Assembly (NCBI RefSeq): GCF_003432035.1
Contig: NZ_QOHO01000002.1
Span: forward strand, 1-64,000
Reading direction: 5' to 3'
Origin: Lacrimispora amygdalina
Lineage (GTDB): Bacteria > Bacillota > Clostridia > Lachnospirales > Lachnospiraceae
Length of the DNA stretch: 64,000 nt
Part shown: positions 1 through 64,000 of the stretch, piece by piece
Position numbering within the stretch: position 1 is the stretch's first letter
Layout: every line of letters begins with the position of its first letter
Notes under the pieces: model-generated
Seen by the model: the letters and a program-made list of their open reading frames with translations, nothing else
Told to the model about the DNA's origin: nothing
Database searches by the model: none
Translations under genes and position numbers: made by a program

Positions 1-99
1 TTTTGTTTCTTTGGGTATTTCTACCCGTCGAACTGGATTGGGTTTATATTTACCTGTCCTTATCTCTTGGATTAGAGTGTTGGTCTTGGCTGTATCCTT

Positions 100-165
100 C
101 CCACTACTAGGGCGGATTAGGGACTTTCACCCATTAGAAACGTGCGCCGCAAGGCGCACACACAT
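100..165 (+). other. Possible end of an unidentified mobile element
   Basis: The first 165 bases do not contain a convincing gene. At 142-159 there is a perfect 7-bp stem closed by a GCAA tetraloop, directly before a strong terminator. Stretches of this kind, a compact hairpin with a terminator and no gene, occur at the tails of some insertion sequences, and the rest would lie left of the window. I could not assign a family. It could equally be the 3' untranslated end of an ordinary upstream transcript. Confidence 0.2.
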
Positions 166-204
166 AAGGGCATCAAACCTGCACAGGTTCGATGCCCTTT
201 TTTT
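166..204 (+). terminator. Rho-independent terminator of an upstream transcript
   Basis: A 16-bp stem with one mismatch (166-181 against 184-199) is followed by a T run on the plus strand. It ends a rightward transcript whose gene lies outside the window. There is no comparable T run on the minus strand, so it is not a clean terminator for the leftward spoVA operon that ends at 225. Confidence 0.8.
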
Positions 205-224
205 ATTATATTTATAGAATTAAC

Positions 225-581
225 TCAACTTTTCATTTTGGGCTTGAATATAATTGATCCAAGATATCCAAAAATCAGAGCGCCGGATATTCCCACTGCA
301 CTCGCAGTGAATCCGCCTTTAAAAACTCCCAGAAAGCCGTCCTCTCCCATGCTTTTTAAGACACCTTTCCACAGGGAATTTCCAAATCCCAGCAAAGGAA
401 CTGTTGCTCCTGCTCCAGCCCATTCACTAAAAGGCTGATAAATCCCAAAGGCTCCAAGAATGCTTCCGATTACCACTAAAAGCACCATAATCCGCCCGGG
501 CATAAGCTTGGTATTATCCATCACAACCTGAACCACTGCACAGATTGCTCCACCAACTAAAAATGCTTTTACATATTCCAT
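225..581 (-). CDS. spoVAE: Stage V sporulation protein AE
   Basis: Small integral membrane protein of the SpoVA channel, which moves dipicolinic acid with calcium into the forespore during sporulation and out at germination. The 118 residues form about four hydrophobic segments, with the family-like GAGATVPLLGFGNSL stretch near residues 56-70. That stretch resembles the GGAGALVPITGFANS region of SpoVAC encoded two genes upstream, so the two are paralogous. The ATG is preceded by AAAGGAG at six bases. It is the last gene of the operon, 18 bases after spoVAD. No spoVAEA or spoVAF follows, unlike Bacillus subtilis. Confidence 0.93.
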   Translation of the reverse strand: MEYVKAFLVGGAICAVVQVVMDNTKLMPGRIMVLLVVIGSILGAFGIYQPFSEWAGAGATVPLLGFGNSLWKGVLKSMGEDGFLGVFKGGFTASAVGISGALIFGYLGSIIFKPKMKS

Positions 582-599
582 AGCTGTCTCCTTTCCGAA

Positions 600-1616
600 T
601 TAATTACCAATATGCTCAATAACAACTCCATGAGCGATGCCGGGAATGGTTTCTCCTTCATTGAAGCTGACAGTGGACAGCAGTGCTCCTGTGGGCACAA
701 ATAAAACCCGCTTCCACGTTCCATCCTTAATTTTCGGCAATATATAAGAACAGAGCGTTGATGCTGCACATCCGCAGCCGCTTCCGCCCGCATGTGTATC
801 CTGGGAATCCGGATCAAAAATCTCAATCCCGCAGTCTGTATGAATGGTTTCCAGATCATGCCCTTTGTTTTTCATGAAATCCAGGAGAATGGCGCGGCCA
901 ACCTGTCCAAGATCTCCTGTTATGATTTTATCATAATAATTCTCATCCACATTGAAATCATCAAAATTCTGCTGAATGGTATGAAACGCTGCCGGTGCCA
1001 TGGCTGCTCCCATATTCATGGAATCTTTGATCCCCATATCAATCATTCGGCCGGTTGTAATACCGGTAATAGCTGCAATTCCTTCTTTTTTGTTTTTTGA
1101 GAGAATGACTGCCCCGCAGCCGGTCACTGTCCAGGAGGCGGAAAAAGGACGCTGGTTTCCGTAACTCAGCGGAAAACGAAACTGTTTTTCGGCTGTTGCG
1201 AAATGGCTGGAAGCCATTGCCATAACTTTGTCTGCATAACCCCCTGCAACTGTCATGGATCCAAGATTTAAGGCTTCTCCCATGGTGGAGCATGCACCGA
1301 AAAGGCCAAACAAAGGTATTTCTAAATCCACAGTTCCAAATGACGTGGCAATCAGCTGTCCCAGTAAGTCTCCGGCAAAGAGATACCTGATATCTTTTTT
1401 CCGGATATCCCCTTTTTCAATTGCAAGATCTGCTGTCTGTTTCTGAAGGGCACTCTCCGCTTTCTCCCAGGTATCTGCTCCGAACATATCATCCTGTTCC
1501 ACTACATCAAAAAGTTTGCCAAGCGGCCCTTCTCCTTCTTTTTTTCCGACTATGGAAGCCATGCTTTCAATCACCGGAGGTTCTTCAAATTTAATGCTTG
1601 CTTTTCCAACCTGCAT
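600..1616 (-). CDS. spoVAD: Stage V sporulation protein AD
   Basis: Thiolase-fold protein that binds dipicolinic acid at the inner membrane of the forespore and works with the SpoVA membrane subunits. At 338 residues it has the family length; the N-terminal region with PPVIESMASIVGKKEGEGPLG is characteristic. The ATG at 1616 is preferred over a GTG at 1625 because the GTG overlaps the AAGGAG ribosome binding site, while the ATG sits eight bases after it. It lies between spoVAC and spoVAE, the most conserved trio of the operon. Confidence 0.94.
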   Translation of the reverse strand: MQVGKASIKFEEPPVIESMASIVGKKEGEGPLGKLFDVVEQDDMFGADTWEKAESALQKQTADLAIEKGDIRKKDIRYLFAGDLLGQLIATSFGTVDLEIPLFGLFGACSTMGEALNLGSMTVAGGYADKVMAMASSHFATAEKQFRFPLSYGNQRPFSASWTVTGCGAVILSKNKKEGIAAITGITTGRMIDMGIKDSMNMGAAMAPAAFHTIQQNFDDFNVDENYYDKIITGDLGQVGRAILLDFMKNKGHDLETIHTDCGIEIFDPDSQDTHAGGSGCGCAASTLCSYILPKIKDGTWKRVLFVPTGALLSTVSFNEGETIPGIAHGVVIEHIGN

Positions 1617-1648
1617 GTTTCTCACTCCTTTTCTCTTTCAAGTTTGTT

Positions 1649-2101
1649 CTAGACAATGCCGAACGCTTTCAGGACATAGGCAATCACCCCCAGTATCCAG
1701 GAGCTTAATATTCCGTAAAGAATTACCGGACCGGCAATCGTAAAGATTTTACAGCCAATGCCAAATACCTGCCCTTCTGCTTTAAACTCCACAGCAGGTG
1801 CCACTACAGAGTTTGCAAAGCCGGTTATGGGAACAAGGGCTCCGGCTCCGCCGAACTTGGTTATTTTAGGATAAATATTAAGTCCTGTGAGAATCACGCT
1901 GGCTGCAATTAAAATCAGCGTGGTCCAGGCTGATGCAGTTTCTTTTTCCACTCCATAATTCATAATTAATGTGGTGCAGATCTGGCCTATTGTGCAGATA
2001 ATTCCTCCTACCAGAAAAGCTTTTATAATGTTTGGTATTTTTTTATTAACGGGTGTTACTTCCTTTACATAGGCTTCATAGGCTTTTTTATTTACTTCCA
2101 T
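1649..2101 (-). CDS. spoVAC: Stage V sporulation protein AC
   Basis: Membrane subunit of the SpoVA dipicolinate channel; SpoVAC is described as mechanosensitive in Bacillus. The protein has 150 residues: a charged N-terminus of about 25 residues, then four or so hydrophobic segments, with GGAGALVPITGFANS near residues 84-98. GGAGG precedes the ATG by six bases. It is 30 bases downstream of spoVAB and 32 upstream of spoVAD. Confidence 0.94.
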   Translation of the reverse strand: MEVNKKAYEAYVKEVTPVNKKIPNIIKAFLVGGIICTIGQICTTLIMNYGVEKETASAWTTLILIAASVILTGLNIYPKITKFGGAGALVPITGFANSVVAPAVEFKAEGQVFGIGCKIFTIAGPVILYGILSSWILGVIAYVLKAFGIV

Positions 2102-2131
2102 TCTTTTCCTCCATTTTGTAAATTCATGATG

Positions 2132-2557
2132 TTACTGACCGAAACGTTCAGCAAAAAATACAAGGGAACCGGTCAGCTTTCCAAGGGCAATGGATAGAAT
2201 AATATATTGCAGTCCTACTCCAAGATTAATTCTCCTGCTGATGACCGGAAGCGCTTTTAATGTTTCAGCGAGAGACATTACCAGACAGCCCACAAATATC
2301 CCCACTGCTAATCCGTAAATTCCAAGAAATATATTTCCTCCGAATCCGATTGGAAATTCATAGATATCATAGATATTTCCCAGCACACCTCCAAGTATAA
2401 TACATGTTTCATAAAGCATAATGTGTTTCTTCGTATGAGTAAATCCAATCAGGCGGGGAAATACACCGATAATTGCCAAAAAGGCAAAAACGCCGGCTGC
2501 TATGATGCCGCCAGCGCTTAATCCGATAAAGCAAAGCAATACTACTTTAAGAAGCAT
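2132..2557 (-). CDS. spoVAB: Stage V sporulation protein AB
   Basis: Hydrophobic protein of the spoVA operon, predicted to sit in the forespore membrane; its precise role is not known. An upstream ATG at 2584 has no ribosome binding site. The ATG at 2557 has AAAGGAG ten bases before it and gives 141 residues, the same as I recall for the Bacillus protein. The start overlaps the end of spoVAA by 11 bases, suggesting translational coupling. Several transmembrane segments alternate with short loops, including a GFTHTKKH polar patch near residues 38-45. Confidence 0.88.
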   Translation of the reverse strand: MLLKVVLLCFIGLSAGGIIAAGVFAFLAIIGVFPRLIGFTHTKKHIMLYETCIILGGVLGNIYDIYEFPIGFGGNIFLGIYGLAVGIFVGCLVMSLAETLKALPVISRRINLGVGLQYIILSIALGKLTGSLVFFAERFGQ

Positions 2558-3173
2558 CAATATCAGACTCCTTTCTTCCTTCATTCTGGATCAAAGTTTT
2601 GCTGACATTGTCTTCATAAAGACGCATCTCCACCTCCAGAGGTGTCGGATCGGTATTAATCTTAATTTTCGCAAAATGATTAAAAAATCCGATAATCCCA
2701 AGAGCCAGCCCTACCGAATAACTCACTTCCAGAATCGTAAACCCTCCGGACTCCTCCCTCATAATAATTCGGTAAATTTCCTTAAATACGTCCGCAACAC
2801 TTACATCGTTGTTAAATGTCATAATCGCAAAGGCAGCGCCGCAGAAGCAGATAATACAGACAAAAATTGTCTTCATCCACTGCCAGACCCAGTTTGGTGA
2901 TTTCGGCTTATGGTAATCTATAATATAATCCACCTTACCAACGTTATTGACAGAAATAGCCGGATCCATTTCCACCAGTTTTTTAATTACATCAAGTGTA
3001 CTTTCAATATAACGCTTGTTGCGGTCCGAATGAATGGTTTTAATCCTCAATGCATTGCACTTATTCATAACGGCAGAATCATCACAGTAAACATCAGCCA
3101 CATCTTTCAGCTGTACTTCCTTGTGATGCACTTCTGTTATCTCGCTGATATTTAAATATACGGTTTTGCTCAC
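2547..3173 (-). CDS. spoVAA: Stage V sporulation protein AA
   Basis: First canonical gene of the spoVA operon. It has a soluble N-terminal domain of about 95 residues (VYLNISEITEVHHKEVQLKDVADVYC-like start), then two hydrophobic segments near residues 100-120 and 150-175 and a polar tail. The GTG at 3173 is chosen because its GTGA overlaps the TGA of the small gene upstream and it has a GGAG eleven bases before it; an in-frame ATG at 3191 lacks a binding site. This gives 208 residues, close to the family length of about 206. Confidence 0.88.
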   Translation of the reverse strand: MSKTVYLNISEITEVHHKEVQLKDVADVYCDDSAVMNKCNALRIKTIHSDRNKRYIESTLDVIKKLVEMDPAISVNNVGKVDYIIDYHKPKSPNWVWQWMKTIFVCIICFCGAAFAIMTFNNDVSVADVFKEIYRIIMREESGGFTILEVSYSVGLALGIIGFFNHFAKIKINTDPTPLEVEMRLYEDNVSKTLIQNEGRKESDIDAS

Positions 3174-3331
3174 GAAACCATCATCTCCCATCCCGGGACA
3201 GCCTCAACAAGTGTTCCCTCCTTCTGAGTGCCATCCGGCATAACAGCTATCATATACCAGATTGCAGCTGCGATTGCAATCAGGCATATGACCAGAAGCG
3301 TCATGACAAGCTTATGTTTCATGGATTCCAT
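3170..3331 (-). CDS. Small single-span membrane protein, first gene of the spoVA operon
   Basis: An open frame of 53 codons lies between the sigma-G promoter and spoVAA. It reads MESMKHKLVMTLLVICLIAI and onward: a basic N-terminus, one transmembrane helix at about residues 8-28, and an acidic-polar tail of about 25 residues ending WEMMVS. Its TGA overlaps the GTG start of spoVAA (GTGA), and an AAAGGA lies 11 bases before the ATG. The overlap and position support real coding. I do not recognise a family. Either the ATG at 3331 or the one at 3322 could be the start. Confidence 0.7.
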   Translation of the reverse strand: MESMKHKLVMTLLVICLIAIAAAIWYMIAVMPDGTQKEGTLVEAVPGWEMMVS

Positions 3332-3366
3332 ACATGCTCACATCCTTTTCTCTGGTTTTTCAAAAT

Positions 3367-3395
3367 TAGTATGAGCCGTATAAAATTTTTTATTC
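3367..3395 (-). promoter_or_regulatory. Sigma-G-type promoter of the spoVA operon
   Basis: On the minus strand GAATA (3391-3395) and CATACTA (3367-3373) are separated by exactly 17 bases. They match the Bacillus sigma-G consensus GNATR and CATNNTA. The -35 overlaps the sigF stop codon. Transcription would start about 30 bases upstream of the small membrane gene. In Bacillus spoVA is a sigma-G operon, so motif, spacing and biology agree. Confidence 0.75.
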
Positions 3396-4108
3396 TATAA
3401 TTTTTCACGCATCTGTTTTAAAATCTTTTTCTCCAGCCTTGATACCTGAACCTGGGAAATTCCAAGCTTATCCGCGATCTGGCTCTGAGTCTCATTGTAA
3501 TAGTACCGCCGTATTATAATTTCCCTGTCCTTATCTGATAAATCGGTTAATAATTCCCGAAGTACCATACGGTTTAACAGTTCTTCCTGTGCAGAGCTTT
3601 CTTCTTCTATTTTATCAATGAGAAGAAGACTGTTTTCGTCATTTTTATTGACAGACCGGTATAAGGATTCCACCTCGGCTCCGGCTTCTATGGAAGCTGC
3701 CACTTCTTCTTTGCTGGCCCCGATTTCTCCCGCTATCTCTTCTACGGTGGGCTCTCTTCCAAAGCGGTAAACCAGCTCCTCCCTCACATTTTTCACTTTC
3801 AGTCCCATTTCCTTAATGGACCGGCTGACTTTTATGATTCCGTCATCGCGTAAAAACCGCTTGATCTCTCCGGTAATCATGGGAACTGCATAAGTGGAAA
3901 ATTTGACTTCATAGGATAAATCAAATTTATCTATGGCTTTCATTAAGCCAATGCTTCCAATCTGAAATAAATCCTCAGGCTCATAACCACGCCCTGTAAA
4001 TCTGCGTACAATGCTCCAGATCAAACCGAAATTTTCGGTCACAAGCCGGTCTCTTGCCGCTTTATCTCCTTCGTGAGCCATTTGTATCAATCTCATGGTC
4101 TCATCCAT
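3395..4108 (-). CDS. sigF: RNA polymerase sigma-F factor (SpoIIAC)
   Basis: First compartment-specific sigma factor, active in the forespore after asymmetric division. The 237 residues include region 2 (ENFGLIWSIVRRF and YEPEDLFQIGSIGLMKAIDKFD, residues about 25-65), region 3, and a C-terminal region 4 helix-turn-helix ending ETQSQIADKLGISQVQVSRLEKKIL. The ATG at 4108 has AGGTGA five bases before it; a GTG at 4117 overlapping the spoIIAB stop as GTGA is the alternative. It is the third gene of the spoIIA operon, kept inactive by SpoIIAB. Confidence 0.96.
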   Translation of the reverse strand: MDETMRLIQMAHEGDKAARDRLVTENFGLIWSIVRRFTGRGYEPEDLFQIGSIGLMKAIDKFDLSYEVKFSTYAVPMITGEIKRFLRDDGIIKVSRSIKEMGLKVKNVREELVYRFGREPTVEEIAGEIGASKEEVAASIEAGAEVESLYRSVNKNDENSLLLIDKIEEESSAQEELLNRMVLRELLTDLSDKDREIIIRRYYYNETQSQIADKLGISQVQVSRLEKKILKQMREKL

Positions 4109-4113
4109 AGGGC

Positions 4114-4548
4114 TCACCTGCTAATCTTCTTTTTCATGATCACCGCAGTTCCCTTATCCGGCTCTGATTTCACTTCCACCTGATCCATAAATGCTTCCAT
4201 AAAAGAAAATCCCATACCGGACCGCACCCCGTCAGGATCCGTGGTAAACATCGGCTCCATCGCCTGTTTAATATCTGCAATTCCTATCCCTGTATCCCGA
4301 ATCGAAACGGTCAGTTCCTGCCCTTCAACGGTTACTTCTATGTAGATGATCCCTCCCTTCCCCTGATATCCATGGATGACCGCATTGGTGACTGCCTCTG
4401 AGACAGCCGTTTTCACATCATCCACTTCCTCCAGAGTAGGATCCAGCCTTGCCATAAAAACGGCAACTGCTACTCTGGCAAATTCTTCATTTTGGGACAG
4501 GGCTTCCAATTCCATTTTCAGAATTTCTGGTTTGTTCTGTTCAGACAT
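4114..4548 (-). CDS. spoIIAB: Anti-sigma-F factor and serine kinase
   Basis: GHKL-fold ATPase that binds and inhibits sigma-F and phosphorylates SpoIIAA. Visible motifs are the N-box (AVSEAVTNAVIHGY, about residues 46-59), DTGIGI, and the glycine-rich GMGFSFM lid segment. The ATG at 4548 follows GAGGAGG by six bases and gives 144 residues, the family length; a longer upstream reading is rejected. The gene starts 10 bases after spoIIAA and its ribosome binding site overlaps that stop codon. Confidence 0.95.
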   Translation of the reverse strand: MSEQNKPEILKMELEALSQNEEFARVAVAVFMARLDPTLEEVDDVKTAVSEAVTNAVIHGYQGKGGIIYIEVTVEGQELTVSIRDTGIGIADIKQAMEPMFTTDPDGVRSGMGFSFMEAFMDQVEVKSEPDKGTAVIMKKKISR

Positions 4549-4558
4549 ATGTTCCTCC

Positions 4559-4900
4559 TCAACCTGTGACTGCTGCTTCCTTAGAGTCATATAATTTCAT
4601 TAATTTTAAAATTCCTCCCATTTTAAGAATCCGAAGAGCCTGGGTTCCTGCACCGTAAATGGCAACACTTCCTCCGCTTAATGCCATCTGCTTATAACGG
4701 TTAAGCAGGATCCCGATCCCGGAGGAATCCATAAATCCCGTTTTGGAAAAATCAAATATAATGCGGCGGATATAATTCTCGGAAAGGATTAAATCTGTTT
4801 CATATTTTAACCCGGAACAGTTATGATGATCCAGTTCCTCCGGCAGATGAACAATTAAAGTATGACCGTCTGCCTCGTACGTAAAGTGTGACTGATTCAT
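4559..4900 (-). CDS. spoIIAA: Anti-sigma-F factor antagonist
   Basis: STAS-domain protein that releases sigma-F from SpoIIAB when dephosphorylated by SpoIIE. The 113 residues contain the phosphoacceptor motif GFMDSSGIG, with Ser59 corresponding to Ser58 of Bacillus. TGGAGGAG precedes the ATG at 4900; an upstream reading that extends to 5002 is not supported. It starts the spoIIA operon. I searched the 85 bases between the start and the upstream terminator for a sigma-H promoter and found no convincing one. Confidence 0.95.
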   Translation of the reverse strand: MNQSHFTYEADGHTLIVHLPEELDHHNCSGLKYETDLILSENYIRRIIFDFSKTGFMDSSGIGILLNRYKQMALSGGSVAIYGAGTQALRILKMGGILKLMKLYDSKEAAVTG

Positions 4901-4984
4901 ATGCAATACTCCTCCATTTCTTATTGTCTGTCCGTAATACCAGAGAAGAGTGTTTTTTATATGCCGAAAAATAATCCGGGAGAA

Positions 4985-5025
4985 TAAAAAAAGGCACCAC
5001 AAAAATATGTTTCTTCTGTAGTGTC
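4985..5025 (-). terminator. Terminator between the TPR gene and spoIIA
   Basis: On the minus strand a nine-base stem (5017-5025 with 4993-5001, one wobble and one mismatch, 15-base loop) is followed by eight T residues. It lies just after the stop of the TPR membrane protein and separates that unit from the spoIIA operon. Confidence 0.65.
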
Positions 5026-5041
5026 TTTTCGAATTCTGCCA

Positions 5042-6358
5042 TTAAAAACCTCGTTCTGTTTTTGCCTTAGCAGATAACGTTTCGTCTTTGCTGTTATTTA
5101 TGATATCAGAGAACAATGCATTGGCCTGTTCCTTCTGATCCATTCCCTTGTATATAACGGCAGTCTTAAATTTCGCCTGCCAGCTGTCTGGTTTTAACTC
5201 AATACATTTTAAATAATTGTTAAGGGCAGACTGACTGTCCCCCGCTTCCATGGCTTTATCACCCAGGCTTTCCAAAATGGGACAGCCTTTCTGCGCCATA
5301 TCCTTTTTTATCTCAACAATAATTGCCTGAACATCTGCGGAAGCAATCAGCTCCGGATTAAGTCCTGCATAGATCTTAACTGCAGATGGAAAATCATCCT
5401 TTTTATACGCCTGCAAAATTCCGATCACAGCCTGATACTGGGCCAGAACGCTGTCAGAATTATTGGTTAAGGATGCCAGTGATTCCTCCGCTGTCTTTTT
5501 ATCTGATTCCAGAGTATTCAGCTGCTGGGTTAAAAGATCCGCCTTTTGATTGGCCTGGCTTAACTGCTCGCTGTATTTTAACATCTCTTTGTTATGGTTA
5601 TCGTTAATGGCTTTCGTGTTCGCCGGCATAACCATGAAGAACACCACTGCAGCTCCAAGCAAAAGGCCTGCCAGAATATTTAAAACCGCCTGATCCCTGG
5701 TGTTTTCTTTATAGCTTGGCGGGATAATAACATCATCATCCTGCATCTGCCTGTGGGATGATACATTCTTAAATTTTCTTTTTTCCGGTTCCCGCTCTGG
5801 TTTTGCCTTGGGACCGGACTCTTTAACAATTGATTTATAATAAAGCGCTTTCGGATGATTATGGTCAATTGAAAGCACTTTATTTACCGCTTTTCCCGCC
5901 TTCTGGTAATCCTCCCTGACGATGCACAAAAGAGCAGTTAAAAGCTGGGCTTTTACATAATTAGGCTTGTCCTCAACCGCTTTATTCAGCTGCAGAATGG
6001 CAAGATCCTCACTGCCGCTTTTGACGTAAGCCAGAGCCTGATTAAACCGGCGCACTGCCTTCCGTTCCAGATCCATGGTGCCTTTTTTCTTCTGAATTGC
6101 TTCCAGGTAATAGTCGGCACGGTTATCTTCATGCTGTAAATTCTTGCTGATAACCCATTGAACCAGTGCGTCACCGACCTCTCCTGCCTCATAGTAGATG
6201 AGGCCAAGAAGATTCCTTGCGTCTGTCATATATTTATTAAAATGAAGACACTTTTTTAAACAATCGGCTGATCCGGTTAAATCTCTTAACTTAGCCTTCT
6301 CCAATCCCATATTATAATAGCTGTTTGCAATCACCCGGATTTTTCTTTCATAATCCAT
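5042..6358 (-). CDS. TPR-repeat membrane protein of unknown role
   Basis: 438 residues in three parts. Residues about 1-180 are TPR-like helical repeats (for example NMGLEKAKLRDLTGSADCLKKCL and ALAYVKSGSEDLAILQLNKAVE). A charged, probably disordered linker follows, then one transmembrane helix at about 225-247. After that come a coiled coil (about 255-300) and further TPR units to the end. The N-terminal repeats would be cytoplasmic and the C-terminal part outside, or across the forespore membrane. It starts 11 bases after the 46-residue gene coupled to folC, so the three form an operon. No enzymatic motif is visible. Confidence 0.75.
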   Translation of the reverse strand: MDYERKIRVIANSYYNMGLEKAKLRDLTGSADCLKKCLHFNKYMTDARNLLGLIYYEAGEVGDALVQWVISKNLQHEDNRADYYLEAIQKKKGTMDLERKAVRRFNQALAYVKSGSEDLAILQLNKAVEDKPNYVKAQLLTALLCIVREDYQKAGKAVNKVLSIDHNHPKALYYKSIVKESGPKAKPEREPEKRKFKNVSSHRQMQDDDVIIPPSYKENTRDQAVLNILAGLLLGAAVVFFMVMPANTKAINDNHNKEMLKYSEQLSQANQKADLLTQQLNTLESDKKTAEESLASLTNNSDSVLAQYQAVIGILQAYKKDDFPSAVKIYAGLNPELIASADVQAIIVEIKKDMAQKGCPILESLGDKAMEAGDSQSALNNYLKCIELKPDSWQAKFKTAVIYKGMDQKEQANALFSDIINNSKDETLSAKAKTERGF

Positions 6359-6369
6359 ATTTTATCCGC

Positions 6370-6510
6370 CTATTCCTTGCTGACTTCTTTTATAAGATTC
6401 ATCATAAGATCATTCATATCCGTTAAATCACTTCTTACAATGGCATCTTCAACTGCGTCGACCTCCAGGCTGGGCCTGTAGTCTTTTATCTCAGAATCAA
6501 AATCAATCAT
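6370..6510 (-). CDS. 46-residue acidic protein coupled to folC
   Basis: The ATG at 6510 lies inside the last codons of folC (ATGATTGA, eight-base overlap) and has AAGGAGG seven bases before it. The product starts MIDFDSEIKDYRPSLEVDAV and ends in a short helical segment (MNDLMMNLIKEVSKE). It is acidic, has no membrane segment and no cysteine. The overlap with folC and the 11-base gap to the TPR gene argue for a real, translationally coupled gene. I do not recognise it. Confidence 0.65.
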   Translation of the reverse strand: MIDFDSEIKDYRPSLEVDAVEDAIVRSDLTDMNDLMMNLIKEVSKE

Positions 6511-7828
6511 ATCCATTCCTCCTTAAAACCGCTTTTATCTCACCCATCAAATACAGGGAGCCTGCACAAAACAGCAGATGATCCTCATCCTGATTATGAA
6601 GCATATAAAATAATGCATCCTCTGCGTTCTGAAATCCTGTTATCTTACAGTTAACCATCTCTTCAAACTCATGAAAAACTGCTTCTGTTTCTGTCCCTCT
6701 GTCAGAATCTATATGGGTTACTGCCACTTCATGAAGCGGCAGACCGGCTGCAATGATCCTTATCATATCATGATAATTCTTATCGGATACAGCAGAAAAC
6801 AAGAGATTTGCTCTTTTTTTCCTGACAGCACACAAGTTGGAGGCAGCCTTTACAAACTCCTCAATTCCTCCCGGATTATGTGCCCCATCAAGGAAGACTC
6901 CGGGCTGTACCTCCTCCATCCTTGCAGGCCACCGCATTCCAAGAAAACCTTCCCGGATCTTTGCTTTTGCTCTTTCCGGTTCCATATCATCTAACAGACC
7001 GGATACTTCCGCTGCCCGTAAAGCGAGAAGTGCATTCATGACCTGATATTCTGCAGGTGAAGGAATCACTGCTTTGTACACATCTCCTTTTATACCGGTA
7101 AACTCTGCATGGAAGCAATTGTTTTCCGATCCGGCAATCCGGTAACACCGCCTGTCCGTCTCATAATAAGGAGCTTCCTGTTCCACAGCCCTTTTCCGGA
7201 TCACTTCCGAAACATTCTGCCGGTTTCCGTCAAAAACCACCGGAATTTTGTTCTTAATGATTCCTGCCTTCTCCAAAGCGATCTTTTCCACTGTATCACC
7301 TAAATATTCCGTGTGGTCCAGACTGACGGAAGTGATGACAGATACCAGCGGCCTGCGGATGACATTGGTTGTATCAAGTCTTCCTCCTAACCCGACTTCC
7401 AATATAACAAGATCAACGTCTGACTTTTGAAATAAGTCCATGGCCATATAAAATAAAAATTCAAAATAGGACGGATGGCTGTATCCCAGTTCCAGCATCC
7501 GTTCAGACAGTGCTTTCACCGTCCGGAAACTGTTTAAAAAAGCTGATTCCGATGCCATCTCACCATTTACACAAAACCGTTCTCTGATCTGGATCAGATG
7601 GGGGGAGGTAAATGTACCCACTTTATATCCTGCACTTAAGAATACAGATTGCAAAAAGGCACATACAGAACCTTTCCCATTGGTCCCGGCAACATGAATG
7701 ATTCTCATGGTTTCATCAGGATTGCCCATCTCTTCCAAAAACTTCCTGATCACTTCCAGTGAATTCTTCTTTTTCGTCCACATCGGGATACGGCTTAAAT
7801 ACTCCTCTGCCGTTTCTTCAAATCTCAT
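6503..7828 (-). CDS. folC: Bifunctional folylpolyglutamate/dihydrofolate synthase
   Basis: Mur-ligase-family enzyme that adds glutamate to folates and, in many bacteria, makes dihydrofolate from dihydropteroate. At 441 residues it has the family length. The ATP-binding loop HVAGTNGKGSVCAFL is at about residues 45-59, followed by GTFTSPHL and the catalytic-region motifs LEVGLGGRLDTTNVI and SLDHTEYLGDTVEKIALEKAGIIK. LDGAHNPGG lies in the C-terminal domain. It is the first gene of the folC, small protein, TPR operon. The start at 7828 has no strong binding site, so a nearby alternative is possible. Confidence 0.95.
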   Translation of the reverse strand: MRFEETAEEYLSRIPMWTKKKNSLEVIRKFLEEMGNPDETMRIIHVAGTNGKGSVCAFLQSVFLSAGYKVGTFTSPHLIQIRERFCVNGEMASESAFLNSFRTVKALSERMLELGYSHPSYFEFLFYMAMDLFQKSDVDLVILEVGLGGRLDTTNVIRRPLVSVITSVSLDHTEYLGDTVEKIALEKAGIIKNKIPVVFDGNRQNVSEVIRKRAVEQEAPYYETDRRCYRIAGSENNCFHAEFTGIKGDVYKAVIPSPAEYQVMNALLALRAAEVSGLLDDMEPERAKAKIREGFLGMRWPARMEEVQPGVFLDGAHNPGGIEEFVKAASNLCAVRKKRANLLFSAVSDKNYHDMIRIIAAGLPLHEVAVTHIDSDRGTETEAVFHEFEEMVNCKITGFQNAEDALFYMLHNQDEDHLLFCAGSLYLMGEIKAVLRRNGYD

Positions 7829-7983
7829 CCTTTAAGTACCAACTTCCTGTCTAAATTCATAAAAACGGAATAATCCAGCTTCCTCAATTAATTATAATAT
7901 AAGTCTGCCAATATGCAACCCATTTCTTTCGCAAAAAGCCCTTTATTTCTACATGTTGCCCGTAAACGCACCTTTCTGGAGGG

Positions 7984-8019
7984 AAATAAAAGAGGGAATA
8001 CCCGTTTGCCGGCATCCCC
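7984..8019 (-). terminator. Terminator downstream of ridA
   Basis: On the minus strand a GC-rich stem of about nine pairs with two G-U wobbles (8011-8019 with 7994-8003) is followed by TCTTTTATTT. It lies 25 bases after the ridA stop codon. Confidence 0.65.
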
Positions 8020-8043
8020 TTTCTTACTATTCCATATTACTTT

Positions 8044-8427
8044 TTATTCTCCGCAATAAGCGATGGCTTCAATCTCCACCAGCGCATCTTTGGGAAGAGC
8101 TGCCACTGCGAATGCCGCTCTGGCAGGACATTCTCCCTGGAAAAAGGTTGCATATACTTCATTCATAGCCGCAAAATCATTGATATTCTTTAATAATACG
8201 GTTGTTTTAACCACCTGATCCATGGATAAACCGCCGCTTTCCAATATGGCCTTTATATTAGTTAAAGACTGTCTCGTCTGAGATGCAATATCCTCACCTG
8301 CAAATGTACCGGTACCCGGGTCAATGGGAAGCTGACCGGACACGAACACATAATCGCCCCCGCGGACTCCCTGAGAATAAGGACCAATTGCTGCCGGAGC
8401 CTTTTCTGTCGCCAAAACTTTTTTCAT
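8044..8427 (-). CDS. ridA: RidA family reactive intermediate deaminase
   Basis: Cytosolic trimeric enzyme that hydrolyses reactive enamine/imine intermediates such as 2-aminoacrylate made by PLP enzymes. 127 residues, the family length; visible motifs are [11 protein letters not shown] near the N-terminus, VSGQLPIDP, and [25 protein letters not shown] near the C-terminus with the substrate-binding arginine. The ATG at 8427 has AAAGGAG ten bases upstream. It appears monocistronic, with its own promoter (8467-8494) and terminator. Confidence 0.95.
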
Positions 8428-8466
8428 AATGATGTATCTCCTTTCGTTCATTACAATGATATTTCT

Positions 8467-8494
8467 AGATTAACACACATTCCTCAAAAGTCAA
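8467..8494 (-). promoter_or_regulatory. Sigma-A-type promoter of ridA
   Basis: TTGACT (8489-8494) and TAATCT (8467-8472) on the minus strand, 16 bases apart, about 40 bases upstream of the ridA start. Confidence 0.6.
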
Positions 8495-8548
8495 GAAAAT
8501 GTTTTTGGTATACTCAAAAATATTTAGCTTGCGGGTTGTTTTTACCTC

Positions 8549-8577
8549 TTGTCATCTGGTATTGAATACTATATAAT
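8549..8577 (+). promoter_or_regulatory. Sigma-A-type promoter of the DUF1836 gene
   Basis: TTGTCA (8549-8554) and a perfect TATAAT (8572-8577) separated by 17 bases on the plus strand, giving a leader of about 50 bases before the ATG at 8633. Confidence 0.75.
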
Positions 8578-8632
8578 ATGACTAATGGGATTATCACATG
8601 TGCGGAGCTTTCCCGTGCAGAACGGAGGACAT

Positions 8633-9247
8633 ATGAAAACCAACGAGGAACGATTGCAAAAAATTATAGAGCATCTGGATGGATTACGGTATATCACACC
8701 GGAAACCATTCCAAATATTGATTTATATATGGATCAGGTCACTACTTTCATGGATAAGCATTTAAGCGATACAAAACGCTATCCGGAAGACAAGGTCTTG
8801 ACAAAAACGATGATCAACAATTACGCAAAGAATAATCTTCTGCCGGCTCCCAGCAAAAAGAAATATACAAAAGAACATATACTTCTGCTTATTTTTATCT
8901 ACTATTTTAAGAATTTATTATCTTTTAATGATATAGAGCAGCTTTTCAGACCAATTACCGATAAACATTTTAATCCAGCTGACGGCATGCCCCTGGAAGA
9001 AGTCTATAAAGAGATATTCTCACAGGAGGAAGCAGACTTAGAACGTATCAAATCCGACATACTTGAGAAGTATCAGCATTCCTGCAAGACCTACGAAGAC
9101 AGAGGGATTGAGGGGGAAGACTTAGAGTATCTGCGTCTCTTTTCCTGGATCTGCGAACTGTCTTTTGATGTATATGTAAAGAAGCAGGTGATTGAACAGC
9201 TTATCGATGATTTAAGAGAGGAACCTTCATTAAAGAAGAAAAAATAA
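8633..9247 (+). CDS. DUF1836 domain-containing protein
   Basis: 204 residues, all soluble and rich in charged helices. The N-terminal half has the MerR-like arrangement of the DUF1836 family: LTKTMINNYAKNNLLPAPSKKKYTKEHI around residues 56-85 resembles a DNA-binding helix-turn-helix with wing. A regulator role is inferred, not known. The ATG at 8633 is preceded by GGAGG; a longer frame from 8585 lacks a site and would start too near the predicted promoter. A bidirectional terminator follows. Confidence 0.8.
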   Translation: MKTNEERLQKIIEHLDGLRYITPETIPNIDLYMDQVTTFMDKHLSDTKRYPEDKVLTKTMINNYAKNNLLPAPSKKKYTKEHILLLIFIYYFKNLLSFNDIEQLFRPITDKHFNPADGMPLEEVYKEIFSQEEADLERIKSDILEKYQHSCKTYEDRGIEGEDLEYLRLFSWICELSFDVYVKKQVIEQLIDDLREEPSLKKKK

Positions 9248-9251
9248 ACGA

Positions 9252-9289
9252 ACAGGGAACAAGAACCGGTAAACGGGCTTGTCCCCTGT
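9252..9289. terminator. Bidirectional terminator
   Basis: A 12-bp stem with one mismatch (9252-9263 with 9278-9289) has TTTTGTTAT on the plus side and an A-rich flank that gives a T-rich tail on the minus side. It sits between two convergent genes. Confidence 0.75.
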
Positions 9290-9293
9290 TTTG

Positions 9294-9593
9294 TTATATC
9301 TCTTTTTTCTCTTCCAGACGCTTAAATACCATATCATAACCGTCATTCCCGTAATTTAAAGAACGGTTTACACGGCTGATGGTAGCAGTAGATGCCCCCG
9401 TCTTCTCTGCGATTTCCAGATAGGTTCTGCCTTCACGGAGCATTTTAGCTACCTCATATCTCTGAGACAGGCTCAGCAGTTCATTGACTGTACATACATC
9501 CTCAAAAAACGTATAGCACTCCTCCGGTGTTTTTAAGGTTAAAATTGCTTCAAACAGATGGTCAACTGCATCTGTCTTAATTTTTTTATTCAT
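9294..9593 (-). CDS. YerC/YecD family TrpR-related transcription factor
   Basis: 99 residues forming a single all-helical TrpR-like DNA-binding domain. The recognition region RTYLEIAEKTGASTATISRVNRSLNYGNDGY (about residues 56-86) is characteristic of the YerC/YecD family. Members are predicted repressors; the ligand is not known and no tryptophan gene is nearby. The start ATG at 9593 is preceded by a weak GGGGAT site. It stands alone between a bidirectional terminator and the HAD phosphatase gene. Confidence 0.85.
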   Translation of the reverse strand: MNKKIKTDAVDHLFEAILTLKTPEECYTFFEDVCTVNELLSLSQRYEVAKMLREGRTYLEIAEKTGASTATISRVNRSLNYGNDGYDMVFKRLEEKKEI

Positions 9594-9674
9594 ATGAGAT
9601 CTATCCCCTTTTTATTCCTTATGGTCTAACTGTATTTTAACATATTAACGTTATAAAATCCACCCCCTGAGACA

Positions 9675-10484
9675 TCAGGAAAGCATAAATTTTTCCACTA
9701 CCAAAGCGATACCATCGTCATTATTGGAAGCAGTCACATAATCAGCCGCCTTTCTTACAGGCAGAACTGCATTTTCCATGGCCACACCCAGTCCGGCGTA
9801 CTCAATCATCGATAAATCATTATAACCGTCGCCGCAGGCAATCATCTCCTCCCGGCTCATAGTAAGATGTGCAAGAAGCCGCTTAAGGCTTTCTGCCTTA
9901 TCAATTCCTTTCGGCAGGATTTCGAGGAAATATGGTTCTGAACGGTAAACGCTGTAATCCCGTCCAAGGGCTGCCTTAACTTTTGGTTCTACCATGGCAA
10001 GATAGTCTCCCTCTTCCAGCATCAGATATTTCACTACCGGAAACTGTACGTAGCTTTCCATATCTTCCACTTCCCTCACAGCCAGTTTATTAATAGCAGA
10101 TTCCTTGCCCACATACTCATCTTTGGCATTCCCGGTTATGATTATGTCATCTTCATAAGTTAAGATATTAACTCCATATTCCTTCGCCATACGGATAATC
10201 TTCTGGTTGGAAGATACCGGCAGTTCCTTTGCAAAGATTGTTTCTCCTGTTTTACAGTCTATGATGCGTCCTCCGTTAAAGGATAAGATGTAGCCGCCTG
10301 TCTCATGAAGCTTTAATTCTTTTGCAACAGGCATGATCCCATAAGTGGGGCGCCCGGAAGCCAGAACAATCACTCCGCCCATACGTTGCAACTCAAAAAG
10401 TGCTTCTTTTGTTCTGGGCGTGATCTCTTTATTCCGGTTCGTCAGCGTCCCATCCAAATCAAGCACTATCATACGATATTTCAT
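9675..10484 (-). CDS. Cof-type HAD-IIB family phosphatase
   Basis: 269 residues with the haloacid dehalogenase motifs in order: DLDGTL (nucleophile Asp9 and Asp11), VLASGRPTYG (motif II), a lysine near residue 195 and GDGYNDLSMIEYAGLGVAM (motif IV, about 218-236). The long insertion between motifs II and III is the C2 cap of sugar-phosphate and FMN/PLP phosphatases. Substrate cannot be read from sequence. Monocistronic by position. Confidence 0.92.
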   Translation of the reverse strand: MKYRMIVLDLDGTLTNRNKEITPRTKEALFELQRMGGVIVLASGRPTYGIMPVAKELKLHETGGYILSFNGGRIIDCKTGETIFAKELPVSSNQKIIRMAKEYGVNILTYEDDIIITGNAKDEYVGKESAINKLAVREVEDMESYVQFPVVKYLMLEEGDYLAMVEPKVKAALGRDYSVYRSEPYFLEILPKGIDKAESLKRLLAHLTMSREEMIACGDGYNDLSMIEYAGLGVAMENAVLPVRKAADYVTASNNDDGIALVVEKFMLS

Positions 10485-10637
10485 TGCTTTCTCCTGCTTT
10501 TGTAAATTTTACTATAGCAGTATATCACAGTTTACCTGCATATACCATCTTTAAATAAGAAAATATGGAATAGTTCGTAAACTCTGCCTGTCAGACTACA
10601 TAGAATTTTAACAGGAGGATGAATGGAGGAGAACCAG

Positions 10638-10769
10638 ATGAAAAAAACAATTACAATCTTTCTGACTGCAATTATGGTTATCTGCTGCTTAACCGGCTGC
10701 AGAACAACGTCCAGAAAACAGATCAGGCCTCTTTTTTCCCATGTATCCGCCCAGACCTTTCTGGTTTAA
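10638..10769 (+). CDS. Very short lipoprotein, possibly a gene remnant
   Basis: A frame of 43 codons with GGAGG nine bases before its ATG. It encodes a clear lipoprotein signal peptide (MKKTITIFLTAIMVICCLTG, then Cys21) and only 22 further residues (basic, then SHVSAQTFLV) before TAA. It may be a small lipoprotein. It may instead be what is left of a binding-protein gene like the one that follows at 10845. No further similarity to that protein remains after the stop. Confidence 0.45.
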   Translation: MKKTITIFLTAIMVICCLTGCRTTSRKQIRPLFSHVSAQTFLV

Positions 10770-10844
10770 AATTTTTCAAGACAAGGTACCTTCCCATATT
10801 CTAACAATACAATGTAGTATTAAGATTTAAAAAAGGAGGATTTT

Positions 10845-11852
10845 ATGAGAAAAGCCTGTTTTTCTGTTATAATGGCCATTCTCACCGGAGTGTCTTTACT
10901 CAGCTTAACCGCCTGCGGTTCAAAAGCAAAAGCATCAGAACTGACCCCGGTCAAATTAAATGAAGTTGCCCATTCCATCTTTTATGCCCCTCAATATGCA
11001 GCCATTGAACTGGGATACTTCGAAGACGAGGGTATCGATTTAACCTTAGTCAACGGTGCCGGTGCCGACAAGGTTATGACTGCTCTCATATCCGGTGATG
11101 CAGATATTGGTTTTATGGGCTCTGAGGCCTCGGTCTATACTTATGCAAACGGTTCCCAGGATTACGCAGTCAATTTCGCCCAGCTGACTCAGCGGGCAGG
11201 TAATTTCCTTGTTGGAAGAAGCAAACAGCCTGATTTTAAATGGTCGGATTTAAAAGGGAAAAAAGTACTGGGCGGCAGAGCCGGCGGTATGCCGGAAATG
11301 GTATTTGAATACATTCTGAAAAAGAACGGGATTGATCCTGCTGCTGACCTGAAAATCGATCAAAGCATTAACTTCGGTCTGACTGCAGCAGCCTTCACCA
11401 GCAATGATGCGGATTATACGGTTGAATTTGAACCCTTTGCTACCGGACTGGAAAAAGAGGGCAACGGTTTCGTAGTCGCTTCTTTAGGCGTCGACTCCGG
11501 CTATATCCCATATACTGCCTACAGTGCAAAGAAAAGTTATCTGGAAAAGAACCCGGAAACAGTACAGAACTTTACCAATGCCATTCAAAAGGGTCTGGAA
11601 TATGTAAATTCCCATTCTTCCGAAGAAATCGCAAAGGTAATACAGCCCCAGTTCAAGGAAACCGATGTAAAAACCATCGCAGCAATCGTAGACCGTTACA
11701 AAGCACAGGATACCTGGAAAAAAGATACTGTATTTAACAAAGACAGCTTTGAACTTTTAGAGAATATTCTGGAGGAGGCTGGCCAGCTGAAAGACCGGGT
11801 TCCTTATGCGGAACTGGTTACAACTGAGTTTTCTGAGAAGGCAGCAAAATAA
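10845..11852 (+). CDS. NMT1/THI5-like ABC transporter substrate-binding lipoprotein
   Basis: 335 residues with a lipobox LTAC (Cys24), so anchored on the outer face of the membrane. The fold motifs are those of the NitT/TauT or THI5-like family: APQYAAIELGYFEDEGIDLTLV, GDADIGFMGSEA, and GKKVLGGRAGGMPEMVFEYILKKNGID. Substrates of the family include nitrate, sulfonates, thiamine precursors and similar organics; none can be chosen here. No permease or ATPase gene lies within the window near it, so it is an orphan or works with a transporter elsewhere. AAAGGAGG precedes the ATG. Confidence 0.85.
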   Translation: MRKACFSVIMAILTGVSLLSLTACGSKAKASELTPVKLNEVAHSIFYAPQYAAIELGYFEDEGIDLTLVNGAGADKVMTALISGDADIGFMGSEASVYTYANGSQDYAVNFAQLTQRAGNFLVGRSKQPDFKWSDLKGKKVLGGRAGGMPEMVFEYILKKNGIDPAADLKIDQSINFGLTAAAFTSNDADYTVEFEPFATGLEKEGNGFVVASLGVDSGYIPYTAYSAKKSYLEKNPETVQNFTNAIQKGLEYVNSHSSEEIAKVIQPQFKETDVKTIAAIVDRYKAQDTWKKDTVFNKDSFELLENILEEAGQLKDRVPYAELVTTEFSEKAAK

Positions 11853-11863
11853 TCAAAAAAACA

Positions 11864-11895
11864 AAGGGGACATTGCGGCAGTCAATTGTCCCCTT
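11864..11895 (-). terminator. Inverted repeat with minus-strand T run
   Basis: A nine-base perfect stem (11864-11872 with 11887-11895) follows the binding-protein gene. The T run is on the minus-strand side; the plus side has only TGTAAG. It would stop leftward transcription best, although no leftward gene is seen nearby. It may also stabilise or weakly end the upstream message. Confidence 0.4.
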
Positions 11896-11921
11896 GTAAG
11901 TCACATTATGAGGTATAATCT

Positions 11922-13607
11922 ATGAGTGTTCCATTAAATCAGGTATTGAATCCCACAAATGAACAGCGGCGGGAAATGATCAGAAATTCATTGGAAACGG
12001 ATGGCCGTCCAGAAGATTACGAATATATTGTCCGTTTACTGAGTCCTCCCCCGGATATTACAAATTATGCGCAGCTCGGAGAACTAAAAGGTATAAAAAT
12101 CGGTGTCATAGGAGGAGGCCTGGCCGGTTTGTCCGCTGCGTTCGAGCTTCGAAAGCTTGGAGCAGATATTACAGTTCTGGAGGCAAATGACAGCAGAATC
12201 GGCGGAAGGGTTTATACCTGGTATTTTGATTCGGAAGGTAAGTACTATAACGAATTCGGCGCACATAGAATACCGGTCACCCATGAAACCACCTGGCACT
12301 ATATCAATCTGTTTGGCTTAAATACCCGTCCTCTGTCTGTAATGCGGCGAAACAATTTTTTATACGTACATAATACCCGTTTGAGAACGACAGATTCCAT
12401 CGAGCAGATGCTTTATCCCTTATACAATTTAACTCCTCAGGAACGAAGCACTCCCTGGCCAGAGCTTAATGACTATGCTTTTTTGTATCTGATGATGCAG
12501 CTTCCGCCTGATATCCGGTCAGAGCTGATACAGATTATGCCGGAATATTCCCCGGAAATTCTGCCTTTGATGAACTATTCCGTCCGGCAGACTCTGGAAA
12601 ATCTGGGTTTCAGCCAGGGAGCAATCAGCCTGATCTCAGGAGTCGATCCAGGAACCGGAGCTCTGCTTGATATCAGTTATGCGGAAGCCGTCCAGGAAGA
12701 GTATACCATCGACTACCGCAACACCTATACCATAGAAGGCGGAATGGTAAACCTGCCCTATGCATTTATCCAGTCCTTCTTCACAGACAATTTACCCCAA
12801 TATCAAAATATTCCAGCCTCCAGGCTAGGCACTGTAACTTACCTGCCAGGCCAGACGGTTACAGGAATTTATCAGCTGCAAAACAACAGTCAGATTATAC
12901 TGGCCCACCGCAATGTGCGGGATTTAAGCAGAACTGTGGACGCTTTTGATTACGTTATCTGTGCAATCCCTTACTCCACTCTGCGGGAAGTGGAAATCAA
13001 ACCACGTTTCAGTAATTTAAAAATGCAGGCTATTTTAGAATATAATTATACGAATTCGCAGAAAACCTTCTTTTTATGCAAGGAACGATTTTGGGAACAG
13101 GATACCGGCTACGGACGAATGGTGGGAGGATTTTCCCGGACAGACCTGCCGATTCAGTACATCTTCTATCCGGGAGACCATCTTCTATGTCCGGAGCCTT
13201 CTTCCTGTTCTCCAAATGAACCAGGTGTACTGATCGCTTCCTATAATTATCATTTAAATGCAACAAGAGTAGGAAATATGCAAAAACCGCTTCGATTTGA
13301 ATTTATAAAAGAAAGCGTGGAGGAAGTTCACGGATTGCCGGAAGGATTTTTAGATTCCATTGTGGAAGATCATAAGACAGTGGTTTGGGATAATGAGCCT
13401 TACATCAGGGGAGCTTTTGCTTTGTCACTTCCAGGTCAGAAGCAATTGTTTGCTTATGAAATGCAAAAGCCCGAATTTAATCAAAGAATTTTCTTTGCCG
13501 GCGAACACTTGTCTACGAAACACGGCTGGATGCAGGGAGCGTTATATACAGGTATGGCAGCCGCCAATCAGCTGGCCTATTCTTTTCACAGCAATGGAAA
13601 TACCTAA
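11922..13607 (+). CDS. FAD-dependent amine oxidase family protein
   Basis: 561 residues. The Rossmann FAD motif GVIGGGLAGLSAAFELRKLG is at about residues 61-80, followed by the conserved acidic LEAND and GGRVYTW. The C-terminal FAD motif IFFAGEHLSTKHGWMQGALYTG is at about 530-551. This layout is that of monoamine, polyamine and L-amino acid oxidases. There is no signal peptide, so it is probably cytoplasmic; an oxidase in an anaerobe may work with another acceptor. An N-terminal extension of about 55 residues precedes the FAD domain. The neighbour is a 2-hydroxyacid dehydrogenase, which would fit amino acid to keto acid to hydroxy acid conversion, but that link is inference. Confidence 0.82.
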   Translation: MSVPLNQVLNPTNEQRREMIRNSLETDGRPEDYEYIVRLLSPPPDITNYAQLGELKGIKIGVIGGGLAGLSAAFELRKLGADITVLEANDSRIGGRVYTWYFDSEGKYYNEFGAHRIPVTHETTWHYINLFGLNTRPLSVMRRNNFLYVHNTRLRTTDSIEQMLYPLYNLTPQERSTPWPELNDYAFLYLMMQLPPDIRSELIQIMPEYSPEILPLMNYSVRQTLENLGFSQGAISLISGVDPGTGALLDISYAEAVQEEYTIDYRNTYTIEGGMVNLPYAFIQSFFTDNLPQYQNIPASRLGTVTYLPGQTVTGIYQLQNNSQIILAHRNVRDLSRTVDAFDYVICAIPYSTLREVEIKPRFSNLKMQAILEYNYTNSQKTFFLCKERFWEQDTGYGRMVGGFSRTDLPIQYIFYPGDHLLCPEPSSCSPNEPGVLIASYNYHLNATRVGNMQKPLRFEFIKESVEEVHGLPEGFLDSIVEDHKTVVWDNEPYIRGAFALSLPGQKQLFAYEMQKPEFNQRIFFAGEHLSTKHGWMQGALYTGMAAANQLAYSFHSNGNT

Positions 13608-13704
13608 TTATTCCTTTTTAATTTTATCATCTGGTGCTATAATTATTTTTACAGGATCATTTTTATCAAACCCTGTAATATAATCAATGATCGGAGTGAT
13701 ACAT

Positions 13705-14652
13705 ATGAATATCGTACTATTAGAATCTCTTGGGATACCGGACAGTCTGCTTAATGAATATGCAAAGCCATTGACCGATGCAGGCCACAGTTTTACGGCT
13801 TTTGAAAAAAATACTGATGCGAAAGTTCAGATCGAAGAAGCTCAGGATGCTGATGTCATTATGATTGCCAATATGCCTCTAAGCGGAGAAGTAATAACTG
13901 CCTGCAGGAACTTAAAATTTATAGATGTTGCTTTTACAGGTGTTGATCATGTGAATCTGGAAGCTGCGAAAAATAATAATATTGCTGTCAGCAATGCAGC
14001 CGGTTACTCAACGGAAGCTGTGGCAGAGCTGACCTTAGGTCTTATGCTCTCACTTCTGCGTAATGTTATAAAGACTGATATCCGCTGCCGGGAAGGAAAG
14101 ACAAAAGAGGGTCTGGTAGGCTGCGAGCTGAAGGGTAAAACCGTGGGAATTGTGGGAGCCGGCGCAATCGGAACAAGGACCGCAGAACTTTGCAAAGCCT
14201 TTGGATGCCGCGTTCTCGGATACAAACGTACCATTACCGGAAACGAACCGGACTTCATGGAATTTGTATCTCTGGAAGAATTGCTTTCCAGCTCCGATAT
14301 CGTAAGTCTCCACTGTCCGTTAAATGAGGATTCCCGTCATTTGATCAACAGGAATACGATCGCCGGGATGAAACAGGGAGCTTATATCATTAATGCTGCA
14401 AGAGGTCCGGTAGTGGATTCAGAGGCCCTTGCCGAGGCTTTAAACAGCGGCTATCTGGCAGGTGCAGGAATCGATGTTTTTGAGAATGAACCGCCCATAG
14501 ATACTGCCCACCCCCTTTTAAACTGCAAGAATACCATCGTCACTCCTCATATCGCTTTTGCATCTGCAGAATCCATGAAGTTAAGAGCAGAAATCGTATT
14601 TGAGAATCTGAAAAAGTGGATGGAAGGCGACCAGATTAATAAAATTCTATAA
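13705..14652 (+). CDS. D-isomer specific 2-hydroxyacid dehydrogenase
   Basis: 315 residues, NAD-dependent, expected to reduce a 2-keto acid to the D-2-hydroxy acid or the reverse. The nucleotide-binding motif GIVGAGAIGT is near residue 150. The catalytic Arg (NAARGPVVD), Glu (FENEPP) and His (TPHIAFAS) are all present. Substrate not assignable. The ATG at 13705 has GGAG eight bases before it; an upstream ATG at 13687 does not. Followed by a terminator. Confidence 0.9.
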   Translation: MNIVLLESLGIPDSLLNEYAKPLTDAGHSFTAFEKNTDAKVQIEEAQDADVIMIANMPLSGEVITACRNLKFIDVAFTGVDHVNLEAAKNNNIAVSNAAGYSTEAVAELTLGLMLSLLRNVIKTDIRCREGKTKEGLVGCELKGKTVGIVGAGAIGTRTAELCKAFGCRVLGYKRTITGNEPDFMEFVSLEELLSSSDIVSLHCPLNEDSRHLINRNTIAGMKQGAYIINAARGPVVDSEALAEALNSGYLAGAGIDVFENEPPIDTAHPLLNCKNTIVTPHIAFASAESMKLRAEIVFENLKKWMEGDQINKIL

Positions 14653-14661
14653 GAATAAAAC

Positions 14662-14698
14662 AGAGGGGCATCATGCATTGGGATGCCTCTTATTCTTT
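14662..14698 (+). terminator. Terminator after the hydroxyacid dehydrogenase gene
   Basis: Stem of nine pairs with a two-base G bulge (14662-14672 with 14682-14690), then TATTCTTTC. Confidence 0.65.
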
Positions 14699-14772
14699 CA
14701 AAAATGGAAATTTCATGCAACAAAATCCACATAAAAGTCAGAAAAATATTTTTCTATTTGTGCAAATAATAC

Positions 14773-14800
14773 TTGTAATTCAGAATCTTCATGCTATAAT
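14773..14800 (+). promoter_or_regulatory. Promoter of the tRNA pair
   Basis: TTGTAA (14773-14778) and perfect TATAAT (14795-14800) spaced 16 bases, with the tRNA-Ala gene beginning nine bases after the -10. Confidence 0.75.
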
Positions 14801-14808
14801 TTAGACAA

Positions 14809-14881
14809 GGGGATATAGCTCAGCTGGGAGAGCGATGCGTTCGCAACGCATAGGCCACGAGTTCGAGTCTCGCTATCTCCA
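14809..14881 (+). tRNA. tRNA-Ala (anticodon CGC)
   Basis: A full cloverleaf reads through. The acceptor GGGGATA pairs with TATCTCC, including the G3-U70 pair that is the alanine identity element. The D arm is TAGCTCAGCTGGGAGAGC, the anticodon stem ATGCG/CGCAT has loop TTCGCAA (anticodon CGC), and the T arm has GTTCGAG. The CCA end is not encoded. It reads GCG. Confidence 0.95.
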
Positions 14882-14887
14882 TGAAAT

Positions 14888-14961
14888 GGAAGTATAGCTC
14901 AGCCGGGATGAGCGTTCGCCTCACACGCGAAAGGTCATGGGTTCGAGCCCCATTACTTCCA
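14888..14961 (+). tRNA. tRNA-Val (anticodon CAC)
   Basis: The acceptor GGAAGTA pairs with TACTTCC. The anticodon stem TTCGC/GCGAA has loop CTCACAC, so the anticodon is CAC (reads GTG). The T arm has GGTTCGAGCC. No encoded CCA. It lies six bases after tRNA-Ala and is presumably co-transcribed. Confidence 0.95.
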
Positions 14962-14980
14962 TTTTTCTATAAACAGCCAA

Positions 14981-15024
14981 AACACCGGAATCACTTGTAA
15001 ATACAGGGGATTCCGGTGTTTTTG
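14981..15024 (+). terminator. Terminator of the tRNA transcript
   Basis: Perfect 12-bp stem (14981-14992 with 15009-15020) followed by TTTTTG. Confidence 0.85.
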
Positions 15025-15105
15025 TACATTTTTAGGGATAGTGCCATGTTATGGATTTATATGATCAGCATATAATTATATGAAAAGTATTATTTGAGGG
15101 AATTC

Positions 15106-16389
15106 ATGATCATACACATTGTTCAATCCGGTGAAACCATCTATTCAATATCAGAATATTATAAGATCTCTGCTGACAGATTGATAATGGAAAACGGAAT
15201 TACAAACCCGGATAATTTAGCAATTGGCCAAACCATTGTGATTGTACAGCCTGAAACCACCTACAAAATCCGTCCTGGTGATTCTTTGGAGAGTATTGCT
15301 AAGCAGCATAATGTTTCACCTATGGAACTATTAAGAAACAACCCATTCCTCTCTGACCAGAAACAGCTCTATGCAGGTGAAACCATTGTAATACAATATC
15401 AAACAAGCAGAACTCAATCCATAATCACCAGCGGATATACTTTTTCTTATATAGACAGATCCGTTTTAATAAAAACACTTCCTTTTTTATCCTATCTGAC
15501 CATCTTCAATTACAAGGCTACAGCCGGGGGGGAAATAATTCCTGCTGCTGACGATGCGGAGCTTATTCAGCTGGCAGTATCTTATGGTGTTTCGCCGATT
15601 ATGTTTGTTTCGACCCTTACGGAAGACGGAATGGTTAACCGGGAAGCGAACTATTATATTTTAAATAATCCACCAATACAGGATATGCTTATTCAAAACT
15701 CTCTTCAAGTTATAAAAGAAAAAGGATATCATGGTATAAACATATATATTGATGACATTAATTATGACAACATTGACAACCTCTCACAGTATTTGAAGAG
15801 AGCATATCAGGTTTTTCATTCAGAAGGCTATACAATACTGATTACCATTACACCCGTTACAAATGTTAATAATACTGGCATGAGTTTTGATCAACTGGAC
15901 TATTCAAGATTATCTGAATATGTCGACGGAATTATATTTGCCTCATATGAATGGGCCAGGACTTTTGGATATCCAAGCTCAATTTTTCCCGTTAATTTAC
16001 TCATAGATTTATTAAAATTTGTGGTAACTATTATACCTCCTGAAAAAATATTTCTGGGGATCACCACAGCTGGCTATGACTGGACACTTCCTTATATTCC
16101 AGGAGCCTCAGGGGCTACCGTCTTAACCAATAATGACGCAGTTCAAATAGCTGCAGAAAACAATATTGCAATACAATATAATAAACCGGCACAATCTCCT
16201 TATTTCTACTATGTGGATAGTGATGAAGTTTTACATGTCATATGGTTTAAAGACGCAAGAAGCTTTGATGCCCGAACAATGCTGGTACCTGAATTCAATC
16301 TCCAGGGTCTGTCTTTTTGGACAATTATGAAATTCGATGCTCAGATGTGGTTTGTTATTAATACTCAATACTACATAAAAAAACTTTAG
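15106..16389 (+). CDS. Double-LysM, GH18-like spore cortex protein (SleL/YaaH type) with altered active site
   Basis: 427 residues. Two LysM peptidoglycan-binding modules cover about residues 3-48 (HIVQSGETIYSISEYYKIS) and 52-97 (YKIRPGDSLESIAKQHNVS). A GH18-fold domain of the SleL/YaaH kind fills the rest, ending with GLSFWTIMKFDAQMW. SleL proteins are N-acetylglucosaminidases acting on cortex fragments during germination. The catalytic DxDxE strand, usually like GVNIDFE, reads GYHGINIYIDDIN here, so the usual Asp is Tyr214 and the catalytic Glu is Asp216. Activity is therefore doubtful. No signal peptide, as in other spore-coat SleL proteins. The ATG at 15106 has TGAGGG before it; a TTG at 15094 is less likely. 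It stands immediately before the csp-like cluster. Confidence 0.82.
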   Translation: MIIHIVQSGETIYSISEYYKISADRLIMENGITNPDNLAIGQTIVIVQPETTYKIRPGDSLESIAKQHNVSPMELLRNNPFLSDQKQLYAGETIVIQYQTSRTQSIITSGYTFSYIDRSVLIKTLPFLSYLTIFNYKATAGGEIIPAADDAELIQLAVSYGVSPIMFVSTLTEDGMVNREANYYILNNPPIQDMLIQNSLQVIKEKGYHGINIYIDDINYDNIDNLSQYLKRAYQVFHSEGYTILITITPVTNVNNTGMSFDQLDYSRLSEYVDGIIFASYEWARTFGYPSSIFPVNLLIDLLKFVVTIIPPEKIFLGITTAGYDWTLPYIPGASGATVLTNNDAVQIAAENNIAIQYNKPAQSPYFYYVDSDEVLHVIWFKDARSFDARTMLVPEFNLQGLSFWTIMKFDAQMWFVINTQYYIKKL

Positions 16390-16395
16390 ATTAAA

Positions 16396-16533
16396 ATCAG
16401 ACGATCCCCTGTGCACTGCCCGGAACCGCTGCAGAACGCTGACCGGCACAGGCGCTGCTGCTTATGCCACCGGATCTTGGAATTCGGTATGTCAGATGTT
16501 AACGAACTTTTTCAGCGAGTTACCAATATCTGA
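16396..16533 (+). pseudogene. Remnant of the C-terminus of a Csp-like subtilase
   Basis: Read in shifting frames, this DNA gives IPCALPGTA, then LTGTGAAAYATG, then ILEFGMSDVNELFQRVTNI followed by TGA. These match, in order, the end of the two intact csp-like genes downstream (IPCAVPG, TGTGAAAAHTAG, and IWGYGRLDVNNLFRRLTNI). At least two frameshifts and a deletion of about 40 codons are present. The position of the catalytic serine is already glycine here. Only this tail is left; the body of the gene is missing. Confidence 0.8.
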
Positions 16534-16633
16534 CCATGTAACTTTTTTTCATTCCCGCTCCCTCTTTCATAATACAATTCCTGCTGCATAAACATATCAT
16601 ATATGCCCTCAGTATAAGATGGGAGGATCTCAG

Positions 16634-16804
16634 TTGAACAAAATACTGGACAATAATTACTACGACCTGATTATAGGTAATACAATCATATCAAATTATA
16701 ATACCGGGGATAATATACCCCCGGTAAGTGAGCCTTTCTCCCTGCTGCATATACCCGTAGTGTCCCCAGATCCCTGTAACTTAGGAACCCACCCAGCAAA
16801 ATAA
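16634..16804 (+). CDS. Stand-alone Csp prodomain-like fragment
   Basis: 56 residues, beginning at a TTG with GGGAGG seven bases upstream. The sequence NKILDNNYYDLIIGN, LLHIPVVSP and PCNLGTHP matches the first 55 residues of the two full-length csp-like proteins downstream. Those residues are the inhibitory/chaperone prodomain in Csp proteases. It stops with TAA where the others continue YHTFPTLYT. It is either a truncated gene copy or a separately made prodomain; the intact start region and frame leave the second open. It follows the decayed C-terminal remnant, so the two may be the ends of one deleted gene in exchanged order or of two genes. Confidence 0.6.
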   Translation: MNKILDNNYYDLIIGNTIISNYNTGDNIPPVSEPFSLLHIPVVSPDPCNLGTHPAK

Positions 16805-16830
16805 GGCAAAACAGACCGGAGGACTGTCTT

Positions 16831-18501
16831 TTGGAAAAGATTCTGGATAACGATTATTATGATCTGATAATTAATAATGTTTCGATTCCCACTTATGGTT
16901 CAGAAGATATAACCATGATTAATTTCAGGCATTCCCTGCTCCATATACCGGCAGCTGGTTCAACCCCCTGCCTGCTGGGAGAATATCCATATCACACCTT
17001 TCCGACTCTGTATACGCTAAACTCTACCATCAGCATAGAAAAGTCAGGGATTGGTCCTGTGCAGAGAAATCCTTTTCTGAATCTGACAGGCCGGGGAGTT
17101 ATTATTGGAATCATTGATACAGGAATTGATTACAGACACCAGGCGTTTCTTTACAATGATAATACTTCCAGGATTCTTTCCATCTGGGATCAATCCATCC
17201 AGAGCAATAATCCGCCAGCAGGCTTTACTTTCGGATCAGAATATAACAGAGAATCCATCAACATCGCTTTAAGATCGGATGATCCCTTATCTATCGTCCC
17301 TACCACGGATACAATCGGACACGGAACCTCTGTCGCAAGCATCATTGCCGGCAGGTACAATCCGGAAAACTCTTTCACGGGTATCGTACCGGAAGCAGAA
17401 CTGGTAGTTGTGAAATTAAAAGATCCAAAGCAGAATTTAAGAGATATCAATTTTGTACGGCCGGACGTTATCTGTTATCAGGAATCTGATATTATGCTGG
17501 GTGTCCGCTATCTGGAAACATATGCCCAGAATGCCAGCCGTCCGCTGGTGATCTGCATTGCTCTTGGAAGCAGCCAGGGCGGTCATGACGGAACAGACGC
17601 ATTAAGCGGCTATTTAAATTATCTGGCCATACTGCCTGGAATCGGAGTATCCGTTTCTGCAGGAAATGAAGGAAATAACCGCCGTCATTATTTTAACAAT
17701 ACAATGGCACCTCCATATTATAATAATTTTGAACTGAGGATCGGGGAAAACGATCCCATGTTTTTTATGGAAATATGGCCTTATGCTCTTGGCCGTGTAT
17801 CCATTGATGTTTCCACCCCAAACAGGGAATCCACACAGCCAATTTTCCCTACAATTGGTTCATGCAGAAGGTTTGATTTTATTTTTACTGACAGTACATT
17901 ATGGGTAAATAACTTCATATTTGAAGAGGAAACCGGAGATCAGCTGATTCTGCTCCGTTTTCAGGATCCCCTGCCAGGTGTTTGGAATATCCGGGTGGAA
18001 AGCATGGAAAATGAACCCATGTCATTTCATTCCTGGCTGCCTTCCGGTGACATCATCTCAAACGATACCTTTTTTTTAAACCCGAATCCTGACACTACCA
18101 TTACCTCTCCGGGGAATGCAACAAACCAGCTGACAGTCACTGCCTATAATCAGTTCAATGACAGCATCCTCATTGAATCCAGCAGAGGGTATACAAGAAA
18201 CGGATTAGTGAAACCGGACATTGCAGCTCCGGGATATCAGATTCCCTGTGCAGTACCCGGCAATCTCTATGGAACCATGACCGGAACCGGAGCGGCAGCC
18301 GCTCATACCGCCGGAGCAATCGCCATGATTCTGGAATGGGCAATTCGCAGAGGAAATTATACCTCTATGACCGGTAATGATGTGAACCGGCTTCTCATCC
18401 GGGGTGCAGCACGGGATAGCTCTATCATCTATCCAAACAATATCTGGGGATACGGCAGACTTGACGTAAATAACCTGTTCCGTAGACTGACCAACATCTG
18501 A
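16831..18501 (+). CDS. Csp-like germination subtilase with catalytic Ser to Gly (pseudoprotease)
   Basis: 556 residues from a TTG preceded by GGAGG. Prodomain about 1-75, then a subtilisin-like domain with a long insertion (about 300-430, the jelly-roll of Csp proteins). Catalytic Asp96 (IIDTGID), His164 (GHGTS) and oxyanion Asn279 (SAGNEGN) are present. The serine motif, normally GTSMAAP, reads TGTGAAAAH, so the nucleophile is Gly487. Csp proteins of Clostridia activate the cortex lytic enzyme SleC, and CspC of Clostridioides difficile is a non-cleaving bile-salt germinant sensor. Here a sensing or scaffold role is inferred rather than proteolysis. No signal peptide. No intact catalytic paralog is in the window. 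Confidence 0.85.
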   Translation: MEKILDNDYYDLIINNVSIPTYGSEDITMINFRHSLLHIPAAGSTPCLLGEYPYHTFPTLYTLNSTISIEKSGIGPVQRNPFLNLTGRGVIIGIIDTGIDYRHQAFLYNDNTSRILSIWDQSIQSNNPPAGFTFGSEYNRESINIALRSDDPLSIVPTTDTIGHGTSVASIIAGRYNPENSFTGIVPEAELVVVKLKDPKQNLRDINFVRPDVICYQESDIMLGVRYLETYAQNASRPLVICIALGSSQGGHDGTDALSGYLNYLAILPGIGVSVSAGNEGNNRRHYFNNTMAPPYYNNFELRIGENDPMFFMEIWPYALGRVSIDVSTPNRESTQPIFPTIGSCRRFDFIFTDSTLWVNNFIFEEETGDQLILLRFQDPLPGVWNIRVESMENEPMSFHSWLPSGDIISNDTFFLNPNPDTTITSPGNATNQLTVTAYNQFNDSILIESSRGYTRNGLVKPDIAAPGYQIPCAVPGNLYGTMTGTGAAAAHTAGAIAMILEWAIRRGNYTSMTGNDVNRLLIRGAARDSSIIYPNNIWGYGRLDVNNLFRRLTNI

Positions 18502-18535
18502 TCCGGCTCAAATGAAAGGGGATAGGAGGCTAATT

Positions 18536-20209
18536 TTGATTAAAATACTGGATAATAATTATTACGACTTAATTATTAACAATATCTCAGTCCCCTCTTA
18601 TGATACAGGAGACAATATCACTCCGCTGACAGAGCGAAGCTCACTGCTTCATATTCCCACAACAGGAACCGATCCCTGTGATTTAGGAACACATCCCTAT
18701 AACACGTTTCCCTCTCTCTATACCATCGAATCCACCATTAGTATAGAAAAATCAGGTATTGGTACAGTCCAGAGAAATCCGTTTTTAAACCTGACGGGTC
18801 AGGGCGTCTTAATGGGGTTCGTGGATACCGGTATCGATTACCAGCATACCGCTTTTAGAAATAACGACGGAACAACCCGTATTGTTTCCATATGGGATCA
18901 GACGATACAGACCGGAACAATCCCCCAAGGATTTACCTTCGGCAGTGAGTATAACAGCGAAGCCATTAATCTGGCTTTAGCCTCGGAAGATCCCCTTTCC
19001 TCTGTTCCGTCTGCAGATACCAATGGGCATGGAACCGCTATGGCAAGCATTGCAGCCGGGAGCTTCAGTTCCGATCAGACATTCTCCGGAGTGGTTCCCA
19101 ATTCACAGCTTGTCATTGTAAAGCTGAAAGATGCCAAAGAAAACTTAAAAAACGTTTTTTCAATACCTGCGGATACTTACTGCTTTCAGGAGTCTGATAT
19201 CCTGCTTGGCATCAGATATCTTGTTTTAACCGCACAGAAACTTAATCTTCCACTTGTGATTTGTATTGCCATAGGCACAAGCCAGGGAAGTCATGACGGT
19301 AAGGGAGTATTAAGCAGTTACTTAACTTATCTCGTACAGCTCCCGGGAATTGGTGTCTGCGTTTCAGCGGGAAATGAAGGAAATAAGCAGAGGCACTATT
19401 TTAACAGCACTACAGTTGTACCCTTTTACAATGATTTCGAACTGAGAATCGGGGAAAATGACAAAGAATTCTGGATGGAAATCTGGCCTTATGCACCAGA
19501 ACGGATTTCCATTGATATTTCAACTCCAAACAGAGAATCAACCCAGCGTATTTATCCTGCAATCGCAGACTGCCGGAAATTCAACTTTATCTTTACGCAA
19601 AGTATTGTATGGGTAAACAATATCATTTTTGAAGAAGAAACAGGTGATCAGCTTATATTAATCCGGTTTCAGAATCCCCAGCCCGGAGTGTGGTACTTAC
19701 GTGCCCAAAGCCTGGAAAATGAGGCATTCTTCTTTCACTGCTGGCTCCCCAACGGAACGATCATTTCAGATAATACATTTTTTCTGATCCCCAATCCGGA
19801 TACTACTATCACGTCTCCGGGTAATGGAGCCTATCAGCTGACAGTCACGGCCTATAATCAGTTTACCGACGGTATCCTTCCTGAATCCAGCAGAGGTTAT
19901 ACCAGAAACGGACTGGTTAAGCCTGATATAGCAGCTCCCGGCTACCAGATTCCATGTGCAGTTCCAGGCAATCAGTACACAACTGCAACAGGCACCGGAG
20001 CTGCCAGCGCCCACGCAGCCGGAATTATCGCCATGGTGTTTGAATGGGGGATTTCAAGAGGAAATTATACTACTCTGACCGGATATAATGTCAATCGTCT
20101 GATCATAAGAGGAGCCATGAGAAACCCCTCTGAAGTTTACCCCAATAATATCTGGGGCTATGGACGCATCAATGTTAACAACTTATTTGAACGGCTCACC
20201 AATATCTGA
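18536..20209 (+). CDS. Second Csp-like subtilase with catalytic Ser to Gly (pseudoprotease)
   Basis: 557 residues, tandem paralog of the preceding gene, with very similar sequence along the whole length (IEKSGIG, FGSEYN, ESSRGYTRNGLVKPDIAAPG shared). It also starts at a TTG after AGGAGG. Asp97 (FVDTGID), His165 (GHGTA) and Asn280 are kept, while the serine position is Gly488 (TGTGAASAH). The prodomain keeps the ILDNNYYDLIIN segment. It begins 34 bases after the first copy, so both are probably on one transcript ended by the terminator at 20224. As with its neighbour, a germinant-sensing or SleC-pathway regulatory role is inferred from the family. Confidence 0.85.
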   Translation: MIKILDNNYYDLIINNISVPSYDTGDNITPLTERSSLLHIPTTGTDPCDLGTHPYNTFPSLYTIESTISIEKSGIGTVQRNPFLNLTGQGVLMGFVDTGIDYQHTAFRNNDGTTRIVSIWDQTIQTGTIPQGFTFGSEYNSEAINLALASEDPLSSVPSADTNGHGTAMASIAAGSFSSDQTFSGVVPNSQLVIVKLKDAKENLKNVFSIPADTYCFQESDILLGIRYLVLTAQKLNLPLVICIAIGTSQGSHDGKGVLSSYLTYLVQLPGIGVCVSAGNEGNKQRHYFNSTTVVPFYNDFELRIGENDKEFWMEIWPYAPERISIDISTPNRESTQRIYPAIADCRKFNFIFTQSIVWVNNIIFEEETGDQLILIRFQNPQPGVWYLRAQSLENEAFFFHCWLPNGTIISDNTFFLIPNPDTTITSPGNGAYQLTVTAYNQFTDGILPESSRGYTRNGLVKPDIAAPGYQIPCAVPGNQYTTATGTGAASAHAAGIIAMVFEWGISRGNYTTLTGYNVNRLIIRGAMRNPSEVYPNNIWGYGRINVNNLFERLTNI

Positions 20210-20223
20210 CCTTACTTATTGCG

Positions 20224-20273
20224 ACAGGCACCGGACTTCCTGATATAGGGATAATCCGGTGCCTGTTATTTTT
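20224..20273 (+). terminator. Terminator of the csp-like cluster
   Basis: Perfect 11-bp stem (20224-20234 with 20256-20266), long loop, then TTATTTTTG. It begins 15 bases after the last csp-like stop codon. Confidence 0.8.
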
Positions 20274-20283
20274 GACCGCAGTT

Positions 20284-20427
20284 TCAGTAAAAAACAGAAA
20301 TTCCATATTTAAATTTTCTGTAAAATTTCCAGACGATCACTGCCGGGAAACTAAAAAACAGATAAAGCGTAGTCAGTCCACCAATGACTGCATAAACTGC
20401 CATAAGCAAAACTATAATGAACCCCAT
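20284..20427 (-). CDS. 47-residue membrane protein
   Basis: A 48-codon frame with GGAGG eight bases before its ATG. It begins MGFIIVLLMAVYAVIGGLTT and has one long hydrophobic stretch at about residues 3-33, then a basic tail (WKFYRKFKYG). It lies about 95 bases downstream of the chemoreceptor gene on the same strand and may be co-transcribed. The strong binding site and membrane-protein composition argue for expression. Family not recognised. Confidence 0.65.
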   Translation of the reverse strand: MGFIIVLLMAVYAVIGGLTTLYLFFSFPAVIVWKFYRKFKYGISVFY

Positions 20428-20521
20428 AAATCATCCCTCCTTCTACCCTTCTATTTTAGTAATATCTTCCATAAAAAGAAAGAGATTGGGAGGAATCTTA
20501 ACGCTATTTTAATGAAATCGA

Positions 20522-22489
20522 TTATAGTCGAAATCTGTCGATTAAATCCTTTAATATCTGAGCCTGGCCGGAAAGTTCTTCGCTGGTAGCCGCACTTTCT
20601 TCCGCTGTTGCCGAGTTTGTCTGGACTACGCTTGATATCTGGTCAATGCCCTGATTTACCTGACTGATGGAAACAGCCTGTTCCCCTGATGCTTCGGATA
20701 TCGCATTGATGAGAGTTAAGGTTCTTTCAGAAGCAGCAGCAATCCGGTCCAGTGATTCTTTTGTTTCCGAAGCAATAACTGTGCCATGCTGTACAGACTG
20801 GTAGGAATTTTCAATCAGCACCGATGTACTCTTCGATGCCTCCGCACTCTTGGAAGCTAAGTTTCTCACTTCATCTGCAACGACTGCGAAGCCTTTTCCC
20901 GCTTCTCCTGCCCGTGCAGCCTCAACTGCCGCATTCAGTGCCAATATATTCGTCTGGAACGCAATGTCTTCAATTGTCTTTATTATTTTTCCGATTTCTC
21001 CGGACGTCTGGGAAATCTCAGCCATGGCTTCCGTCATCTTCTGCATCTGCTCTTTACCGCTTTTCAGCTCTTTTGCTGTTTCCTTTGCCTGGAGACTTGC
21101 TTTGCGGGCACTCTTTGCATTCCCTTCCACCTGCTTTGCTATGTCACCTATGGTGGCTGCCAGCTCCTCTATGGAGCCTGCCTGTTGTGTGGTTCCCTGG
21201 GACAGTGCCTGGGCTCCTGCAGAAACCTGGTCCGCTCCTGCTGCCACTTCCCCGGAAGAACGGCTGATGCTTAAAAGAGTATCTGAAAGCTGTACCTTTA
21301 ACTGGTGCATCGCCTCATGTATCCCCTTAAAACCGCCTGAGTATGCCGTATCACAGGTGCTGCTGACAGTCAGATTCCCTGCTGCCATCTCATGAAGAAG
21401 GCAATCCACGTCTCCGATAATCAGCCCAAGTCTCTGAACCAGATCCCGGGTTGCATCGGCCAGAATACCTGTTTCGTCTCTGTTTTTTATATCCGCTACC
21501 GGGGTATCAAGATCACCTTCCGAAAGAAGCTTCAGTCTGCCTGCACATGCGGTAATGGGCCTTGCAATCTTACCTGCCAGCGCTGCTGATACTGCAGCTG
21601 CAATTACCAGAAACAGGGCTATCAGTATCAGAGTAACCGTGCTGGCTGTTTTGGTTGATCCCATAAAATCTGACATAGGAGCACTGATTCCAATGCTCCA
21701 GCCATCCGTTCCCGCAACCGGAGCATAAGACAGAAACATCTTCCGGCCATCTCTTTCATAACGGTCAAATCCACTCTTTCCCTGTGTCATTTTCGATTCT
21801 AATGATGCCAATTCTGCCAGTCCGGAGTCCTTTGCAGCACTTTCCTGCACGTTAATGTTGCCTGAAACCTTTTCCATATCCGGATCCGCAATCACCTTTC
21901 CGGACTGGTTAAGAAGATAAGAGTTTGAACCCTTACTGATCTGAATGGAGGCAGTAATATCATTTAAAAAAGTCTCCTTAGGAACAAAATAAACCACTCC
22001 CACCACTTTCGTTCCGGGAATTCCTTTCTCCCACAGAGGAGCTGATATGATAATGGTCATCTGTCCCGTGACCTTACTGATTAGTGGTTCCGATACCGCC
22101 ATCTCCCCTTTGATGGAGCGTTTAAAATAATCCCTGTCAGAATAGTCTTTTCCATCGAAGATACTGATTCCGTCCACTCCTATAATATTACCCCTTTGGA
22201 ACCCGTGGGTCTTGGATCTCTGGTCAATAATGGACTTTTTTTCTTCTATACTTGTCTCCGGATTAGCCAGTCTGGCAATGCTTCCCGCTTCATAAGCAAG
22301 GTTCTTATAGATATCCAGTTCCTTTGCAACCCGCTCAGACGCAGTCACCGCCAGCTCCGTCATGGACTGGTTCATGGTTCCGATCATGCTGTAATAATTT
22401 AAATAAATACTGATACCGCCAACTGCTGTAAGAGAGAAAAAAACTGTTAAAGCCATATAAAGAAATATCTTAGCTTTTATGCTCTTCAT
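20522..22489 (-). CDS. Methyl-accepting chemotaxis protein, double-Cache type
   Basis: 655 residues. An N-terminal transmembrane helix (about 10-30) is followed by an extracellular dCache ligand domain with a second helix near 285-305. A HAMP segment ([19 protein letters not shown]) and a long cytoplasmic signalling domain follow, with the hairpin tip motif [39 protein letters not shown]. It signals through CheA/CheW to the flagellar motor; ligand unknown. The ATG at 22489 has AAAGGAGG. A sigma-A-type promoter is seen at 22554-22582. Confidence 0.93.
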
Positions 22490-22553
22490 AGCAATTCCTC
22501 CTTTGTGCATTAGCAGAGATTCTGTCGAAATATCTGCTTTTTAACTTTCTTTC

Positions 22554-22582
22554 AGTATACTTCACAAAGGTATAATTGTCCA
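22554..22582 (-). promoter_or_regulatory. Sigma-A-type promoter of the chemoreceptor gene
   Basis: TGGACA (22577-22582) and TATACT (22554-22559) on the minus strand with a 17-base spacer. No sigma-D motif was found in the region. Confidence 0.6.
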
Positions 22583-22641
22583 TTCTGTTTTAGAAATGCA
22601 GCTATTCCCCCAACGCCATTAAGGAATCCACCTGATCTGCG

Positions 22642-23340
22642 CTATCCGGCAGAATTCTGCCCATAGTATGCACCGGCGCCATGCTTTCTCATATAGTGCT
22701 TGTCCAAAAGGGATGCAGGTGCCGGCTTACAATCAGGATTAATCTGTTCGCACCGCGCCGCCATCTTTGCCACCTCTTCTAAAACAACGCTGTTATGAAC
22801 TGCCTCCTTTGCATCCTTCCCCCATACAAAAGGACCATGATTCTTGCAGAGGCAGGCAGGTACTGCCATATATTCCTTATCTTTTAAATACTCTACGATC
22901 AGAAGCCCCGTATTCTTTTCATACGCACCGTTTATCTCTTCTTCATTCAGGCAGCGCAGACACGGAATCTCCCCATACATATAATCCGCGTGTGTGGTCC
23001 CATAACAGGGAATGCCCCTTCCTGCCTGTGCCCAGCTTGTGGCCCAGGATGAGTGGGTATGGGCGATTGCTCCGATCTCTTTGAATGCTTTATAAAGTTC
23101 TAAGTGGGTAGGTGTGTCGGAAGACGGGTTCAGTCTGCCTTCTATCTGATTTCCCTCCAGATCCATAACCACCATATCCTCGGGCTGCAGCTTGTCATAT
23201 TCCACACCGCTTGGCTTAATTACAAAATAACCCCGGTCTCTGTCTATGGCACTTACATTCCCCCAGGTAAATGTCACAAGGCCGTACCTGGGAAGCTCCA
23301 GATTAGCTTCATAAACCTGACGTTTTAATTCCTCCAGCAT
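22642..23340 (-). CDS. ulaF: L-ribulose-5-phosphate 4-epimerase
   Basis: Zinc-dependent class II aldolase-like epimerase making D-xylulose 5-phosphate, the last step of L-ascorbate catabolism. 232 residues, the AraD/UlaF length. Motifs: YGLVTFTWGNVSAIDR near residue 19, KPSGVEY, the zinc ligands in AHTHSSWAT, and NHGPFVWG near residue 168. AraD and UlaF cannot be told apart by sequence alone. The surrounding ula genes favour UlaF. It is the last gene of the operon, 12 bases after the beta-propeller gene. Confidence 0.88.
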   Translation of the reverse strand: MLEELKRQVYEANLELPRYGLVTFTWGNVSAIDRDRGYFVIKPSGVEYDKLQPEDMVVMDLEGNQIEGRLNPSSDTPTHLELYKAFKEIGAIAHTHSSWATSWAQAGRGIPCYGTTHADYMYGEIPCLRCLNEEEINGAYEKNTGLLIVEYLKDKEYMAVPACLCKNHGPFVWGKDAKEAVHNSVVLEEVAKMAARCEQINPDCKPAPASLLDKHYMRKHGAGAYYGQNSAG

Positions 23341-23352
23341 AGTTTCTTCCTC

Positions 23353-24402
23353 CTATGGTGTAATCCGGTACATGGCGATCTCATCGGTTTCCCGGTTTGC
23401 ACTGATTAAAAAATCTTCCCCGTCTTTCATCATATGCACAACATTGGCCGGCCCGCAGTTCCGGTCAAGAATTTCCCATTGATACTCCTGTTTCTCCTTG
23501 CTCCAGGAAAAACAGATCAGATTTCGTTCCCCCTGTCTGTGTCCCACCACCAGGACAGGCTTTCCACACAGGCTGCCGCCGTAAATTGCATGGGAGAATT
23601 CTGCCGGCTTCCCGTACTCATAGACCTTCTGATAACTGCCCTCCATTTTTTTGTAAATGGAAATGCAGTCACCATGAAAAGGAGACAAAACCGCAAGTTC
23701 TTTTTCCCCGTCCTCATCAAAATCCACTAAAACCGCATCACTGGCAGGTGTGTCAAGAAGCCTTCGTACCTCCCACCTCTCTCCTGTCTGTACAGGCGGA
23801 ACAAACTGACAGATTCCTCCTTCAAAGGACACCAGCCCTGTATCCACCCCGTTTTCTTCCACCCGGTAATAGCCGTGATTTTTAAGCATCCCCTCCTGTA
23901 TCACTTCAAAGTTTAAAGGATCGGACCCGCAAAGACCGGAAAGATCCTCCGGGAGCACTGCCCCGTAAACCTTGCCGGGACTTGACCAGTCTTCCTTAAA
24001 CTCATGACCGGATTTTAAGGTACAGGCCAGAAGATATCGTGTTTTCCCTCTTTTCAGTATGTCAAAACGGTGAACATGAGGAAGCACTGCGACAGTCCTT
24101 ACCTGCCATTTTCCCAGATCATCCGGAGTTACCAGGACAATGACTGCTTCTTTGGAATCATTGGGAGAATAAAATTTATGAGTTGCAAGAAACTGTCCGT
24201 CTGTACCCGGAACCTGCACCATGGACATGGTGCCGCCCGGTCCCTCCCAGATCGTAACCACTTTATTTCCATCCATATCAAAGAGCAGACAGGGATCTTC
24301 TTTTTCCGCCGCTACCAGAAAATGCTCTTTGCCTTTATAAAAAAGAGGAGCAACCGAATAACATTTTGTCAAATGCTCCAACACCTTTTTTTCTGCTTTC
24401 AT
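23353..24402 (-). CDS. Beta-propeller-like protein inside the ula operon
   Basis: 349 residues without signal peptide or membrane segment. Repeating units of about 45-50 residues contain hydrophobic beta strands and short turns such as LVDFDEDGEKELAVL, an FG-GAP/VCBS-type calcium-loop motif, suggesting a propeller fold. Its ATG overlaps the ulaE stop as ATGA and has GGAGGAG eight bases upstream, so it is translationally coupled. The position between two epimerase genes suggests a role in the same pathway, perhaps a lactonase-like or sensing protein, but no catalytic residues are recognisable. I do not know its function. Confidence 0.7.
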   Translation of the reverse strand: MKAEKKVLEHLTKCYSVAPLFYKGKEHFLVAAEKEDPCLLFDMDGNKVVTIWEGPGGTMSMVQVPGTDGQFLATHKFYSPNDSKEAVIVLVTPDDLGKWQVRTVAVLPHVHRFDILKRGKTRYLLACTLKSGHEFKEDWSSPGKVYGAVLPEDLSGLCGSDPLNFEVIQEGMLKNHGYYRVEENGVDTGLVSFEGGICQFVPPVQTGERWEVRRLLDTPASDAVLVDFDEDGEKELAVLSPFHGDCISIYKKMEGSYQKVYEYGKPAEFSHAIYGGSLCGKPVLVVGHRQGERNLICFSWSKEKQEYQWEILDRNCGPANVVHMMKDGEDFLISANRETDEIAMYRITP

Positions 24403-25262
24403 TTCACACACTCCTCCCGGCATTGTTTATCCAGAATCTCTGTCATTCGTTTATTGGCATCATAAAGATCTTTCATCCACTGGGTATTACCTGTGTACCA
24501 GAACTCCGCTACATACTTTCTGATTCCCAGTTCCCAGGCAGTTTGAATGGCGCTTTCAAAATCCACATGCCCCGTACCAAACGGAATCTCCCGGAATTTT
24601 CCGGGTACCGTTTCTTTCAGATGCATGGCAACCAGATGACCTTTCCCTGCGCGTAAGTCATCTAATGCATTGATCCCGTATGTTTTGGCGGCGTTGGTGA
24701 TATTTCCGATATCCGGATAGACGTTTAAATACATAGATGATATCAGCTTTACGTATTCCATGGATTTTTCCACCGTATTCATAAATTCGGTTTCCATGGT
24801 TTCAAATCCCAGTATAACTCCGGAGCAGGCTGCAATCTCCGTAGCTTTTTTTAAGTTTTCCAGAAAATACTGTTTCGTCTCTTCGTTTGAATCCTCATAA
24901 TATACATCATAGCCTGCCAGCTGGATGATCCTGACACCCAGATCATCTGCCAGCTGGATTGCTTTCTTCATAATCTCCATCCCCTTCTCCCGTACAGCGG
25001 GATCGTGGCTGCCAAGGGGATATTTGCGGTGCCCGCTTAAACACATGGTGCGGATGGGCAGTCCCACAATCTTCATCGTATTGATTAACTCCAGCCGTTC
25101 TGCCTGTGACATGGATAAACGGCTTAACTTCTCATCGGTTTCATCAATGCTGATTTCCACGAAATCATATCCGGCAGTTTTTGCCGCTTCCAGTTTTTCT
25201 TTCCATCCAAGCCACGCAGGCATGGATTTTTCATATAATCCAAGGGTATATGCCTTTTCCAT
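24399..25262 (-). CDS. ulaE: L-ribulose/L-xylulose-5-phosphate 3-epimerase
   Basis: TIM-barrel epimerase converting L-xylulose 5-phosphate to L-ribulose 5-phosphate. 287 residues, the UlaE/SgbU length. Recognisable segments are GYDFVEISIDETDEKLSRL, GLPIRTMCLSGHRKYPLGS, GYDVYYE and the metal site residues in GFETME, YPDIGN and HLKET. The ATG at 25262 has GGAGG seven bases before it. The next gene (the propeller protein) overlaps its stop codon. Confidence 0.92.
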   Translation of the reverse strand: MEKAYTLGLYEKSMPAWLGWKEKLEAAKTAGYDFVEISIDETDEKLSRLSMSQAERLELINTMKIVGLPIRTMCLSGHRKYPLGSHDPAVREKGMEIMKKAIQLADDLGVRIIQLAGYDVYYEDSNEETKQYFLENLKKATEIAACSGVILGFETMETEFMNTVEKSMEYVKLISSMYLNVYPDIGNITNAAKTYGINALDDLRAGKGHLVAMHLKETVPGKFREIPFGTGHVDFESAIQTAWELGIRKYVAEFWYTGNTQWMKDLYDANKRMTEILDKQCREECVK

Positions 25263-25325
25263 AAATTTGCCTCCAAAAAGATGCAATCAACATGGAAGCC
25301 CGGGCATTGTTCCACTATGATTGGT

Positions 25326-26087
25326 TCAAAAATCTGACCGGCGGACCACAAAAACTTCCACCCCTTTTTCCCTGATTAAATCCAGAGCTTCTGCAGATGC
25401 TTTTTCGTCAGTAATTAAATACTTGATTTTTTCAATGGGGCAGCTCACAAAGCTGCTGTTTTTTCCGATCTTTGTATGATCAGCCAGGACATAAACGTCC
25501 TGGGTTGCATGACCAGCCATCATTTCGTTGATACTGACCTCGTTAAAGATCTCCGTTGTCATGCCATTTTCCCCGCTGATTCCGGAGCAGCCGATAAATG
25601 CCTTCTTTGCGTAGATCGTCTGTAAATTGCGAAGTGCAAAATCTCCCACCATGGCTTCTTTGGGATAGCGCAGTTCACCGCCTGTCAGCACAACGTTTAC
25701 CTCCGGGGAGTGCTCACAGTGAATGGCTTTTCCGTTATTGGTAATGACAGTTACATTGGAGCAGGTAATGTATTCCAGTATTTTTAATGCATTGCTGCTG
25801 GTATTAATAAACAGCGTATCATTATCGGATACAAATTTTGCAGCAAATTCGGCAATCAGCCTCCTGTATAAGGAAACCTCGTCTGCAGGGCTGCCGGAAG
25901 CAATGGCCCCCCCATGGGTACGTACCAGAAGCTTCTTATCTTCCAGATACTGTAAATCCCTTCGTATGGTAATAAGAGAAACCTCTAATGCTTCCGCCAG
26001 TTCATCTACCCGCACCCTGGGATTTTTCTCCATCAATTCCAGGATGCGGCTCCTTCTGTTTTCAACACAAGCTCTGTCTTTTTTCAT
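25326..26087 (-). CDS. DeoR family regulator of the ula operon
   Basis: 253 residues. The N-terminal winged helix-turn-helix RILELMEKNPRVRVDELAEALEVSLITIRRDLQYLEDKKLLVRTHGGA is the DeoR signature; the C-terminal half is the sugar-phosphate-binding DeoRC domain (FINTSSNALKILEYI). In Escherichia coli the equivalent UlaR is a repressor released by L-ascorbate 6-phosphate. The gene sits inside the operon after ulaB, with an operator-like element (26165-26176) in the gap before it. The same element occurs three times at the operon promoter. The ATG at 26087 follows GAGGG; a TTG at 26102 is less likely. Confidence 0.88.
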   Translation of the reverse strand: MKKDRACVENRRSRILELMEKNPRVRVDELAEALEVSLITIRRDLQYLEDKKLLVRTHGGAIASGSPADEVSLYRRLIAEFAAKFVSDNDTLFINTSSNALKILEYITCSNVTVITNNGKAIHCEHSPEVNVVLTGGELRYPKEAMVGDFALRNLQTIYAKKAFIGCSGISGENGMTTEIFNEVSINEMMAGHATQDVYVLADHTKIGKNSSFVSCPIEKIKYLITDEKASAEALDLIREKGVEVFVVRRSDF

Positions 26088-26164
26088 TATTTTCCCTCTC
26101 AACTCATAAAGATATGATTCTTTATCCTCATTATAGCCTGTTCAGAAGCCTGTGTCACTTATTT

Positions 26165-26176
26165 TATGTTCGTTTT
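26165..26176 (-). promoter_or_regulatory. Operator-like element upstream of the DeoR gene
   Basis: Minus strand AAAACGAACATA, identical over 12 bases to two elements at the ula promoter. It lies in the 97-base gap between ulaB and the regulator gene, about 78 bases upstream of the regulator start. It suggests autoregulation through an internal promoter. Confidence 0.55.
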
Positions 26177-26184
26177 GATTGAAA

Positions 26185-26487
26185 TTAAAGAATTCCATTT
26201 TCCTTCATTTTTTGTTCCATCTCCTGGGGAGACATGATATTTCTCAGACCGATCACCAGAGTGCCTTTTTCCTGTGCACCCTTAAACATACTGACGAAAT
26301 TCTGTGCGCAAAAGACAACATCATACTGAGCGGCTGCCGTTTTTCCTTCCGATAAAGCGCAGTGGTGAACTTTGGAGGGCTTTATTCCCGCTTTATCAAG
26401 TACCTTCTGCATCGTCATTTTCATCATCAGACTGGAGCCAGCCCCATTGGCACAGCATACCATAAAACTCATATTTTCTTTTGACAT
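26185..26487 (-). CDS. ulaB: PTS L-ascorbate transporter subunit IIB
   Basis: 100 residues. The phosphocysteine loop is VCCANGAGSS near the N-terminus (CxxGxGSS form), as in UlaB/SgaB. It accepts phosphate from UlaC and passes it to ascorbate carried by UlaA. The ATG at 26487 has AGGAG at seven bases; an ATG two codons upstream is too close to that site. It follows ulaA by 17 bases. Confidence 0.92.
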   Translation of the reverse strand: MSKENMSFMVCCANGAGSSLMMKMTMQKVLDKAGIKPSKVHHCALSEGKTAAAQYDVVFCAQNFVSMFKGAQEKGTLVIGLRNIMSPQEMEQKMKENGIL

Positions 26488-26504
26488 AATCATTCTCCTG
26501 ACTT

Positions 26505-27983
26505 CTATTTGATTCCCTTTAATTCTTTATAGGCTTCGTAATTCTCTGTAATAAGGAAATAACCTTTTTTGTCCTTCCGGTACTGGATCTGGGGAATTGC
26601 CAGTAAAACAGCTACCACAATCGCCACACCGGCGTAGCTTAAGAACTTCATCACTGCTGTCATAACCGGCCACACAACGGCCCAGTCCCACATGCCTAAA
26701 TATCCGCCGTAAGCTGCCATTCCAACCCAGCCTGCGATGATTGCCGATCCGAATACCTGGCAGATACCGGATAAGAACGGTAAGATGAGAGCTGCCTTAA
26801 TTCCGCCTTTTTCATTGGCAAATACGGCAATGGTCGCGTTGTCAAAGAATACAGGAACGAAACCGCAGATGACCAGCACAGGGCTCTTTAATACAATCAG
26901 CCCGATAATCGCCAGAATCTGACCTGCAAAGCCTGCGAGGAAACCAAGGGGTACGGCATTGGCTGAACCAAATCCGAATACTACTGCACAGTCAACTCCG
27001 GGAAGAGAGCCTGGAAGAAGCTTATCTGCAATTCCCTGGAAGGAAGCGGTCAGCTCAGTCACGAAAGTTCTGACGCCCAGCTGGAGAATCGCTAAGTAAA
27101 CGGAGAAATAAAGGCAGGTCTGAATTACATAGAAGAACATGCTGGCGCCCTCTTTCATGAACTTTTGTTCCACCAGATAGTCTCTTCCTAAAATGCAGAG
27201 AATGGCTCCGAAGAAAACGATCATCAGTATGGAAGTACATACCATGTTTTCATTGAAAATGGACATGAATCCGGGAAGTTCGATCTCATCAATCTTCTTT
27301 ACTTCTTTACCGTTTTTCTTTTTGCCAAACAGTTTTTCTGCCAGCCATGTATTCAGTGCGATACCGAACATCTGCTGATGTGCCAGGCAGAAGCCTGCAC
27401 CATCGGTCAGTTCCTGGCACGGCTTAATGGTGAGGTTTGAACCAACCGCCCAGTAAGCTCCAAGAATCAGCGCCATCACTACCAAAAGAGCTGCATTATT
27501 ATTTAATAAAAACGGACAGGCAAAGAGGATGAGCCAGTAAGCAGTTGCTGCCTGCTGCACCTGGACATGGCCTGTGGTAAACAGGGCTCTTAACTTTGTC
27601 ACCCTGCTGAAACGAACCAGGATAATATTTACGATGAAAGCGATTAAAAGCAGAATCATTGCATTGCCGAACGCTTTGCCGAACACCTCTTCTACCCCCG
27701 CCGTTACCGCATTCTGCCCAAAGTAAGGGTCAATTACCATGGCGTTCATATTGAAACGGTCTTTTAAGCCTACAAGCACAGGGCGGAAATTGCTGACCAG
27801 ACCTCCCGAACCAACGGTCAGAATTAAATATCCTACAATTGCTTTAATAACTCCTGCCAGAACGTCATACCAGGGTTTTCCAAGCAGCACATAACCGATC
27901 ATAACAATCAGACCAATCATAAAAGCCGGCTGCTGTAATACATTGACTGCAAAATACGACCAAATCTTTAATAAAATATCCAT
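26505..27983 (-). CDS. ulaA: PTS L-ascorbate transporter subunit IIC
   Basis: 492-residue membrane permease of the UlaA/SgaT family, with about 11 hydrophobic segments. Family stretches include GLVSNFRPVLVGLKDRFNMNAMVIDPYFGQ, TTGHVQVQQAATAYWLI, and LPGVDCAVVFGFGSANAVPLGFLAG. It couples uptake of L-ascorbate to phosphorylation at C6. It lies between ulaC and ulaB. A truncated relative of this gene occurs at 60481. Confidence 0.95.
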   Translation of the reverse strand: MDILLKIWSYFAVNVLQQPAFMIGLIVMIGYVLLGKPWYDVLAGVIKAIVGYLILTVGSGGLVSNFRPVLVGLKDRFNMNAMVIDPYFGQNAVTAGVEEVFGKAFGNAMILLLIAFIVNIILVRFSRVTKLRALFTTGHVQVQQAATAYWLILFACPFLLNNNAALLVVMALILGAYWAVGSNLTIKPCQELTDGAGFCLAHQQMFGIALNTWLAEKLFGKKKNGKEVKKIDEIELPGFMSIFNENMVCTSILMIVFFGAILCILGRDYLVEQKFMKEGASMFFYVIQTCLYFSVYLAILQLGVRTFVTELTASFQGIADKLLPGSLPGVDCAVVFGFGSANAVPLGFLAGFAGQILAIIGLIVLKSPVLVICGFVPVFFDNATIAVFANEKGGIKAALILPFLSGICQVFGSAIIAGWVGMAAYGGYLGMWDWAVVWPVMTAVMKFLSYAGVAIVVAVLLAIPQIQYRKDKKGYFLITENYEAYKELKGIK

Positions 27984-28001
27984 AAGAAACCCTCCCCATT
28001 A

Positions 28002-28460
28002 TTAATCCAGATAATCGTTCTGAATTCTGATTAGATCCTCCGGTGTATTGGCACTTAAAAGTGCTTTCACCGCCCCTTCATTCATCAACAGTTCCGACAG
28101 CCTTGTCATATTTACCAGATGCTGGTCCGGATTGCAGGAAGCCAGCGTAAAGAAAAGCCTTGCATCCTTTTCCTCATCACCCGGGTCAAAGCTGACCGGC
28201 TTATTTAACTTCATAAATCCGATTGCAGTTTTGTGCACCCCTTTTGCACCTTCCTGCGAATGCGGCATGGCTACATTGGGCATTATAATAATGTAAGGCC
28301 CATACTTCCTGATGCATTCAATGATTTCTTCCTTATAACCTGTATCCACTGTCCCGTCAGCTTCTAAGGTCTCGCAGCTCATCCGGACCGCATCCTCCCA
28401 GCTAGCCGCTTCCTCAGCAAATTTATAATGCCCCAGTTCTACAAATTCTTTCAACAGCAT
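28002..28460 (-). CDS. ulaC: PTS L-ascorbate transporter subunit IIA
   Basis: 152 residues, mannitol/fructose-type EIIA fold. The phosphohistidine is in IIMPNVAMPHSQEGA (about residues 57-71), as in UlaC. It takes phosphate from HPr. GGGAGG precedes the ATG, and it follows ulaG by 20 bases. Confidence 0.92.
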   Translation of the reverse strand: MLLKEFVELGHYKFAEEAASWEDAVRMSCETLEADGTVDTGYKEEIIECIRKYGPYIIIMPNVAMPHSQEGAKGVHKTAIGFMKLNKPVSFDPGDEEKDARLFFTLASCNPDQHLVNMTRLSELLMNEGAVKALLSANTPEDLIRIQNDYLD

Positions 28461-28480
28461 GACTAACCCTCCCCGATTGT

Positions 28481-29584
28481 TTACAGACAGGACCGAAATG
28501 GTATATTCTGCGGAGCTTCAAAGCAATCTTCAAACCCTCTTGGGTGATGGTAGGCCTTTTTCTCTCTGTCTGCAGGGTAGACATATTTTCCGCCCACTTC
28601 CCAGAAGAACGGATGGAACCGGTAATCCAGGCGGTCCTTTTTCATATCATAAAGCACCCGTATTTCATTGACATCTGCCATAAAGTTGGTCCAGACATCA
28701 TAGTGAATGGGAATAACCACATCGCAGTTTAATGCTTCCGCCATACGCAGCACATCACAGGAGGTCATCTTATCCGCCATGCCTACCGGGTTTTCTCCAT
28801 AGGAACCAAATGCCACATCTACCTTATGATCTTTCCCATGCTTTGCAAAATAGATGGAATAATGGGAATCGCCGCTGTGATAGATATTGCCTCCAGGAGT
28901 TTTAATTAAGTAATTAACTGCCTTATCATCCATATCGGTCGGACAGATTCCGGTCAGTTCTTCTCTGTCCGCTCCGGTGGAGTCTGTTGTCACAAGGCAG
29001 GTTCTGTCAAAGGAATCAAGCACTACGATCTCTACGTCCTTTATCTTAATGGTGTCACCGGGACGCACGACTCTGCACCGTTCTTTTGGTACTCCCCACT
29101 TGATCCAGGTCTCCACAGATTTTAAAGGACCGATAAACGGCACCGGAATTTCATTCCCCTCTTCGTCAGTCGTGGTCATGCCGCTCTGGATTACGTGAGC
29201 TGCATATTCTGCGCTCATGTGATCCTGATGATAATGAGTTGCTAACACTCCATCCACCTTTCGAATGGCAAATGGATCAATAACAAAGGGCACTGCTCTT
29301 AAATTGGGCTGCATCTTTCTGGCACCGCACATATTAGCCATCTGATGTCCTGCTGCCATCATTCCGTCTCCATGAGTCCGTTTTCCGTTTCCGCACCATA
29401 AATCGATGGTTAAATTACAGCCGCCCGGTGTTTTAAACCAGATTCCGGTACAGCCTAACCACCACATCGCCACAGTGCCGGGTTTTACTACCTCGCTTTC
29501 AATCTCTTCATTCAGCCAGGTCCCCCACTCGGGAAATGTGCTCATGATCCATGATTCTCTGGTCGTTTCGCTCACCTTGCTCAT
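28481..29584 (-). CDS. ulaG: L-ascorbate-6-phosphate lactonase
   Basis: Metallo-beta-lactamase-fold enzyme that hydrolyses L-ascorbate 6-phosphate to 3-keto-L-gulonate 6-phosphate. 367 residues, close to the UlaG length. Metal-binding motif [17 protein letters not shown] and the later [15 protein letters not shown] and [10 protein letters not shown] are present, as in UlaG. It is the first gene of the operon, with AAGGAG before the ATG and the operator-flanked promoter just upstream. Confidence 0.95.
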
Positions 29585-29618
29585 ACTACCTTCTCCTTTG
29601 ATCTTAATGCCTGTTTTT

Positions 29619-29710
29619 TATGTTCGTTTTGTTTCTGTAATGTCATATTATCATGATTAATGTTGATTTTCAATACCTTTATATGTTCGTTTTACTTTTA
29701 TATGTTCGTT
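29619..29710 (-). promoter_or_regulatory. ula operon promoter with three operator-like repeats
   Basis: On the minus strand TTGAAA (29668-29673) and TAATAT (29645-29650) are 17 bases apart. Three copies of the element AACGAACATA flank it: one downstream of the -10 (29619-29630) and two upstream of the -35 (29682-29693 and 29701-29710). A fourth copy precedes the DeoR gene. Direct repeats with the same orientation on both sides of a promoter fit DeoR-type repression, possibly by DNA looping between sites 63 and 19 bases apart. Confidence 0.7.
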
Positions 29711-29767
29711 ATTGAAATTTTGTAATATCATACAGATTTTCGTCGTTTTTTTGTGCACTTTTACATG

Positions 29768-29796
29768 GGATACCACCATCAATTCTTCGCATAATA
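29768..29796 (+). promoter_or_regulatory. Sigma-G-type promoter of splB
   Basis: GGATA (29768-29772) and CATAATA (29790-29796), 17 bases apart, match the sigma-G consensus GNATR and CATNNTA. The -10 ends 23 bases before the splB ATG. In Bacillus splB is a sigma-G gene. Together with the spoVA promoter this gives two sites of the same form in the window. Confidence 0.6.
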
Positions 29797-29819
29797 GATG
29801 GAAACAGGAGGTAAACAGC

Positions 29820-30815
29820 ATGTTCCCGGATAGAATTTATTATGAACCAGATTCCCTGGACTATGAATTGGGAGGACTATTAAAAGAGAAATATAAGGAT
29901 ATTCCATGGATCCCCATTGAGAGCCATAACAAAATAGACGAACTGCGCACCCGCCCCAACAAAGATTTCCCTTCATTGAAGCGGCTATTGGTAATTGGAG
30001 TCAGAAAAACCCATCACTATGTTCCAAACCATAAAGTATCGGATTTTCTTGTTCCCTATACCTCTTCCGGCTGTACCGCCATGTGCCACTACTGCTATCT
30101 GGTCTGTAACTACAACAAATGCGCTTATTTACGCCTGTTTGTAAACAGGGAACAGATGTTAAATAAAATAATCAGCCACCAGGCAAAATCCACAAGAGAT
30201 TTCACTTATGAGATTGGGAGCAACAGTGACCTGATTCTGGAAAATACCATTACCGGCAATTTATCATGGACCATTGAGCAGTTTGGAAAAACCAACAAAG
30301 GTTTTTTAACCTTTCCAACCAAATTCAATCAGGTGGATACTCTTCTTAATTTAAACCATGGAGGGCGTATTATCATGCGCATGAGCGTCAATCCCCAGTC
30401 CATCATAACCAGGTTTGAACCTGGTACTTCCGGGTTAAATGCAAGAATTACCGCGTTAAATAAAATGTGCGACGCCGGTTACCGGGTTGGAATACTCATT
30501 GCCCCTGTTATATTAACCGATGACTGGAAACCGCTTTATTCGGAACTGATCACAGCTCTGTCCCTTCAGCTGAGCGAAAAGGTAAAAAGAACCGCCCTGA
30601 TCGAAATTATTTTTATGACTTACAGCTTTGTCCACAATGCCATTAATACCGAGGCTTTTCCCGATGCAGACAAACTTTATGACAAAGAAATCATGACTGG
30701 AAGAGGCCGGGGGAAATACTGTTACAGGAATGATTTAAGAGAAGACGGAGAGCTGTTTTTAAGACAGCAGCTGAATGAAAAATTAAAGGAAATGACCATT
30801 TTGTATATTGTCTGA
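29820..30815 (+). CDS. splB: Spore photoproduct lyase
   Basis: Radical SAM enzyme that reverts the spore photoproduct thymine dimer during germination. 331 residues. The iron-sulfur cluster motif SSGCTAMCHYCYL gives Cys85, Cys89 and Cys92, and the following LRLFVN and FLTFPTKFNQVD segments are typical of SplB. The position of the hydrogen-donor Cys141 of Bacillus (in a C-T-S-D context) appears to be EIGSNSD here, about residue 134, with no cysteine. Two extra cysteines (Cys96, Cys101) lie just after the cluster motif. AGGAGG precedes the ATG at 29820; a longer reading from 29712 is unsupported. Confidence 0.9.
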   Translation: MFPDRIYYEPDSLDYELGGLLKEKYKDIPWIPIESHNKIDELRTRPNKDFPSLKRLLVIGVRKTHHYVPNHKVSDFLVPYTSSGCTAMCHYCYLVCNYNKCAYLRLFVNREQMLNKIISHQAKSTRDFTYEIGSNSDLILENTITGNLSWTIEQFGKTNKGFLTFPTKFNQVDTLLNLNHGGRIIMRMSVNPQSIITRFEPGTSGLNARITALNKMCDAGYRVGILIAPVILTDDWKPLYSELITALSLQLSEKVKRTALIEIIFMTYSFVHNAINTEAFPDADKLYDKEIMTGRGRGKYCYRNDLREDGELFLRQQLNEKLKEMTILYIV

Positions 30816-30841
30816 GAGGGCAGCGGCTTTGCAGCTTTTTT

Positions 30842-30870
30842 TTGCAATACAGGAAAAGATATGATATAAT
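30842..30870 (+). promoter_or_regulatory. Sigma-A-type promoter of lgt
   Basis: TTGCAA (30842-30847) and TATAAT (30865-30870) spaced 17 bases, 40 bases before the lgt start. Confidence 0.7.
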
Positions 30871-30910
30871 GAATTCGTTTTTATTCTAAAGATAAAAGAA
30901 GGAAAATATC

Positions 30911-31672
30911 ATGCATAACGATTTGTTCTCCATCGGCGGCTTTACGTTACACGGATACGGTCTGATGATCGGTATTGGAATCGCTGCCGCATACTTTACT
31001 GCAGAATACCGTGCCAATAAGGCCGGACTGGAACCGGATCATCTGTTCTACCTGCTGATCCTTGGAGCCGGCGGCGGCCTTTTCTGTGCCAAACTGCTAT
31101 ACTACATCACAATATTTGATGAGATCAGAAATAATCCCAGGCTATTACTAGATATCTCCGCCGGATTTGTAGTCTATGGAGGTATCATCGGAGGAATCGG
31201 TGCAGGATTTATTTACTGCCGGATTAAGAAAATAAGCGCAATCCGTTATCTGGATCTTGTTGCACCGTCAATTGCACTGGCACAGGGATTTGGCAGAATC
31301 GGATGTCTTCTTGCCGGATGCTGTTATGGACGGGAAACCTCCGGCCCATTTTCCATCACATTTCAAAGTTCCCAGTTCGCACCTAACGGGATTCCGCTGC
31401 TGCCCACTCAGATTGTATCCAGCGTTTTTGATTTTGCCAACTGTTTTGTTCTGCTGGCACTGGCGCGTAAAAATCCGCCTGCAGGAAGAATCAGCGCTTT
31501 CTATCTGATTTTTTACAGCCTTGGGAGATTTGTGATTGAATTTTACCGGGGCGATTTAATAAGGGGATCCGTGGGAAGCTTATCAACCTCCCAGTTTATC
31601 TCCCTTTTTGTAGCTCTGGCCGGTTTCATCCTTTTATGGAAATCCGGCAGGAAAAAGAACGGACTGTCATAA
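30911..31672 (+). CDS. lgt: Prolipoprotein diacylglyceryl transferase
   Basis: Membrane enzyme that attaches diacylglycerol to the lipobox cysteine of prelipoproteins. 253 residues with about seven transmembrane segments. Family motifs: LHGYGLMIGIGIAAAY near the N-terminus, GFVVYGGIIGG, and the signature GRIGCLLAGCCYGR at about residues 128-141. It stands alone on the plus strand with a clear promoter, converging on the LacI gene with 26 bases between stop codons. Confidence 0.93.
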   Translation: MHNDLFSIGGFTLHGYGLMIGIGIAAAYFTAEYRANKAGLEPDHLFYLLILGAGGGLFCAKLLYYITIFDEIRNNPRLLLDISAGFVVYGGIIGGIGAGFIYCRIKKISAIRYLDLVAPSIALAQGFGRIGCLLAGCCYGRETSGPFSITFQSSQFAPNGIPLLPTQIVSSVFDFANCFVLLALARKNPPAGRISAFYLIFYSLGRFVIEFYRGDLIRGSVGSLSTSQFISLFVALAGFILLWKSGRKKNGLS

Positions 31673-31698
31673 ACCTGATCATTGGCCCGCTTCAAGGA

Positions 31699-32697
31699 CT
31701 AAGTTGTTTCCCTCTCAACGAGAGAAGCTTCAAATACCTTATGAAACGGGCTGTTTTTTTTATCCGCCCCTGCTTCAATATCAGAGATAATCATCCTGGT
31801 AACCTCTTCTCCCATCTCTTTTGCAGGAACCTCCATGGAAGTCATTGCAGTTTCCAGCATTCCTCCAATGGAATGTCCCGTCAGACTGATGACCTTCACC
31901 GCCTCCGGAACCTTTATCCCCAGCTCCTTTAACCCTCTGATTGCACCAAGCCCCTGCATATCAACAGCTACCATAAGTCCGTCCAGTGCTGTGTCTTTCT
32001 CCATAAGCTCCAGGACTGCGTTGTATCCGTCTTTAAAATAATCTCTTTGGGGAAATGCGGAACCAGCCACATGTTCTGTTGATGACAGTTCCCGAATTGC
32101 TTTCCGGTAACCTTTATACCTTTCTTTATATGGAATAATTTCCATTGATCCATTAATAAAGCCAATATGCCGGCAGCCCTTCCCATAAAGATATTTAACC
32201 GCCTGATAGCCGCAGGCATAATAATCCGCTACAACACTGCTTAATATGCTGTCCTGATTTCTTACGATCTGCATCACAGAAATACCGCTGCTTTTTATGT
32301 CCCGTAACAGCCTCCCGTTCTGCCCGGTTGCAGCAATTAAGATTCCGTCTACCAGTCCGTTCCGGAGTCTGTTCAGACACTCTTCTTCCGCATCCTGCTT
32401 ATCTTTTGTATTGCATATGATGATACTGTATCCCATCTTTCTAGCCTGAATTTCTATCCCCTGTACCATTTCCCCGAAGATGGAAAAATTGATTTCCGGA
32501 ATAACAACACCTATGGTATGCCGCTTTCCCTGTCTCAGTCCCTTGGCCAGCAGATTGGGCTTGTAGCTAAGCTGTTCAACTGCGGCAAAAATTTTTTTCT
32601 TTGTCTCAGGGTGTACATAGGAAGTATGATTGAGAGCTCTTGAAACAGTGCTGACATCAACATTGGCCAGCCTTGCCACGTCTTTTAATGTTGCCAT
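31699..32697 (-). CDS. LacI family transcriptional regulator
   Basis: 332 residues: a LacI helix-turn-helix (LKDVARLANVDVSTVSRALNHTSYV, residues 4-28), hinge helix, and periplasmic-binding-protein-like sensor domain. It probably represses the adjacent aldolase/transporter operon and itself. A perfect palindrome overlaps the start site of that operon, and a related element sits in the same place relative to its own promoter. The inducer would be a substrate or product of the aldolase. Confidence 0.9.
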   Translation of the reverse strand: MATLKDVARLANVDVSTVSRALNHTSYVHPETKKKIFAAVEQLSYKPNLLAKGLRQGKRHTIGVVIPEINFSIFGEMVQGIEIQARKMGYSIIICNTKDKQDAEEECLNRLRNGLVDGILIAATGQNGRLLRDIKSSGISVMQIVRNQDSILSSVVADYYACGYQAVKYLYGKGCRHIGFINGSMEIIPYKERYKGYRKAIRELSSTEHVAGSAFPQRDYFKDGYNAVLELMEKDTALDGLMVAVDMQGLGAIRGLKELGIKVPEAVKVISLTGHSIGGMLETAMTSMEVPAKEMGEEVTRMIISDIEAGADKKNSPFHKVFEASLVERETT

Positions 32698-32718
32698 TTT
32701 ACCGGTCCCCTTTCACAG

Positions 32719-32768
32719 TACAATTGTTTGCCTTAAATTCTTTATACCACACAAAATTTTCTTGTCAA
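32719..32768 (-). promoter_or_regulatory. Promoter and operator of the LacI gene
   Basis: On the minus strand TTGACA (32763-32768) and TATAAA (32741-32746) are 16 bases apart. Ten bases downstream lies GCAAACAATTGTA (32719-32731), an imperfect copy of the CAAACGTTTGTA palindrome of the aldolase operon. Confidence 0.6.
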
Positions 32769-32787
32769 TAAGATGAAATGGTTGAAA

Positions 32788-32830
32788 CAAATAAAAAGTC
32801 TCCAGCGTCAGTATAGACCTCCGAAGACTT
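32788..32830 (-). terminator. Terminator of the aldolase/transporter operon
   Basis: Ten-pair stem with two wobbles (32821-32830 with 32796-32805) followed by TTTATTTG on the minus strand, 19 bases after the transporter stop codon. Confidence 0.7.
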
Positions 32831-32849
32831 TATTATCCAAACTGTTTTA

Positions 32850-34157
32850 TCAGGAAAATAGTTTCATTATAGATTCAGCAAATTTAGGAATAGCCGTTTT
32901 AAGAGCTGAAACAGTCAGTACCAGACAGAACAAATAGCTGATTACCATACAGATTCTTAAAATTTTGGGCTGTTTTACACCTTTATTTACATCCTTATTC
33001 CAGATCAGCATACATACGAAAAGGCCCGATACCGGTGTTGCAACAGCTGTCATGATATTGGCAAATAGAATCAGCTGGGTCGGAGATCCATTATAGGAAA
33101 AACAAATAACAGCGGCAATTGCAAGTACAATCATCGATCCGATTTTTATACTTTTATGATCCAGATTCGTAGGCTTATCAAAACCGGCATTGAGCAAAAC
33201 AACGGTTCGGTGGGTGTTTCCAAGGAGAGAAGAAAAAGCTGCCGCAAGTAGTGCAATACCCATAACCACATAAGCCGCTTTTCCCAGCAGCGGCACCATC
33301 ATTTTCCCTAACTCAGCCGGGTTTTTAATAACAATACCCGCCGGATGAAGCACGATGGCGCCTACAAGCATAACTGCACCGCTTATTAAAATAACCCCCA
33401 CAATGTGAGTGACAGAGTCTACAAGCATAGCACCGTTAAATAAATCTTCTTTATCCCACTTCTTTTCTTTTCCAAGATAAGTGCCATACAGACCTGTGGT
33501 TACAGATGCATTGGTGCTGATAAATCCCAGTGCAGTTGCCAGACTTCCGGCTGGAAATGTCCAATGAGTGAGACCACTTCCAAGCTCTCCTAAGGAAGGC
33601 CCTCCTGCCTTGGCCAGCGTGGCATAATAAGCAATTATCATACCAATAATACAGATTGTTATGCCTTTTTCCACCTTGGAATAAACCCCTTTGGTCAGGT
33701 AGCAGAATACAGTAATGGCAATCATAATGATTGCACCTAATTTCCAGTCTATACCAAAAATCAGATTCATGCCTGATCCTGACCCGGAGATATTTCCCAT
33801 TGTGAAAAACATGCATGACAGAAATGAAGCAACTCCTACAAAGGCTGCTGCCGTTCCTCCATAGTAATGACGGATTGCATGGATAATTGGTTTACCCGTG
33901 AGCAGTGCAATCCGATAAGTAGTGAGTAAAAATGTAACCCCCATAAACAGAATGGGAATAAACAGCCACATCGTTGCATAGCCATATCTGGCTCCCAGCA
34001 TGGCTGCAGTTGTGATGGCTCCCGGACCAATAACAATTCCGGTAAGTACAAGCCCCGGACCGATTCTTTTCACTAGCTCCAGAAACGGCAGAGTTTTTAT
34101 TGCTGAGCTGTCAAAGGCCGCATCTGATGCAGCAGCTGTACTAATATTATTTTCCAT
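32850..34157 (-). CDS. Nramp-like transporter lacking the metal-site residues
   Basis: 435 residues with 11 or so membrane segments and the overall Nramp/LeuT-fold pattern: RIGPGLVLTGIVIGPGAITTAAMLGARYGYATMW near the N-terminus. In true Mn/Fe Nramp proteins helix 1 has DPGN and helix 6 has MPH(N). Here these read GPGA and, by alignment of the ALGFISTNASVTTGLYG segment, no Met-Pro-His. The canonical metal ligands are therefore absent, and an organic substrate linked to the neighbouring aldolase is more likely. This is inference. It follows the aldolase gene by 119 bases that contain a perfect hairpin. Confidence 0.8.
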   Translation of the reverse strand: MENNISTAAASDAAFDSSAIKTLPFLELVKRIGPGLVLTGIVIGPGAITTAAMLGARYGYATMWLFIPILFMGVTFLLTTYRIALLTGKPIIHAIRHYYGGTAAAFVGVASFLSCMFFTMGNISGSGSGMNLIFGIDWKLGAIIMIAITVFCYLTKGVYSKVEKGITICIIGMIIAYYATLAKAGGPSLGELGSGLTHWTFPAGSLATALGFISTNASVTTGLYGTYLGKEKKWDKEDLFNGAMLVDSVTHIVGVILISGAVMLVGAIVLHPAGIVIKNPAELGKMMVPLLGKAAYVVMGIALLAAAFSSLLGNTHRTVVLLNAGFDKPTNLDHKSIKIGSMIVLAIAAVICFSYNGSPTQLILFANIMTAVATPVSGLFVCMLIWNKDVNKGVKQPKILRICMVISYLFCLVLTVSALKTAIPKFAESIMKLFS

Positions 34158-34176
34158 GAACTGACCTCCACCTTTA

Positions 34177-34215
34177 GAGGTTCCGTTTATAATACCCCGT
34201 TATAAACGGAACCTC
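34177..34215. repeat. Perfect 16-bp inverted repeat between aldolase and transporter genes
   Basis: 34177-34192 and 34200-34215 are exact inverted copies with a seven-base loop. There is no T run after it on the minus strand; the transporter ribosome binding site begins within 10 bases. It may protect or process the operon mRNA or tune expression of the transporter. Confidence 0.7.
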
Positions 34216-34276
34216 ACTCTTACACATGTAGTTACGCTGTCATAAGAAACTGTTATCTTCTTCGTATGTCAATTAC

Positions 34277-35227
34277 TTAAAGAGTAATTTTTGATGTATA
34301 TCCGCTTCCTTTTAAGCCTTCTGATACCTGTGCTTTCTCCTCCGCTGTTAATGGAAGCACCGGCCGGCGCATCAGAGCGGAAGAAAAGATTCCTCTCTGA
34401 AAGAGCGCTTCTTTCATACGTGCATGAGCTTCTCCTGACGGCTGTCCTCCGCCGTAAATCGCTCTGGAGATCGGGAATATCTTATCATCGTATTCATGGA
34501 TTTTTTTGAAGTCTCCGGCTTTATAAGCTTTAAATGCTTCTGTGATCAGTTCCGGAATACATGCCGCAAAGCCAATTAATGCGCCATCCATGCCGGGGAA
34601 TGTAAGAGAAGACATCAGGCTTTCATCATGGCATGTAATGAGAGAGACATGAGGGGCTTCCCTGCGAAGAACCCGGACATCATTTTCATATAAAGGAGTT
34701 ACACGGGTTCCCATCTTGATTGCCTTTACATGATCAATTTCTTTGCACATCTTAACCAGAGTATCAACCGGATAAAATGCCTTGCTGATCGCCGGATATA
34801 AATGGATAATAATATCTATATCTGCACCGTCTGCCACGTCTTTAATATAGTTAAATGGTGCGTCCGGATGCATTCCAAAACGCAGCCACATATGGGGAGG
34901 CATGAGCAAAATGCCATCCGCGCCTGCTTCCTTTACTTCCTTTGCCATCTCAATGGACTCAACCGTATTTTCACAGTTGATTCCTGAAATAATTGTCAGT
35001 CTGTCTCCTACCTCATCGGCTACAATTTCTACAACTCTTTTGCGTTCCTGTCTGTTTAACCCGGTTATCTCTCCTGTATGTCCATTGCAGACAAGACCTT
35101 CAATTTCATCAAAGCCGGCAAGCCAGCTGACATATTTTCTGAGTTCAGCTTCATTAATGCTGTAGTCATCATTCATTGGTACGCAGATTGCAGGGAATAT
35201 TGTTTTCCAGTTTTTTACTTTAGACAT
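34277..35227 (-). CDS. DapA/NanA family aldolase or dehydratase
   Basis: 316-residue TIM-barrel enzyme of the dihydrodipicolinate synthase/N-acetylneuraminate lyase family. The Schiff-base lysine is in HVKAIKMGT (about residue 169) and the catalytic tyrosine in IIHLYPA (about 143). The N-terminal loop has LVCNGHTGEITGL, where DapA itself has GTTGE. Genuine DapA is unlikely, since the gene sits with a transporter and a LacI regulator. A sugar-acid or keto-acid lyase in a catabolic operon is inferred. AAGGAG precedes the ATG. Confidence 0.85.
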   Translation of the reverse strand: MSKVKNWKTIFPAICVPMNDDYSINEAELRKYVSWLAGFDEIEGLVCNGHTGEITGLNRQERKRVVEIVADEVGDRLTIISGINCENTVESIEMAKEVKEAGADGILLMPPHMWLRFGMHPDAPFNYIKDVADGADIDIIIHLYPAISKAFYPVDTLVKMCKEIDHVKAIKMGTRVTPLYENDVRVLRREAPHVSLITCHDESLMSSLTFPGMDGALIGFAACIPELITEAFKAYKAGDFKKIHEYDDKIFPISRAIYGGGQPSGEAHARMKEALFQRGIFSSALMRRPVLPLTAEEKAQVSEGLKGSGYTSKITL

Positions 35228-35341
35228 TTTTTTATCTCCTTTTTATGCAAGAATGTAATGAATCGGTTTTCACATGCATTGCGCCATACATATGAATGAT
35301 TTTTCCTACCCAGGTTGGATAAAATATACAATTTTATTATG

Positions 35342-35398
35342 ATACAAACGTTTGTATATTGTGAAACAGATTATATCATCCAAAAATGTCGTTGTAAA
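35342..35398 (-). promoter_or_regulatory. Promoter and perfect LacI-type operator of the aldolase operon
   Basis: TTTACA (35393-35398) and TATAAT (35370-35375) on the minus strand are 17 bases apart. Twelve bases after the -10 lies a perfect 16-bp palindrome, ATACAAACGTTTGTAT (35342-35357), with the central CG usual for LacI operators. It covers the expected start of transcription, as in simple repression. The LacI gene at the end of the operon carries a related site. Confidence 0.78.
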
Positions 35399-35445
35399 TA
35401 TAACCAAATACTCCTGCAATTAGTTGCATAAATTAGTGTTTATTT

Positions 35446-36357
35446 TTAAAGTCCATTGTATTTCGGCAGGGGATAATCAAGCTCATAGCATCTGCATAAA
35501 TTAATAAATTCCTGAAACGTTCTTGTTAAAAGCTTGTCCTTATGATGAACGATATAGAAGCATCTTTTAAACTCTGCCCCTTCTATCTTAAGCGGATAAA
35601 CCAGCTTTTTCTCCAATGGGCCGGATACCATACGTCTTGGAACCACCGCGATTCCAAGCCCATGAATGACTGCATTCACCAGTGCCGTTGTACTCATCCC
35701 CTCCCATACCGGCTTAACCGTAATATCTTCCTTTTCCATCACCTCTTCAAACAGCTCTCTGGTCCCGCTTCCATGCTCACGCAATAGAAATTTCTGTCCG
35801 CTTAGTTCCTCCTTTTTCAGCACCTGACCCGGGTAATAGGGCGAACGGCCAGGAGCAATCACCGCCAGTGAGTCCTCCATATAAGGTTCCGCAACAAGAG
35901 AGCTTTCATGAACCGGGCGCTCCACCAGCGCAAAATCCAGTTCGTTGTTTAAAAGCTTCTGCTCCAGCTGATGGGAGGTTCCTATAAACACCTGCACTTC
36001 TGCTTCCGGATATATGGCGGAAAACTTCTCCACATAGCTCGGCATAAACTGGGAACCAATGGTAATGCTCGCCCCAACACGCAAAACCCCGATGGTGTCC
36101 CAGTTTCTGATTCCCTTTTCCATATCATCAAGCAGCGCAAATATGCGCTGTGCATATTCCAGAAACTGTCTCCCTGCCTCAGTTAGATAAAGCCTCCGGG
36201 ATATGCGGTCAAACAATATTATTCCATAATACTTTTCCAGTTCCTGTATGGCTACAGAAACCGATGGCTGGGTCATATATAGTTTTTTTGCTGCTCTGGT
36301 TATACTGTTATTGCATTCGCATACAGTGAGGAATATACGCAGATGACGGATTGACAT
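35446..36357 (-). CDS. LysR family transcriptional regulator
   Basis: 303 residues: N-terminal LysR helix-turn-helix (NSITRAAKKLYMTQPSVSVAIQELEKYYGIILFDR, about residues 17-51) and C-terminal two-lobed effector domain (GVLRVGASITIGSQFMP onward). It is divergent from the unknown gene and chromate-type transporter genes at 36504-38161, with an AT-rich 146-base gap. That gap probably contains its target, since LysR proteins usually control the divergent unit. Confidence 0.9.
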   Translation of the reverse strand: MSIRHLRIFLTVCECNNSITRAAKKLYMTQPSVSVAIQELEKYYGIILFDRISRRLYLTEAGRQFLEYAQRIFALLDDMEKGIRNWDTIGVLRVGASITIGSQFMPSYVEKFSAIYPEAEVQVFIGTSHQLEQKLLNNELDFALVERPVHESSLVAEPYMEDSLAVIAPGRSPYYPGQVLKKEELSGQKFLLREHGSGTRELFEEVMEKEDITVKPVWEGMSTTALVNAVIHGLGIAVVPRRMVSGPLEKKLVYPLKIEGAEFKRCFYIVHHKDKLLTRTFQEFINLCRCYELDYPLPKYNGL

Positions 36358-36503
36358 TGTAATACCTCCGGTTTATTATAGCTAATTTTATATGTTATTA
36401 ATAAAATTATACTATTTTAATTATAAACGGGCAAGTGCTATACTGGAAAGAAGAAATGACAACATGTTAACAGCATTTGCAGCCTGCACGAAAGGAAAGT
36501 CCT

Positions 36504-37007
36504 ATGAAATATTTAATAAAAGCAGGAAAACTTTATCAGATTGACAACGGAAGACCCGGTATAAAGCTGGCCTGCTTAAAAACGCCCTATTATCCCATAA
36601 AAAAAGCCATTCTTTCTCCTGACGGCAGAATTAAATTGTATGCAGATATTAAAAGCTGTCAGGGCGGAGAAGTGAGCGGAGAGCGGATTTACGTACTTTC
36701 TGATCCTCTCAATCAGACTGTTTTATCCGGCATTCCCATATACTCCGATAATCTGTCTTTACTGAGCGGAATGTCAGTAAATCAGATCAGACTTACAATG
36801 GAACACAGGCTTTTTGATCTGTTCATGAGAAGCACCCGGGAATACTGCATCATGGATGAAAACAGCTGGGTGGCGGTCAGGCTGGTACACTGCACAGAGG
36901 GCGGGTGGTCTGTGGAAGCAGATCCGGTTTTTTCTCCTTTTATTTTAATGGGGCTCTTTATTTTCTGCAGATACTTAGACAAAGAGAACGAATTTATAAC
37001 GGATTAG
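36504..37007 (+). CDS. Unknown protein preceding the chromate-type transporter
   Basis: 167 residues, soluble for most of its length with a hydrophobic stretch near the C-terminus (PFILMGLFIFCRYL). Beta-rich composition with a repeated Lys-Leu-Tyr pattern at the start (YLIKAGKLYQIDNG). I do not recognise a family. It is followed after 18 bases by the transporter genes and is likely in the same LysR-controlled unit. AAAGGAAAG precedes the ATG at 36504. Confidence 0.65.
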   Translation: MKYLIKAGKLYQIDNGRPGIKLACLKTPYYPIKKAILSPDGRIKLYADIKSCQGGEVSGERIYVLSDPLNQTVLSGIPIYSDNLSLLSGMSVNQIRLTMEHRLFDLFMRSTREYCIMDENSWVAVRLVHCTEGGWSVEADPVFSPFILMGLFIFCRYLDKENEFITD

Positions 37008-37025
37008 AAAAAGGAAATGAGACAG

Positions 37026-37586
37026 ATGAACAGAAAAATATTAAGTAAAATATTCTTATCTACAATTTATTTAAGTACTTTTACCTTTGGCGGCGGCTAT
37101 GTAATTGTCACCCTGCTGAAGAAGAAATTTGTTGATGAACTTCACTGGATTGACCAGCAGGAAATGCTTGACCTGGTAGCTATCGCACAGTCCTCACCCG
37201 GAGCAATTGCTGTCAATGGTGCCATAGTCGTCGGATATAAACTGGCCGGACTCCCCGGCGTTTTTTGCGCCGTTCTGGGCGCAGTAATCCCGCCTTTTAT
37301 TATACTCACCGTAATCTCCTTTTGTTACAACGCTTTTAAAAATAATCATATGATACAGGCTATGTTAAACGGTATGACAGCAGGCGTTGGTGCCGTGATT
37401 CTTTCCGTTGTTTACGATATGGGAAGTGATGTGGTAAAACAAAAGGATCCGCTTCTTCTCCTGCTTATGGCGGCGTCCTTTGTTGCGGCTTATTTTTATC
37501 ACGTAAATGTGATCTATATCATTCTGGCTGCAGCGCTGGCAGGCATATGCAGAACTATTATCAGAAAACTTAGAAACGAGGCATAA
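37026..37586 (+). CDS. Chromate transporter family, first half-size subunit
   Basis: 186 residues, a single CHR domain with the conserved TFTFGGGYVIVTLLKKKFV near the N-terminus and IAQSSPGAIAVNGAIVVGYKLAGLPG. Short-chain CHR proteins work as pairs encoded in tandem; the partner follows. Whether the substrate is chromate, sulfate or another anion is not shown. The ATG at 37026 has AAAGGA ten bases before it. Confidence 0.88.
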   Translation: MNRKILSKIFLSTIYLSTFTFGGGYVIVTLLKKKFVDELHWIDQQEMLDLVAIAQSSPGAIAVNGAIVVGYKLAGLPGVFCAVLGAVIPPFIILTVISFCYNAFKNNHMIQAMLNGMTAGVGAVILSVVYDMGSDVVKQKDPLLLLLMAASFVAAYFYHVNVIYIILAAALAGICRTIIRKLRNEA

Positions 37587-37588
37587 TC

Positions 37589-38161
37589 ATGATTTCTTTA
37601 AAACTGTTCTGGGCATTTTTTCAAATTGGTGCATTCAGCTTTGGAGGCGGTTATGCCGCCATGCCGTTAATCAAACAACAGATCATTTACAATTATCAGT
37701 GGCTTACCATGAAAGATTTTACCGATTTAATTACTATTTCACAGATGACGCCTGGACCAATTGCCATTAATTCTGCAACCTTCGTTGGAAACCAGATCGC
37801 CGGAATATCCGGAGCTTTTTTAGCGACTCTGGGCTGCATCCTTCCTTCCTGTCTGTTTGTCACCTTCTTATCCTGGGCCTATAACCGATATAAGAATTTA
37901 AGCATTCTCCAGAATATTCTGGAAAGCCTGCGCCCGGCTGTCGTATCCATGATAGCGGTCGCCGGATTTGATATTCTGCTTCCAGCTGTTTTTCCATCCG
38001 GTATCATCTCTTTTTTGCCTGAGCAGGTAAAACTTCGCCCGCTACTCTATTTTGCCGCTGCATTATTTCTCCTTCAAAAGAAAAAGAAAGATCCCATTCT
38101 TGTCATGGTTTTGTGTGGGATTGCGGAGATGGCTGTTCAGCTTATCGCACCTGGTGTATAA
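37589..38161 (+). CDS. Chromate transporter family, second half-size subunit
   Basis: 190 residues, the second CHR domain: FQIGAFSFGGGYAAMPLIKQQII and ISQMTPGPIAINSATFVGNQIAG. It begins two bases after the first subunit stop codon, with GAGG before its ATG. The two would form one transporter of opposite-topology halves. Confidence 0.88.
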   Translation: MISLKLFWAFFQIGAFSFGGGYAAMPLIKQQIIYNYQWLTMKDFTDLITISQMTPGPIAINSATFVGNQIAGISGAFLATLGCILPSCLFVTFLSWAYNRYKNLSILQNILESLRPAVVSMIAVAGFDILLPAVFPSGIISFLPEQVKLRPLLYFAAALFLLQKKKKDPILVMVLCGIAEMAVQLIAPGV

Positions 38162-38490
38162 AGTCATTTATTCTTTCTATTCATGATACAATTATGCATT
38201 TAACCGTTGTAAATATTTTATTCTCCCTCAATCCTCATAATTACAGTATCTTTTTTATAAATTTTCTATTAACAAAATATCACATTGTGTCGATTAATAG
38301 TTGATAGTTAATTAAAATGAAACTGATGGCAGGAAAGGAGGTTTTTTTAACAGGTAAAAAATCGGCTGCATTTGATGCAGTTTATTTTTATGCGTTAACT
38401 GGTATATTTTTCCATGTCAGCAATCACTATATTACCGGTGCACAGGAGGGAAGTCTTTTTACTATTTATTTAATTTGAGGGAGCATTTAG
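38162..38490 (+). other. Long leader upstream of the second chemoreceptor
   Basis: This 329-base stretch is AT-rich. It contains AGGAAAGGAGG at 38331-38341 followed by no ordinary start codon at a usable distance. There is a short hairpin at 38366-38380 (CTGCAT/ATGCAG) with TTTATTTTT after it, a weak terminator or attenuator. A 53-codon frame from 38317 spans it but lacks a binding site. I see no known riboswitch. The chemoreceptor ribosome binding site is GAGGGAG near 38478. Confidence 0.35.
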
Positions 38491-40722
38491 ATGAAGAATA
38501 AGAAAAAAATTAATTTTAATGATATGAAGCTTGCGGTAAAGACATCCATTGCCACAGGCATCATACTGATTATGAGTTTAACCTTACTGATTTCAATCTC
38601 CGCCATACTTGCCAGCAATGCAATTTCCAAAGCCATCAATGGCGAGTTTACAGGAATTGCCGCTCAGAATGGTCTCATGGTTCAATCTATTATCGATGAT
38701 GCATCTGGCACTGCCAAAGATTTACAGGATTACTTAAACCGCGTTTATAACGGCGGGGAAGCCACCAGTGACTGGAAAAACATCAACCGCAAAAGCAGAC
38801 TATACAATGCCCAGCTCAAAGAAGTCAATTATGAAGTGGAGAATTATATTACGAATTCAGCCTGGGCAGCTCTTAATAACAATGATTCCCTATATGGTGT
38901 AGGGGCTTTTTTTGAGCCTGGACAATTCGATCCGGCAGTCAAAGATTACTCCGTATACGTTGACCGTGACAATGCAAAAAATAACACGGCCCAGTCTCTT
39001 GGAGCTTACAGTGAATACTCCAATCAGGATTATTACCGGATAGCGCGGGAAACAAAAGCTCCCTATCTGACTGACCCTTTTGATTACAAAGGGACGATGA
39101 TGAGTACCATTGCATATCCAATTATGAACGGAGACGATGTAATTGGTGTTATTCTGGCAGATATTAACGTATCTAATTTTTCCAGGATCAAAACCACGGA
39201 TGCCAAGTACCCTTCCATGTATGTGGATATCTATACGGAAGGAAATATGATTGCTTTTGACAGCAAATCAAGTGATAATATCGGGAAAAAGCTGGAAGAC
39301 TTAATTCCCCCATCAGAATATGCAAAGATCGTGAAGATGCAGGAAAACAAAAAGGAATTCCACATTACTACAAGAAAAGCGGACGGTTCTCCGGAGACCA
39401 GGCATTACTACCCCATCACCTGCGGATCCCAGACCTGGTGGGCCTCAAGCAGTCTTGACAGAAGTGATCTGTATAAGGATGTGGTAAGAAACGTGATAGT
39501 CATGATCGTATTGGCTGTTTTATCCCTTATTTTTATTAATTCGGTAGTTGTCGTATTTTTACGCAGGACATTGAAACCGATTGATGGCGTAGTGGCAGCT
39601 GCTCAGAACATTGCAGCCGGTAACTTAGATGTTCAGATGGAAATCAAAAGCAATGATGAGATTGGCCTGTTATCAAAAACGTTTGTGGAAATGGGTCAGA
39701 ATTTAAAGCGGATCATTCAGGATATTAATTATCTGCTTGGCCAAATGAGCCAGGGAAATTTCCAAGTCGAATCTGACTGCCAGGATAAATACACCGGCGA
39801 ATACCGTTATATTTATGAGGCAATGCATAACATCCGCCTGAATTTAAGCAGTACTCTTCTGGAAATTGACGAAGCTTCCGAACAGGTATCCACAGGCGCC
39901 TCCCAGGTAGCTGATGCTTCCCAGGCACTCAGTCAGGGAGCGACCGAGCAGGCCTCTTCCATCGAAGAACTGTCCGCAACAATTACAGAAATTTCAGAAC
40001 GCATCAAACAAAATGCAGCAAACGCAGCTGAGGCGAATTCCCTTTCTCAGGAAGCAGGCATAGGTATCAGCGAGAGCAATCAGAAAATGACTGAAATGAC
40101 AGAGGCAATGAATGAGATTGCTAATACATCAAATGAAATTGGTAAAATTATAAAAACCATTGATGATATTGCTTTTCAGACTAATATTCTTGCTCTCAAC
40201 GCAGCCGTGGAAGCAGCAAGGGCCGGATCTGCAGGCAAGGGATTTGCAGTCGTCGCTGACGAAGTGCGAAACCTGGCAGGCAAATCAGCGGAAGCAGCTA
40301 AAAATACCACCGCTCTCATTGAAAATGCCATATCCGCAATTGGAAGCGGTACAAAAATAGCTGATGAAACCGCGCAGGCTCTCCGGATGGTTGTTAAAAA
40401 AGCTGAAATCTCTACCGGTAAAATTGCTGAAATTGCAGAGGCCTCCAATGTACAGGCCGATGCCATTACACAGATCACAACCGGAATTGACCAGATTTCC
40501 GCTGTCGTCCAGACAACCTCTGCTACTTCGGAAGAAAGTGCTGCTACTTCAGAGGAATTATCTGCACAGGCTGTGAATTTAAAATCTCTGGTCGGCAAGT
40601 TCCAGCTGGCAAATGGGAACGAGTATGGGAAAGATCAGTCTGCAGATGTATCCGGTCTGACAAATCACAGCGGCAGACCGTCTTCTGAGATCTTTGAAAC
40701 AAACACAGATATTAAATATTAA
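38491..40722 (+). CDS. Methyl-accepting chemotaxis protein, double-Cache type
   Basis: 743 residues. Transmembrane helix at about 20-42, a long extracellular dCache domain (with [31 protein letters not shown] and [11 protein letters not shown]), a second helix near 330-352, then HAMP ([23 protein letters not shown]) and a signalling domain with the tip [40 protein letters not shown]. The last 40 residues are a polar tail. Its closest relative in the window is the receptor at 20522. Ligand unknown. Confidence 0.93.
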
Positions 40723-40742
40723 TGCATTCACCAGCAATAAGA

Positions 40743-40782
40743 AACGTACATGGTCCGGTTTACTAAACCATGTACGTTTTTC
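40743..40782. terminator. Terminator after the chemoreceptor gene
   Basis: Perfect 12-bp stem (40743-40754 with 40767-40778) with TTTTTC on the plus side; it separates the receptor from the convergent glycerate kinase gene. Confidence 0.85.
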
Positions 40783-40809
40783 ATATCTATTCATATAATG
40801 TTATTTCTT

Positions 40810-41946
40810 TTACAATTCCATCCCAAGGGAAATGAGCCGGAACATACGAATTGCTCCCTGATAATATAAGTCTTCCGCGCGTTCAAATGCTTCATTAAGA
40901 TCCATAACCCCATTAACCGAAGTCATAATGGAACGGATTCCATAATCATAAATTTTCTCCGCTCCCGGACCCATAGAACCAGTGAGGGCAACAGCTGCTA
41001 CCCCTCTTTTTTTGCATCTTTGCCCGATTCCCTGCATCACCTTGCCAAAACAGGACTGCCAGTCTGCCCGCCCCTCTCCTGTAACTACAAGAGAAACACC
41101 CTCCAGACGGGAGTCAAAATCAATTAAATCAAGCACAGTCTCAATACCGGATTTTAGTTGTCCGCCCAGAAACACGCAAAGTGCAGCACCCAGTCCGCCT
41201 GCGGCCCCAGAACCTGGGATTTCATCCGGATTGGTTCCAAATTTCTGCATGATTATATTCCTGTAATTTTCCATGCCTTTCTCAAGCTGGTCTAAAACAG
41301 GGGGAGTCCCTCCCTTCTGCTTTCCAAACGTATACGCAGCACCATCCGGTCCGCATAACGGATTATTTACATCACACATAACCGTTAGTTTCACATGGCT
41401 GAGTCTGGGATCCAGACCGGAAACATCAATTGCTGAAACCCTGATTAGATCCTCACCCGTCCCATTTAGTTCTTCTCCCTTATCATCTAAGAAACGGACA
41501 CCCAGCGCTCTCATACAGCCCATTCCGCCATCATTTGTTGCTGATCCTCCTATGGCAATGGAAATGTCTGTGAACCCCCGTTTTAGCGCATCCTTTATCA
41601 TTTCTCCTGTCCCAAAACTGGTAGTGATCCTGGGATCTCTCTGATTCTCCGGTATCAGTGTCAGACCTGAAGCTGCCGCCATCTCGATGATGGCCCGTTT
41701 CTCATCCAGACTGCCATAATACGCATGAACCGTCTCCATAAGAGGTCCATGTACAGTTACATGCACTTTTTCACCCCTGACAGCAGCGATTACAGCGTCT
41801 GCCGTACCTTCTCCTCCGTCGGCAACCGGAATCCCTTCCCACTGACAATGTCCAAATATTTCCTTAGCAGCCTTACCTAACAGATCGATTGTCTGCGCAC
41901 TGGAAAGAGTTCCTTTAAAAGAATCGGATGCAAATAACAGCTTCAT
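40810..41946 (-). CDS. Glycerate kinase
   Basis: 378 residues, the GarK/GlxK type (Pfam glycerate kinase family). It phosphorylates D-glycerate, in this class generally at C2. Motifs: SDSFKGTLSSAQ at the N-terminus, PVADGGEGTADAV near residue 40, GGSATNDGGMGCMRALG near 132 and GSGAAGGLGAAL near 246. It follows a GntP-type permease and a CdaR regulator gene, so uptake and phosphorylation of glycerate or a related sugar acid fits. Confidence 0.93.
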   Translation of the reverse strand: MKLLFASDSFKGTLSSAQTIDLLGKAAKEIFGHCQWEGIPVADGGEGTADAVIAAVRGEKVHVTVHGPLMETVHAYYGSLDEKRAIIEMAAASGLTLIPENQRDPRITTSFGTGEMIKDALKRGFTDISIAIGGSATNDGGMGCMRALGVRFLDDKGEELNGTGEDLIRVSAIDVSGLDPRLSHVKLTVMCDVNNPLCGPDGAAYTFGKQKGGTPPVLDQLEKGMENYRNIIMQKFGTNPDEIPGSGAAGGLGAALCVFLGGQLKSGIETVLDLIDFDSRLEGVSLVVTGEGRADWQSCFGKVMQGIGQRCKKRGVAAVALTGSMGPGAEKIYDYGIRSIMTSVNGVMDLNEAFERAEDLYYQGAIRMFRLISLGMEL

Positions 41947-41982
41947 ATCAGGTTTCTCCTTTCCCCCTTCATGCCCTGATTC

Positions 41983-43374
41983 CTAATGAAGAATCAGTGA
42001 CAGAATAAATATTTCCAGTATTCCTGCTATTCCAAGAACCAAAGTTGCAATAGTCTGGGTCTTATATCCTTTTTCCGGTGTCATTGCACCAAAGTTGGTC
42101 ACTACCCAGAAATAAGAGTCATTGGCATGAGAAACGGTCATTGCTCCGGCACCGATTGCCATGCAGGCTAACGTAATCCTCACTGGACTCTCCAGCCCCA
42201 GCATGGGAAGAAGAGGCGCCACAATTCCAGCTGTTGTAGTTAAGGCTACTGTTGAGGAACCCTGTGCACTCTTTAAAATTGCTGCCAGAAGGAACGGAAA
42301 GAAGATTCCCATGGTACTTAATACAGAAGCATGATCCTTGATGTAATTGACCATGTCAGTCGATGAAATCACTTTCCCAAGAACTCCGCCCGCAGCTGTA
42401 ACAAAAAGAATGGGGCCTACTGTTTTTAAGGTTTCATTGGTGATTTCATAAAAATCACCAATTTTTCCAGCAGCTTTAAGCTGAATAATACTAAAAAGCG
42501 TACCAACAGCCAAGGCGATGATCGGAGTTCCTAAAAATTTAATAATATCCCCGCCAAGTCCGGTCATGCCTGCCATGGATGCTGCCGAAGAGAGAGCCAT
42601 CAGGAGAATTGGAACCACAATCGGAGCCAGAGCATTGGCACCACTGGGCAGTTTTCCATATTCTGCCACCAGTTCTTCATATGTTTTACCGATCTCTCCC
42701 ATATCTGCTTCGTCTGCTGATTTCACCTTTTTTCCAATGTATCTGGCATAGAAGAAGCCTGCAATTAAGGGGAAAATGGAACATAAAGCTCCCATTCCCA
42801 TAACGAGAAGCAGATTCTCACCAATTCCAAGGGTGGAGGCCGCAGCAATCGGTCCAGGTGTCGGCGGAATAAATACGTGGGAAATATATAACCCGGAGGA
42901 AAGCCCCACAGTCATTGCTACAGATGATGCTGCTGTCCTGTTAACCAGTGCCTTTCTGATAGGATTCAAAATAACAAATCCCGAATCGCAAAACACGGGT
43001 ATGGAGACGACCCAGCCCATCATTTCCATTGCCAGAACGGGATTGTTTTTCCCCACCAGCTTAATGACCAGATCCGCAAGTTTCAGTGCAGCCCCTGTTT
43101 TCTCCAGGACTGTTCCAATTAAAGCACCCAGAATAATTACAATACCAATGCTTGAAAAAGTTCCGGAAAAGCCCGCTCCGATTACAGATGCGAGTCCGCT
43201 TACTTTTGTTCCATCTCCCAATGTTTTGTCTGTCAGCGGAATTCCTGCTACAAGACCTAACAGTAAAGAGATGGTCATGATGGCGATAAACGGATGAATC
43301 TTGAATTTGGAAATAGCCATAATCATCAGAACAATCGCCAGGATAAATACAAAGATTAATGGTAAACCTGTCAT
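41983..43374 (-). CDS. GntP family sugar-acid permease
   Basis: 463 residues with 12 or more hydrophobic segments. GntP signature stretches include GLVAGIPLTDKTLGDG, GAGFSGTFSSIGIVIILGALIGTVLEKTGAA, PVFCDSGFVILNPIRKAL and HANDSYFWVVTNFG near the C-terminus. GntP members carry gluconate, glycerate and similar acids. The adjacent kinase points to glycerate. The ATG at 43374 has AAGGGGG before it; a longer frame to 43440 is not used. Confidence 0.92.
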   Translation of the reverse strand: MTGLPLIFVFILAIVLMIMAISKFKIHPFIAIMTISLLLGLVAGIPLTDKTLGDGTKVSGLASVIGAGFSGTFSSIGIVIILGALIGTVLEKTGAALKLADLVIKLVGKNNPVLAMEMMGWVVSIPVFCDSGFVILNPIRKALVNRTAASSVAMTVGLSSGLYISHVFIPPTPGPIAAASTLGIGENLLLVMGMGALCSIFPLIAGFFYARYIGKKVKSADEADMGEIGKTYEELVAEYGKLPSGANALAPIVVPILLMALSSAASMAGMTGLGGDIIKFLGTPIIALAVGTLFSIIQLKAAGKIGDFYEITNETLKTVGPILFVTAAGGVLGKVISSTDMVNYIKDHASVLSTMGIFFPFLLAAILKSAQGSSTVALTTTAGIVAPLLPMLGLESPVRITLACMAIGAGAMTVSHANDSYFWVVTNFGAMTPEKGYKTQTIATLVLGIAGILEIFILSLILH

Positions 43375-43503
43375 AAAATGACCCCCTTTAAGTGAAATTA
43401 TAATGCGACCAGCTTCTTGTCCTAATATTATCATCAACATAATCAGGAAACCACTGCCGGGGATCCCAATATCATGGTCAATTTTTGTATCATCAGCACA
43501 AAA

Positions 43504-44628
43504 CTAATGTTCTTTTGTTAAAAAAGAATAAAAAGTTTCCATAAAAAAACGGTCATTTGCAGCTTCAATAGGATTGATATTAAAGTAATCTTTTATCTTG
43601 CCGTAACGGTACAAAAGTGTATTTTTATGAACAAAGAGCTCTTTCGAGGCTGTAACCAGATTATAATTGGCTTTTATCAGAGCACCGGCAATTTCAATAA
43701 ATGACCGCTTCAGATCTTCATTCATTTTCTTCTCATAAGTCTGAAACATCCACTGAAGCTCATTGAAAGGAACGACGGAACGAACATAATTTCCCGTGTA
43801 ATCATAGAAAAATGATGCTGTACTGCTCACTGCCTTTTCCTCAAGCCATGCACAATGCCTGTAAGCATAGTAATACTGAGTAAAATTCTCCTGAAAAGAA
43901 CCAATGAAAAATCTGCAGTGCTTCTCCTGCTGACGCAGCCACTTTAATACAGTACTGAGATAATCTCCGATCAAATACTTATAATCAGAAAATAACTTAT
44001 TGCTGTCTGTTTTCATGGTTTTAAATATCAGTACATGACTTTCATTAAGAACTGCGCTGATATCCTCTCTTCCATGACGCGGCCCATGTTTCAGCATGTC
44101 CAGAATCAATTCAGCTTTTACATCCTCTGTTTTGCATAAGATCGGGATCCGGATTATGTTTTCAGAATAATTAAGCTGATGCGCCATACTCCGCAATTCT
44201 CCCGGATCGGAATGTTCTACATGAATCAGAAGATTGGTAAAATGTTCTTTTTTATCTCTTCTGCGCCGGATTTCCTCCTGCTGCTTTTCATATTTTAACA
44301 TCGCCTCAATAGCCATTTTTGTAATCAGTGCAACAGGCTTAATTTCAGCTGGCTCTCCGGTAATACCAACTACGCCCTCCCTCCTTCCGTCTATATTAAT
44401 TACCATGTTAATACCGGGTCTGACACCCGGATAATCTTCTTCTCCAGATGTTACCACCATGTCTTCTGTTCCTGTTACAATATAATAGGCTACCTCATGA
44501 AAAGTACCTACCCGGCTTTCATCCCTGCTTGCGATGATGACCCCCTGTTCATTCATAATATTTATATTGTACTGGGTATACTGGGTTACCTGTTCAATAA
44601 ATTTCTTAGCCAGATCTGTTTCTATCAT
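43504..44628 (-). CDS. CdaR family sugar diacid regulator
   Basis: 374 residues. An N-terminal diacid-recognition domain (LAKKFIEQVTQYTQYNINIMNEQGVIIASRDESRVGTFHEVAY) and a C-terminal PucR-type helix-turn-helix (LIKANYNLVTASKELFVHKNTLLYRYGKIKDYF) are seen. CdaR activates uptake and breakdown of glycerate, galactarate and glucarate in Escherichia coli. It precedes the permease and kinase on the same strand. The ATG at 44628 has AGGAGG; the extra upstream residues of the open frame are rejected. Confidence 0.9.
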   Translation of the reverse strand: MIETDLAKKFIEQVTQYTQYNINIMNEQGVIIASRDESRVGTFHEVAYYIVTGTEDMVVTSGEEDYPGVRPGINMVINIDGRREGVVGITGEPAEIKPVALITKMAIEAMLKYEKQQEEIRRRRDKKEHFTNLLIHVEHSDPGELRSMAHQLNYSENIIRIPILCKTEDVKAELILDMLKHGPRHGREDISAVLNESHVLIFKTMKTDSNKLFSDYKYLIGDYLSTVLKWLRQQEKHCRFFIGSFQENFTQYYYAYRHCAWLEEKAVSSTASFFYDYTGNYVRSVVPFNELQWMFQTYEKKMNEDLKRSFIEIAGALIKANYNLVTASKELFVHKNTLLYRYGKIKDYFNINPIEAANDRFFMETFYSFLTKEH

Positions 44629-44803
44629 ACCGTACCTCCTGACATTCTCTGCCGCATATAAATAACAGCTTAACATATTTTTCCATCGGCCACAATAACC
44701 CGGAAACAATGATATTCTTTACTTTTTTAATTTGTTATGATACAGTAATTCTTGCCGGAAAATTATAAAAAATATTAATTCAGAATCAGAATAGGAGAAT
44801 ATT

Positions 44804-45193
44804 ATGCTGACAGATGATTACGCTACCCGGATCAATAATGGAATGGTGAGTACGCTGTTAAAACTGATTTTTAACATAGAGCTGGGAAAAAATGACGACA
44901 GAGCTTTTAAAAGCCGGGATATTGAAGAAAAATTTGAAGAACTGAAAAAGCTCATTGAGGACGGCTCCATCAACGAAGCCGAGAATACGCTTCTGGATGA
45001 ACTGGATTCAGACGATATGGAATACTTAAAACTGGCTTTGATGTTCTATTACACGTTAAATGATAAAGACGGTGAATTTTTAGAAAACCACGATTTTTCC
45101 AAATCTGAAATATCAGATGGACTGCGTTATGTATCAGGAATATACGGATATGAGAGCATGGCGGAAGCAATGCTTGGAGACAGTGATATTTAA
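44804..45193 (+). CDS. DUF6483-like small helical protein
   Basis: 129 residues, acidic and wholly helical, with the family-like start YATRINNGMVSTLLKLIFN and a middle LIEDGSINEAENTLLDELD typical of TPR-like helical pairs. No membrane segment. Function unknown. TAGGAG precedes the ATG. It ends at a strong bidirectional terminator. Confidence 0.7.
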   Translation: MLTDDYATRINNGMVSTLLKLIFNIELGKNDDRAFKSRDIEEKFEELKKLIEDGSINEAENTLLDELDSDDMEYLKLALMFYYTLNDKDGEFLENHDFSKSEISDGLRYVSGIYGYESMAEAMLGDSDI

Positions 45194-45202
45194 ATAAACT
45201 GC

Positions 45203-45246
45203 AATCCCCCGTTCTGCAGCACAATCCTGCAAAACGGGGGATTTTA
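45203..45246. terminator. Bidirectional terminator
   Basis: Stem with at least 11 pairs, GC-rich in the middle (AATCCCCCGTT with AACGGGGGATT), TTTTAT on the plus side and a T-rich flank on the minus side. It separates the DUF6483 gene from the convergent lon-DUF1858 unit. Confidence 0.8.
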
Positions 45247-45256
45247 TAAATATCAT

Positions 45257-45460
45257 TTATCTGGACATATGTCCATTTAATTTTTCCACCAGTTCCTCAA
45301 CAGGAACTCCGTGTACCATACAGGCTTCTTCCAGACTTTCCATGGTTGAGGAAGGGCAGCCGAGGCAATGCATTCCCATTTCAAAAAAGTATGGTGCTGT
45401 GGTACGGTCTGCTTCTAAGATTTCTCCGATTAATGTTTCCTTTGTCACTGTCAGGTTCAT
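45257..45460 (-). CDS. DUF1858 redox-disulfide domain protein
   Basis: 67 residues, a single DUF1858 domain (VTKETLIGEILEADRTTAPYFFEMGMHCLGCPSSTMESLEEACMVHG). The HCLGC pair is the conserved CxxC of this family, which is associated with hybrid-cluster and iron-sulfur repair proteins. The ATG directly abuts the lon stop codon, with GAGAGG inside the last lon codons as binding site, so the two are co-translated. Confidence 0.88.
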   Translation of the reverse strand: MNLTVTKETLIGEILEADRTTAPYFFEMGMHCLGCPSSTMESLEEACMVHGVPVEELVEKLNGHMSR

Positions 45461-47878
45461 TTAAATTACCTCTCTTCTGATATTGTTTTTCATTGGCTCA
45501 ATGGTTTCAAAGAACCTCCCTGCTCCTTCTTTCGGCAGGAGTATCTGCTCCATACGGGGCAGCGCAATTCCTATGGTTTCTCTTATAACATCTTCAATGG
45601 TCTCCACCGCGATGATGGTAAGTCCCTGTTTTGTCTCTTCCGGCACCTCCTTTAAATCAATCACATTGTCCTGAGGAATCAAAACCTTCTTAATTCCTGC
45701 TCTCTGGGCCCCCAGTAGCTTCTCTTTCAGTCCGCCTATGGGTAATACGGCTCCTCTTAACGTAATCTCTCCAGTCATGGCGAGTCTTGAATCCACTTTA
45801 TAGCCTGTTACTAAGGATGCCAGAGCCGTAAAGAGAGCGATTCCGGCGGAAGGACCATCCTTTGGTACCGCACCTGACGGAACGTGAATATGAAGATCTC
45901 TTTCTTTGAAATTAAAGGTATTAAGAGGCAGTCTGGATTTTAACAGGCTTAAGGAAATTCTGGCGGATTCCTTCATCACATCTCCCAGCTTTCCGGTTAA
46001 TATGATATTGCCGCTTCCCGGCATATCCGCCGCTTCGATAAATAAAATCTCCCCTCCTACCGGTGTCCAGGCCAGTCCGGTTACCACACCGGGCGGGTTG
46101 TCCAGCTGTGCCTTCTCATGACGGGATACTTTTCTTCCAAGGAGGTCTTCCAGATCCCCGGCCTTTACAACAACTGGAATATCGGTCTTTTTGGATACGA
46201 TTCTTTCTGCAGCAGTTCTGGCAAGGGATGACAGCTGCTTTTTCAGGCCTCTGACTCCGGCTTCCATGGTGTAATCGTTAATGACTGCTTTCAGCACTTC
46301 CTCCGCTATTATAAGCTCTTTTGAAGTCAGTCCATGCTCTTTTAATACTTCCGGGATCAGATGATCTTTTCCAATATGAAATTTTTCATCTGCTGTGTAG
46401 CTTGTGATGCTGATTACTTCCATTCTGTCTAGCAGCGGTCCCGGTATGGTCTCTAAGGAGTTCGCTGTAGCGATGAAAAATACGTCGGATAAGTCGTAGG
46501 GCACATCCAGATAATGGTCCGTAAAGGTGTTGTTCTGCTCCGGATCAAGTACTTCCAGGAGTGCACTGGCAGGATCACCGCTGTATCCTCCTGACATCAG
46601 CTTATCCACTTCATCCAGTACCATGACCGGATTGGTAGCGCCGGCTTTTTTCATGCTTTGAATGATTCTTCCAGGCATGGCTCCCACATAGGTTCTCCGG
46701 TGTCCTCTGATCTCCGACTCGTCTCTCACCCCGCCAAGGCTTAATCTGGTATAAGGTCTGCCCAGTGCCTCGGCAATGCTTTTGCCAAGACTGGTCTTTC
46801 CTGTTCCGGGAGGACCCACCAGTAAAAGTATGGAGCCTTTCTTTTCTTTGTTCAGCTCCATAACAGCCAGATGCTGTATGATTCTGTCCTTTACTTTATC
46901 AAGACCGTAATGCCTCTCATCAAGAATTTTCCTTGCTCCGTCTAAATCTACGGATTTTGCAGGCTGTTTTTTCCAGGGCAGCTTAACCAGCAAATCCAGA
47001 TAATTGCGCATCACCTTATAATCCGGCTGGTTTGGTCCCTGTTCCTCCATTTTTTCATATTCTTCCAAGGCTGATTCCTTTATATCCTGTGGCATGCCGG
47101 CTTCTTCAATCTTTGTACGGTAATCGTTGTCCTTCTTACCGTCCCCTTCCCTGCCTTCGTTTAATTCTTCCTGAATCGCCTTTAACTGTTCTCTTAAAAC
47201 TGCTTCCCGATAGCTTTTGTTGGCTCTTTCAGAAAACTTCTCAGTTACCTGCATCTGCAGCTCGATCATTTCCTTCTGCTTTAGTATATGATCCATGAAA
47301 CGCAGGCTTCGTTCCTTTAAGGACTGGATTTCTAACAGCTGATAGCGTTCCTCCGGAGATATCTGTATAAACTGGGATAAATACATCATGAGTGTATTGA
47401 TATCATGAAACCCGTTTACGATCCGCTGATACTGCTCACCGCCTGTAAATTTACTGCTGATATCATTGCTGACCTTTTTTATATATCCCAGCATTTCCTT
47501 AAGGCTGCCCTCATCCAGATCTTCAAGATCCGGCGCTTCCTCAAATGCTGCGTATAAAACTCCTTTGTCTTCACTGATCTGGTTCACCAGGATTCTGTCA
47601 CCAAGTTCCACTGACAGGCGAACCCCCTTTTCCGTCTGTTCCACTGAGTTTATGGAAAAGGTAACTCCGATCCGGTGAAAATCATCTCCCTTCTTATCTT
47701 CCTGACCCGGATCCTGTTTTAACGGCAGCACAATCTTTACGATTTCTTCCTCTTCCAGGCTCATGATCTGTCTTTCATTTAAATGTTCCAGATGTATTAT
47801 TGTCGCTACACCAGGCAATAAAACTTTATTAAAAATGGGAACAATTATGCCGAGATTCTTATCATTATAATTTTTCAT
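45461..47878 (-). CDS. lon: ATP-dependent Lon protease
   Basis: 805 residues, LonA type. N-terminal substrate domain (about 10-205), coiled-coil region, AAA+ domain with Walker A GPPGTGKTS (about residue 350) and Walker B VMVLDEVDK, and C-terminal serine-lysine protease domain with PKDGPSAGIALFTAL and the later catalytic lysine in GGLKEKLLGAQRAG. It degrades misfolded and regulatory proteins. A palindrome 25-44 bases upstream of the start matches one before the neighbouring TetR gene, so that regulator may control it. Confidence 0.96.
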   Translation of the reverse strand: MKNYNDKNLGIIVPIFNKVLLPGVATIIHLEHLNERQIMSLEEEEIVKIVLPLKQDPGQEDKKGDDFHRIGVTFSINSVEQTEKGVRLSVELGDRILVNQISEDKGVLYAAFEEAPDLEDLDEGSLKEMLGYIKKVSNDISSKFTGGEQYQRIVNGFHDINTLMMYLSQFIQISPEERYQLLEIQSLKERSLRFMDHILKQKEMIELQMQVTEKFSERANKSYREAVLREQLKAIQEELNEGREGDGKKDNDYRTKIEEAGMPQDIKESALEEYEKMEEQGPNQPDYKVMRNYLDLLVKLPWKKQPAKSVDLDGARKILDERHYGLDKVKDRIIQHLAVMELNKEKKGSILLLVGPPGTGKTSLGKSIAEALGRPYTRLSLGGVRDESEIRGHRRTYVGAMPGRIIQSMKKAGATNPVMVLDEVDKLMSGGYSGDPASALLEVLDPEQNNTFTDHYLDVPYDLSDVFFIATANSLETIPGPLLDRMEVISITSYTADEKFHIGKDHLIPEVLKEHGLTSKELIIAEEVLKAVINDYTMEAGVRGLKKQLSSLARTAAERIVSKKTDIPVVVKAGDLEDLLGRKVSRHEKAQLDNPPGVVTGLAWTPVGGEILFIEAADMPGSGNIILTGKLGDVMKESARISLSLLKSRLPLNTFNFKERDLHIHVPSGAVPKDGPSAGIALFTALASLVTGYKVDSRLAMTGEITLRGAVLPIGGLKEKLLGAQRAGIKKVLIPQDNVIDLKEVPEETKQGLTIIAVETIEDVIRETIGIALPRMEQILLPKEGAGRFFETIEPMKNNIRREVI

Positions 47879-47902
47879 AGTTTTATCCTTTCTGTGCGTA
47901 TT

Positions 47903-47922
47903 TTAAGTGAATGTTCATTTAA
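47903..47922. promoter_or_regulatory. Palindrome upstream of lon, likely TetR operator
   Basis: A 20-base element (TTAAGTGAATGTTCATTTAA), 16 of 20 positions symmetric, lying 25-44 bases upstream of the lon ATG. It shares the ATTCACTTA half-site with the element at 48573-48594 in front of the TetR gene. Confidence 0.6.
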
Positions 47923-47986
47923 CAATCAGGATTTTATTTGCGAGATATCTTTTACAGTATCAATAAAAGAATCCCGCTTATAAACA

Positions 47987-48550
47987 TTACATCATAATTG
48001 CATTTTGTATCATAATGATCAGCTCTGTGAGCAAATCCTCTTTCTGAGCTTCATCCTTCCGGTTATCAACCGCTATGGCTTTCACCGGCTGGAAAATAAT
48101 TGCCAGTAAATTATCTTCCCTGTAATTTCTTAAGATATGATTCTGCTTCATCTCAGCCATCATATGGTAAATCTTGCAGATCCCCTGTTTACCGGAGCAG
48201 CTGTTGGCTAAAGACGGGCAGTTGGAAAACTGTTCCACAAAACTGAAAATTTCCTTATTCTCCAGAATGTAGTTATAATAGCTTCGGATGAGCAGCTCAA
48301 TCTGTCTGCGCCCCTCCATCTCCTGCTTCATACTGTCTAATAAGTAGTCATAAATCTCTTCTGAATATTCCAGGTAAATGTCATGCAGCATCTCATCTTT
48401 ATTCTCATAGTAGATGTATACCGTTGCCGGCGAAACCCCTGCCAATCTGGCTATTTTAGAGACAGAAGTGCCATGAAAGCCCTCCTGCAGGATCAGCTTT
48501 ATTACTGCTTCCTTGATATTCTTCACCTTTTCGTCGTCTTTTCTTCTCAT
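47987..48550 (-). CDS. TetR family transcriptional regulator
   Basis: 187 residues with an N-terminal TetR helix-turn-helix (AVIKLILQEGFHGTSVSKIARLAGVSPATVYIYYENKDEML, about residues 15-55) and a helical ligand domain. The cluster Cys110-Cys117-Cys124 region (NCPSLANSCSGKQGIC) is notable. It is upstream of lon on the same strand, 109 bases away. Matching palindromes 23 bases before its own start and 25 bases before lon suggest it represses both. Confidence 0.88.
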   Translation of the reverse strand: MRRKDDEKVKNIKEAVIKLILQEGFHGTSVSKIARLAGVSPATVYIYYENKDEMLHDIYLEYSEEIYDYLLDSMKQEMEGRRQIELLIRSYYNYILENKEIFSFVEQFSNCPSLANSCSGKQGICKIYHMMAEMKQNHILRNYREDNLLAIIFQPVKAIAVDNRKDEAQKEDLLTELIIMIQNAIMM

Positions 48551-48572
48551 TCCATCACCTCTATGGTTTTAT

Positions 48573-48594
48573 AATAAACGATCATTCACTTATT
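48573..48594. promoter_or_regulatory. Palindrome upstream of the TetR gene, likely operator
   Basis: A 22-base element, 18 positions symmetric (AATAAACGATC/ATTCACTTATT), 23-44 bases before the TetR gene start. It overlaps the last bases of the upstream AraC gene. It shares sequence and distance to the start codon with the lon element. Confidence 0.6.
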
Positions 48595-49476
48595 GTCAAT
48601 CATTTTTTTATGATTATAATCAGAGGAATTTTTCTTCCTGTACTGGAGCGGTGTAATCTGATATATTTTCTTAAATGACTCAATCAGACGTCTTTCATCC
48701 GAGAATCCATTATTAAGTGCGATCTCCAGAATACTGTGATCTGTACCTATAAGTTCATTCCTTGCTTTCAGGATTCTGTAATTTGTCAGATATTGTTTAA
48801 AATTAACCCCTGTATTTCTCTTAAAAAAGCGGGAAAAATACTCTTTTGTAAAATAAAACCGCTTTGCAGTATCGGACTGAGTAATTGGTTCCATATAATG
48901 ACGTTCTACATGCTGAATGATTCCCTTTAAACGTTCATTATTCTTTTGCTGGTTGATGTTCATAACAAAATCCTTCATTTGGTATCCATCCTGGCACAGA
49001 TAATAAAAAAGTTCCAGAATCAGGCCCTTTATCAGCAGACTCTCTTCATGATTACATGCGCAATTTGCTTTTTCAGACAGGGTGACCATGATACGTCTCA
49101 CCTCTATGCGGTTGAGTTTGCCAGATATCACAAAATAATGACAATCCAGATCAGGAAAACATTCCATTACGAAATCCCTGGATATAATAAGGACCACGGC
49201 AATCATTCCCCTGCTTTGACAGGCAGTATGATCCGGAATAATGCTGTGAATGCTTTCAGAATTTACAACCACCAGATCTCCAGGGGCAGCATGAATGCAG
49301 TTCCCATCTACATAATGGTCGCTATGCCCCTGAAAAATATAAGCCATTTCCAGCTCCGTATGCCAGTGGTTTAATAAGTTTTCTTCGCAAATTAACGGCC
49401 CTTCCAGATTTATAATCTGGAAGGGATTGTTTATTTCGTATTCAAACATCTGATGCTTTGCGATTGGTTCACTCAT
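48586..49476 (-). CDS. AraC family transcriptional regulator
   Basis: 296 residues: an N-terminal cupin-like sugar-sensing domain (HWHTELEMAYIFQGHSDHYVDG, APGDLVVVNSESIHSI) and C-terminal double helix-turn-helix (ITQSDTAKRFYFTKEYFSRFFKRNTGVNFKQYLTNYRI and ILEIALNNGFSDERRLIESFKKIYQITPLQYRK). It is the third gene of the MFS-esterase-AraC operon, starting two bases after the hydrolase stop, and probably regulates it. Confidence 0.9.
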   Translation of the reverse strand: MSEPIAKHQMFEYEINNPFQIINLEGPLICEENLLNHWHTELEMAYIFQGHSDHYVDGNCIHAAPGDLVVVNSESIHSIIPDHTACQSRGMIAVVLIISRDFVMECFPDLDCHYFVISGKLNRIEVRRIMVTLSEKANCACNHEESLLIKGLILELFYYLCQDGYQMKDFVMNINQQKNNERLKGIIQHVERHYMEPITQSDTAKRFYFTKEYFSRFFKRNTGVNFKQYLTNYRILKARNELIGTDHSILEIALNNGFSDERRLIESFKKIYQITPLQYRKKNSSDYNHKKMIDNK

Positions 49477-49478
49477 TT

Positions 49479-50378
49479 TTACTCATTATCCTTTTTTATA
49501 AATTCATTAAAAAAGAAACATTCTTCATCATTGCAAATACGGGCATCCACTGATTTTATATCACAGTGAAAAACATGACCAAGGCGGTTTTTATCATTGC
49601 CAAAAAGGCGGAAGATAAACGGAACATTACATTCTGTCAGTTTTTCAGCCATAATGGGCGCCTGATCTTTTAAAAAATCTCCCACTGATGTCATAAGAAA
49701 TACGGGGGGATAATCTGCGGTCACATATTTTTCCACGCTTATCATCTCAAGTTCCGCAGGAGTACCTCCCATGGGAAGATATTCCCCGATCAGGGACTGC
49801 GTCTTATCCTCACTCTCTTTGCCATATTCCATATGAAATGCACCGCAGTTTAACGCGACCGCCTCCGGCTTAAAACCGTCTGGTGTCTGAAACGGATATT
49901 GACCAGCATAGTCAGGATTGGTGCAGATCGCCGTATATAATCCGAGGATATGGGCTCCCGCAGAATCTCCTACAGCAAAAATATGCTCTTTGTTAAAACC
50001 ATAGGTCTCAGCATTCTCTATAACCCATGAAAACACCTGATTCGTATCTTCTATGGAAGCCGGGAATTTGTTTTCCGGCGCCAGCCGGTAAGTAAAATTC
50101 ACCACTGCAAAGCCGCGCCCTGCCAGATCCATGCAATAAAACTGATAGATATCCTTATCTCCATAGACCCAGCCTCCTCCGTGTACACTTACAATGACAG
50201 GAAGCTTCTTTCCATCTGACTCTTTTGGCCGGTACACATCAAGAATCTGCCATTTTGCGTCAGTTCCATACACAATATCATCGTATCTCTGAATGGAATC
50301 CGGCGTTGTCAGACCCGCATCACGTTTTTGGTCTCCTTCCCGGAACATCTTGCGTATTAAATCACTTGTTTCTGACAT
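49479..50378 (-). CDS. Alpha/beta hydrolase, acetyl-esterase-like
   Basis: 299 residues of the hormone-sensitive-lipase-like family: oxyanion motif VHGGGWVYGD, nucleophile elbow VGDSAGAHI, and a late GHVFHCD with the catalytic histidine. Such enzymes remove acetyl or other acyl groups, often from plant polysaccharide fragments. The sugar transporter upstream supports that. The ATG at 50378 follows GGTGA; its first bases overlap the transporter stop region. No signal peptide, so cytoplasmic. Confidence 0.87.
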   Translation of the reverse strand: MSETSDLIRKMFREGDQKRDAGLTTPDSIQRYDDIVYGTDAKWQILDVYRPKESDGKKLPVIVSVHGGGWVYGDKDIYQFYCMDLAGRGFAVVNFTYRLAPENKFPASIEDTNQVFSWVIENAETYGFNKEHIFAVGDSAGAHILGLYTAICTNPDYAGQYPFQTPDGFKPEAVALNCGAFHMEYGKESEDKTQSLIGEYLPMGGTPAELEMISVEKYVTADYPPVFLMTSVGDFLKDQAPIMAEKLTECNVPFIFRLFGNDKNRLGHVFHCDIKSVDARICNDEECFFFNEFIKKDNE

Positions 50379-50379
50379 T

Positions 50380-51750
50380 TCATTCACCAGCTTTTCTATT
50401 ATTTTCACGCTTATTCTCAAGATCCGTTTGTATCTGGACAATATAACGGTCTATATTCATCATAACACAAAGAATCAGACAAATACCCGAAATAATCGCA
50501 CCATTATAGCCAAATCCAAAGCGGATCATATTCACTGCTGAAGCTGATTGGACAGCTGAAGTCCCATCATAACCTCCAATTGCGATAATCCATGTACAGA
50601 CAGCAGCTCCAACTCCAATGCCAACCTTCATGCCAAATGAAGTGCAGCTGTTGACAAGTCCTTCAGAACGTACTCCAGTCTTCCATTCCCCATAATCAAC
50701 TACATCTGCTGTCATCGCGAAAAGACCAGACATAATAGGTCCCATGCCAAAGCCTTTTACTGCCACACCGATTAAAACAACCGTCACATTGGAAGCTGCT
50801 GCTCCTATTATTAAATAGCCTGTGATCATCAGGACTGCACCTGATATCATCAGTTTCCATTTTCCATAAAGCTTAACTAATTTTGGCATAATGAGATTTA
50901 CAATCATCGCCGGAATCGTAGCTGCCATGCTGATCAGTGTAATCATCCCTATATTTCCAAGAACAATGTTGCAAAAATAAAATGTAGTTGATCCGGTACT
51001 TACAATTGCAATATATAAAAAAAGGAAGAGCAAAGTCTGAATATAAAAATATCTGTTTTTCAACAAAGCGGGAAGAGCTATATGAAGCGGTACTCTCTCC
51101 ACTTTCACCAGCCCGGTTTCTGCGTCTTCATCTAGATGCTCTTTTACACCCCAGAAGCAGATGAGCAGTAAAACCATTATTATAATACCATAAACGAAAG
51201 CTAACGCAAACCATCCGACAGTAGCAAGTAACCCTGCCGTTACCGCATTAATTATGAGAGTGGTAATCTGCGTCATCACAAAGCGGATGGAAGCTGCAGA
51301 AGCACGATCATTGACATTCAGTGTCATACGGGACAGCAGTGCATTATACGGAAGATTATTTGCTGTATACACAATACAGCTTTGAAATATGTATGTGAGA
51401 TAGATATATACCAGTTTTCCTCCGCTGCTTAAATCACCAGGTACATGAAACAGCAAAATAAGGGCCAAAGCCATAAAGGGCGCGGTCCAGAGCAGCCAGG
51501 GTCTGGCCTTTCCCCATCTGGTGCTGGTTCTGTCCACTATCACTCCCATGAAAATATCTGTTATTCCATCAAATATACGTGTCAACAGCATCATGGTTCC
51601 GATAGCAGCAGCCGCAATACCAACCGTATCTGTGTAATATGCAGTTAAAAAGGTGGAGCACATCGCAACAGCAACATTGGCACCGCAGTCACCCAGACCG
51701 TAAGAAACCTTCTCTTTCATGGATAACTGCTTTAATACCTTCTTTTCCAT
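50380..51750 (-). CDS. GPH family sugar:cation symporter (MFS)
   Basis: 456 residues, 12 membrane segments. GPH features: SYGLGDCGANVAVAMCSTFLTAYYTD at the start, RIFDGITDIFMGVIVDRTSTRWGKARPWLL and VKGFGMGPIMSGLFAMTADVVDYGEW. It imports glycosides or oligosaccharides with a cation. Paralog of the transporter at 55800. The ATG at 51750 has GGGAGG. First gene of the MFS-esterase-AraC operon. Confidence 0.9.
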   Translation of the reverse strand: MEKKVLKQLSMKEKVSYGLGDCGANVAVAMCSTFLTAYYTDTVGIAAAAIGTMMLLTRIFDGITDIFMGVIVDRTSTRWGKARPWLLWTAPFMALALILLFHVPGDLSSGGKLVYIYLTYIFQSCIVYTANNLPYNALLSRMTLNVNDRASAASIRFVMTQITTLIINAVTAGLLATVGWFALAFVYGIIIMVLLLICFWGVKEHLDEDAETGLVKVERVPLHIALPALLKNRYFYIQTLLFLFLYIAIVSTGSTTFYFCNIVLGNIGMITLISMAATIPAMIVNLIMPKLVKLYGKWKLMISGAVLMITGYLIIGAAASNVTVVLIGVAVKGFGMGPIMSGLFAMTADVVDYGEWKTGVRSEGLVNSCTSFGMKVGIGVGAAVCTWIIAIGGYDGTSAVQSASAVNMIRFGFGYNGAIISGICLILCVMMNIDRYIVQIQTDLENKRENNRKAGE

Positions 51751-51953
51751 AAGCACCTCCCATATCCTCATGATTTTTCCGTTTTTTTATCCGGTATGAT
51801 CTGAGTATAGCAGGTGTATTTAAGATATTCTTTCTGTTTTTTGACTCATTTTATCCAGTTTTTACCTTTTAACTGCCTGACTCTTCTGTGACATTATTAC
51901 TGAAAACAGAATCTAAAAACGCTATGATTTACAAAAAACAGGAGGAACCTGCC

Positions 51954-52118
51954 ATGATTTGGAGCGAAATAATTTGCACCGCAATAGGCGGCTTTGCCGG
52001 ATATCTCTACTATAAAAAAATAGGGTGCCCAAGCGGAGCATGCCCCATCACTTCCAACCGCTACCTGTCGATTCTATATGGAGCAGCACTGGGATATATG
52101 ATTGGGGCATCTTTCTAA
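51954..52118 (+). CDS. DUF6132-like small membrane protein
   Basis: 54 residues: a membrane helix (WSEIICTAIGGFAGYLYY), a conserved cysteine loop GCPSGACPITSN and a second hydrophobic part ending GYMIGASF. The Cys-Pro-Ser-Gly-x-Cys-Pro-Ile-Thr-Ser pattern is typical of DUF6132 proteins, often found with sulfur-transfer proteins, which are not seen here. CAGGAGG precedes the ATG. Its stop overlaps the convergent GH43 stop by three bases. Confidence 0.75.
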   Translation: MIWSEIICTAIGGFAGYLYYKKIGCPSGACPITSNRYLSILYGAALGYMIGASF

Positions 52119-53779
52119 TTAACTGCTCTGTCCTCATCCGCACAATATTCAAAAAAGTCAAAGTCTGCATAGTGACTGTGCTTTACTCTGTCTGCACAGG
52201 TAATGCCAACCATAGTACCGGTAAATTCCCCGTACCTGCAGTATTCATCAGAAAATCTGGTGGTGTCAAAGACCCGTCCGATTTTCTGGTAATTCACTCC
52301 GTCAAAACACCAGGAGAACCAGGACTGCCGGCCTTCAATTGTAAGCCTCAGATAAACAGGATCATCCCTTACCGGTATCCTGGTATTTAAAAATTCGGTC
52401 TTCTCCCCGTTCTCCAGATGGATAATGGAAAGCGCACTCTGTCCCAGAGTTTCGCTGTAATATTTTCTCAAATTAATATAATTCATGTTGTCATAATATA
52501 AAATCAGTCCGGCACTGTGCTGGTGAACCTCCGGAATAAATTCCATCTTTGTGGTCACTGTCACATAGACAGAGGTCAGCTTTCTTGCCAGGATGCTCAC
52601 CTGATTTAAGGAAGTCCGTGATTCCTGACCACGAATCCGTACATAGCCGGGACGGGTTGTTAAATCAGCAAAGCGCTGGGGCATGATTCTGGGCGCGTAA
52701 TACTGCAGACCCAGCTCTTCTTCATTAAAATCATCAAAATCAGGGACTTGCTTCACCGGTACTTCAGGCAAATCACTTGCTTCAACCAGAACTTCTGCTA
52801 AATTCCCCCCGCTGGCCATACGCAGCCAATGATCGTCTGTCCATATCATTTTCTGAATGGCCGTTTCTCTTCCAAGGGTACAGCGCAGCTCCGGCACAAA
52901 GGGGCGTGCACATAAATGTACCAGATAGGTTTCCCCGTTCTGGGTATCCACCATACTGCCATGACCGGATTTCTGAAGAATGGAATCCGGATTATAATAT
53001 CTGGGTTTTAAATGGTCCGGATCGTGACGCTCATTCGAATCCCCCGGAACTGAGGTTACGATGGGATTCTTTGGATCTGCCGCATATGGTCCCCAGATTT
53101 CTTTGGATCTTCCCATAGTTACGCAGTGATTATAGCCGGTTCCGCCTTCTGCGCACATGATATAATAATAATCCCCACGTCTGTATAAATGGGGCGCTTC
53201 AATACAGCCCCTGTCGGTTCCGCCGTTCCAGATGCGTTTGGGATAACCGATAATCTCCTTTTTTTCCGGATCGTATTCCACCATACAGATTGCACCGGGC
53301 TTTTCATAGCCTTCTCTGGTCTCCCATTCCAGAGATACGATATATTTTTTCCCGTTATCATGGATGATGGAGGCATCAAATCCGGAAGAATGAAGATATA
53401 CCGGCTCACTCCAGGGTCCTTTGATATCCCTGGCAGTAATCAGATAATTGTTTACATCAAAATACCGGGCGTTCATGGAATTCATGACTCCGTAGATCAC
53501 ATAAAACATATCTTCCTCTTCGCAGTATGTGAGGCATGGGGCCCAGATTCCTTTTGCAGAAGGAAGCTTCTTTAAGTCAACTTTTTCATCATCTGTCAGG
53601 ACATGGGTGTACAATTCCCAGTTTTTTAAATCCTTCGAATGGTATATGGGAATTCCGGGAAACCATTCAAAGGTTGATACTGCCAGATAATAATCATCAC
53701 CTTTTCTGCAAATGCATGGATCGGGATTAAAACCAGGCAGAATGGGGTTCTTTATCATTTTATCGTGTTCGCTCATCAT
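52115..53779 (-). CDS. GH43 family beta-xylosidase/arabinofuranosidase
   Basis: 554 residues. The N-terminal five-bladed propeller has NPILPGFNPDPCICRKGDDYYLAVSTFEWFPGIPIYHSKDL with the catalytic base Asp in NPDPC, the pKa-tuning Asp in GFDASII and the acid Glu in CIEAPHLYRR. The C-terminal beta-sandwich ends HYADFDFFEY, as in GH43 XynB enzymes. It has no signal peptide, so it acts on imported xylo-oligosaccharides. The ATG overlaps the GH42 stop codon (ATGA). Last gene of the GH5-MFS-GH42-GH43 operon. Confidence 0.9.
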   Translation of the reverse strand: MMSEHDKMIKNPILPGFNPDPCICRKGDDYYLAVSTFEWFPGIPIYHSKDLKNWELYTHVLTDDEKVDLKKLPSAKGIWAPCLTYCEEEDMFYVIYGVMNSMNARYFDVNNYLITARDIKGPWSEPVYLHSSGFDASIIHDNGKKYIVSLEWETREGYEKPGAICMVEYDPEKKEIIGYPKRIWNGGTDRGCIEAPHLYRRGDYYYIMCAEGGTGYNHCVTMGRSKEIWGPYAADPKNPIVTSVPGDSNERHDPDHLKPRYYNPDSILQKSGHGSMVDTQNGETYLVHLCARPFVPELRCTLGRETAIQKMIWTDDHWLRMASGGNLAEVLVEASDLPEVPVKQVPDFDDFNEEELGLQYYAPRIMPQRFADLTTRPGYVRIRGQESRTSLNQVSILARKLTSVYVTVTTKMEFIPEVHQHSAGLILYYDNMNYINLRKYYSETLGQSALSIIHLENGEKTEFLNTRIPVRDDPVYLRLTIEGRQSWFSWCFDGVNYQKIGRVFDTTRFSDEYCRYGEFTGTMVGITCADRVKHSHYADFDFFEYCADEDRAVN

Positions 53780-55800
53780 TCTTCCTCCAATATGACAGTA
53801 TCCCAGTCTTTTAAGGGAATCCTGTCTCCCTTCTTATAGTTCATTCCGTCCAACAGGTTATTTACCCGGTCATACGGGCAGACAAAGGCCGTTTCCTCTT
53901 CTGAATAATGAAGTACATAATGAAGCTTTTTATTATCCTGATTGACCCCGCTGCGGATGATCACCGGGAAGCAGACATCTGGTATACAATCGGTAAGACC
54001 TGCGTCCTTTGCAGCCATTGTTAAAATCTCTTTCACGATCTTCTTGTCTGTATAACAGCCAATATAATAGGTGCTGCCTTTTTCATAATCCGACCGGGTA
54101 ATTCCCGCATAGTTTCCCCAGTATTTATGCTCATAAGTCGCAAGCGCTCCGGCGCCGTCTGTTATAAGCAGTTCGGCAAAATACTGAACCGGCTGTCCTT
54201 TGATTTTCGCTGTTCCCGGATCCGTGAACTGATTGTAGTGAACTTTGAAGCATTCATGAAGCAGATGAGGCTGTGTATCCGGATAAACACTTAAATATTC
54301 ATTGGAAACAAAGGATTTAAAGGTACTTACCAAAACTCCTCCATTTGAAACAAATGCTTTTAACTGCTTTAATTTATCTTCCGTAATGCTGTACAGAGCA
54401 GGAGTCACAATCATCTGGTATTTAAACGGATCCAGACCATTAATATCCACTACATCACATTCCATATTTAACTCATAGAGACTGTCATACATCCATCTCA
54501 CTACGTCATTATAGCTTAAATCCCGGTCTATGGGGAACCACTCCAGTGCATGAAGGGACTGATTGTCAACTACCAGCGCAATCTTATTGTCTTTTCTCAG
54601 ATTCAGAAGATTTTTACCCGTCTTTTGCCACTGGTCTCCGATCTGACAGGCTTCTTCATATGCCGGATTCACTGACAGATCATGGCTTAGAAGTCCTTTC
54701 CAGTAGGTTTCGTATCCATTGTGAATGGAATGCCAGTTCCAATACATGATTCCGTCTGCTCCGCTTGCCAGATGGCTGTAAGCATGGAGCTTTAACTGTC
54801 CGGGATAAGGTGTCCAGTATTTAAATGCCTGGGCCTGACATTCCAGTACCAGATAGTTTCTTTCTTTTAAAGAGCGTATGGAATCTCCGCAAAAAGCGAT
54901 CTCCGCTCCGGTAAGCTGATCCTGCGTGTGATGATAAATATCGGTACCTGCTATCGTCACTGCTTTTGCAGCTTCGTAGTGGTCGATATCCGGCTGAACG
55001 CCATAGGAATATCCATCCTGGGCAATATCTGCACCGAATTTTTTCCACTGGAAATCAAAATTGTGGGTAATGAACTGATCTTCTCTTTTATATTCCCTTA
55101 CTATTTCTGACTGCCATAAGAGAAATTCAGCTGCAATGCTTCTCTGAAAACGTTCAAACTCACAGGAGAGACCTGCATTGATACAGCCATTCATATCCGG
55201 AAAATCGCTCCAGTCATGAATGGAATTACTCCAGTAGGCAAGGCCGAAGGTTTCATTTAACCGGTCAGTTGTTACAAATTTCTGCTGCAGATATTCCACA
55301 AACAGCTTTTGCACCAGCTCTGAAGAGGTACCGTAATGCTTTGTTTCGTTGTCAATCTGAAAGCCGGTGACGCATGGATGCCCCGCGGTATGTTCTAACA
55401 GTCTGCGGATCACCCGTTCTCCGTAAAAGCGGTAGGCAGGATTCATAAGATCCATGATCTGCCTTCGTCCATAGACAGCCTGCCCGGCTTTCGTCTTTAC
55501 CATTATATTCTTATCTTTTTTTTCCAGCCAGCTGGGAATGGCGTATGTGGGCGTACCGATTATTACCTCCATCCCCCTCTTCCCAGCCTCTTCAAGGACC
55601 TGGTCAATGAAGCTGAAATCATAAAATCCGTCGGAAGGCTCCAGAGTACTCCATGTGGATTCCGCAATCCGGACCACGTTCATCCCTGCCTCACACATCA
55701 TGGACAAGTCTGTTTCCACCCTGTCATAAGGCATATATTCGGGATAATACGCAGTACCAAACAAAAGATTTTTTCTTTGATATCCAGTGTTATCTTTCAT
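53776..55800 (-). CDS. GH42 family beta-galactosidase
   Basis: 674 residues. TIM barrel with the acid/base Glu152 in FQIDNETKHYG and nucleophile Glu320 in NYLVLECQAQ, then the trimerisation (FSNGGVLVSTFKSF-like) domain and a short C-terminal beta domain. Cytoplasmic. GH42 enzymes cut beta-galactosides and some act on alpha-L-arabinosides. Its ATG overlaps the transporter stop codon (TAATG). Confidence 0.92.
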   Translation of the reverse strand: MKDNTGYQRKNLLFGTAYYPEYMPYDRVETDLSMMCEAGMNVVRIAESTWSTLEPSDGFYDFSFIDQVLEEAGKRGMEVIIGTPTYAIPSWLEKKDKNIMVKTKAGQAVYGRRQIMDLMNPAYRFYGERVIRRLLEHTAGHPCVTGFQIDNETKHYGTSSELVQKLFVEYLQQKFVTTDRLNETFGLAYWSNSIHDWSDFPDMNGCINAGLSCEFERFQRSIAAEFLLWQSEIVREYKREDQFITHNFDFQWKKFGADIAQDGYSYGVQPDIDHYEAAKAVTIAGTDIYHHTQDQLTGAEIAFCGDSIRSLKERNYLVLECQAQAFKYWTPYPGQLKLHAYSHLASGADGIMYWNWHSIHNGYETYWKGLLSHDLSVNPAYEEACQIGDQWQKTGKNLLNLRKDNKIALVVDNQSLHALEWFPIDRDLSYNDVVRWMYDSLYELNMECDVVDINGLDPFKYQMIVTPALYSITEDKLKQLKAFVSNGGVLVSTFKSFVSNEYLSVYPDTQPHLLHECFKVHYNQFTDPGTAKIKGQPVQYFAELLITDGAGALATYEHKYWGNYAGITRSDYEKGSTYYIGCYTDKKIVKEILTMAAKDAGLTDCIPDVCFPVIIRSGVNQDNKKLHYVLHYSEEETAFVCPYDRVNNLLDGMNYKKGDRIPLKDWDTVILEEE

Positions 55801-57185
55801 TAGTTCTCCAATCTGTGTTTTCCTGTTGACAAATCTGAAAGTATCTTATCATATTTTTTATCCAGATCAAATAATAAAAGACAGGCAACTCCAATTCCCA
55901 TGGTAAGAGCCGGAATCCAGATAAATGCCCAATCAATTGCCGCCAAAGATGAGGCACTCTGCACTGCCTTGTCTGCATGAAAACCGCCTGCTGCCAGTAT
56001 CCAGCCAAGTGCTGCTGTTCCGATCCCGGAACCAACTTTCATACAGAAGGAAGATGCCGCATTTCCCATGCCTGCAGTGCCATATCCGTTATACCACTCC
56101 CCGTATGTAATGGCATCCTGTAAAAGCCCGAACATACACGCTCCGGATAAACCAAAACCGATTCCTTTGATCACTGACATGGCACTGATAAAGGTAAGGT
56201 TATAGGACACTCCGGTAAGAGCAAATCCAAGTGCAGCAACCGTAAGACCTGTAAGCATCAGCTGTTTCTTTGTAAACTTCTTCATTAGAAATGGCGTAAT
56301 GAATAAGGTTATGATCTGAGAAATGGACAGGAAATTGGAAACTGGAGTGAAATAGTTGGCATCTCCCAATCGGTACTGTGCAAAGTAGACCGCAGATCCG
56401 AAGAAACAGGACATCATAAAATACAGGGAAAAGATTGCAATTACAAGCAGAATCCAGTATTTATTCACCAATAATCCTCTTATGCCCTTAGCAAAGGATA
56501 CTTTAAGTTCTTTATTTCCTTCTGATTTTTCATCCACCACACGTTCTTTGCATACTGCAAATGTAAAAAGATTGATAATAATAAATACGATCATCAGAAT
56601 GATCATGGTGATAGTCCAGCCTCTCTGGCTGTACTTGTCGCCTCCGCCAAAGTATCCGGTCATTTTTAAGACTACTGTATTAATGGTCATCGTACCCGCA
56701 GTTGCCAGAAGATTTCGGAAATTTCCCAGTAGTCCTCTCTCATACTGATTGGTTGTCATCAGGCCGTGCATAGTCGCATACGGGATATTGATTCCTGTAT
56801 AAAAAATGGTAGAAACCAGATTGTAAGTCAGGAACATGTATACCAGCTGAGCCTTTCCCTCCATACTTTGAGGCACTGTAAACATCAGCACTGTGCAGAC
56901 TGCAAGAGGCACGCACAGTCTGGCAAGCCACGGACGGGCCTTTCCCCACTTGCTGCTGGTATGGTCTACAATGTATCCCATAACCAGATCTGAAATCCCA
57001 TCAAAAAACTTGGATACAGCAATAATTCCTGCTGCCGCAGCCGGACTTGCCCCTACTACATTGGTATAGTAAACCAGCAAAAATGCGCTGATTGCAGAAT
57101 ATACCAGATTTCCTGCGTAATCGCCCATACCGTATCCAAAACGCTCGACGAAAGAAAGCCTTCCATTCCCATTTGTCTGTTTCAT
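55800..57185 (-). CDS. GPH family sugar:cation symporter (MFS)
   Basis: 461 residues, 12 membrane segments, GPH signatures GYGMGDYAGNLVYSAISAFLLVYYTNVVG, KFFDGISDLVMGYIVDHTSSKWGKARPWLARL and IKGIGFGLSGACMFGLLQDAITYGEW. It would import the glycosides that the intracellular GH5, GH42 and GH43 enzymes split. GAGGAG lies five bases before the ATG. It follows the GH5 gene by 27 bases. Confidence 0.9.
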   Translation of the reverse strand: MKQTNGNGRLSFVERFGYGMGDYAGNLVYSAISAFLLVYYTNVVGASPAAAAGIIAVSKFFDGISDLVMGYIVDHTSSKWGKARPWLARLCVPLAVCTVLMFTVPQSMEGKAQLVYMFLTYNLVSTIFYTGINIPYATMHGLMTTNQYERGLLGNFRNLLATAGTMTINTVVLKMTGYFGGGDKYSQRGWTITMIILMIVFIIINLFTFAVCKERVVDEKSEGNKELKVSFAKGIRGLLVNKYWILLVIAIFSLYFMMSCFFGSAVYFAQYRLGDANYFTPVSNFLSISQIITLFITPFLMKKFTKKQLMLTGLTVAALGFALTGVSYNLTFISAMSVIKGIGFGLSGACMFGLLQDAITYGEWYNGYGTAGMGNAASSFCMKVGSGIGTAALGWILAAGGFHADKAVQSASSLAAIDWAFIWIPALTMGIGVACLLLFDLDKKYDKILSDLSTGKHRLEN

Positions 57186-57212
57186 ATCTTCTCCTCTTTT
57201 CTGAATTATATT

Positions 57213-58382
57213 TTACTTTTCTACAGGAAACCAGCCAAAATCCACACATCTTCCCAGATCCCAGCTGTCCCAGCCGCTCCATCCGCTGGTATTGACCGTA
57301 TCCGTTAATAGCTTATAGCTCCAGTAAAAATGGCCGGAGCCCTTATTCCAGGCTTCCAGCTGAGCCTTTGCCACGGCCTGATATATTTCTTTTTTCTCTT
57401 CTGCAGATTTCAGTTCCTTAACAGAACCGTCTAAACCGTTTAGTACCGTTTGTCCCCCTTTTGTATCCCGGCCGCATGCCAGGGAATTAAAGAGACACCA
57501 TTCGCCGCACACCACAGGGACATATGCCTGTGCTTCCTCTATCTCTTTTGCAAAATGGGTCTGAATGTAATCTAAGTAATCCTTTCGATTCTGACCGCAC
57601 CCCATCATTTCTGCCATCATCAGATACTGGTGAGTGTCCAGAACAATGTTTTGAAACTTTTCTTTTTCGAAGAATTCTTTCCAGCCTGATAAGTCAAATG
57701 CATCGTGGAAAACCACATACTTTTCTTCCGGCATACAGGCTCTGATTCTTTTGTATGCCTCCCGGTAAAACTGTCTGATAAACGGAAGGGGAATTCCGCA
57801 GCTGCCGCTGCCCATTGCCTCATCTTTCGGAGGATACCTCTTCTGCACGTTCATAAACTCCCAGATTGCTTCCGTAGCCGGCTCATTAAGAACCTCAATT
57901 CCCCACAGCCCTCTTCTTGTTCCGTATCGTTTGGCCAGACGTTCCAAAACAGTCAGTACGAACTCCACCTCCTGTGGATACTGCGCCCATTTGCATACAC
58001 CGCTGATTCCTCCGTTATCGAATCCGTTCTGGCCTTCCGGCGCAGTATGTAAATCAATAAGAATCTGAAGACCATATTTTTCAGCCCAGTTAAAAGCCTT
58101 GTCAAGTTCATTGATACAACCCAGAAACGGCTCTCTGTCACCAAAGATAAAATACGGAACCGGAATACGGACAGTATCCATGCCCCAGGATTTAACGGTT
58201 ACGAAATCCCGTTCGGAAATATACTCACTGCGATGTATTTTAATTCTGGCTTCATAGACTTCTTTTGTTAAACTGCGGGGGAGCCAGTATTCATCCTCTG
58301 CATCCGTTCCTTCAAACAATCCGGGGCTCATCCATTTTTCCAGCACCAGCCAGTTTCCCAGGTTTACGCCATTTACTTTCAT
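57213..58382 (-). CDS. GH5 family beta-glucosidase/glucanase
   Basis: 389 residues, cytoplasmic (no signal peptide). The start MKVNGVNLGNWLVLEKWMSPGLF is characteristic of fungal-type exo-1,3-glucanase-like GH5 proteins. The acid/base Glu167 is in GIEVLNEPA and the nucleophile Glu294 in VVCGEWC; YWSYKLL lies near the end. The second of two adjacent ATG codons has the better spacing (seven bases) to AAAGGAG. First gene of the glycoside operon, divergent from the AraC gene at 58496. Confidence 0.88.
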   Translation of the reverse strand: MKVNGVNLGNWLVLEKWMSPGLFEGTDAEDEYWLPRSLTKEVYEARIKIHRSEYISERDFVTVKSWGMDTVRIPVPYFIFGDREPFLGCINELDKAFNWAEKYGLQILIDLHTAPEGQNGFDNGGISGVCKWAQYPQEVEFVLTVLERLAKRYGTRRGLWGIEVLNEPATEAIWEFMNVQKRYPPKDEAMGSGSCGIPLPFIRQFYREAYKRIRACMPEEKYVVFHDAFDLSGWKEFFEKEKFQNIVLDTHQYLMMAEMMGCGQNRKDYLDYIQTHFAKEIEEAQAYVPVVCGEWCLFNSLACGRDTKGGQTVLNGLDGSVKELKSAEEKKEIYQAVAKAQLEAWNKGSGHFYWSYKLLTDTVNTSGWSGWDSWDLGRCVDFGWFPVEK

Positions 58383-58411
58383 CATAAATCTCCTTTTTTA
58401 TCATTTTTCAG

Positions 58412-58439
58412 TTGAATTCATTTTAAATTAAGTTATACT
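58412..58439 (+). promoter_or_regulatory. Promoter of the AraC gene at 58496
   Basis: TTGAAT (58412-58417) and TATACT (58434-58439), 16 bases apart on the plus strand. Confidence 0.55.
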
Positions 58440-58495
58440 GTTCTTATATCAATATATACAGTTTTTTATCACGTTTCTTAGATGGGGGGATTTGT

Positions 58496-59722
58496 ATGAT
58501 TACGAATTATTTCATGAAACATATTTCCTACGATCTTCATACTTTTGTAAAATCCTATACCATGGATAAAAAATTGGTGGAGTCTTTTTGCGCACGCAAA
58601 GACTTTTTTGATCTTCCTTTTTCCAGTGAAGAAGTCAGGAACGCCGTACTTGAGATTCCTGGGGGTTCGGTTCCATCCCTTACTACTGTTAATGGAAATA
58701 TCATATACGCAGCAGTTCCTGTTGAAGACATTATTTACGTGATTGGTCCTGTGGGGTTTCATTCACAGGTAAAGATCAATCATGTGATTGATGGCATTGA
58801 TGTTGACTACAATTGGATGGAGGGCCTCAGTATCTGCGATTTTGATGATTTTCTTCGTGATATCCTCCTCATCTATAACCTGTTTCATGAAGAAATGCTC
58901 ACGGCCGGTGATATCATTAAGCAAAACTGCGTGGATTCCTTAGCTCAGGAACAGATACAGAAGAATTTCTCAGAACTTATCTTTGAAAACCATGAAAGCG
59001 GAAAAAAACACAACCCTTATGACCAGGAGGTAAGGGAATTCTCCAGCATTGAAAACGGGGATATCAGACAGCTGGAGCAAAGCTGGGCGGAGGATTATAC
59101 CGGGCAGCTGGGCATATTGGCAAAAGACCGGCTGCGAAGCTTTAAAAATGTATGTATCGTCGTTATTACACTGGCAAGCCGGGCTGCCATACGGGGAGGC
59201 GTCAACCCGGAAATTTCATTCTCCCTCAGCGATATATTTATTATGAAAATAGAAGAATCCAATGATATCGCCACCCTCACCTATATCAAAAACAGCGCAG
59301 AATATGAGTATGCCAGACTGGTACAGGGAGTAAAGGCACAGCTAAAAGGGAGCCAAAGCAGAGAAAAAAATTCCCGCATTGAGGAATGCAAGGATTATAT
59401 CTTTTCCCATCTTCACGAGAAAATCAATATAGGGGATATGGCCCGGGAACTTCAGATAAATCCCAATTATCTTTCTGATTTGTTTAAAAAATGGGAAGGG
59501 ATTTCTATTACAGACTACATCAGAAATGAAAAAATAAAGCTGGCTGAAAATCTTTTAATTTATTCCAAATATCATTATATCGAAATATCGGCCTACCTGG
59601 GTTTTTCTTCTCAAAGTCACTTGGGAAAGCAGTTTAAGGAAGTTACAGGCATGACGTTAAAGCAGTACAGGGACTGTTATGGTGTAAAGGAGTTTATCCA
59701 TACCGGAAAAAAGAGACGTTAA
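58496..59722 (+). CDS. AraC family regulator of the glycoside operon
   Basis: 408 residues. The first 300 form a sensor region without a recognised domain (one conserved-looking histidine/aspartate-rich part). The C-terminal 100 are the AraC helix-turn-helix pair (INIGDMARELQINPNYLSDLFKKWEGISITDYIRNEKIKLAENLLIYSKY and ISAYLGFSSQSHLGKQFKEVTGMTLKQYR), as in YesN-like regulators. It faces the GH5-MFS-GH42-GH43 operon across 113 bases, so it is probably its activator. GGGGGG precedes the ATG. Confidence 0.88.
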   Translation: MITNYFMKHISYDLHTFVKSYTMDKKLVESFCARKDFFDLPFSSEEVRNAVLEIPGGSVPSLTTVNGNIIYAAVPVEDIIYVIGPVGFHSQVKINHVIDGIDVDYNWMEGLSICDFDDFLRDILLIYNLFHEEMLTAGDIIKQNCVDSLAQEQIQKNFSELIFENHESGKKHNPYDQEVREFSSIENGDIRQLEQSWAEDYTGQLGILAKDRLRSFKNVCIVVITLASRAAIRGGVNPEISFSLSDIFIMKIEESNDIATLTYIKNSAEYEYARLVQGVKAQLKGSQSREKNSRIEECKDYIFSHLHEKINIGDMARELQINPNYLSDLFKKWEGISITDYIRNEKIKLAENLLIYSKYHYIEISAYLGFSSQSHLGKQFKEVTGMTLKQYRDCYGVKEFIHTGKKRR

Positions 59723-59761
59723 AAAGCAGAAGCCTGACCTTGAAATAAGTCAGACTTCTGC
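59719..59761. terminator. Terminator between AraC and TrpA-like genes
   Basis: A stem of 12 pairs with one mismatch (59726-59738 with 59749-59761). TTTTT follows it on the minus strand, so it mainly ends the TrpA-like transcript; the plus side has only a weak tail. Confidence 0.65.
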
Positions 59762-59785
59762 CGCTTCTATTAAAACTCCCCTGTT

Positions 59786-60481
59786 TTAATGCTCTCTTTT
59801 TAGTTCACCTATGTAGCTTTTCAGCGTTTCAAATCCTCCCTGTTTATAACGGCGGATAAATTCAGTTCCTATTATGGCGCCATCTGCGCCATTTTTCATT
59901 ACCGTTTTCACATCATCGGCTGATTTGATACCAAAACCTACAAATGCAGGAATGGAAGTTAAGGTTTTCACTTTTTTTATAACTTCTACATACTGTTCGG
60001 GAAGCTTATCAAAGGAACCTGTTTTTCCTTCTCCAGATACCACATAGGCAAACAGATGATTGTGTTCTAATGCCTGTTTAAGTTCATCATTACTTTTTGA
60101 CTGATTCAGTACTTTGATTGGATCATGGAGCATATCCGAGGGATAATCACCATTGACACAGATAAAACCGTCATATAATTCATTGGGAATGTGAGTAAGA
60201 CCGAAACGTTCCACACCTTCCTGATACGTCATTATAACAATTTTAAAATGAAAACGGCTGCGAATTTCCTTTAACGAAGCTATAATATCTTCCCCAGTCA
60301 GATTCAGCTTCAGTATTTCCCTGTTTGATTCCCGGATGATCTCCCCATCCATATAAGGATCGGAAACAGGAATACCCACCTCAACATACCCCGCCCCTTC
60401 TTTATCCAACAGCTGTAGTATTTCAAAAAAACGTTCTCTGTCCGGATAATGAAGAGGGATATAAAAAACCAGATGTTTCAT
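59786..60481 (-). CDS. TrpA-like TIM-barrel protein in a PTS remnant locus
   Basis: 231 residues, similar to tryptophan synthase alpha chains: VEVGIPVSDPYMDGEIIRESNREIL resembles the GIPFSDPxADGPxIQ loop, and VVSGEGKTGSFDK and AFVGFGIKSADDV match later barrel strands. It lacks trpB and other trp genes around it and is about 30 residues short of TrpA. The ATG overlaps the stop of the truncated EIIC gene (TAATG). A phosphosugar lyase or epimerase role in the former PTS operon is more likely than tryptophan synthesis, but this is inference. Confidence 0.75.
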   Translation of the reverse strand: MKHLVFYIPLHYPDRERFFEILQLLDKEGAGYVEVGIPVSDPYMDGEIIRESNREILKLNLTGEDIIASLKEIRSRFHFKIVIMTYQEGVERFGLTHIPNELYDGFICVNGDYPSDMLHDPIKVLNQSKSNDELKQALEHNHLFAYVVSGEGKTGSFDKLPEQYVEVIKKVKTLTSIPAFVGFGIKSADDVKTVMKNGADGAIIGTEFIRRYKQGGFETLKSYIGELKREH

Positions 60482-61132
60482 TACATTCCTCCGAACAGCT
60501 TCAGAATCCAGCCTAAAATCGGTCCGTAGAAGGAATAATCTGTTTCACTTAAAATTCTCATAATCGGGGCATAAGTTCCGATCATTGGCAATAAAAGGGC
60601 TTGTCCGAAAATCAGAATCAGACCATTTACAAAAGATCCTATAATAGCACCTCTGCGCCCGCCATGGGCATTGCCGAAGATTGCGGTAACTGCACCGGTA
60701 AAGAAGGTTGGAATCAGTGCCGGGAATACTACCACCGGATAATTCAAAAGACCAAGAACCATCATTCCCAAAAGTCCTGCGATCAGACTGGTAAGAAAGC
60801 CAAGTATCACTGAATTGGGGTAATTGGGGAATAACAGCGGTATATCCAGTCCGGGAACCGAATTAGGTATGATCTTATTGGCAATTCCATGGAATGCAGC
60901 AATAATTTCCGAAAGCATCATTCTGACACCGGTAATGATAACCGTAATCCACATACCAAAGGACAAACCTTTTAAGAAGCTGAAAACCAGGATATCCTGT
61001 CCGCCGGTGACGTTTTTCAGTGCCCAGGCCGGTTCTGGTACTTACTCCAAACTGAGTGGCAAACTCCCGGACTGTTAATTCCCGTTTGTTCTGACAGGCA
61101 AGTTCAAATATTTTTGGAAGCCGGTTTTCCAT
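60481..61132 (-). pseudogene. Deletion fusion of a PTS regulator start and a UlaA-type EIIC end
   Basis: From 61132 an ATG with GGAGGA begins a helix-turn-helix of a BglG/LicR-type regulator (MENRLPKIFELACQNKRELT, REFATQFGVSTRT). Near 61030 the reading passes, with a frame change, into the C-terminal third of an ascorbate-type EIIC: GGQDILVF, ITVIITGVR, NKIIPNSVPGLDIPLL, then three or four membrane segments to 60481. A deletion must have removed the rest of both genes, including the first two thirds of the EIIC. The remaining 161 codons from 60966 are still open, though unlikely to work as a transporter. Confidence 0.75.
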
Positions 61133-61249
61133 GTTTTCCTCCTTTATGTGCTCAGTATAGCATTTCGGATGTTTTGCCCGCAAAACCAATTTGCTTCACA
61201 GGCTTTGCATACTTTGGTATGCGGCCGCAGGACAAAATACTGTGTTATT

Positions 61250-61280
61250 TTATAAGAAAAGAGACACGTCTCAGTGTCTC
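61250..61280 (-). terminator. Terminator of the zinc-ribbon/TPR gene
   Basis: Seven-pair perfect stem (61274-61280 with 61261-61267), then TTTTCTTATAAAA on the minus strand, 25 bases after the stop codon. Confidence 0.6.
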
Positions 61281-61304
61281 CGGAAATGATTCATCCAATC
61301 TATT

Positions 61305-62741
61305 CTATTTAAATTTACTGCGATATGTTTCTAGTAATGATTTTGCATCCTTATATTCACCGTTGCTTAATGCATGTTTCATGCACCATATTGCTTTATC
61401 CCACAATAAATCAGATGCAAAAGATAGCCCATATTGATAGTAAGCTTCTGAAATCGCAGCATTAAGATCTTCTGTAATGGCTTTCCCATCTACCTTATTG
61501 TATGCATCAAGTGCCTTCCCCCAATCTTTATCAAGCATGTAACTATTAGCAATCTGAAAAAAGCATTCATGGATCTTATTGTACGAGTCTTCATACTTTT
61601 TACTGATGAATAAATGATCAACTGCTTCTTCCCATTTTTTATCATTCATTAATTTACTGCCGATATTATAATGGCATTTGATGATATAACTGTTTGTATC
61701 TTCATAAGATTCTACTTTGCCAAACTGTTGAAGTGCTGATTCATATTCACCTGATTCCAATAATTTTATCCCATATTGATATATGGATCTGGTGATCATT
61801 TCCTGACTGTTTTTATACCCATTCATATTTGAAAATATTTCTATGGCTTCCCCATAATCTTTATTATCATATAACCTAATTGCCTTATTATAAGAGATTA
61901 AAGGGCTTAAAACATTTTTATATCCGGCATTCGCAGCAATTATAGCAATAAAAACACTTATTGCTATTATAACTTTTTTAATCATTCTTTTTGTATTCTT
62001 ATTCTTTTCAGCAATTAATTCCTCTTCCTGCTTTTTAATTTTTAATTCCTCTTCTGCCCTTTTTTGAATATATTCTTCCTCTTTTTTTCTTTGCAATAAT
62101 TCTGCTTCTTGATAACGCCTGACTTGTTTTAATAAATAATCTTTATTTAAATGTTTTTCCAGCCAGGTTTTTTCAATCCCGCAATAGCTACATGTCAAAA
62201 CTTCATTGCTGTTTGCCTGTCCGCATGTACAGCGCCAATAATTCTCACCATTTTCAAACCAATAACAGGGTATCGCTTTTTTTCCTATAAATTCTCTTTT
62301 AATTTGTTCATATAAGTCATCATTATGATCAATAACTTCCTGCTCTGCTAATATAATTCCTGCTTCTTTGTCAGAATTGTTCCAAACCGTACCATCTGTA
62401 AAAATAACTTTACTGATAATAATTTCAACACTTGCTACCTGTAATGACTCTAATGGAACTGGCTGTCTGTCTCCAAAATCAGTTTGTGGCCGTGCTTCAA
62501 GCACGAGATATGTAACATCTGTTATTGCTTTTATAAACTCGTTTGTATCATCAAAACAATTCACATCAAGATAAACCGATTTGATTATTTTTTCGCTCAG
62601 ATTGAACATCTTTATTTGTAATAATGTAGTATTTTTCTCTGTATCGAATAGCAGCTGGCTTTTTTCAATTTTAATTGGAGCATCTTTTAACCATTCTTTA
62701 TGCTCCACTAATTTTATAATTTTATATCTTCCTTTTTCCAT
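61305..62741 (-). CDS. Zinc-ribbon and TPR-repeat membrane protein
   Basis: 478 residues. A beta-rich domain of about 150 residues comes first. A zinc ribbon follows (WRCTCGQANSNEVLTCSYCG, four cysteines) and then a basic/acidic coiled coil (about 210-250). One transmembrane helix (KKVIIAISVFIAIIAANAGY, about 253-272) leads to a C-terminal array of TPR-like repeats (YGEAIEIFSNMNGYKNSQEM, and similar). The repeats would lie on the other side of the membrane from the zinc ribbon. No known family name. GGGGGG is before the ATG. It is downstream of two small membrane genes on the same strand. Confidence 0.75.
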   Translation of the reverse strand: MEKGRYKIIKLVEHKEWLKDAPIKIEKSQLLFDTEKNTTLLQIKMFNLSEKIIKSVYLDVNCFDDTNEFIKAITDVTYLVLEARPQTDFGDRQPVPLESLQVASVEIIISKVIFTDGTVWNNSDKEAGIILAEQEVIDHNDDLYEQIKREFIGKKAIPCYWFENGENYWRCTCGQANSNEVLTCSYCGIEKTWLEKHLNKDYLLKQVRRYQEAELLQRKKEEEYIQKRAEEELKIKKQEEELIAEKNKNTKRMIKKVIIAISVFIAIIAANAGYKNVLSPLISYNKAIRLYDNKDYGEAIEIFSNMNGYKNSQEMITRSIYQYGIKLLESGEYESALQQFGKVESYEDTNSYIIKCHYNIGSKLMNDKKWEEAVDHLFISKKYEDSYNKIHECFFQIANSYMLDKDWGKALDAYNKVDGKAITEDLNAAISEAYYQYGLSFASDLLWDKAIWCMKHALSNGEYKDAKSLLETYRSKFK

Positions 62742-62759
62742 TTTGCCCCCCTGCCCTGA

Positions 62760-63053
62760 TTATAAAGAAGGCAGATCATCATAATTATCAGATCCTTTAT
62801 GCACGTCTTTATTATCCGATTTTTCCATTCTGCTTTGTAACAATTGAATCATTTCATCATTCTGTGCTTTCAGTTTTTTATCAGGAAGCGCAATGATGTA
62901 TAAACACCCCATTACGCCAAAAAACAGGCATAAAGCAATCGCGTGTGCTTCGTCACCATATCCTTTTGCCAACGCTGCTTTATTCATAAATACAGCAAAA
63001 ATCCCCCGATAAACCAATAAAATTAAAATGCCCAACACAATATAGCTTCCCAT
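62760..63053 (-). CDS. Small membrane protein upstream of the zinc-ribbon gene
   Basis: 97 residues with two hydrophobic segments (residues about 3-23 and 38-56) and a polar, acidic tail with SDNKDVHKGSDNYDD. GGGAGG lies eight bases before the ATG. The gap to the next gene is 18 bases, so they are co-transcribed. Not recognised; general topology is like small YfiB/PLD-N-type membrane anchors. Confidence 0.65.
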   Translation of the reverse strand: MGSYIVLGILILLVYRGIFAVFMNKAALAKGYGDEAHAIALCLFFGVMGCLYIIALPDKKLKAQNDEMIQLLQSRMEKSDNKDVHKGSDNYDDLPSL

Positions 63054-63131
63054 TTTAGAAACCTCCCAATGCTTTTTATTTTATAATAGAATAACATTAA
63101 AAAATTTCTAATTCAATCAATTGTTTGAACT

Positions 63132-63419
63132 TTAAATTTTTCTTTTTGTATTTTTAGGGAACCAGCCCTTTTCCACCCGTTTCTTCTGCTCAGAGATTTC
63201 TTTTATACTCCATAAAAGTGAACAGCCAAGCACTGCAGACAGTGACCGTTCTGTTGGGGAAGGTGACACAAGAGAGATTGCCAGACACAAAAGTCCAAAT
63301 ATCAGAAACAGCGGCCATATTTTAGCAGTAAAATAATACTCTGCCTTAATCACAACCGGATGCAGCATCCCAATAATGAGAAACGTCCCTATGCCAATTA
63401 TAAAACCGTCATAATACAT
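63132..63419 (-). CDS. Small membrane protein
   Basis: 95 residues, three hydrophobic stretches (about 5-20, 31-49, 55-70) and a basic C-terminus (KKRVEKGWFPKNTKRK). AAGAGG precedes the start at 63419. First of three genes in a row on the minus strand with the zinc-ribbon protein last. Function unknown. Confidence 0.6.
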   Translation of the reverse strand: MYYDGFIIGIGTFLIIGMLHPVVIKAEYYFTAKIWPLFLIFGLLCLAISLVSPSPTERSLSAVLGCSLLWSIKEISEQKKRVEKGWFPKNTKRKI

Positions 63420-63564
63420 CCTTTTAATACCTCTTGATTTTACATTTATAACATTGTATTAATAGATTTTAAAGTTTATACTGAATTATCAGATCTCCAG
63501 TTCGTATTCAAGTTCCAGCAAATCATCCCTCCATGCCCGGTTCTCGTTCTCTGCAAACTGACAT

Positions 63565-64000
63565 TCATTTTGCAGAAAGGCCCTCCTTCCACTTATTTCC
63601 AAAGGCACAGTAACTGTCCTCCGCCATATAGTCGCCTTCGTGATAATACCCCGCTCTTGCCCTGCAGCCGCCGCATTCTTCTTTATAGGCGCACACACCA
63701 CAGGTTCCTTTGTACTGTCTGCTCCGCAGCTTTTCAAACACACTGCTGCCGAACCAAATTTTATCAAAGGGCTCTGTCCGGATGTTCCCTGCTATTTCCG
63801 TCATATAAGCACAAGGTCTGACCAATCCCTCCGGAGTAATCACACAATAAGACAAGCCGGCAAGGCAGCCCTTTTTAAAACGGCTCTTAACCTCCAGCTC
63901 CTTTGCCACACGGACAAATTGGGGCGCACAGGTTGGCTTTATATCAATGGGTACTTTTTTCTGTTTCTCCATAATGGTTTTTAATAATGCTTCATATTCC
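63565..64000 (-). CDS. C-terminal part of an AhbD/NirJ-like radical SAM protein (partial)
   Basis: The frame is open to the window edge, so this is the last 145 codons of a longer gene. It contains the SPASM auxiliary-cluster region: CLAGLSYCVITPEGLVRPC, then CGVCAYKEECGGCRARAGYYHEGDYMAEDSYC, a pattern typical of AhbD/NirJ heme-pathway radical SAM enzymes. The radical SAM core lies outside. Small cysteine-containing frames in other phases are shadows. The 145 bases between its stop and the next gene hold nothing recognisable. Confidence 0.82.
   Translation of the reverse strand, partial: EYEALLKTIMEKQKKVPIDIKPTCAPQFVRVAKELEVKSRFKKGCLAGLSYCVITPEGLVRPCAYMTEIAGNIRTEPFDKIWFGSSVFEKLRSRQYKGTCGVCAYKEECGGCRARAGYYHEGDYMAEDSYCAFGNKWKEGLSAK

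Follow-up and report, generated by a model that had tools for sequence, protein, structure and literature searches.

The closest described relatives of the genes studied here are the Csp subtilases of Clostridioides difficile, which include two pseudoproteases, CspA and CspC. CspC carries Gly (G485) in place of the catalytic Ser and is termed a pseudoprotease (PMC6636752). Transcription of the csp operon of C. difficile depends on sigma-E (PMC3789822). CspB, CspA and CspC of Clostridium perfringens belong to the same family and have been published as catalytically intact. Two papers on C. difficile place Csp pseudoproteases in Peptostreptococcaceae only and describe the Csps of Lachnospiraceae as having intact triads. 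The window analyzed here, a 64,000-nucleotide stretch of the Lacrimispora amygdalina genome (GCF_003432035.1, contig NZ_QOHO01000002.1, positions 1 to 64,000), holds two full-length csp genes, a and b, whose products, unlike the C. perfringens proteins, are without this Ser.

Results

The csp array lies on the forward strand, as do all of the features given here. Its upstream neighbor encodes a LysM-GH18 protein (15,094-16,389; Pfam LysM 1.7e-22, Glyco_hydro_18 3e-16), an architecture that we take to resemble that of the spore hydrolases SleL/YaaH. A gene for such a protein has the same position in a related genome (G003, locus L170), where array neighbors, as in the other relatives, were judged by eye from the starts of translations. 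The array begins with the C-terminal piece of a first copy (16,403-16,473), which matches copy 1 of L170 in G003 at 82.7% and locus L169 at 77.3% by blastn. It is followed by the N-terminal piece of a second copy (16,634-16,804), an open reading frame of 56 codons and a stop that starts with TTG at 16,634; positions 16,634-16,790 match the N-terminus of L170 copy 2 at 84.7%. The third copy is gene a (16,831-18,501; 556 aa, TTG start) and the fourth is gene b (18,536-20,209; 557 aa). The reading frame of b spans 18,512-20,209, and its likely start is the TTG at 18,536, 34 bp past the stop of a and preceded by AGGAGG at 18,524-18,529. The two genes, whose products are 69% identical, are perhaps carried on the same transcript. 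A pattern search found a sigma-E-like promoter, TCATAAT-N13-CATAAACA, at 16,567-16,594. This was the only match in 14,601-20,500, with none directly before a or b; it lies upstream of the second remnant and could drive that remnant and both intact copies.

The array thus once had four tandem genes, of which the window pair survives and the two upstream copies are remnants. The initial annotation had recognized a single decayed remnant with Gly at the Ser site. The Gly is there in copy 1 (TGTGAAAYATG), but the pieces come from two genes. Comparison with relatives recovered the array with copies 1 and 2 either whole or broken: copy 1 is whole in three genomes, with Gly in all three; copy 2 has Gly in two of three genomes and Ala in the other; and both are interrupted in reading frame in several relatives. 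This breakage, together with the remnants in the window, could suggest that the whole array consists of decaying duplicates without function. However, dN/dS was 0.047-0.068 for a in 10 of 13 comparisons and 0.044-0.071 for b in 9 of 11, the other three and two being saturated, and Csp matches occur in 25 of 25 genomes of the genus. At values of about 0.05 the window pair is, by this measure, under strong purifying selection, which refutes functionless decay of a and b and leaves the idea hardly credible for the family.

Both reading frames proved genuine, and the residues ascribed to them earlier were confirmed by alignment, motif and model. In protein a, D96, H164, N279 and G487 occupy the positions of the catalytic Asp, His, oxyanion Asn and Ser; protein b gives an equivalent alignment, and its Ser position likewise holds Gly. 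The motif reads TGTGAAAAH in a and TGTGAASAH in b, compared to TGTSxAAAH in Ser-type relatives. The AlphaFold model of a (pLDDT 91.1) has a helix beginning at residue 486, adjoining G487. A serine shifted by a few residues was ruled out by motif, alignment and model. A Foldseek search with a gave C. difficile CspC as the best PDB match (6mw4, TM 0.85/0.86), followed by CspA, the CspC-CspA heterodimer and CspB; after these came a non-Csp subtilase with a TM of 0.53. The matches to CspC, CspA and CspB extend over almost all of the chain (query-based TM 0.75-0.86). The likeness to CspC that had been proposed extends to fold as well as to the shared Gly. Both window proteins match Pfam S8, and like CspC and CspA they have a prodomain-like N-terminus and a jelly-roll insertion (seen in the model of a, with b covered through its 69% identity). 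On this combined evidence, both are Csp-family subtilases with Gly replacing the catalytic Ser.

Orthology to CspC of the C. difficile type was ruled out by curated-model scores and by the tree described below. The NCBIfam CspC_non_triad model has a cut-off of 675 bits, and the window proteins score 287.0 and 282.2; they are also far below the curated CspBA cut-off. C. difficile CspC has Thr170 in place of the His, as both Peptostreptococcaceae CspC rows of our alignment have Thr there, and the CspA half of G593 has Gln, whereas the window family keeps the His. The cspBA-cspC operon or fusion of C. difficile was absent from the genus stretches that were read, where dispersed and tandem genes were found instead.

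Conservation was measured on a family alignment. We kept 215 of 231 hits, counting proteins with identical last 400 residues once; 214 were under 720 aa and formed the alignment (two without the Ser column), with the 1175-aa fusion L133 excluded. Of the 214 rows, 121 have Gly at the Ser site, and all retain Asp and His. Among the Gly rows, D96 and H164 are invariant (121/121) and N279 is found in 118, with Asp in the other 3. All four Gly codons are used (48 GGA, 26 GGG, 24 GGT and 23 GGC), so Gly itself seems to be maintained. A scan for group-specific positions, with groups of 2-20 rows, gave no clear hot spot (prodomain 4/84, jelly roll 13/128, elsewhere 9/206 and 9/138). One possible explanation for this conservation is that the proteins are still enzymes, in which the Asp-His pair and oxyanion Asn run a non-standard reaction, or conditional proteases that obtain a nucleophile from another residue or a cofactor. 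The retained Asp and His, unlike the situation in CspC, may leave room for another chemistry. Nevertheless, enzymatic activity is very improbable given Gly at the Ser position, the lack of a conserved Ser or Cys nearby, the variability of Thr486 (24 of the 121 Gly rows have Ser, Cys or Ala instead) and the pseudoprotease status given to CspC with the same Gly (PMC6636752).

A sigma-E-like promoter was found in 74 of 116 upstream regions, compared to a mean of 1.8 and a maximum of 5 in 100 shuffles and to 2 of 171 other ORFs; the rows are related, many of them orthologs and not independent, and the pattern was picked after some rows had been seen. Among the Gly genes, 62 of 103 have the pattern upstream, as do 10 of 11 of the Ser/Cys genes; it is absent from 42 of the 116 regions. 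A recognized start motif was required for these counts, which reduced the 214 rows to 116 and excluded C144a, C144b, C90 and C140 of the window's own genome, where 4 of 8 genes tested had the pattern. A sigma-G-like pattern occurred in 11 of 113 regions (shuffle mean 3.4) and a sigma-K-like pattern in 0 of 113 (shuffle mean 1.6). A sigma-E-like pattern would agree with the sigma-E dependence of csp in C. difficile, and SleC-like and CspB-type genes elsewhere in the genome are a further likeness to that system.

The genome that contains the window has 13 Csp paralogs: 8 Gly-type, 4 Ser-type and 1 cut by a contig end. C57 stands outside the Gly/Ser count, and the ordinary subtilases C24 and C102 were excluded. 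It had been noted that the window has no catalytically intact paralog, and this is true; the four Ser-type paralogs lie elsewhere. One of them, C140, has CspB as its best match (4i0w, 335 bits), and CspB-type Ser genes were also found in G017 and G020. The proposal that the tandem pair forms a module without an active partner is not supported: the pair is one part of a family of 13 dispersed genes, and the four Ser-type members of this family include a CspB-type gene. Two near-complete relatives have 9 and 14 (G020) Gly-type Csps, each with one Ser-type, so that Gly paralogs number 8, 9 and 14 in three genus genomes as against the two pseudoproteases of C. difficile. The other paralogs are single, tandem or divergent genes; by eye, most of their neighborhoods showed no conserved germination operon, and cell-wall hydrolase genes adjoin two csp loci. 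All 25 genus genomes have a SleC-like gene; two of them have it in pieces, including G020, where the two pieces are 47 kb apart.

GerA-type receptors are complexes that A, B and C subunits form in the membrane. The GerAB model gave no convincing match in the 25 genus genomes (best 27.4 bits), compared to scores as high as 157 bits in other genomes of the family. GerAB absence is common in the family, as only 67 of 298 genomes passed a loose cut-off. Across other genera, high-scoring Csps did not track GerAB absence. Strong GerAB hits were found in G049 (141 bits) and G137 (68 bits), whose best Csp scores resemble those of the Gly clade, a class assigned by score rather than by the Ser-site residue, with at most 4 candidates scored per genome. 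The Csp family is thus not a simple substitute for Ger receptors. Each genus genome has one GerA-type gene (NCBIfam score 178 of 850 bits), a candidate for SpoVAF or a receptor subunit.

In a 103-row tree, a 58-row Lachnospiraceae clade (SH-aLRT 100) holds most of the Gly proteins and is separate from the CspA and CspC rows, among which a warning of long branches applies. This tree combined 95 rows hand-picked from the 214 with 8 Peptostreptococcaceae or f39 rows; a second alignment, A2, used 64 hand-picked of 129 rows, a set from which fusion L133 had likewise been excluded, and the trees were quick searches without bootstrap. The earlier suggestion that Ser was lost before duplication is supported by the copy 1 and 2 residues in relatives and, at a larger scale, by the tree. 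The loss also looks independent of that in C. difficile CspC, judging from the separate place in the tree, the kept His and the low CspC-model score.

One lineage within the Gly clade, C25b, has Ser or Cys at the nucleophile site in some relatives. On the tree, this is best read as a regained nucleophile. An ancestral Ser kept in C25b was rejected in a 36-row set: the tree that holds the other 23 rows of the clade together was 116.7 log units worse (p-AU 1.4e-145), for a grouping defined only after the first tree had been inspected.

Discussion

We consider the window genes to be members of a large, independently evolved Csp pseudoprotease family of Lacrimispora and related Lachnospiraceae, probably acting as soluble germination regulators or receptors through CspB and SleC, and we give this reading a probability of about 0.58. 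A link to germination, as had been proposed for the pair, is probable from the promoter, the SleC-like and CspB-type genes and the lack of a convincing GerAB match in the genus. The Gly-type Csps would be made by the mother cell during sporulation and located near the cortex or coat, where they would not autoprocess. They would work like C. difficile CspA and CspC, as soluble regulators or receptors and probably as homo- or heterodimers. On a germinant signal they would release an active Csp, which would process pro-SleC, so that germination would proceed from outside in. Germinant binding and any phenotype of these proteins are what we infer. Many paralogs could allow one spore to answer several signals or combinations, and may correspond, in soluble form, to a set of several GerA receptors: GerA-type receptors are possibly parallel in providing many paralogous sensors per spore, although here the proteins are subtilase-like and the genus has no convincing GerAB.

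Another possible explanation is that the dead Csps are structural or chaperone-like spore proteins, which scaffold or stabilize an active Csp and coat assembly and sense nothing. Fold, selection and promoter fit this equally well, and in C. difficile CspC depends on CspA to be incorporated stably into spores (PMC12880746). However, we regard it as unlikely, as scaffolding alone leaves unexplained both why 8 to 14 diverged Gly paralogs accompany one to four Ser-type Csps and why the Asp, His and Gly of the pseudo-active site never vary. The proteins could also have some other spore role, for example as inhibitors that fill the active sites of CspB-type proteases while the spore is dormant. After cleavage, the CspB prodomain remains bound and obstructs the active site (PMC6636752), so control by occlusion exists within the Csp family. 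Paralog number and divergence are again unaccounted for, and such a role seems quite improbable.

The finding, in this genus, of up to 14 Gly-type Csps accompanied by a single Ser-type one contradicts the published statements on Lachnospiraceae Csps, and Ser loss in the Csp family appears to have occurred repeatedly. The genus offers a second, separate lineage for asking whether germinants are in fact sensed by Csp pseudoproteases as receptors, and bears on how spores without a recognizable GerAB sense their surroundings. A more far-reaching form, which we put forward tentatively and at somewhat less than even odds, is that some 8 to 14 Csp pseudoproteases per genome, evolved apart from C. difficile, take the place of GerA-type receptors as the chief means of sensing germinants, with paralogs tuned to different signals and feeding one or a few active Csps, and with one lineage having re-acquired a nucleophile (Ser, then Cys).

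If the Gly-to-Ser/Cys course of C25b is true, it would be a natural pseudoenzyme regaining its nucleophile. Thiolsubtilisin and subtiligase are engineered subtilisins. The C25b proteins of some relatives resemble them in having a Cys nucleophile together with Ala where Pro225 usually stands, but they are natural proteins and are not encoded by the window genes. Ala at this place is common among these Csps.

Predicted Csp pseudoproteases in the window

Two full-length subtilases, a (16831-18501) and b (18536-20209, start corrected), lie on the forward strand of the window. They are preceded by two gene pieces, and a LysM-GH18 gene is found upstream of both the pieces and the pair. The claim of the initial annotation that the catalytic Asp, His and oxyanion Asn are kept while Ser is replaced was borne out, as D96, H164 and N279 align with these residues and the Ser position is G487. 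With the CspA half of the NCBIfam CspBA model, a and b scored 293.1 and 291.7 bits compared to a curated cut-off of 1250, and with the C. difficile CspC model 287.0 and 282.2 bits compared to a cut-off of 675. The solved sequences nearest to protein a were CspA and CspC of C. difficile and the CspB proteins of that species and of C. perfringens. An AlphaFold model of protein a, built from a 64-row alignment, had a mean pLDDT of 91.1 and a pTM of 0.93, with low confidence in loop 71-82. Its top Foldseek match was CspC (6mw4, TM 0.85/0.86), in agreement with the likeness to CspC proposed earlier. CspA, the CspC-CspA complex and CspB were also matched, and the first non-Csp structure dropped to TM 0.53.

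Three relatives (G012, G021 and G003) have four tandem copies, mutually 57-71% identical, at the site where the window has two copies and the pieces. The pieces match only the C-terminal part of copy 1 and the N-terminal part of copy 2 in these arrays and, therefore, the bulk of both copies has been lost. Judged by reading frame, copies 1 and 2 seem broken in several relatives, such as G013, G024 and G016. The intact copies a and b show conservation, with dN/dS of 0.047-0.068 in 10 of 13 comparisons for a and 0.044-0.071 in 9 of 11 for b, the remaining three and two being saturated.

The Ser site was compared across 214 family rows drawn from this genome and others: 121 have Gly, 83 Ser, 7 Cys and 1 Ala, and 2 lack the position. 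Every one of the 214 retains Asp and His. D96 and H164 are invariant in the 121 Gly rows and N279 is Asp in 3. Asp takes the place of the oxyanion Asn in the Gly-type Csps L024 (C130 of this genome), L069 and L192. All four Gly codons are used, which suggests that it is the amino acid, Gly, that is maintained. These Gly Csps keep His, whereas CspC has Thr at that position, as stated in PMC6636752 and seen in both CspC rows of our 103-row tree. Cys at the Ser site was also found outside the Gly clade described below, in L100 and L107, one of them in [Ruminococcus] torques.

Loss and probable regain of the serine

The 103-row tree, made with the catalytic columns removed, placed 58 Lachnospiraceae rows in one clade (SH-aLRT 100) comprising Lacrimispora, Kineothrix alysoides, Muricomes intestini, Faecalicatena contorta, [Clostridium] fimetarium and other relatives. 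The site is Gly in 50 of these rows, Ala in 1, Ser in 4 and Cys in 3. CspA and CspC of the Peptostreptococcaceae branch outside this clade, on long branches that drew a warning from the tool. Gly is also present in the second gene of a Ser+Gly tandem pair (C144 of this genome, L088, L074 and L077; 1.5 kb separates the two in G246), the sisters of which carry Ser in L083, L085 and L075. At least six changes between Ser/Cys and Gly/Ala are required on this tree.

All seven Ser/Cys rows of the clade form one nested lineage with Gly rows around it. This is the lineage of C25b (L010:1237-2913 = G000:C25:7147-8823, + strand), a Ser-type Csp of this genome that is nested in the Gly clade and divergent from the Gly-type C25a. 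Placement of the Ser/Cys lineage outside the Gly rows, with the other clade rows held together, was rejected in a 36-row set (p-AU 1.4e-145). In relatives of C25b the corresponding residue is Ser, Cys or Gly. Compared among the rows of these relatives, the codon is GGT, GGC or GGA in the closest Gly-type ones, AGT or AGC where the residue is Ser, and TGT or TGC where it is Cys. Parallel loss of Ser in every branch around C25b is an alternative, but the codons together with the nesting among Gly rows make a regained nucleophile the simplest reading. The C25b orthologs L188, L190, L061, L065 and L059 naturally have Cys at the nucleophile position and Ala at the place of subtilisin Pro225. These two changes define subtiligase, an engineered enzyme.

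Csp proteins and CspB-type and SleC-like genes in the genome and its relatives

The S8-family search of the L. amygdalina genome gave 27 matches in 15 genes. C24 and C102 are ordinary subtilases and the other 13 are Csp-like; the complete ones have the jelly-roll region, judged by eye from the alignment. Eight are Gly-type (C88a, C88b, C131, C25a, C173, C135, C130 and C144b) and four are Ser-type (C140, C144a, C90 and C25b), and C57 runs off its contig short of the Ser position. An intact CspB and a sleC, which the initial annotation had raised as possible partners elsewhere in the genome, both have candidates. The Ser-type C140 matches the CspBA model over the CspB half (395 bits), and CspB of C. 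perfringens is its best match (335 bits). It adjoins a SpoIID-domain gene, and a dnaG-like gene lies close by, as judged by eye. The 420-aa C93 gene has the make-up of SleC, combining a PG-binding domain with a weak match to SpoIID/LytB. By eye, its N-terminus is similar to the N-termini of genes that neighbor csp fusions in two further genomes. A SleC-like gene was matched in 25/25 genus genomes, in two pieces in G016 and G020. An Amidase_3 gene (L032:5275-6153, +), which a weak NCBIfam match likens to CwlD, lies directly upstream of the C131 Csp; G018 has a gene of similar size at the corresponding position (L175:2987-3859, +).

All 25 genus genomes were matched in the Csp search, with 12-20 matches each, some of them ordinary subtilases or parts, except for 7 in a 67%-complete genome. 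All Csp hits were read in two of these besides the present genome: G017 had nine Gly and one Ser, and G020 had 14 Gly, one Ser and one remnant; the sole Ser-type Csp is of the CspB type in both (L165 among the rows). Outside the genus, G252 had three Gly and one Ser, G053 three Gly and two Ser, and G246 one Gly and seven Ser. The last 400 residues of the G053 Gly row L215 are identical to those of the Muricomes row L068. Matches at 1e-50 were found in 202 of 298 sampled family genomes, usually two per genome among the rows listed (at most four scored each).

CspBA-like fused reading frames were seen in L231-L237, L240 and L241 (families f39 and f2) and L133. They sit outside the family of the two above-cut-off CspBA hits, and the fusion has been described as Peptostreptococcaceae-specific. 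Two genomes with such a fusion have a SleC-like gene alongside (by eye). In the Peptostreptococcaceae-like genome G658 (L239), two cspC-like genes stand in tandem, and the CspA half carries Ser in its motif.

Promoter pattern

Of 116 csp genes, 74 are preceded by the pattern T.ATA..-N12-14-CATANNNW, which fits the Bacillus sigma-E consensus (62/103 Gly and 10/11 Ser/Cys genes). The spacer was 13 in 66 of the 74, and the -10 box lay 44-52 bp before the start in 67. One hundred shuffles gave a mean of 1.8 and a maximum of 5, and of 171 other ORFs in these loci 2 had the pattern. Because the pattern was chosen after several of the same upstream sequences had been viewed, the ORF background is the fairer control. 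In this genome the pattern is present at C131, C25a, C173 and C25b and absent at C88a, C88b, C130 and C135; the only match in the window is at 16567-16594, ahead of the copy 2 remnant. According to PMC3789822, the csp operon of C. difficile depends on sigma-E. A second, nearly palindromic box, often CATAAGATATATCATATG, lies downstream of the first CATA box ahead of L004 (C25a), L010 (C25b) and other csp genes and is a possible operator.

Germinant receptors and the proposed role of the Gly-type Csps

The GerAB model (PF03845) scored no more than 27.4 bits across the 25 genus genomes, with hits in frames 448-468 residues long. Nine had a match at 0.001 and four exceeded the cut-off of 23.4, which was also exceeded in E. 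coli and Haloferax. Elsewhere in the family scores rose to 157 bits, and 67/298 genomes were above the cut-off. A single GerA-type gene is present in every genus genome, split in two in G024; in three stretches its neighbors, judged by eye, look unrelated. Paraclostridium bifermentans is also described, in PMC6199464, as being without Ger receptors, its annotated gerA being judged closest to SpoVAF. The same text reports no apparent effect of bile acids on its germination and, thus, csp genes do not imply bile acids.

By analogy with CspA and CspC, the best account, which we consider somewhat probable (about 0.58), is that the Gly Csps are soluble spore regulators or receptors with a role in signaling. 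They would be made under sigma-E and would act on the CspB-type protease and the SleC-like enzyme. The family membership, the Ser loss with its history, the selection and the promoter pattern are shown here, and the signaling is inferred. Our confidence is lowered by the split sleC in the genome with the most Gly Csps and by the presence of the promoter pattern at only half of the tested genes of this genome. Csps of Clostridiaceae and Lachnospiraceae are stated or predicted to be catalytically active in PMC6636752 (2019) and PMC12880746 (2026); our data contradict this for Lachnospiraceae. Our literature search, which covered no preprints and few subscription papers, returned no report of Csp pseudoproteases outside the Peptostreptococcaceae.

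The SleC-like pieces of G020 (L242:951-2874 and L243:19046-19957; G020:C2, about 342.4-391 kb) are separated by 47 kb. The intervening DNA carries phage-like genes, a LysM-GH18-like gene and, adjoining the C-terminal piece, a gene that by eye looks like a recombinase gene. The skin element is excised from sigK during sporulation. By analogy, what looks like a prophage inside the G020 sleC may perhaps be removed during sporulation.
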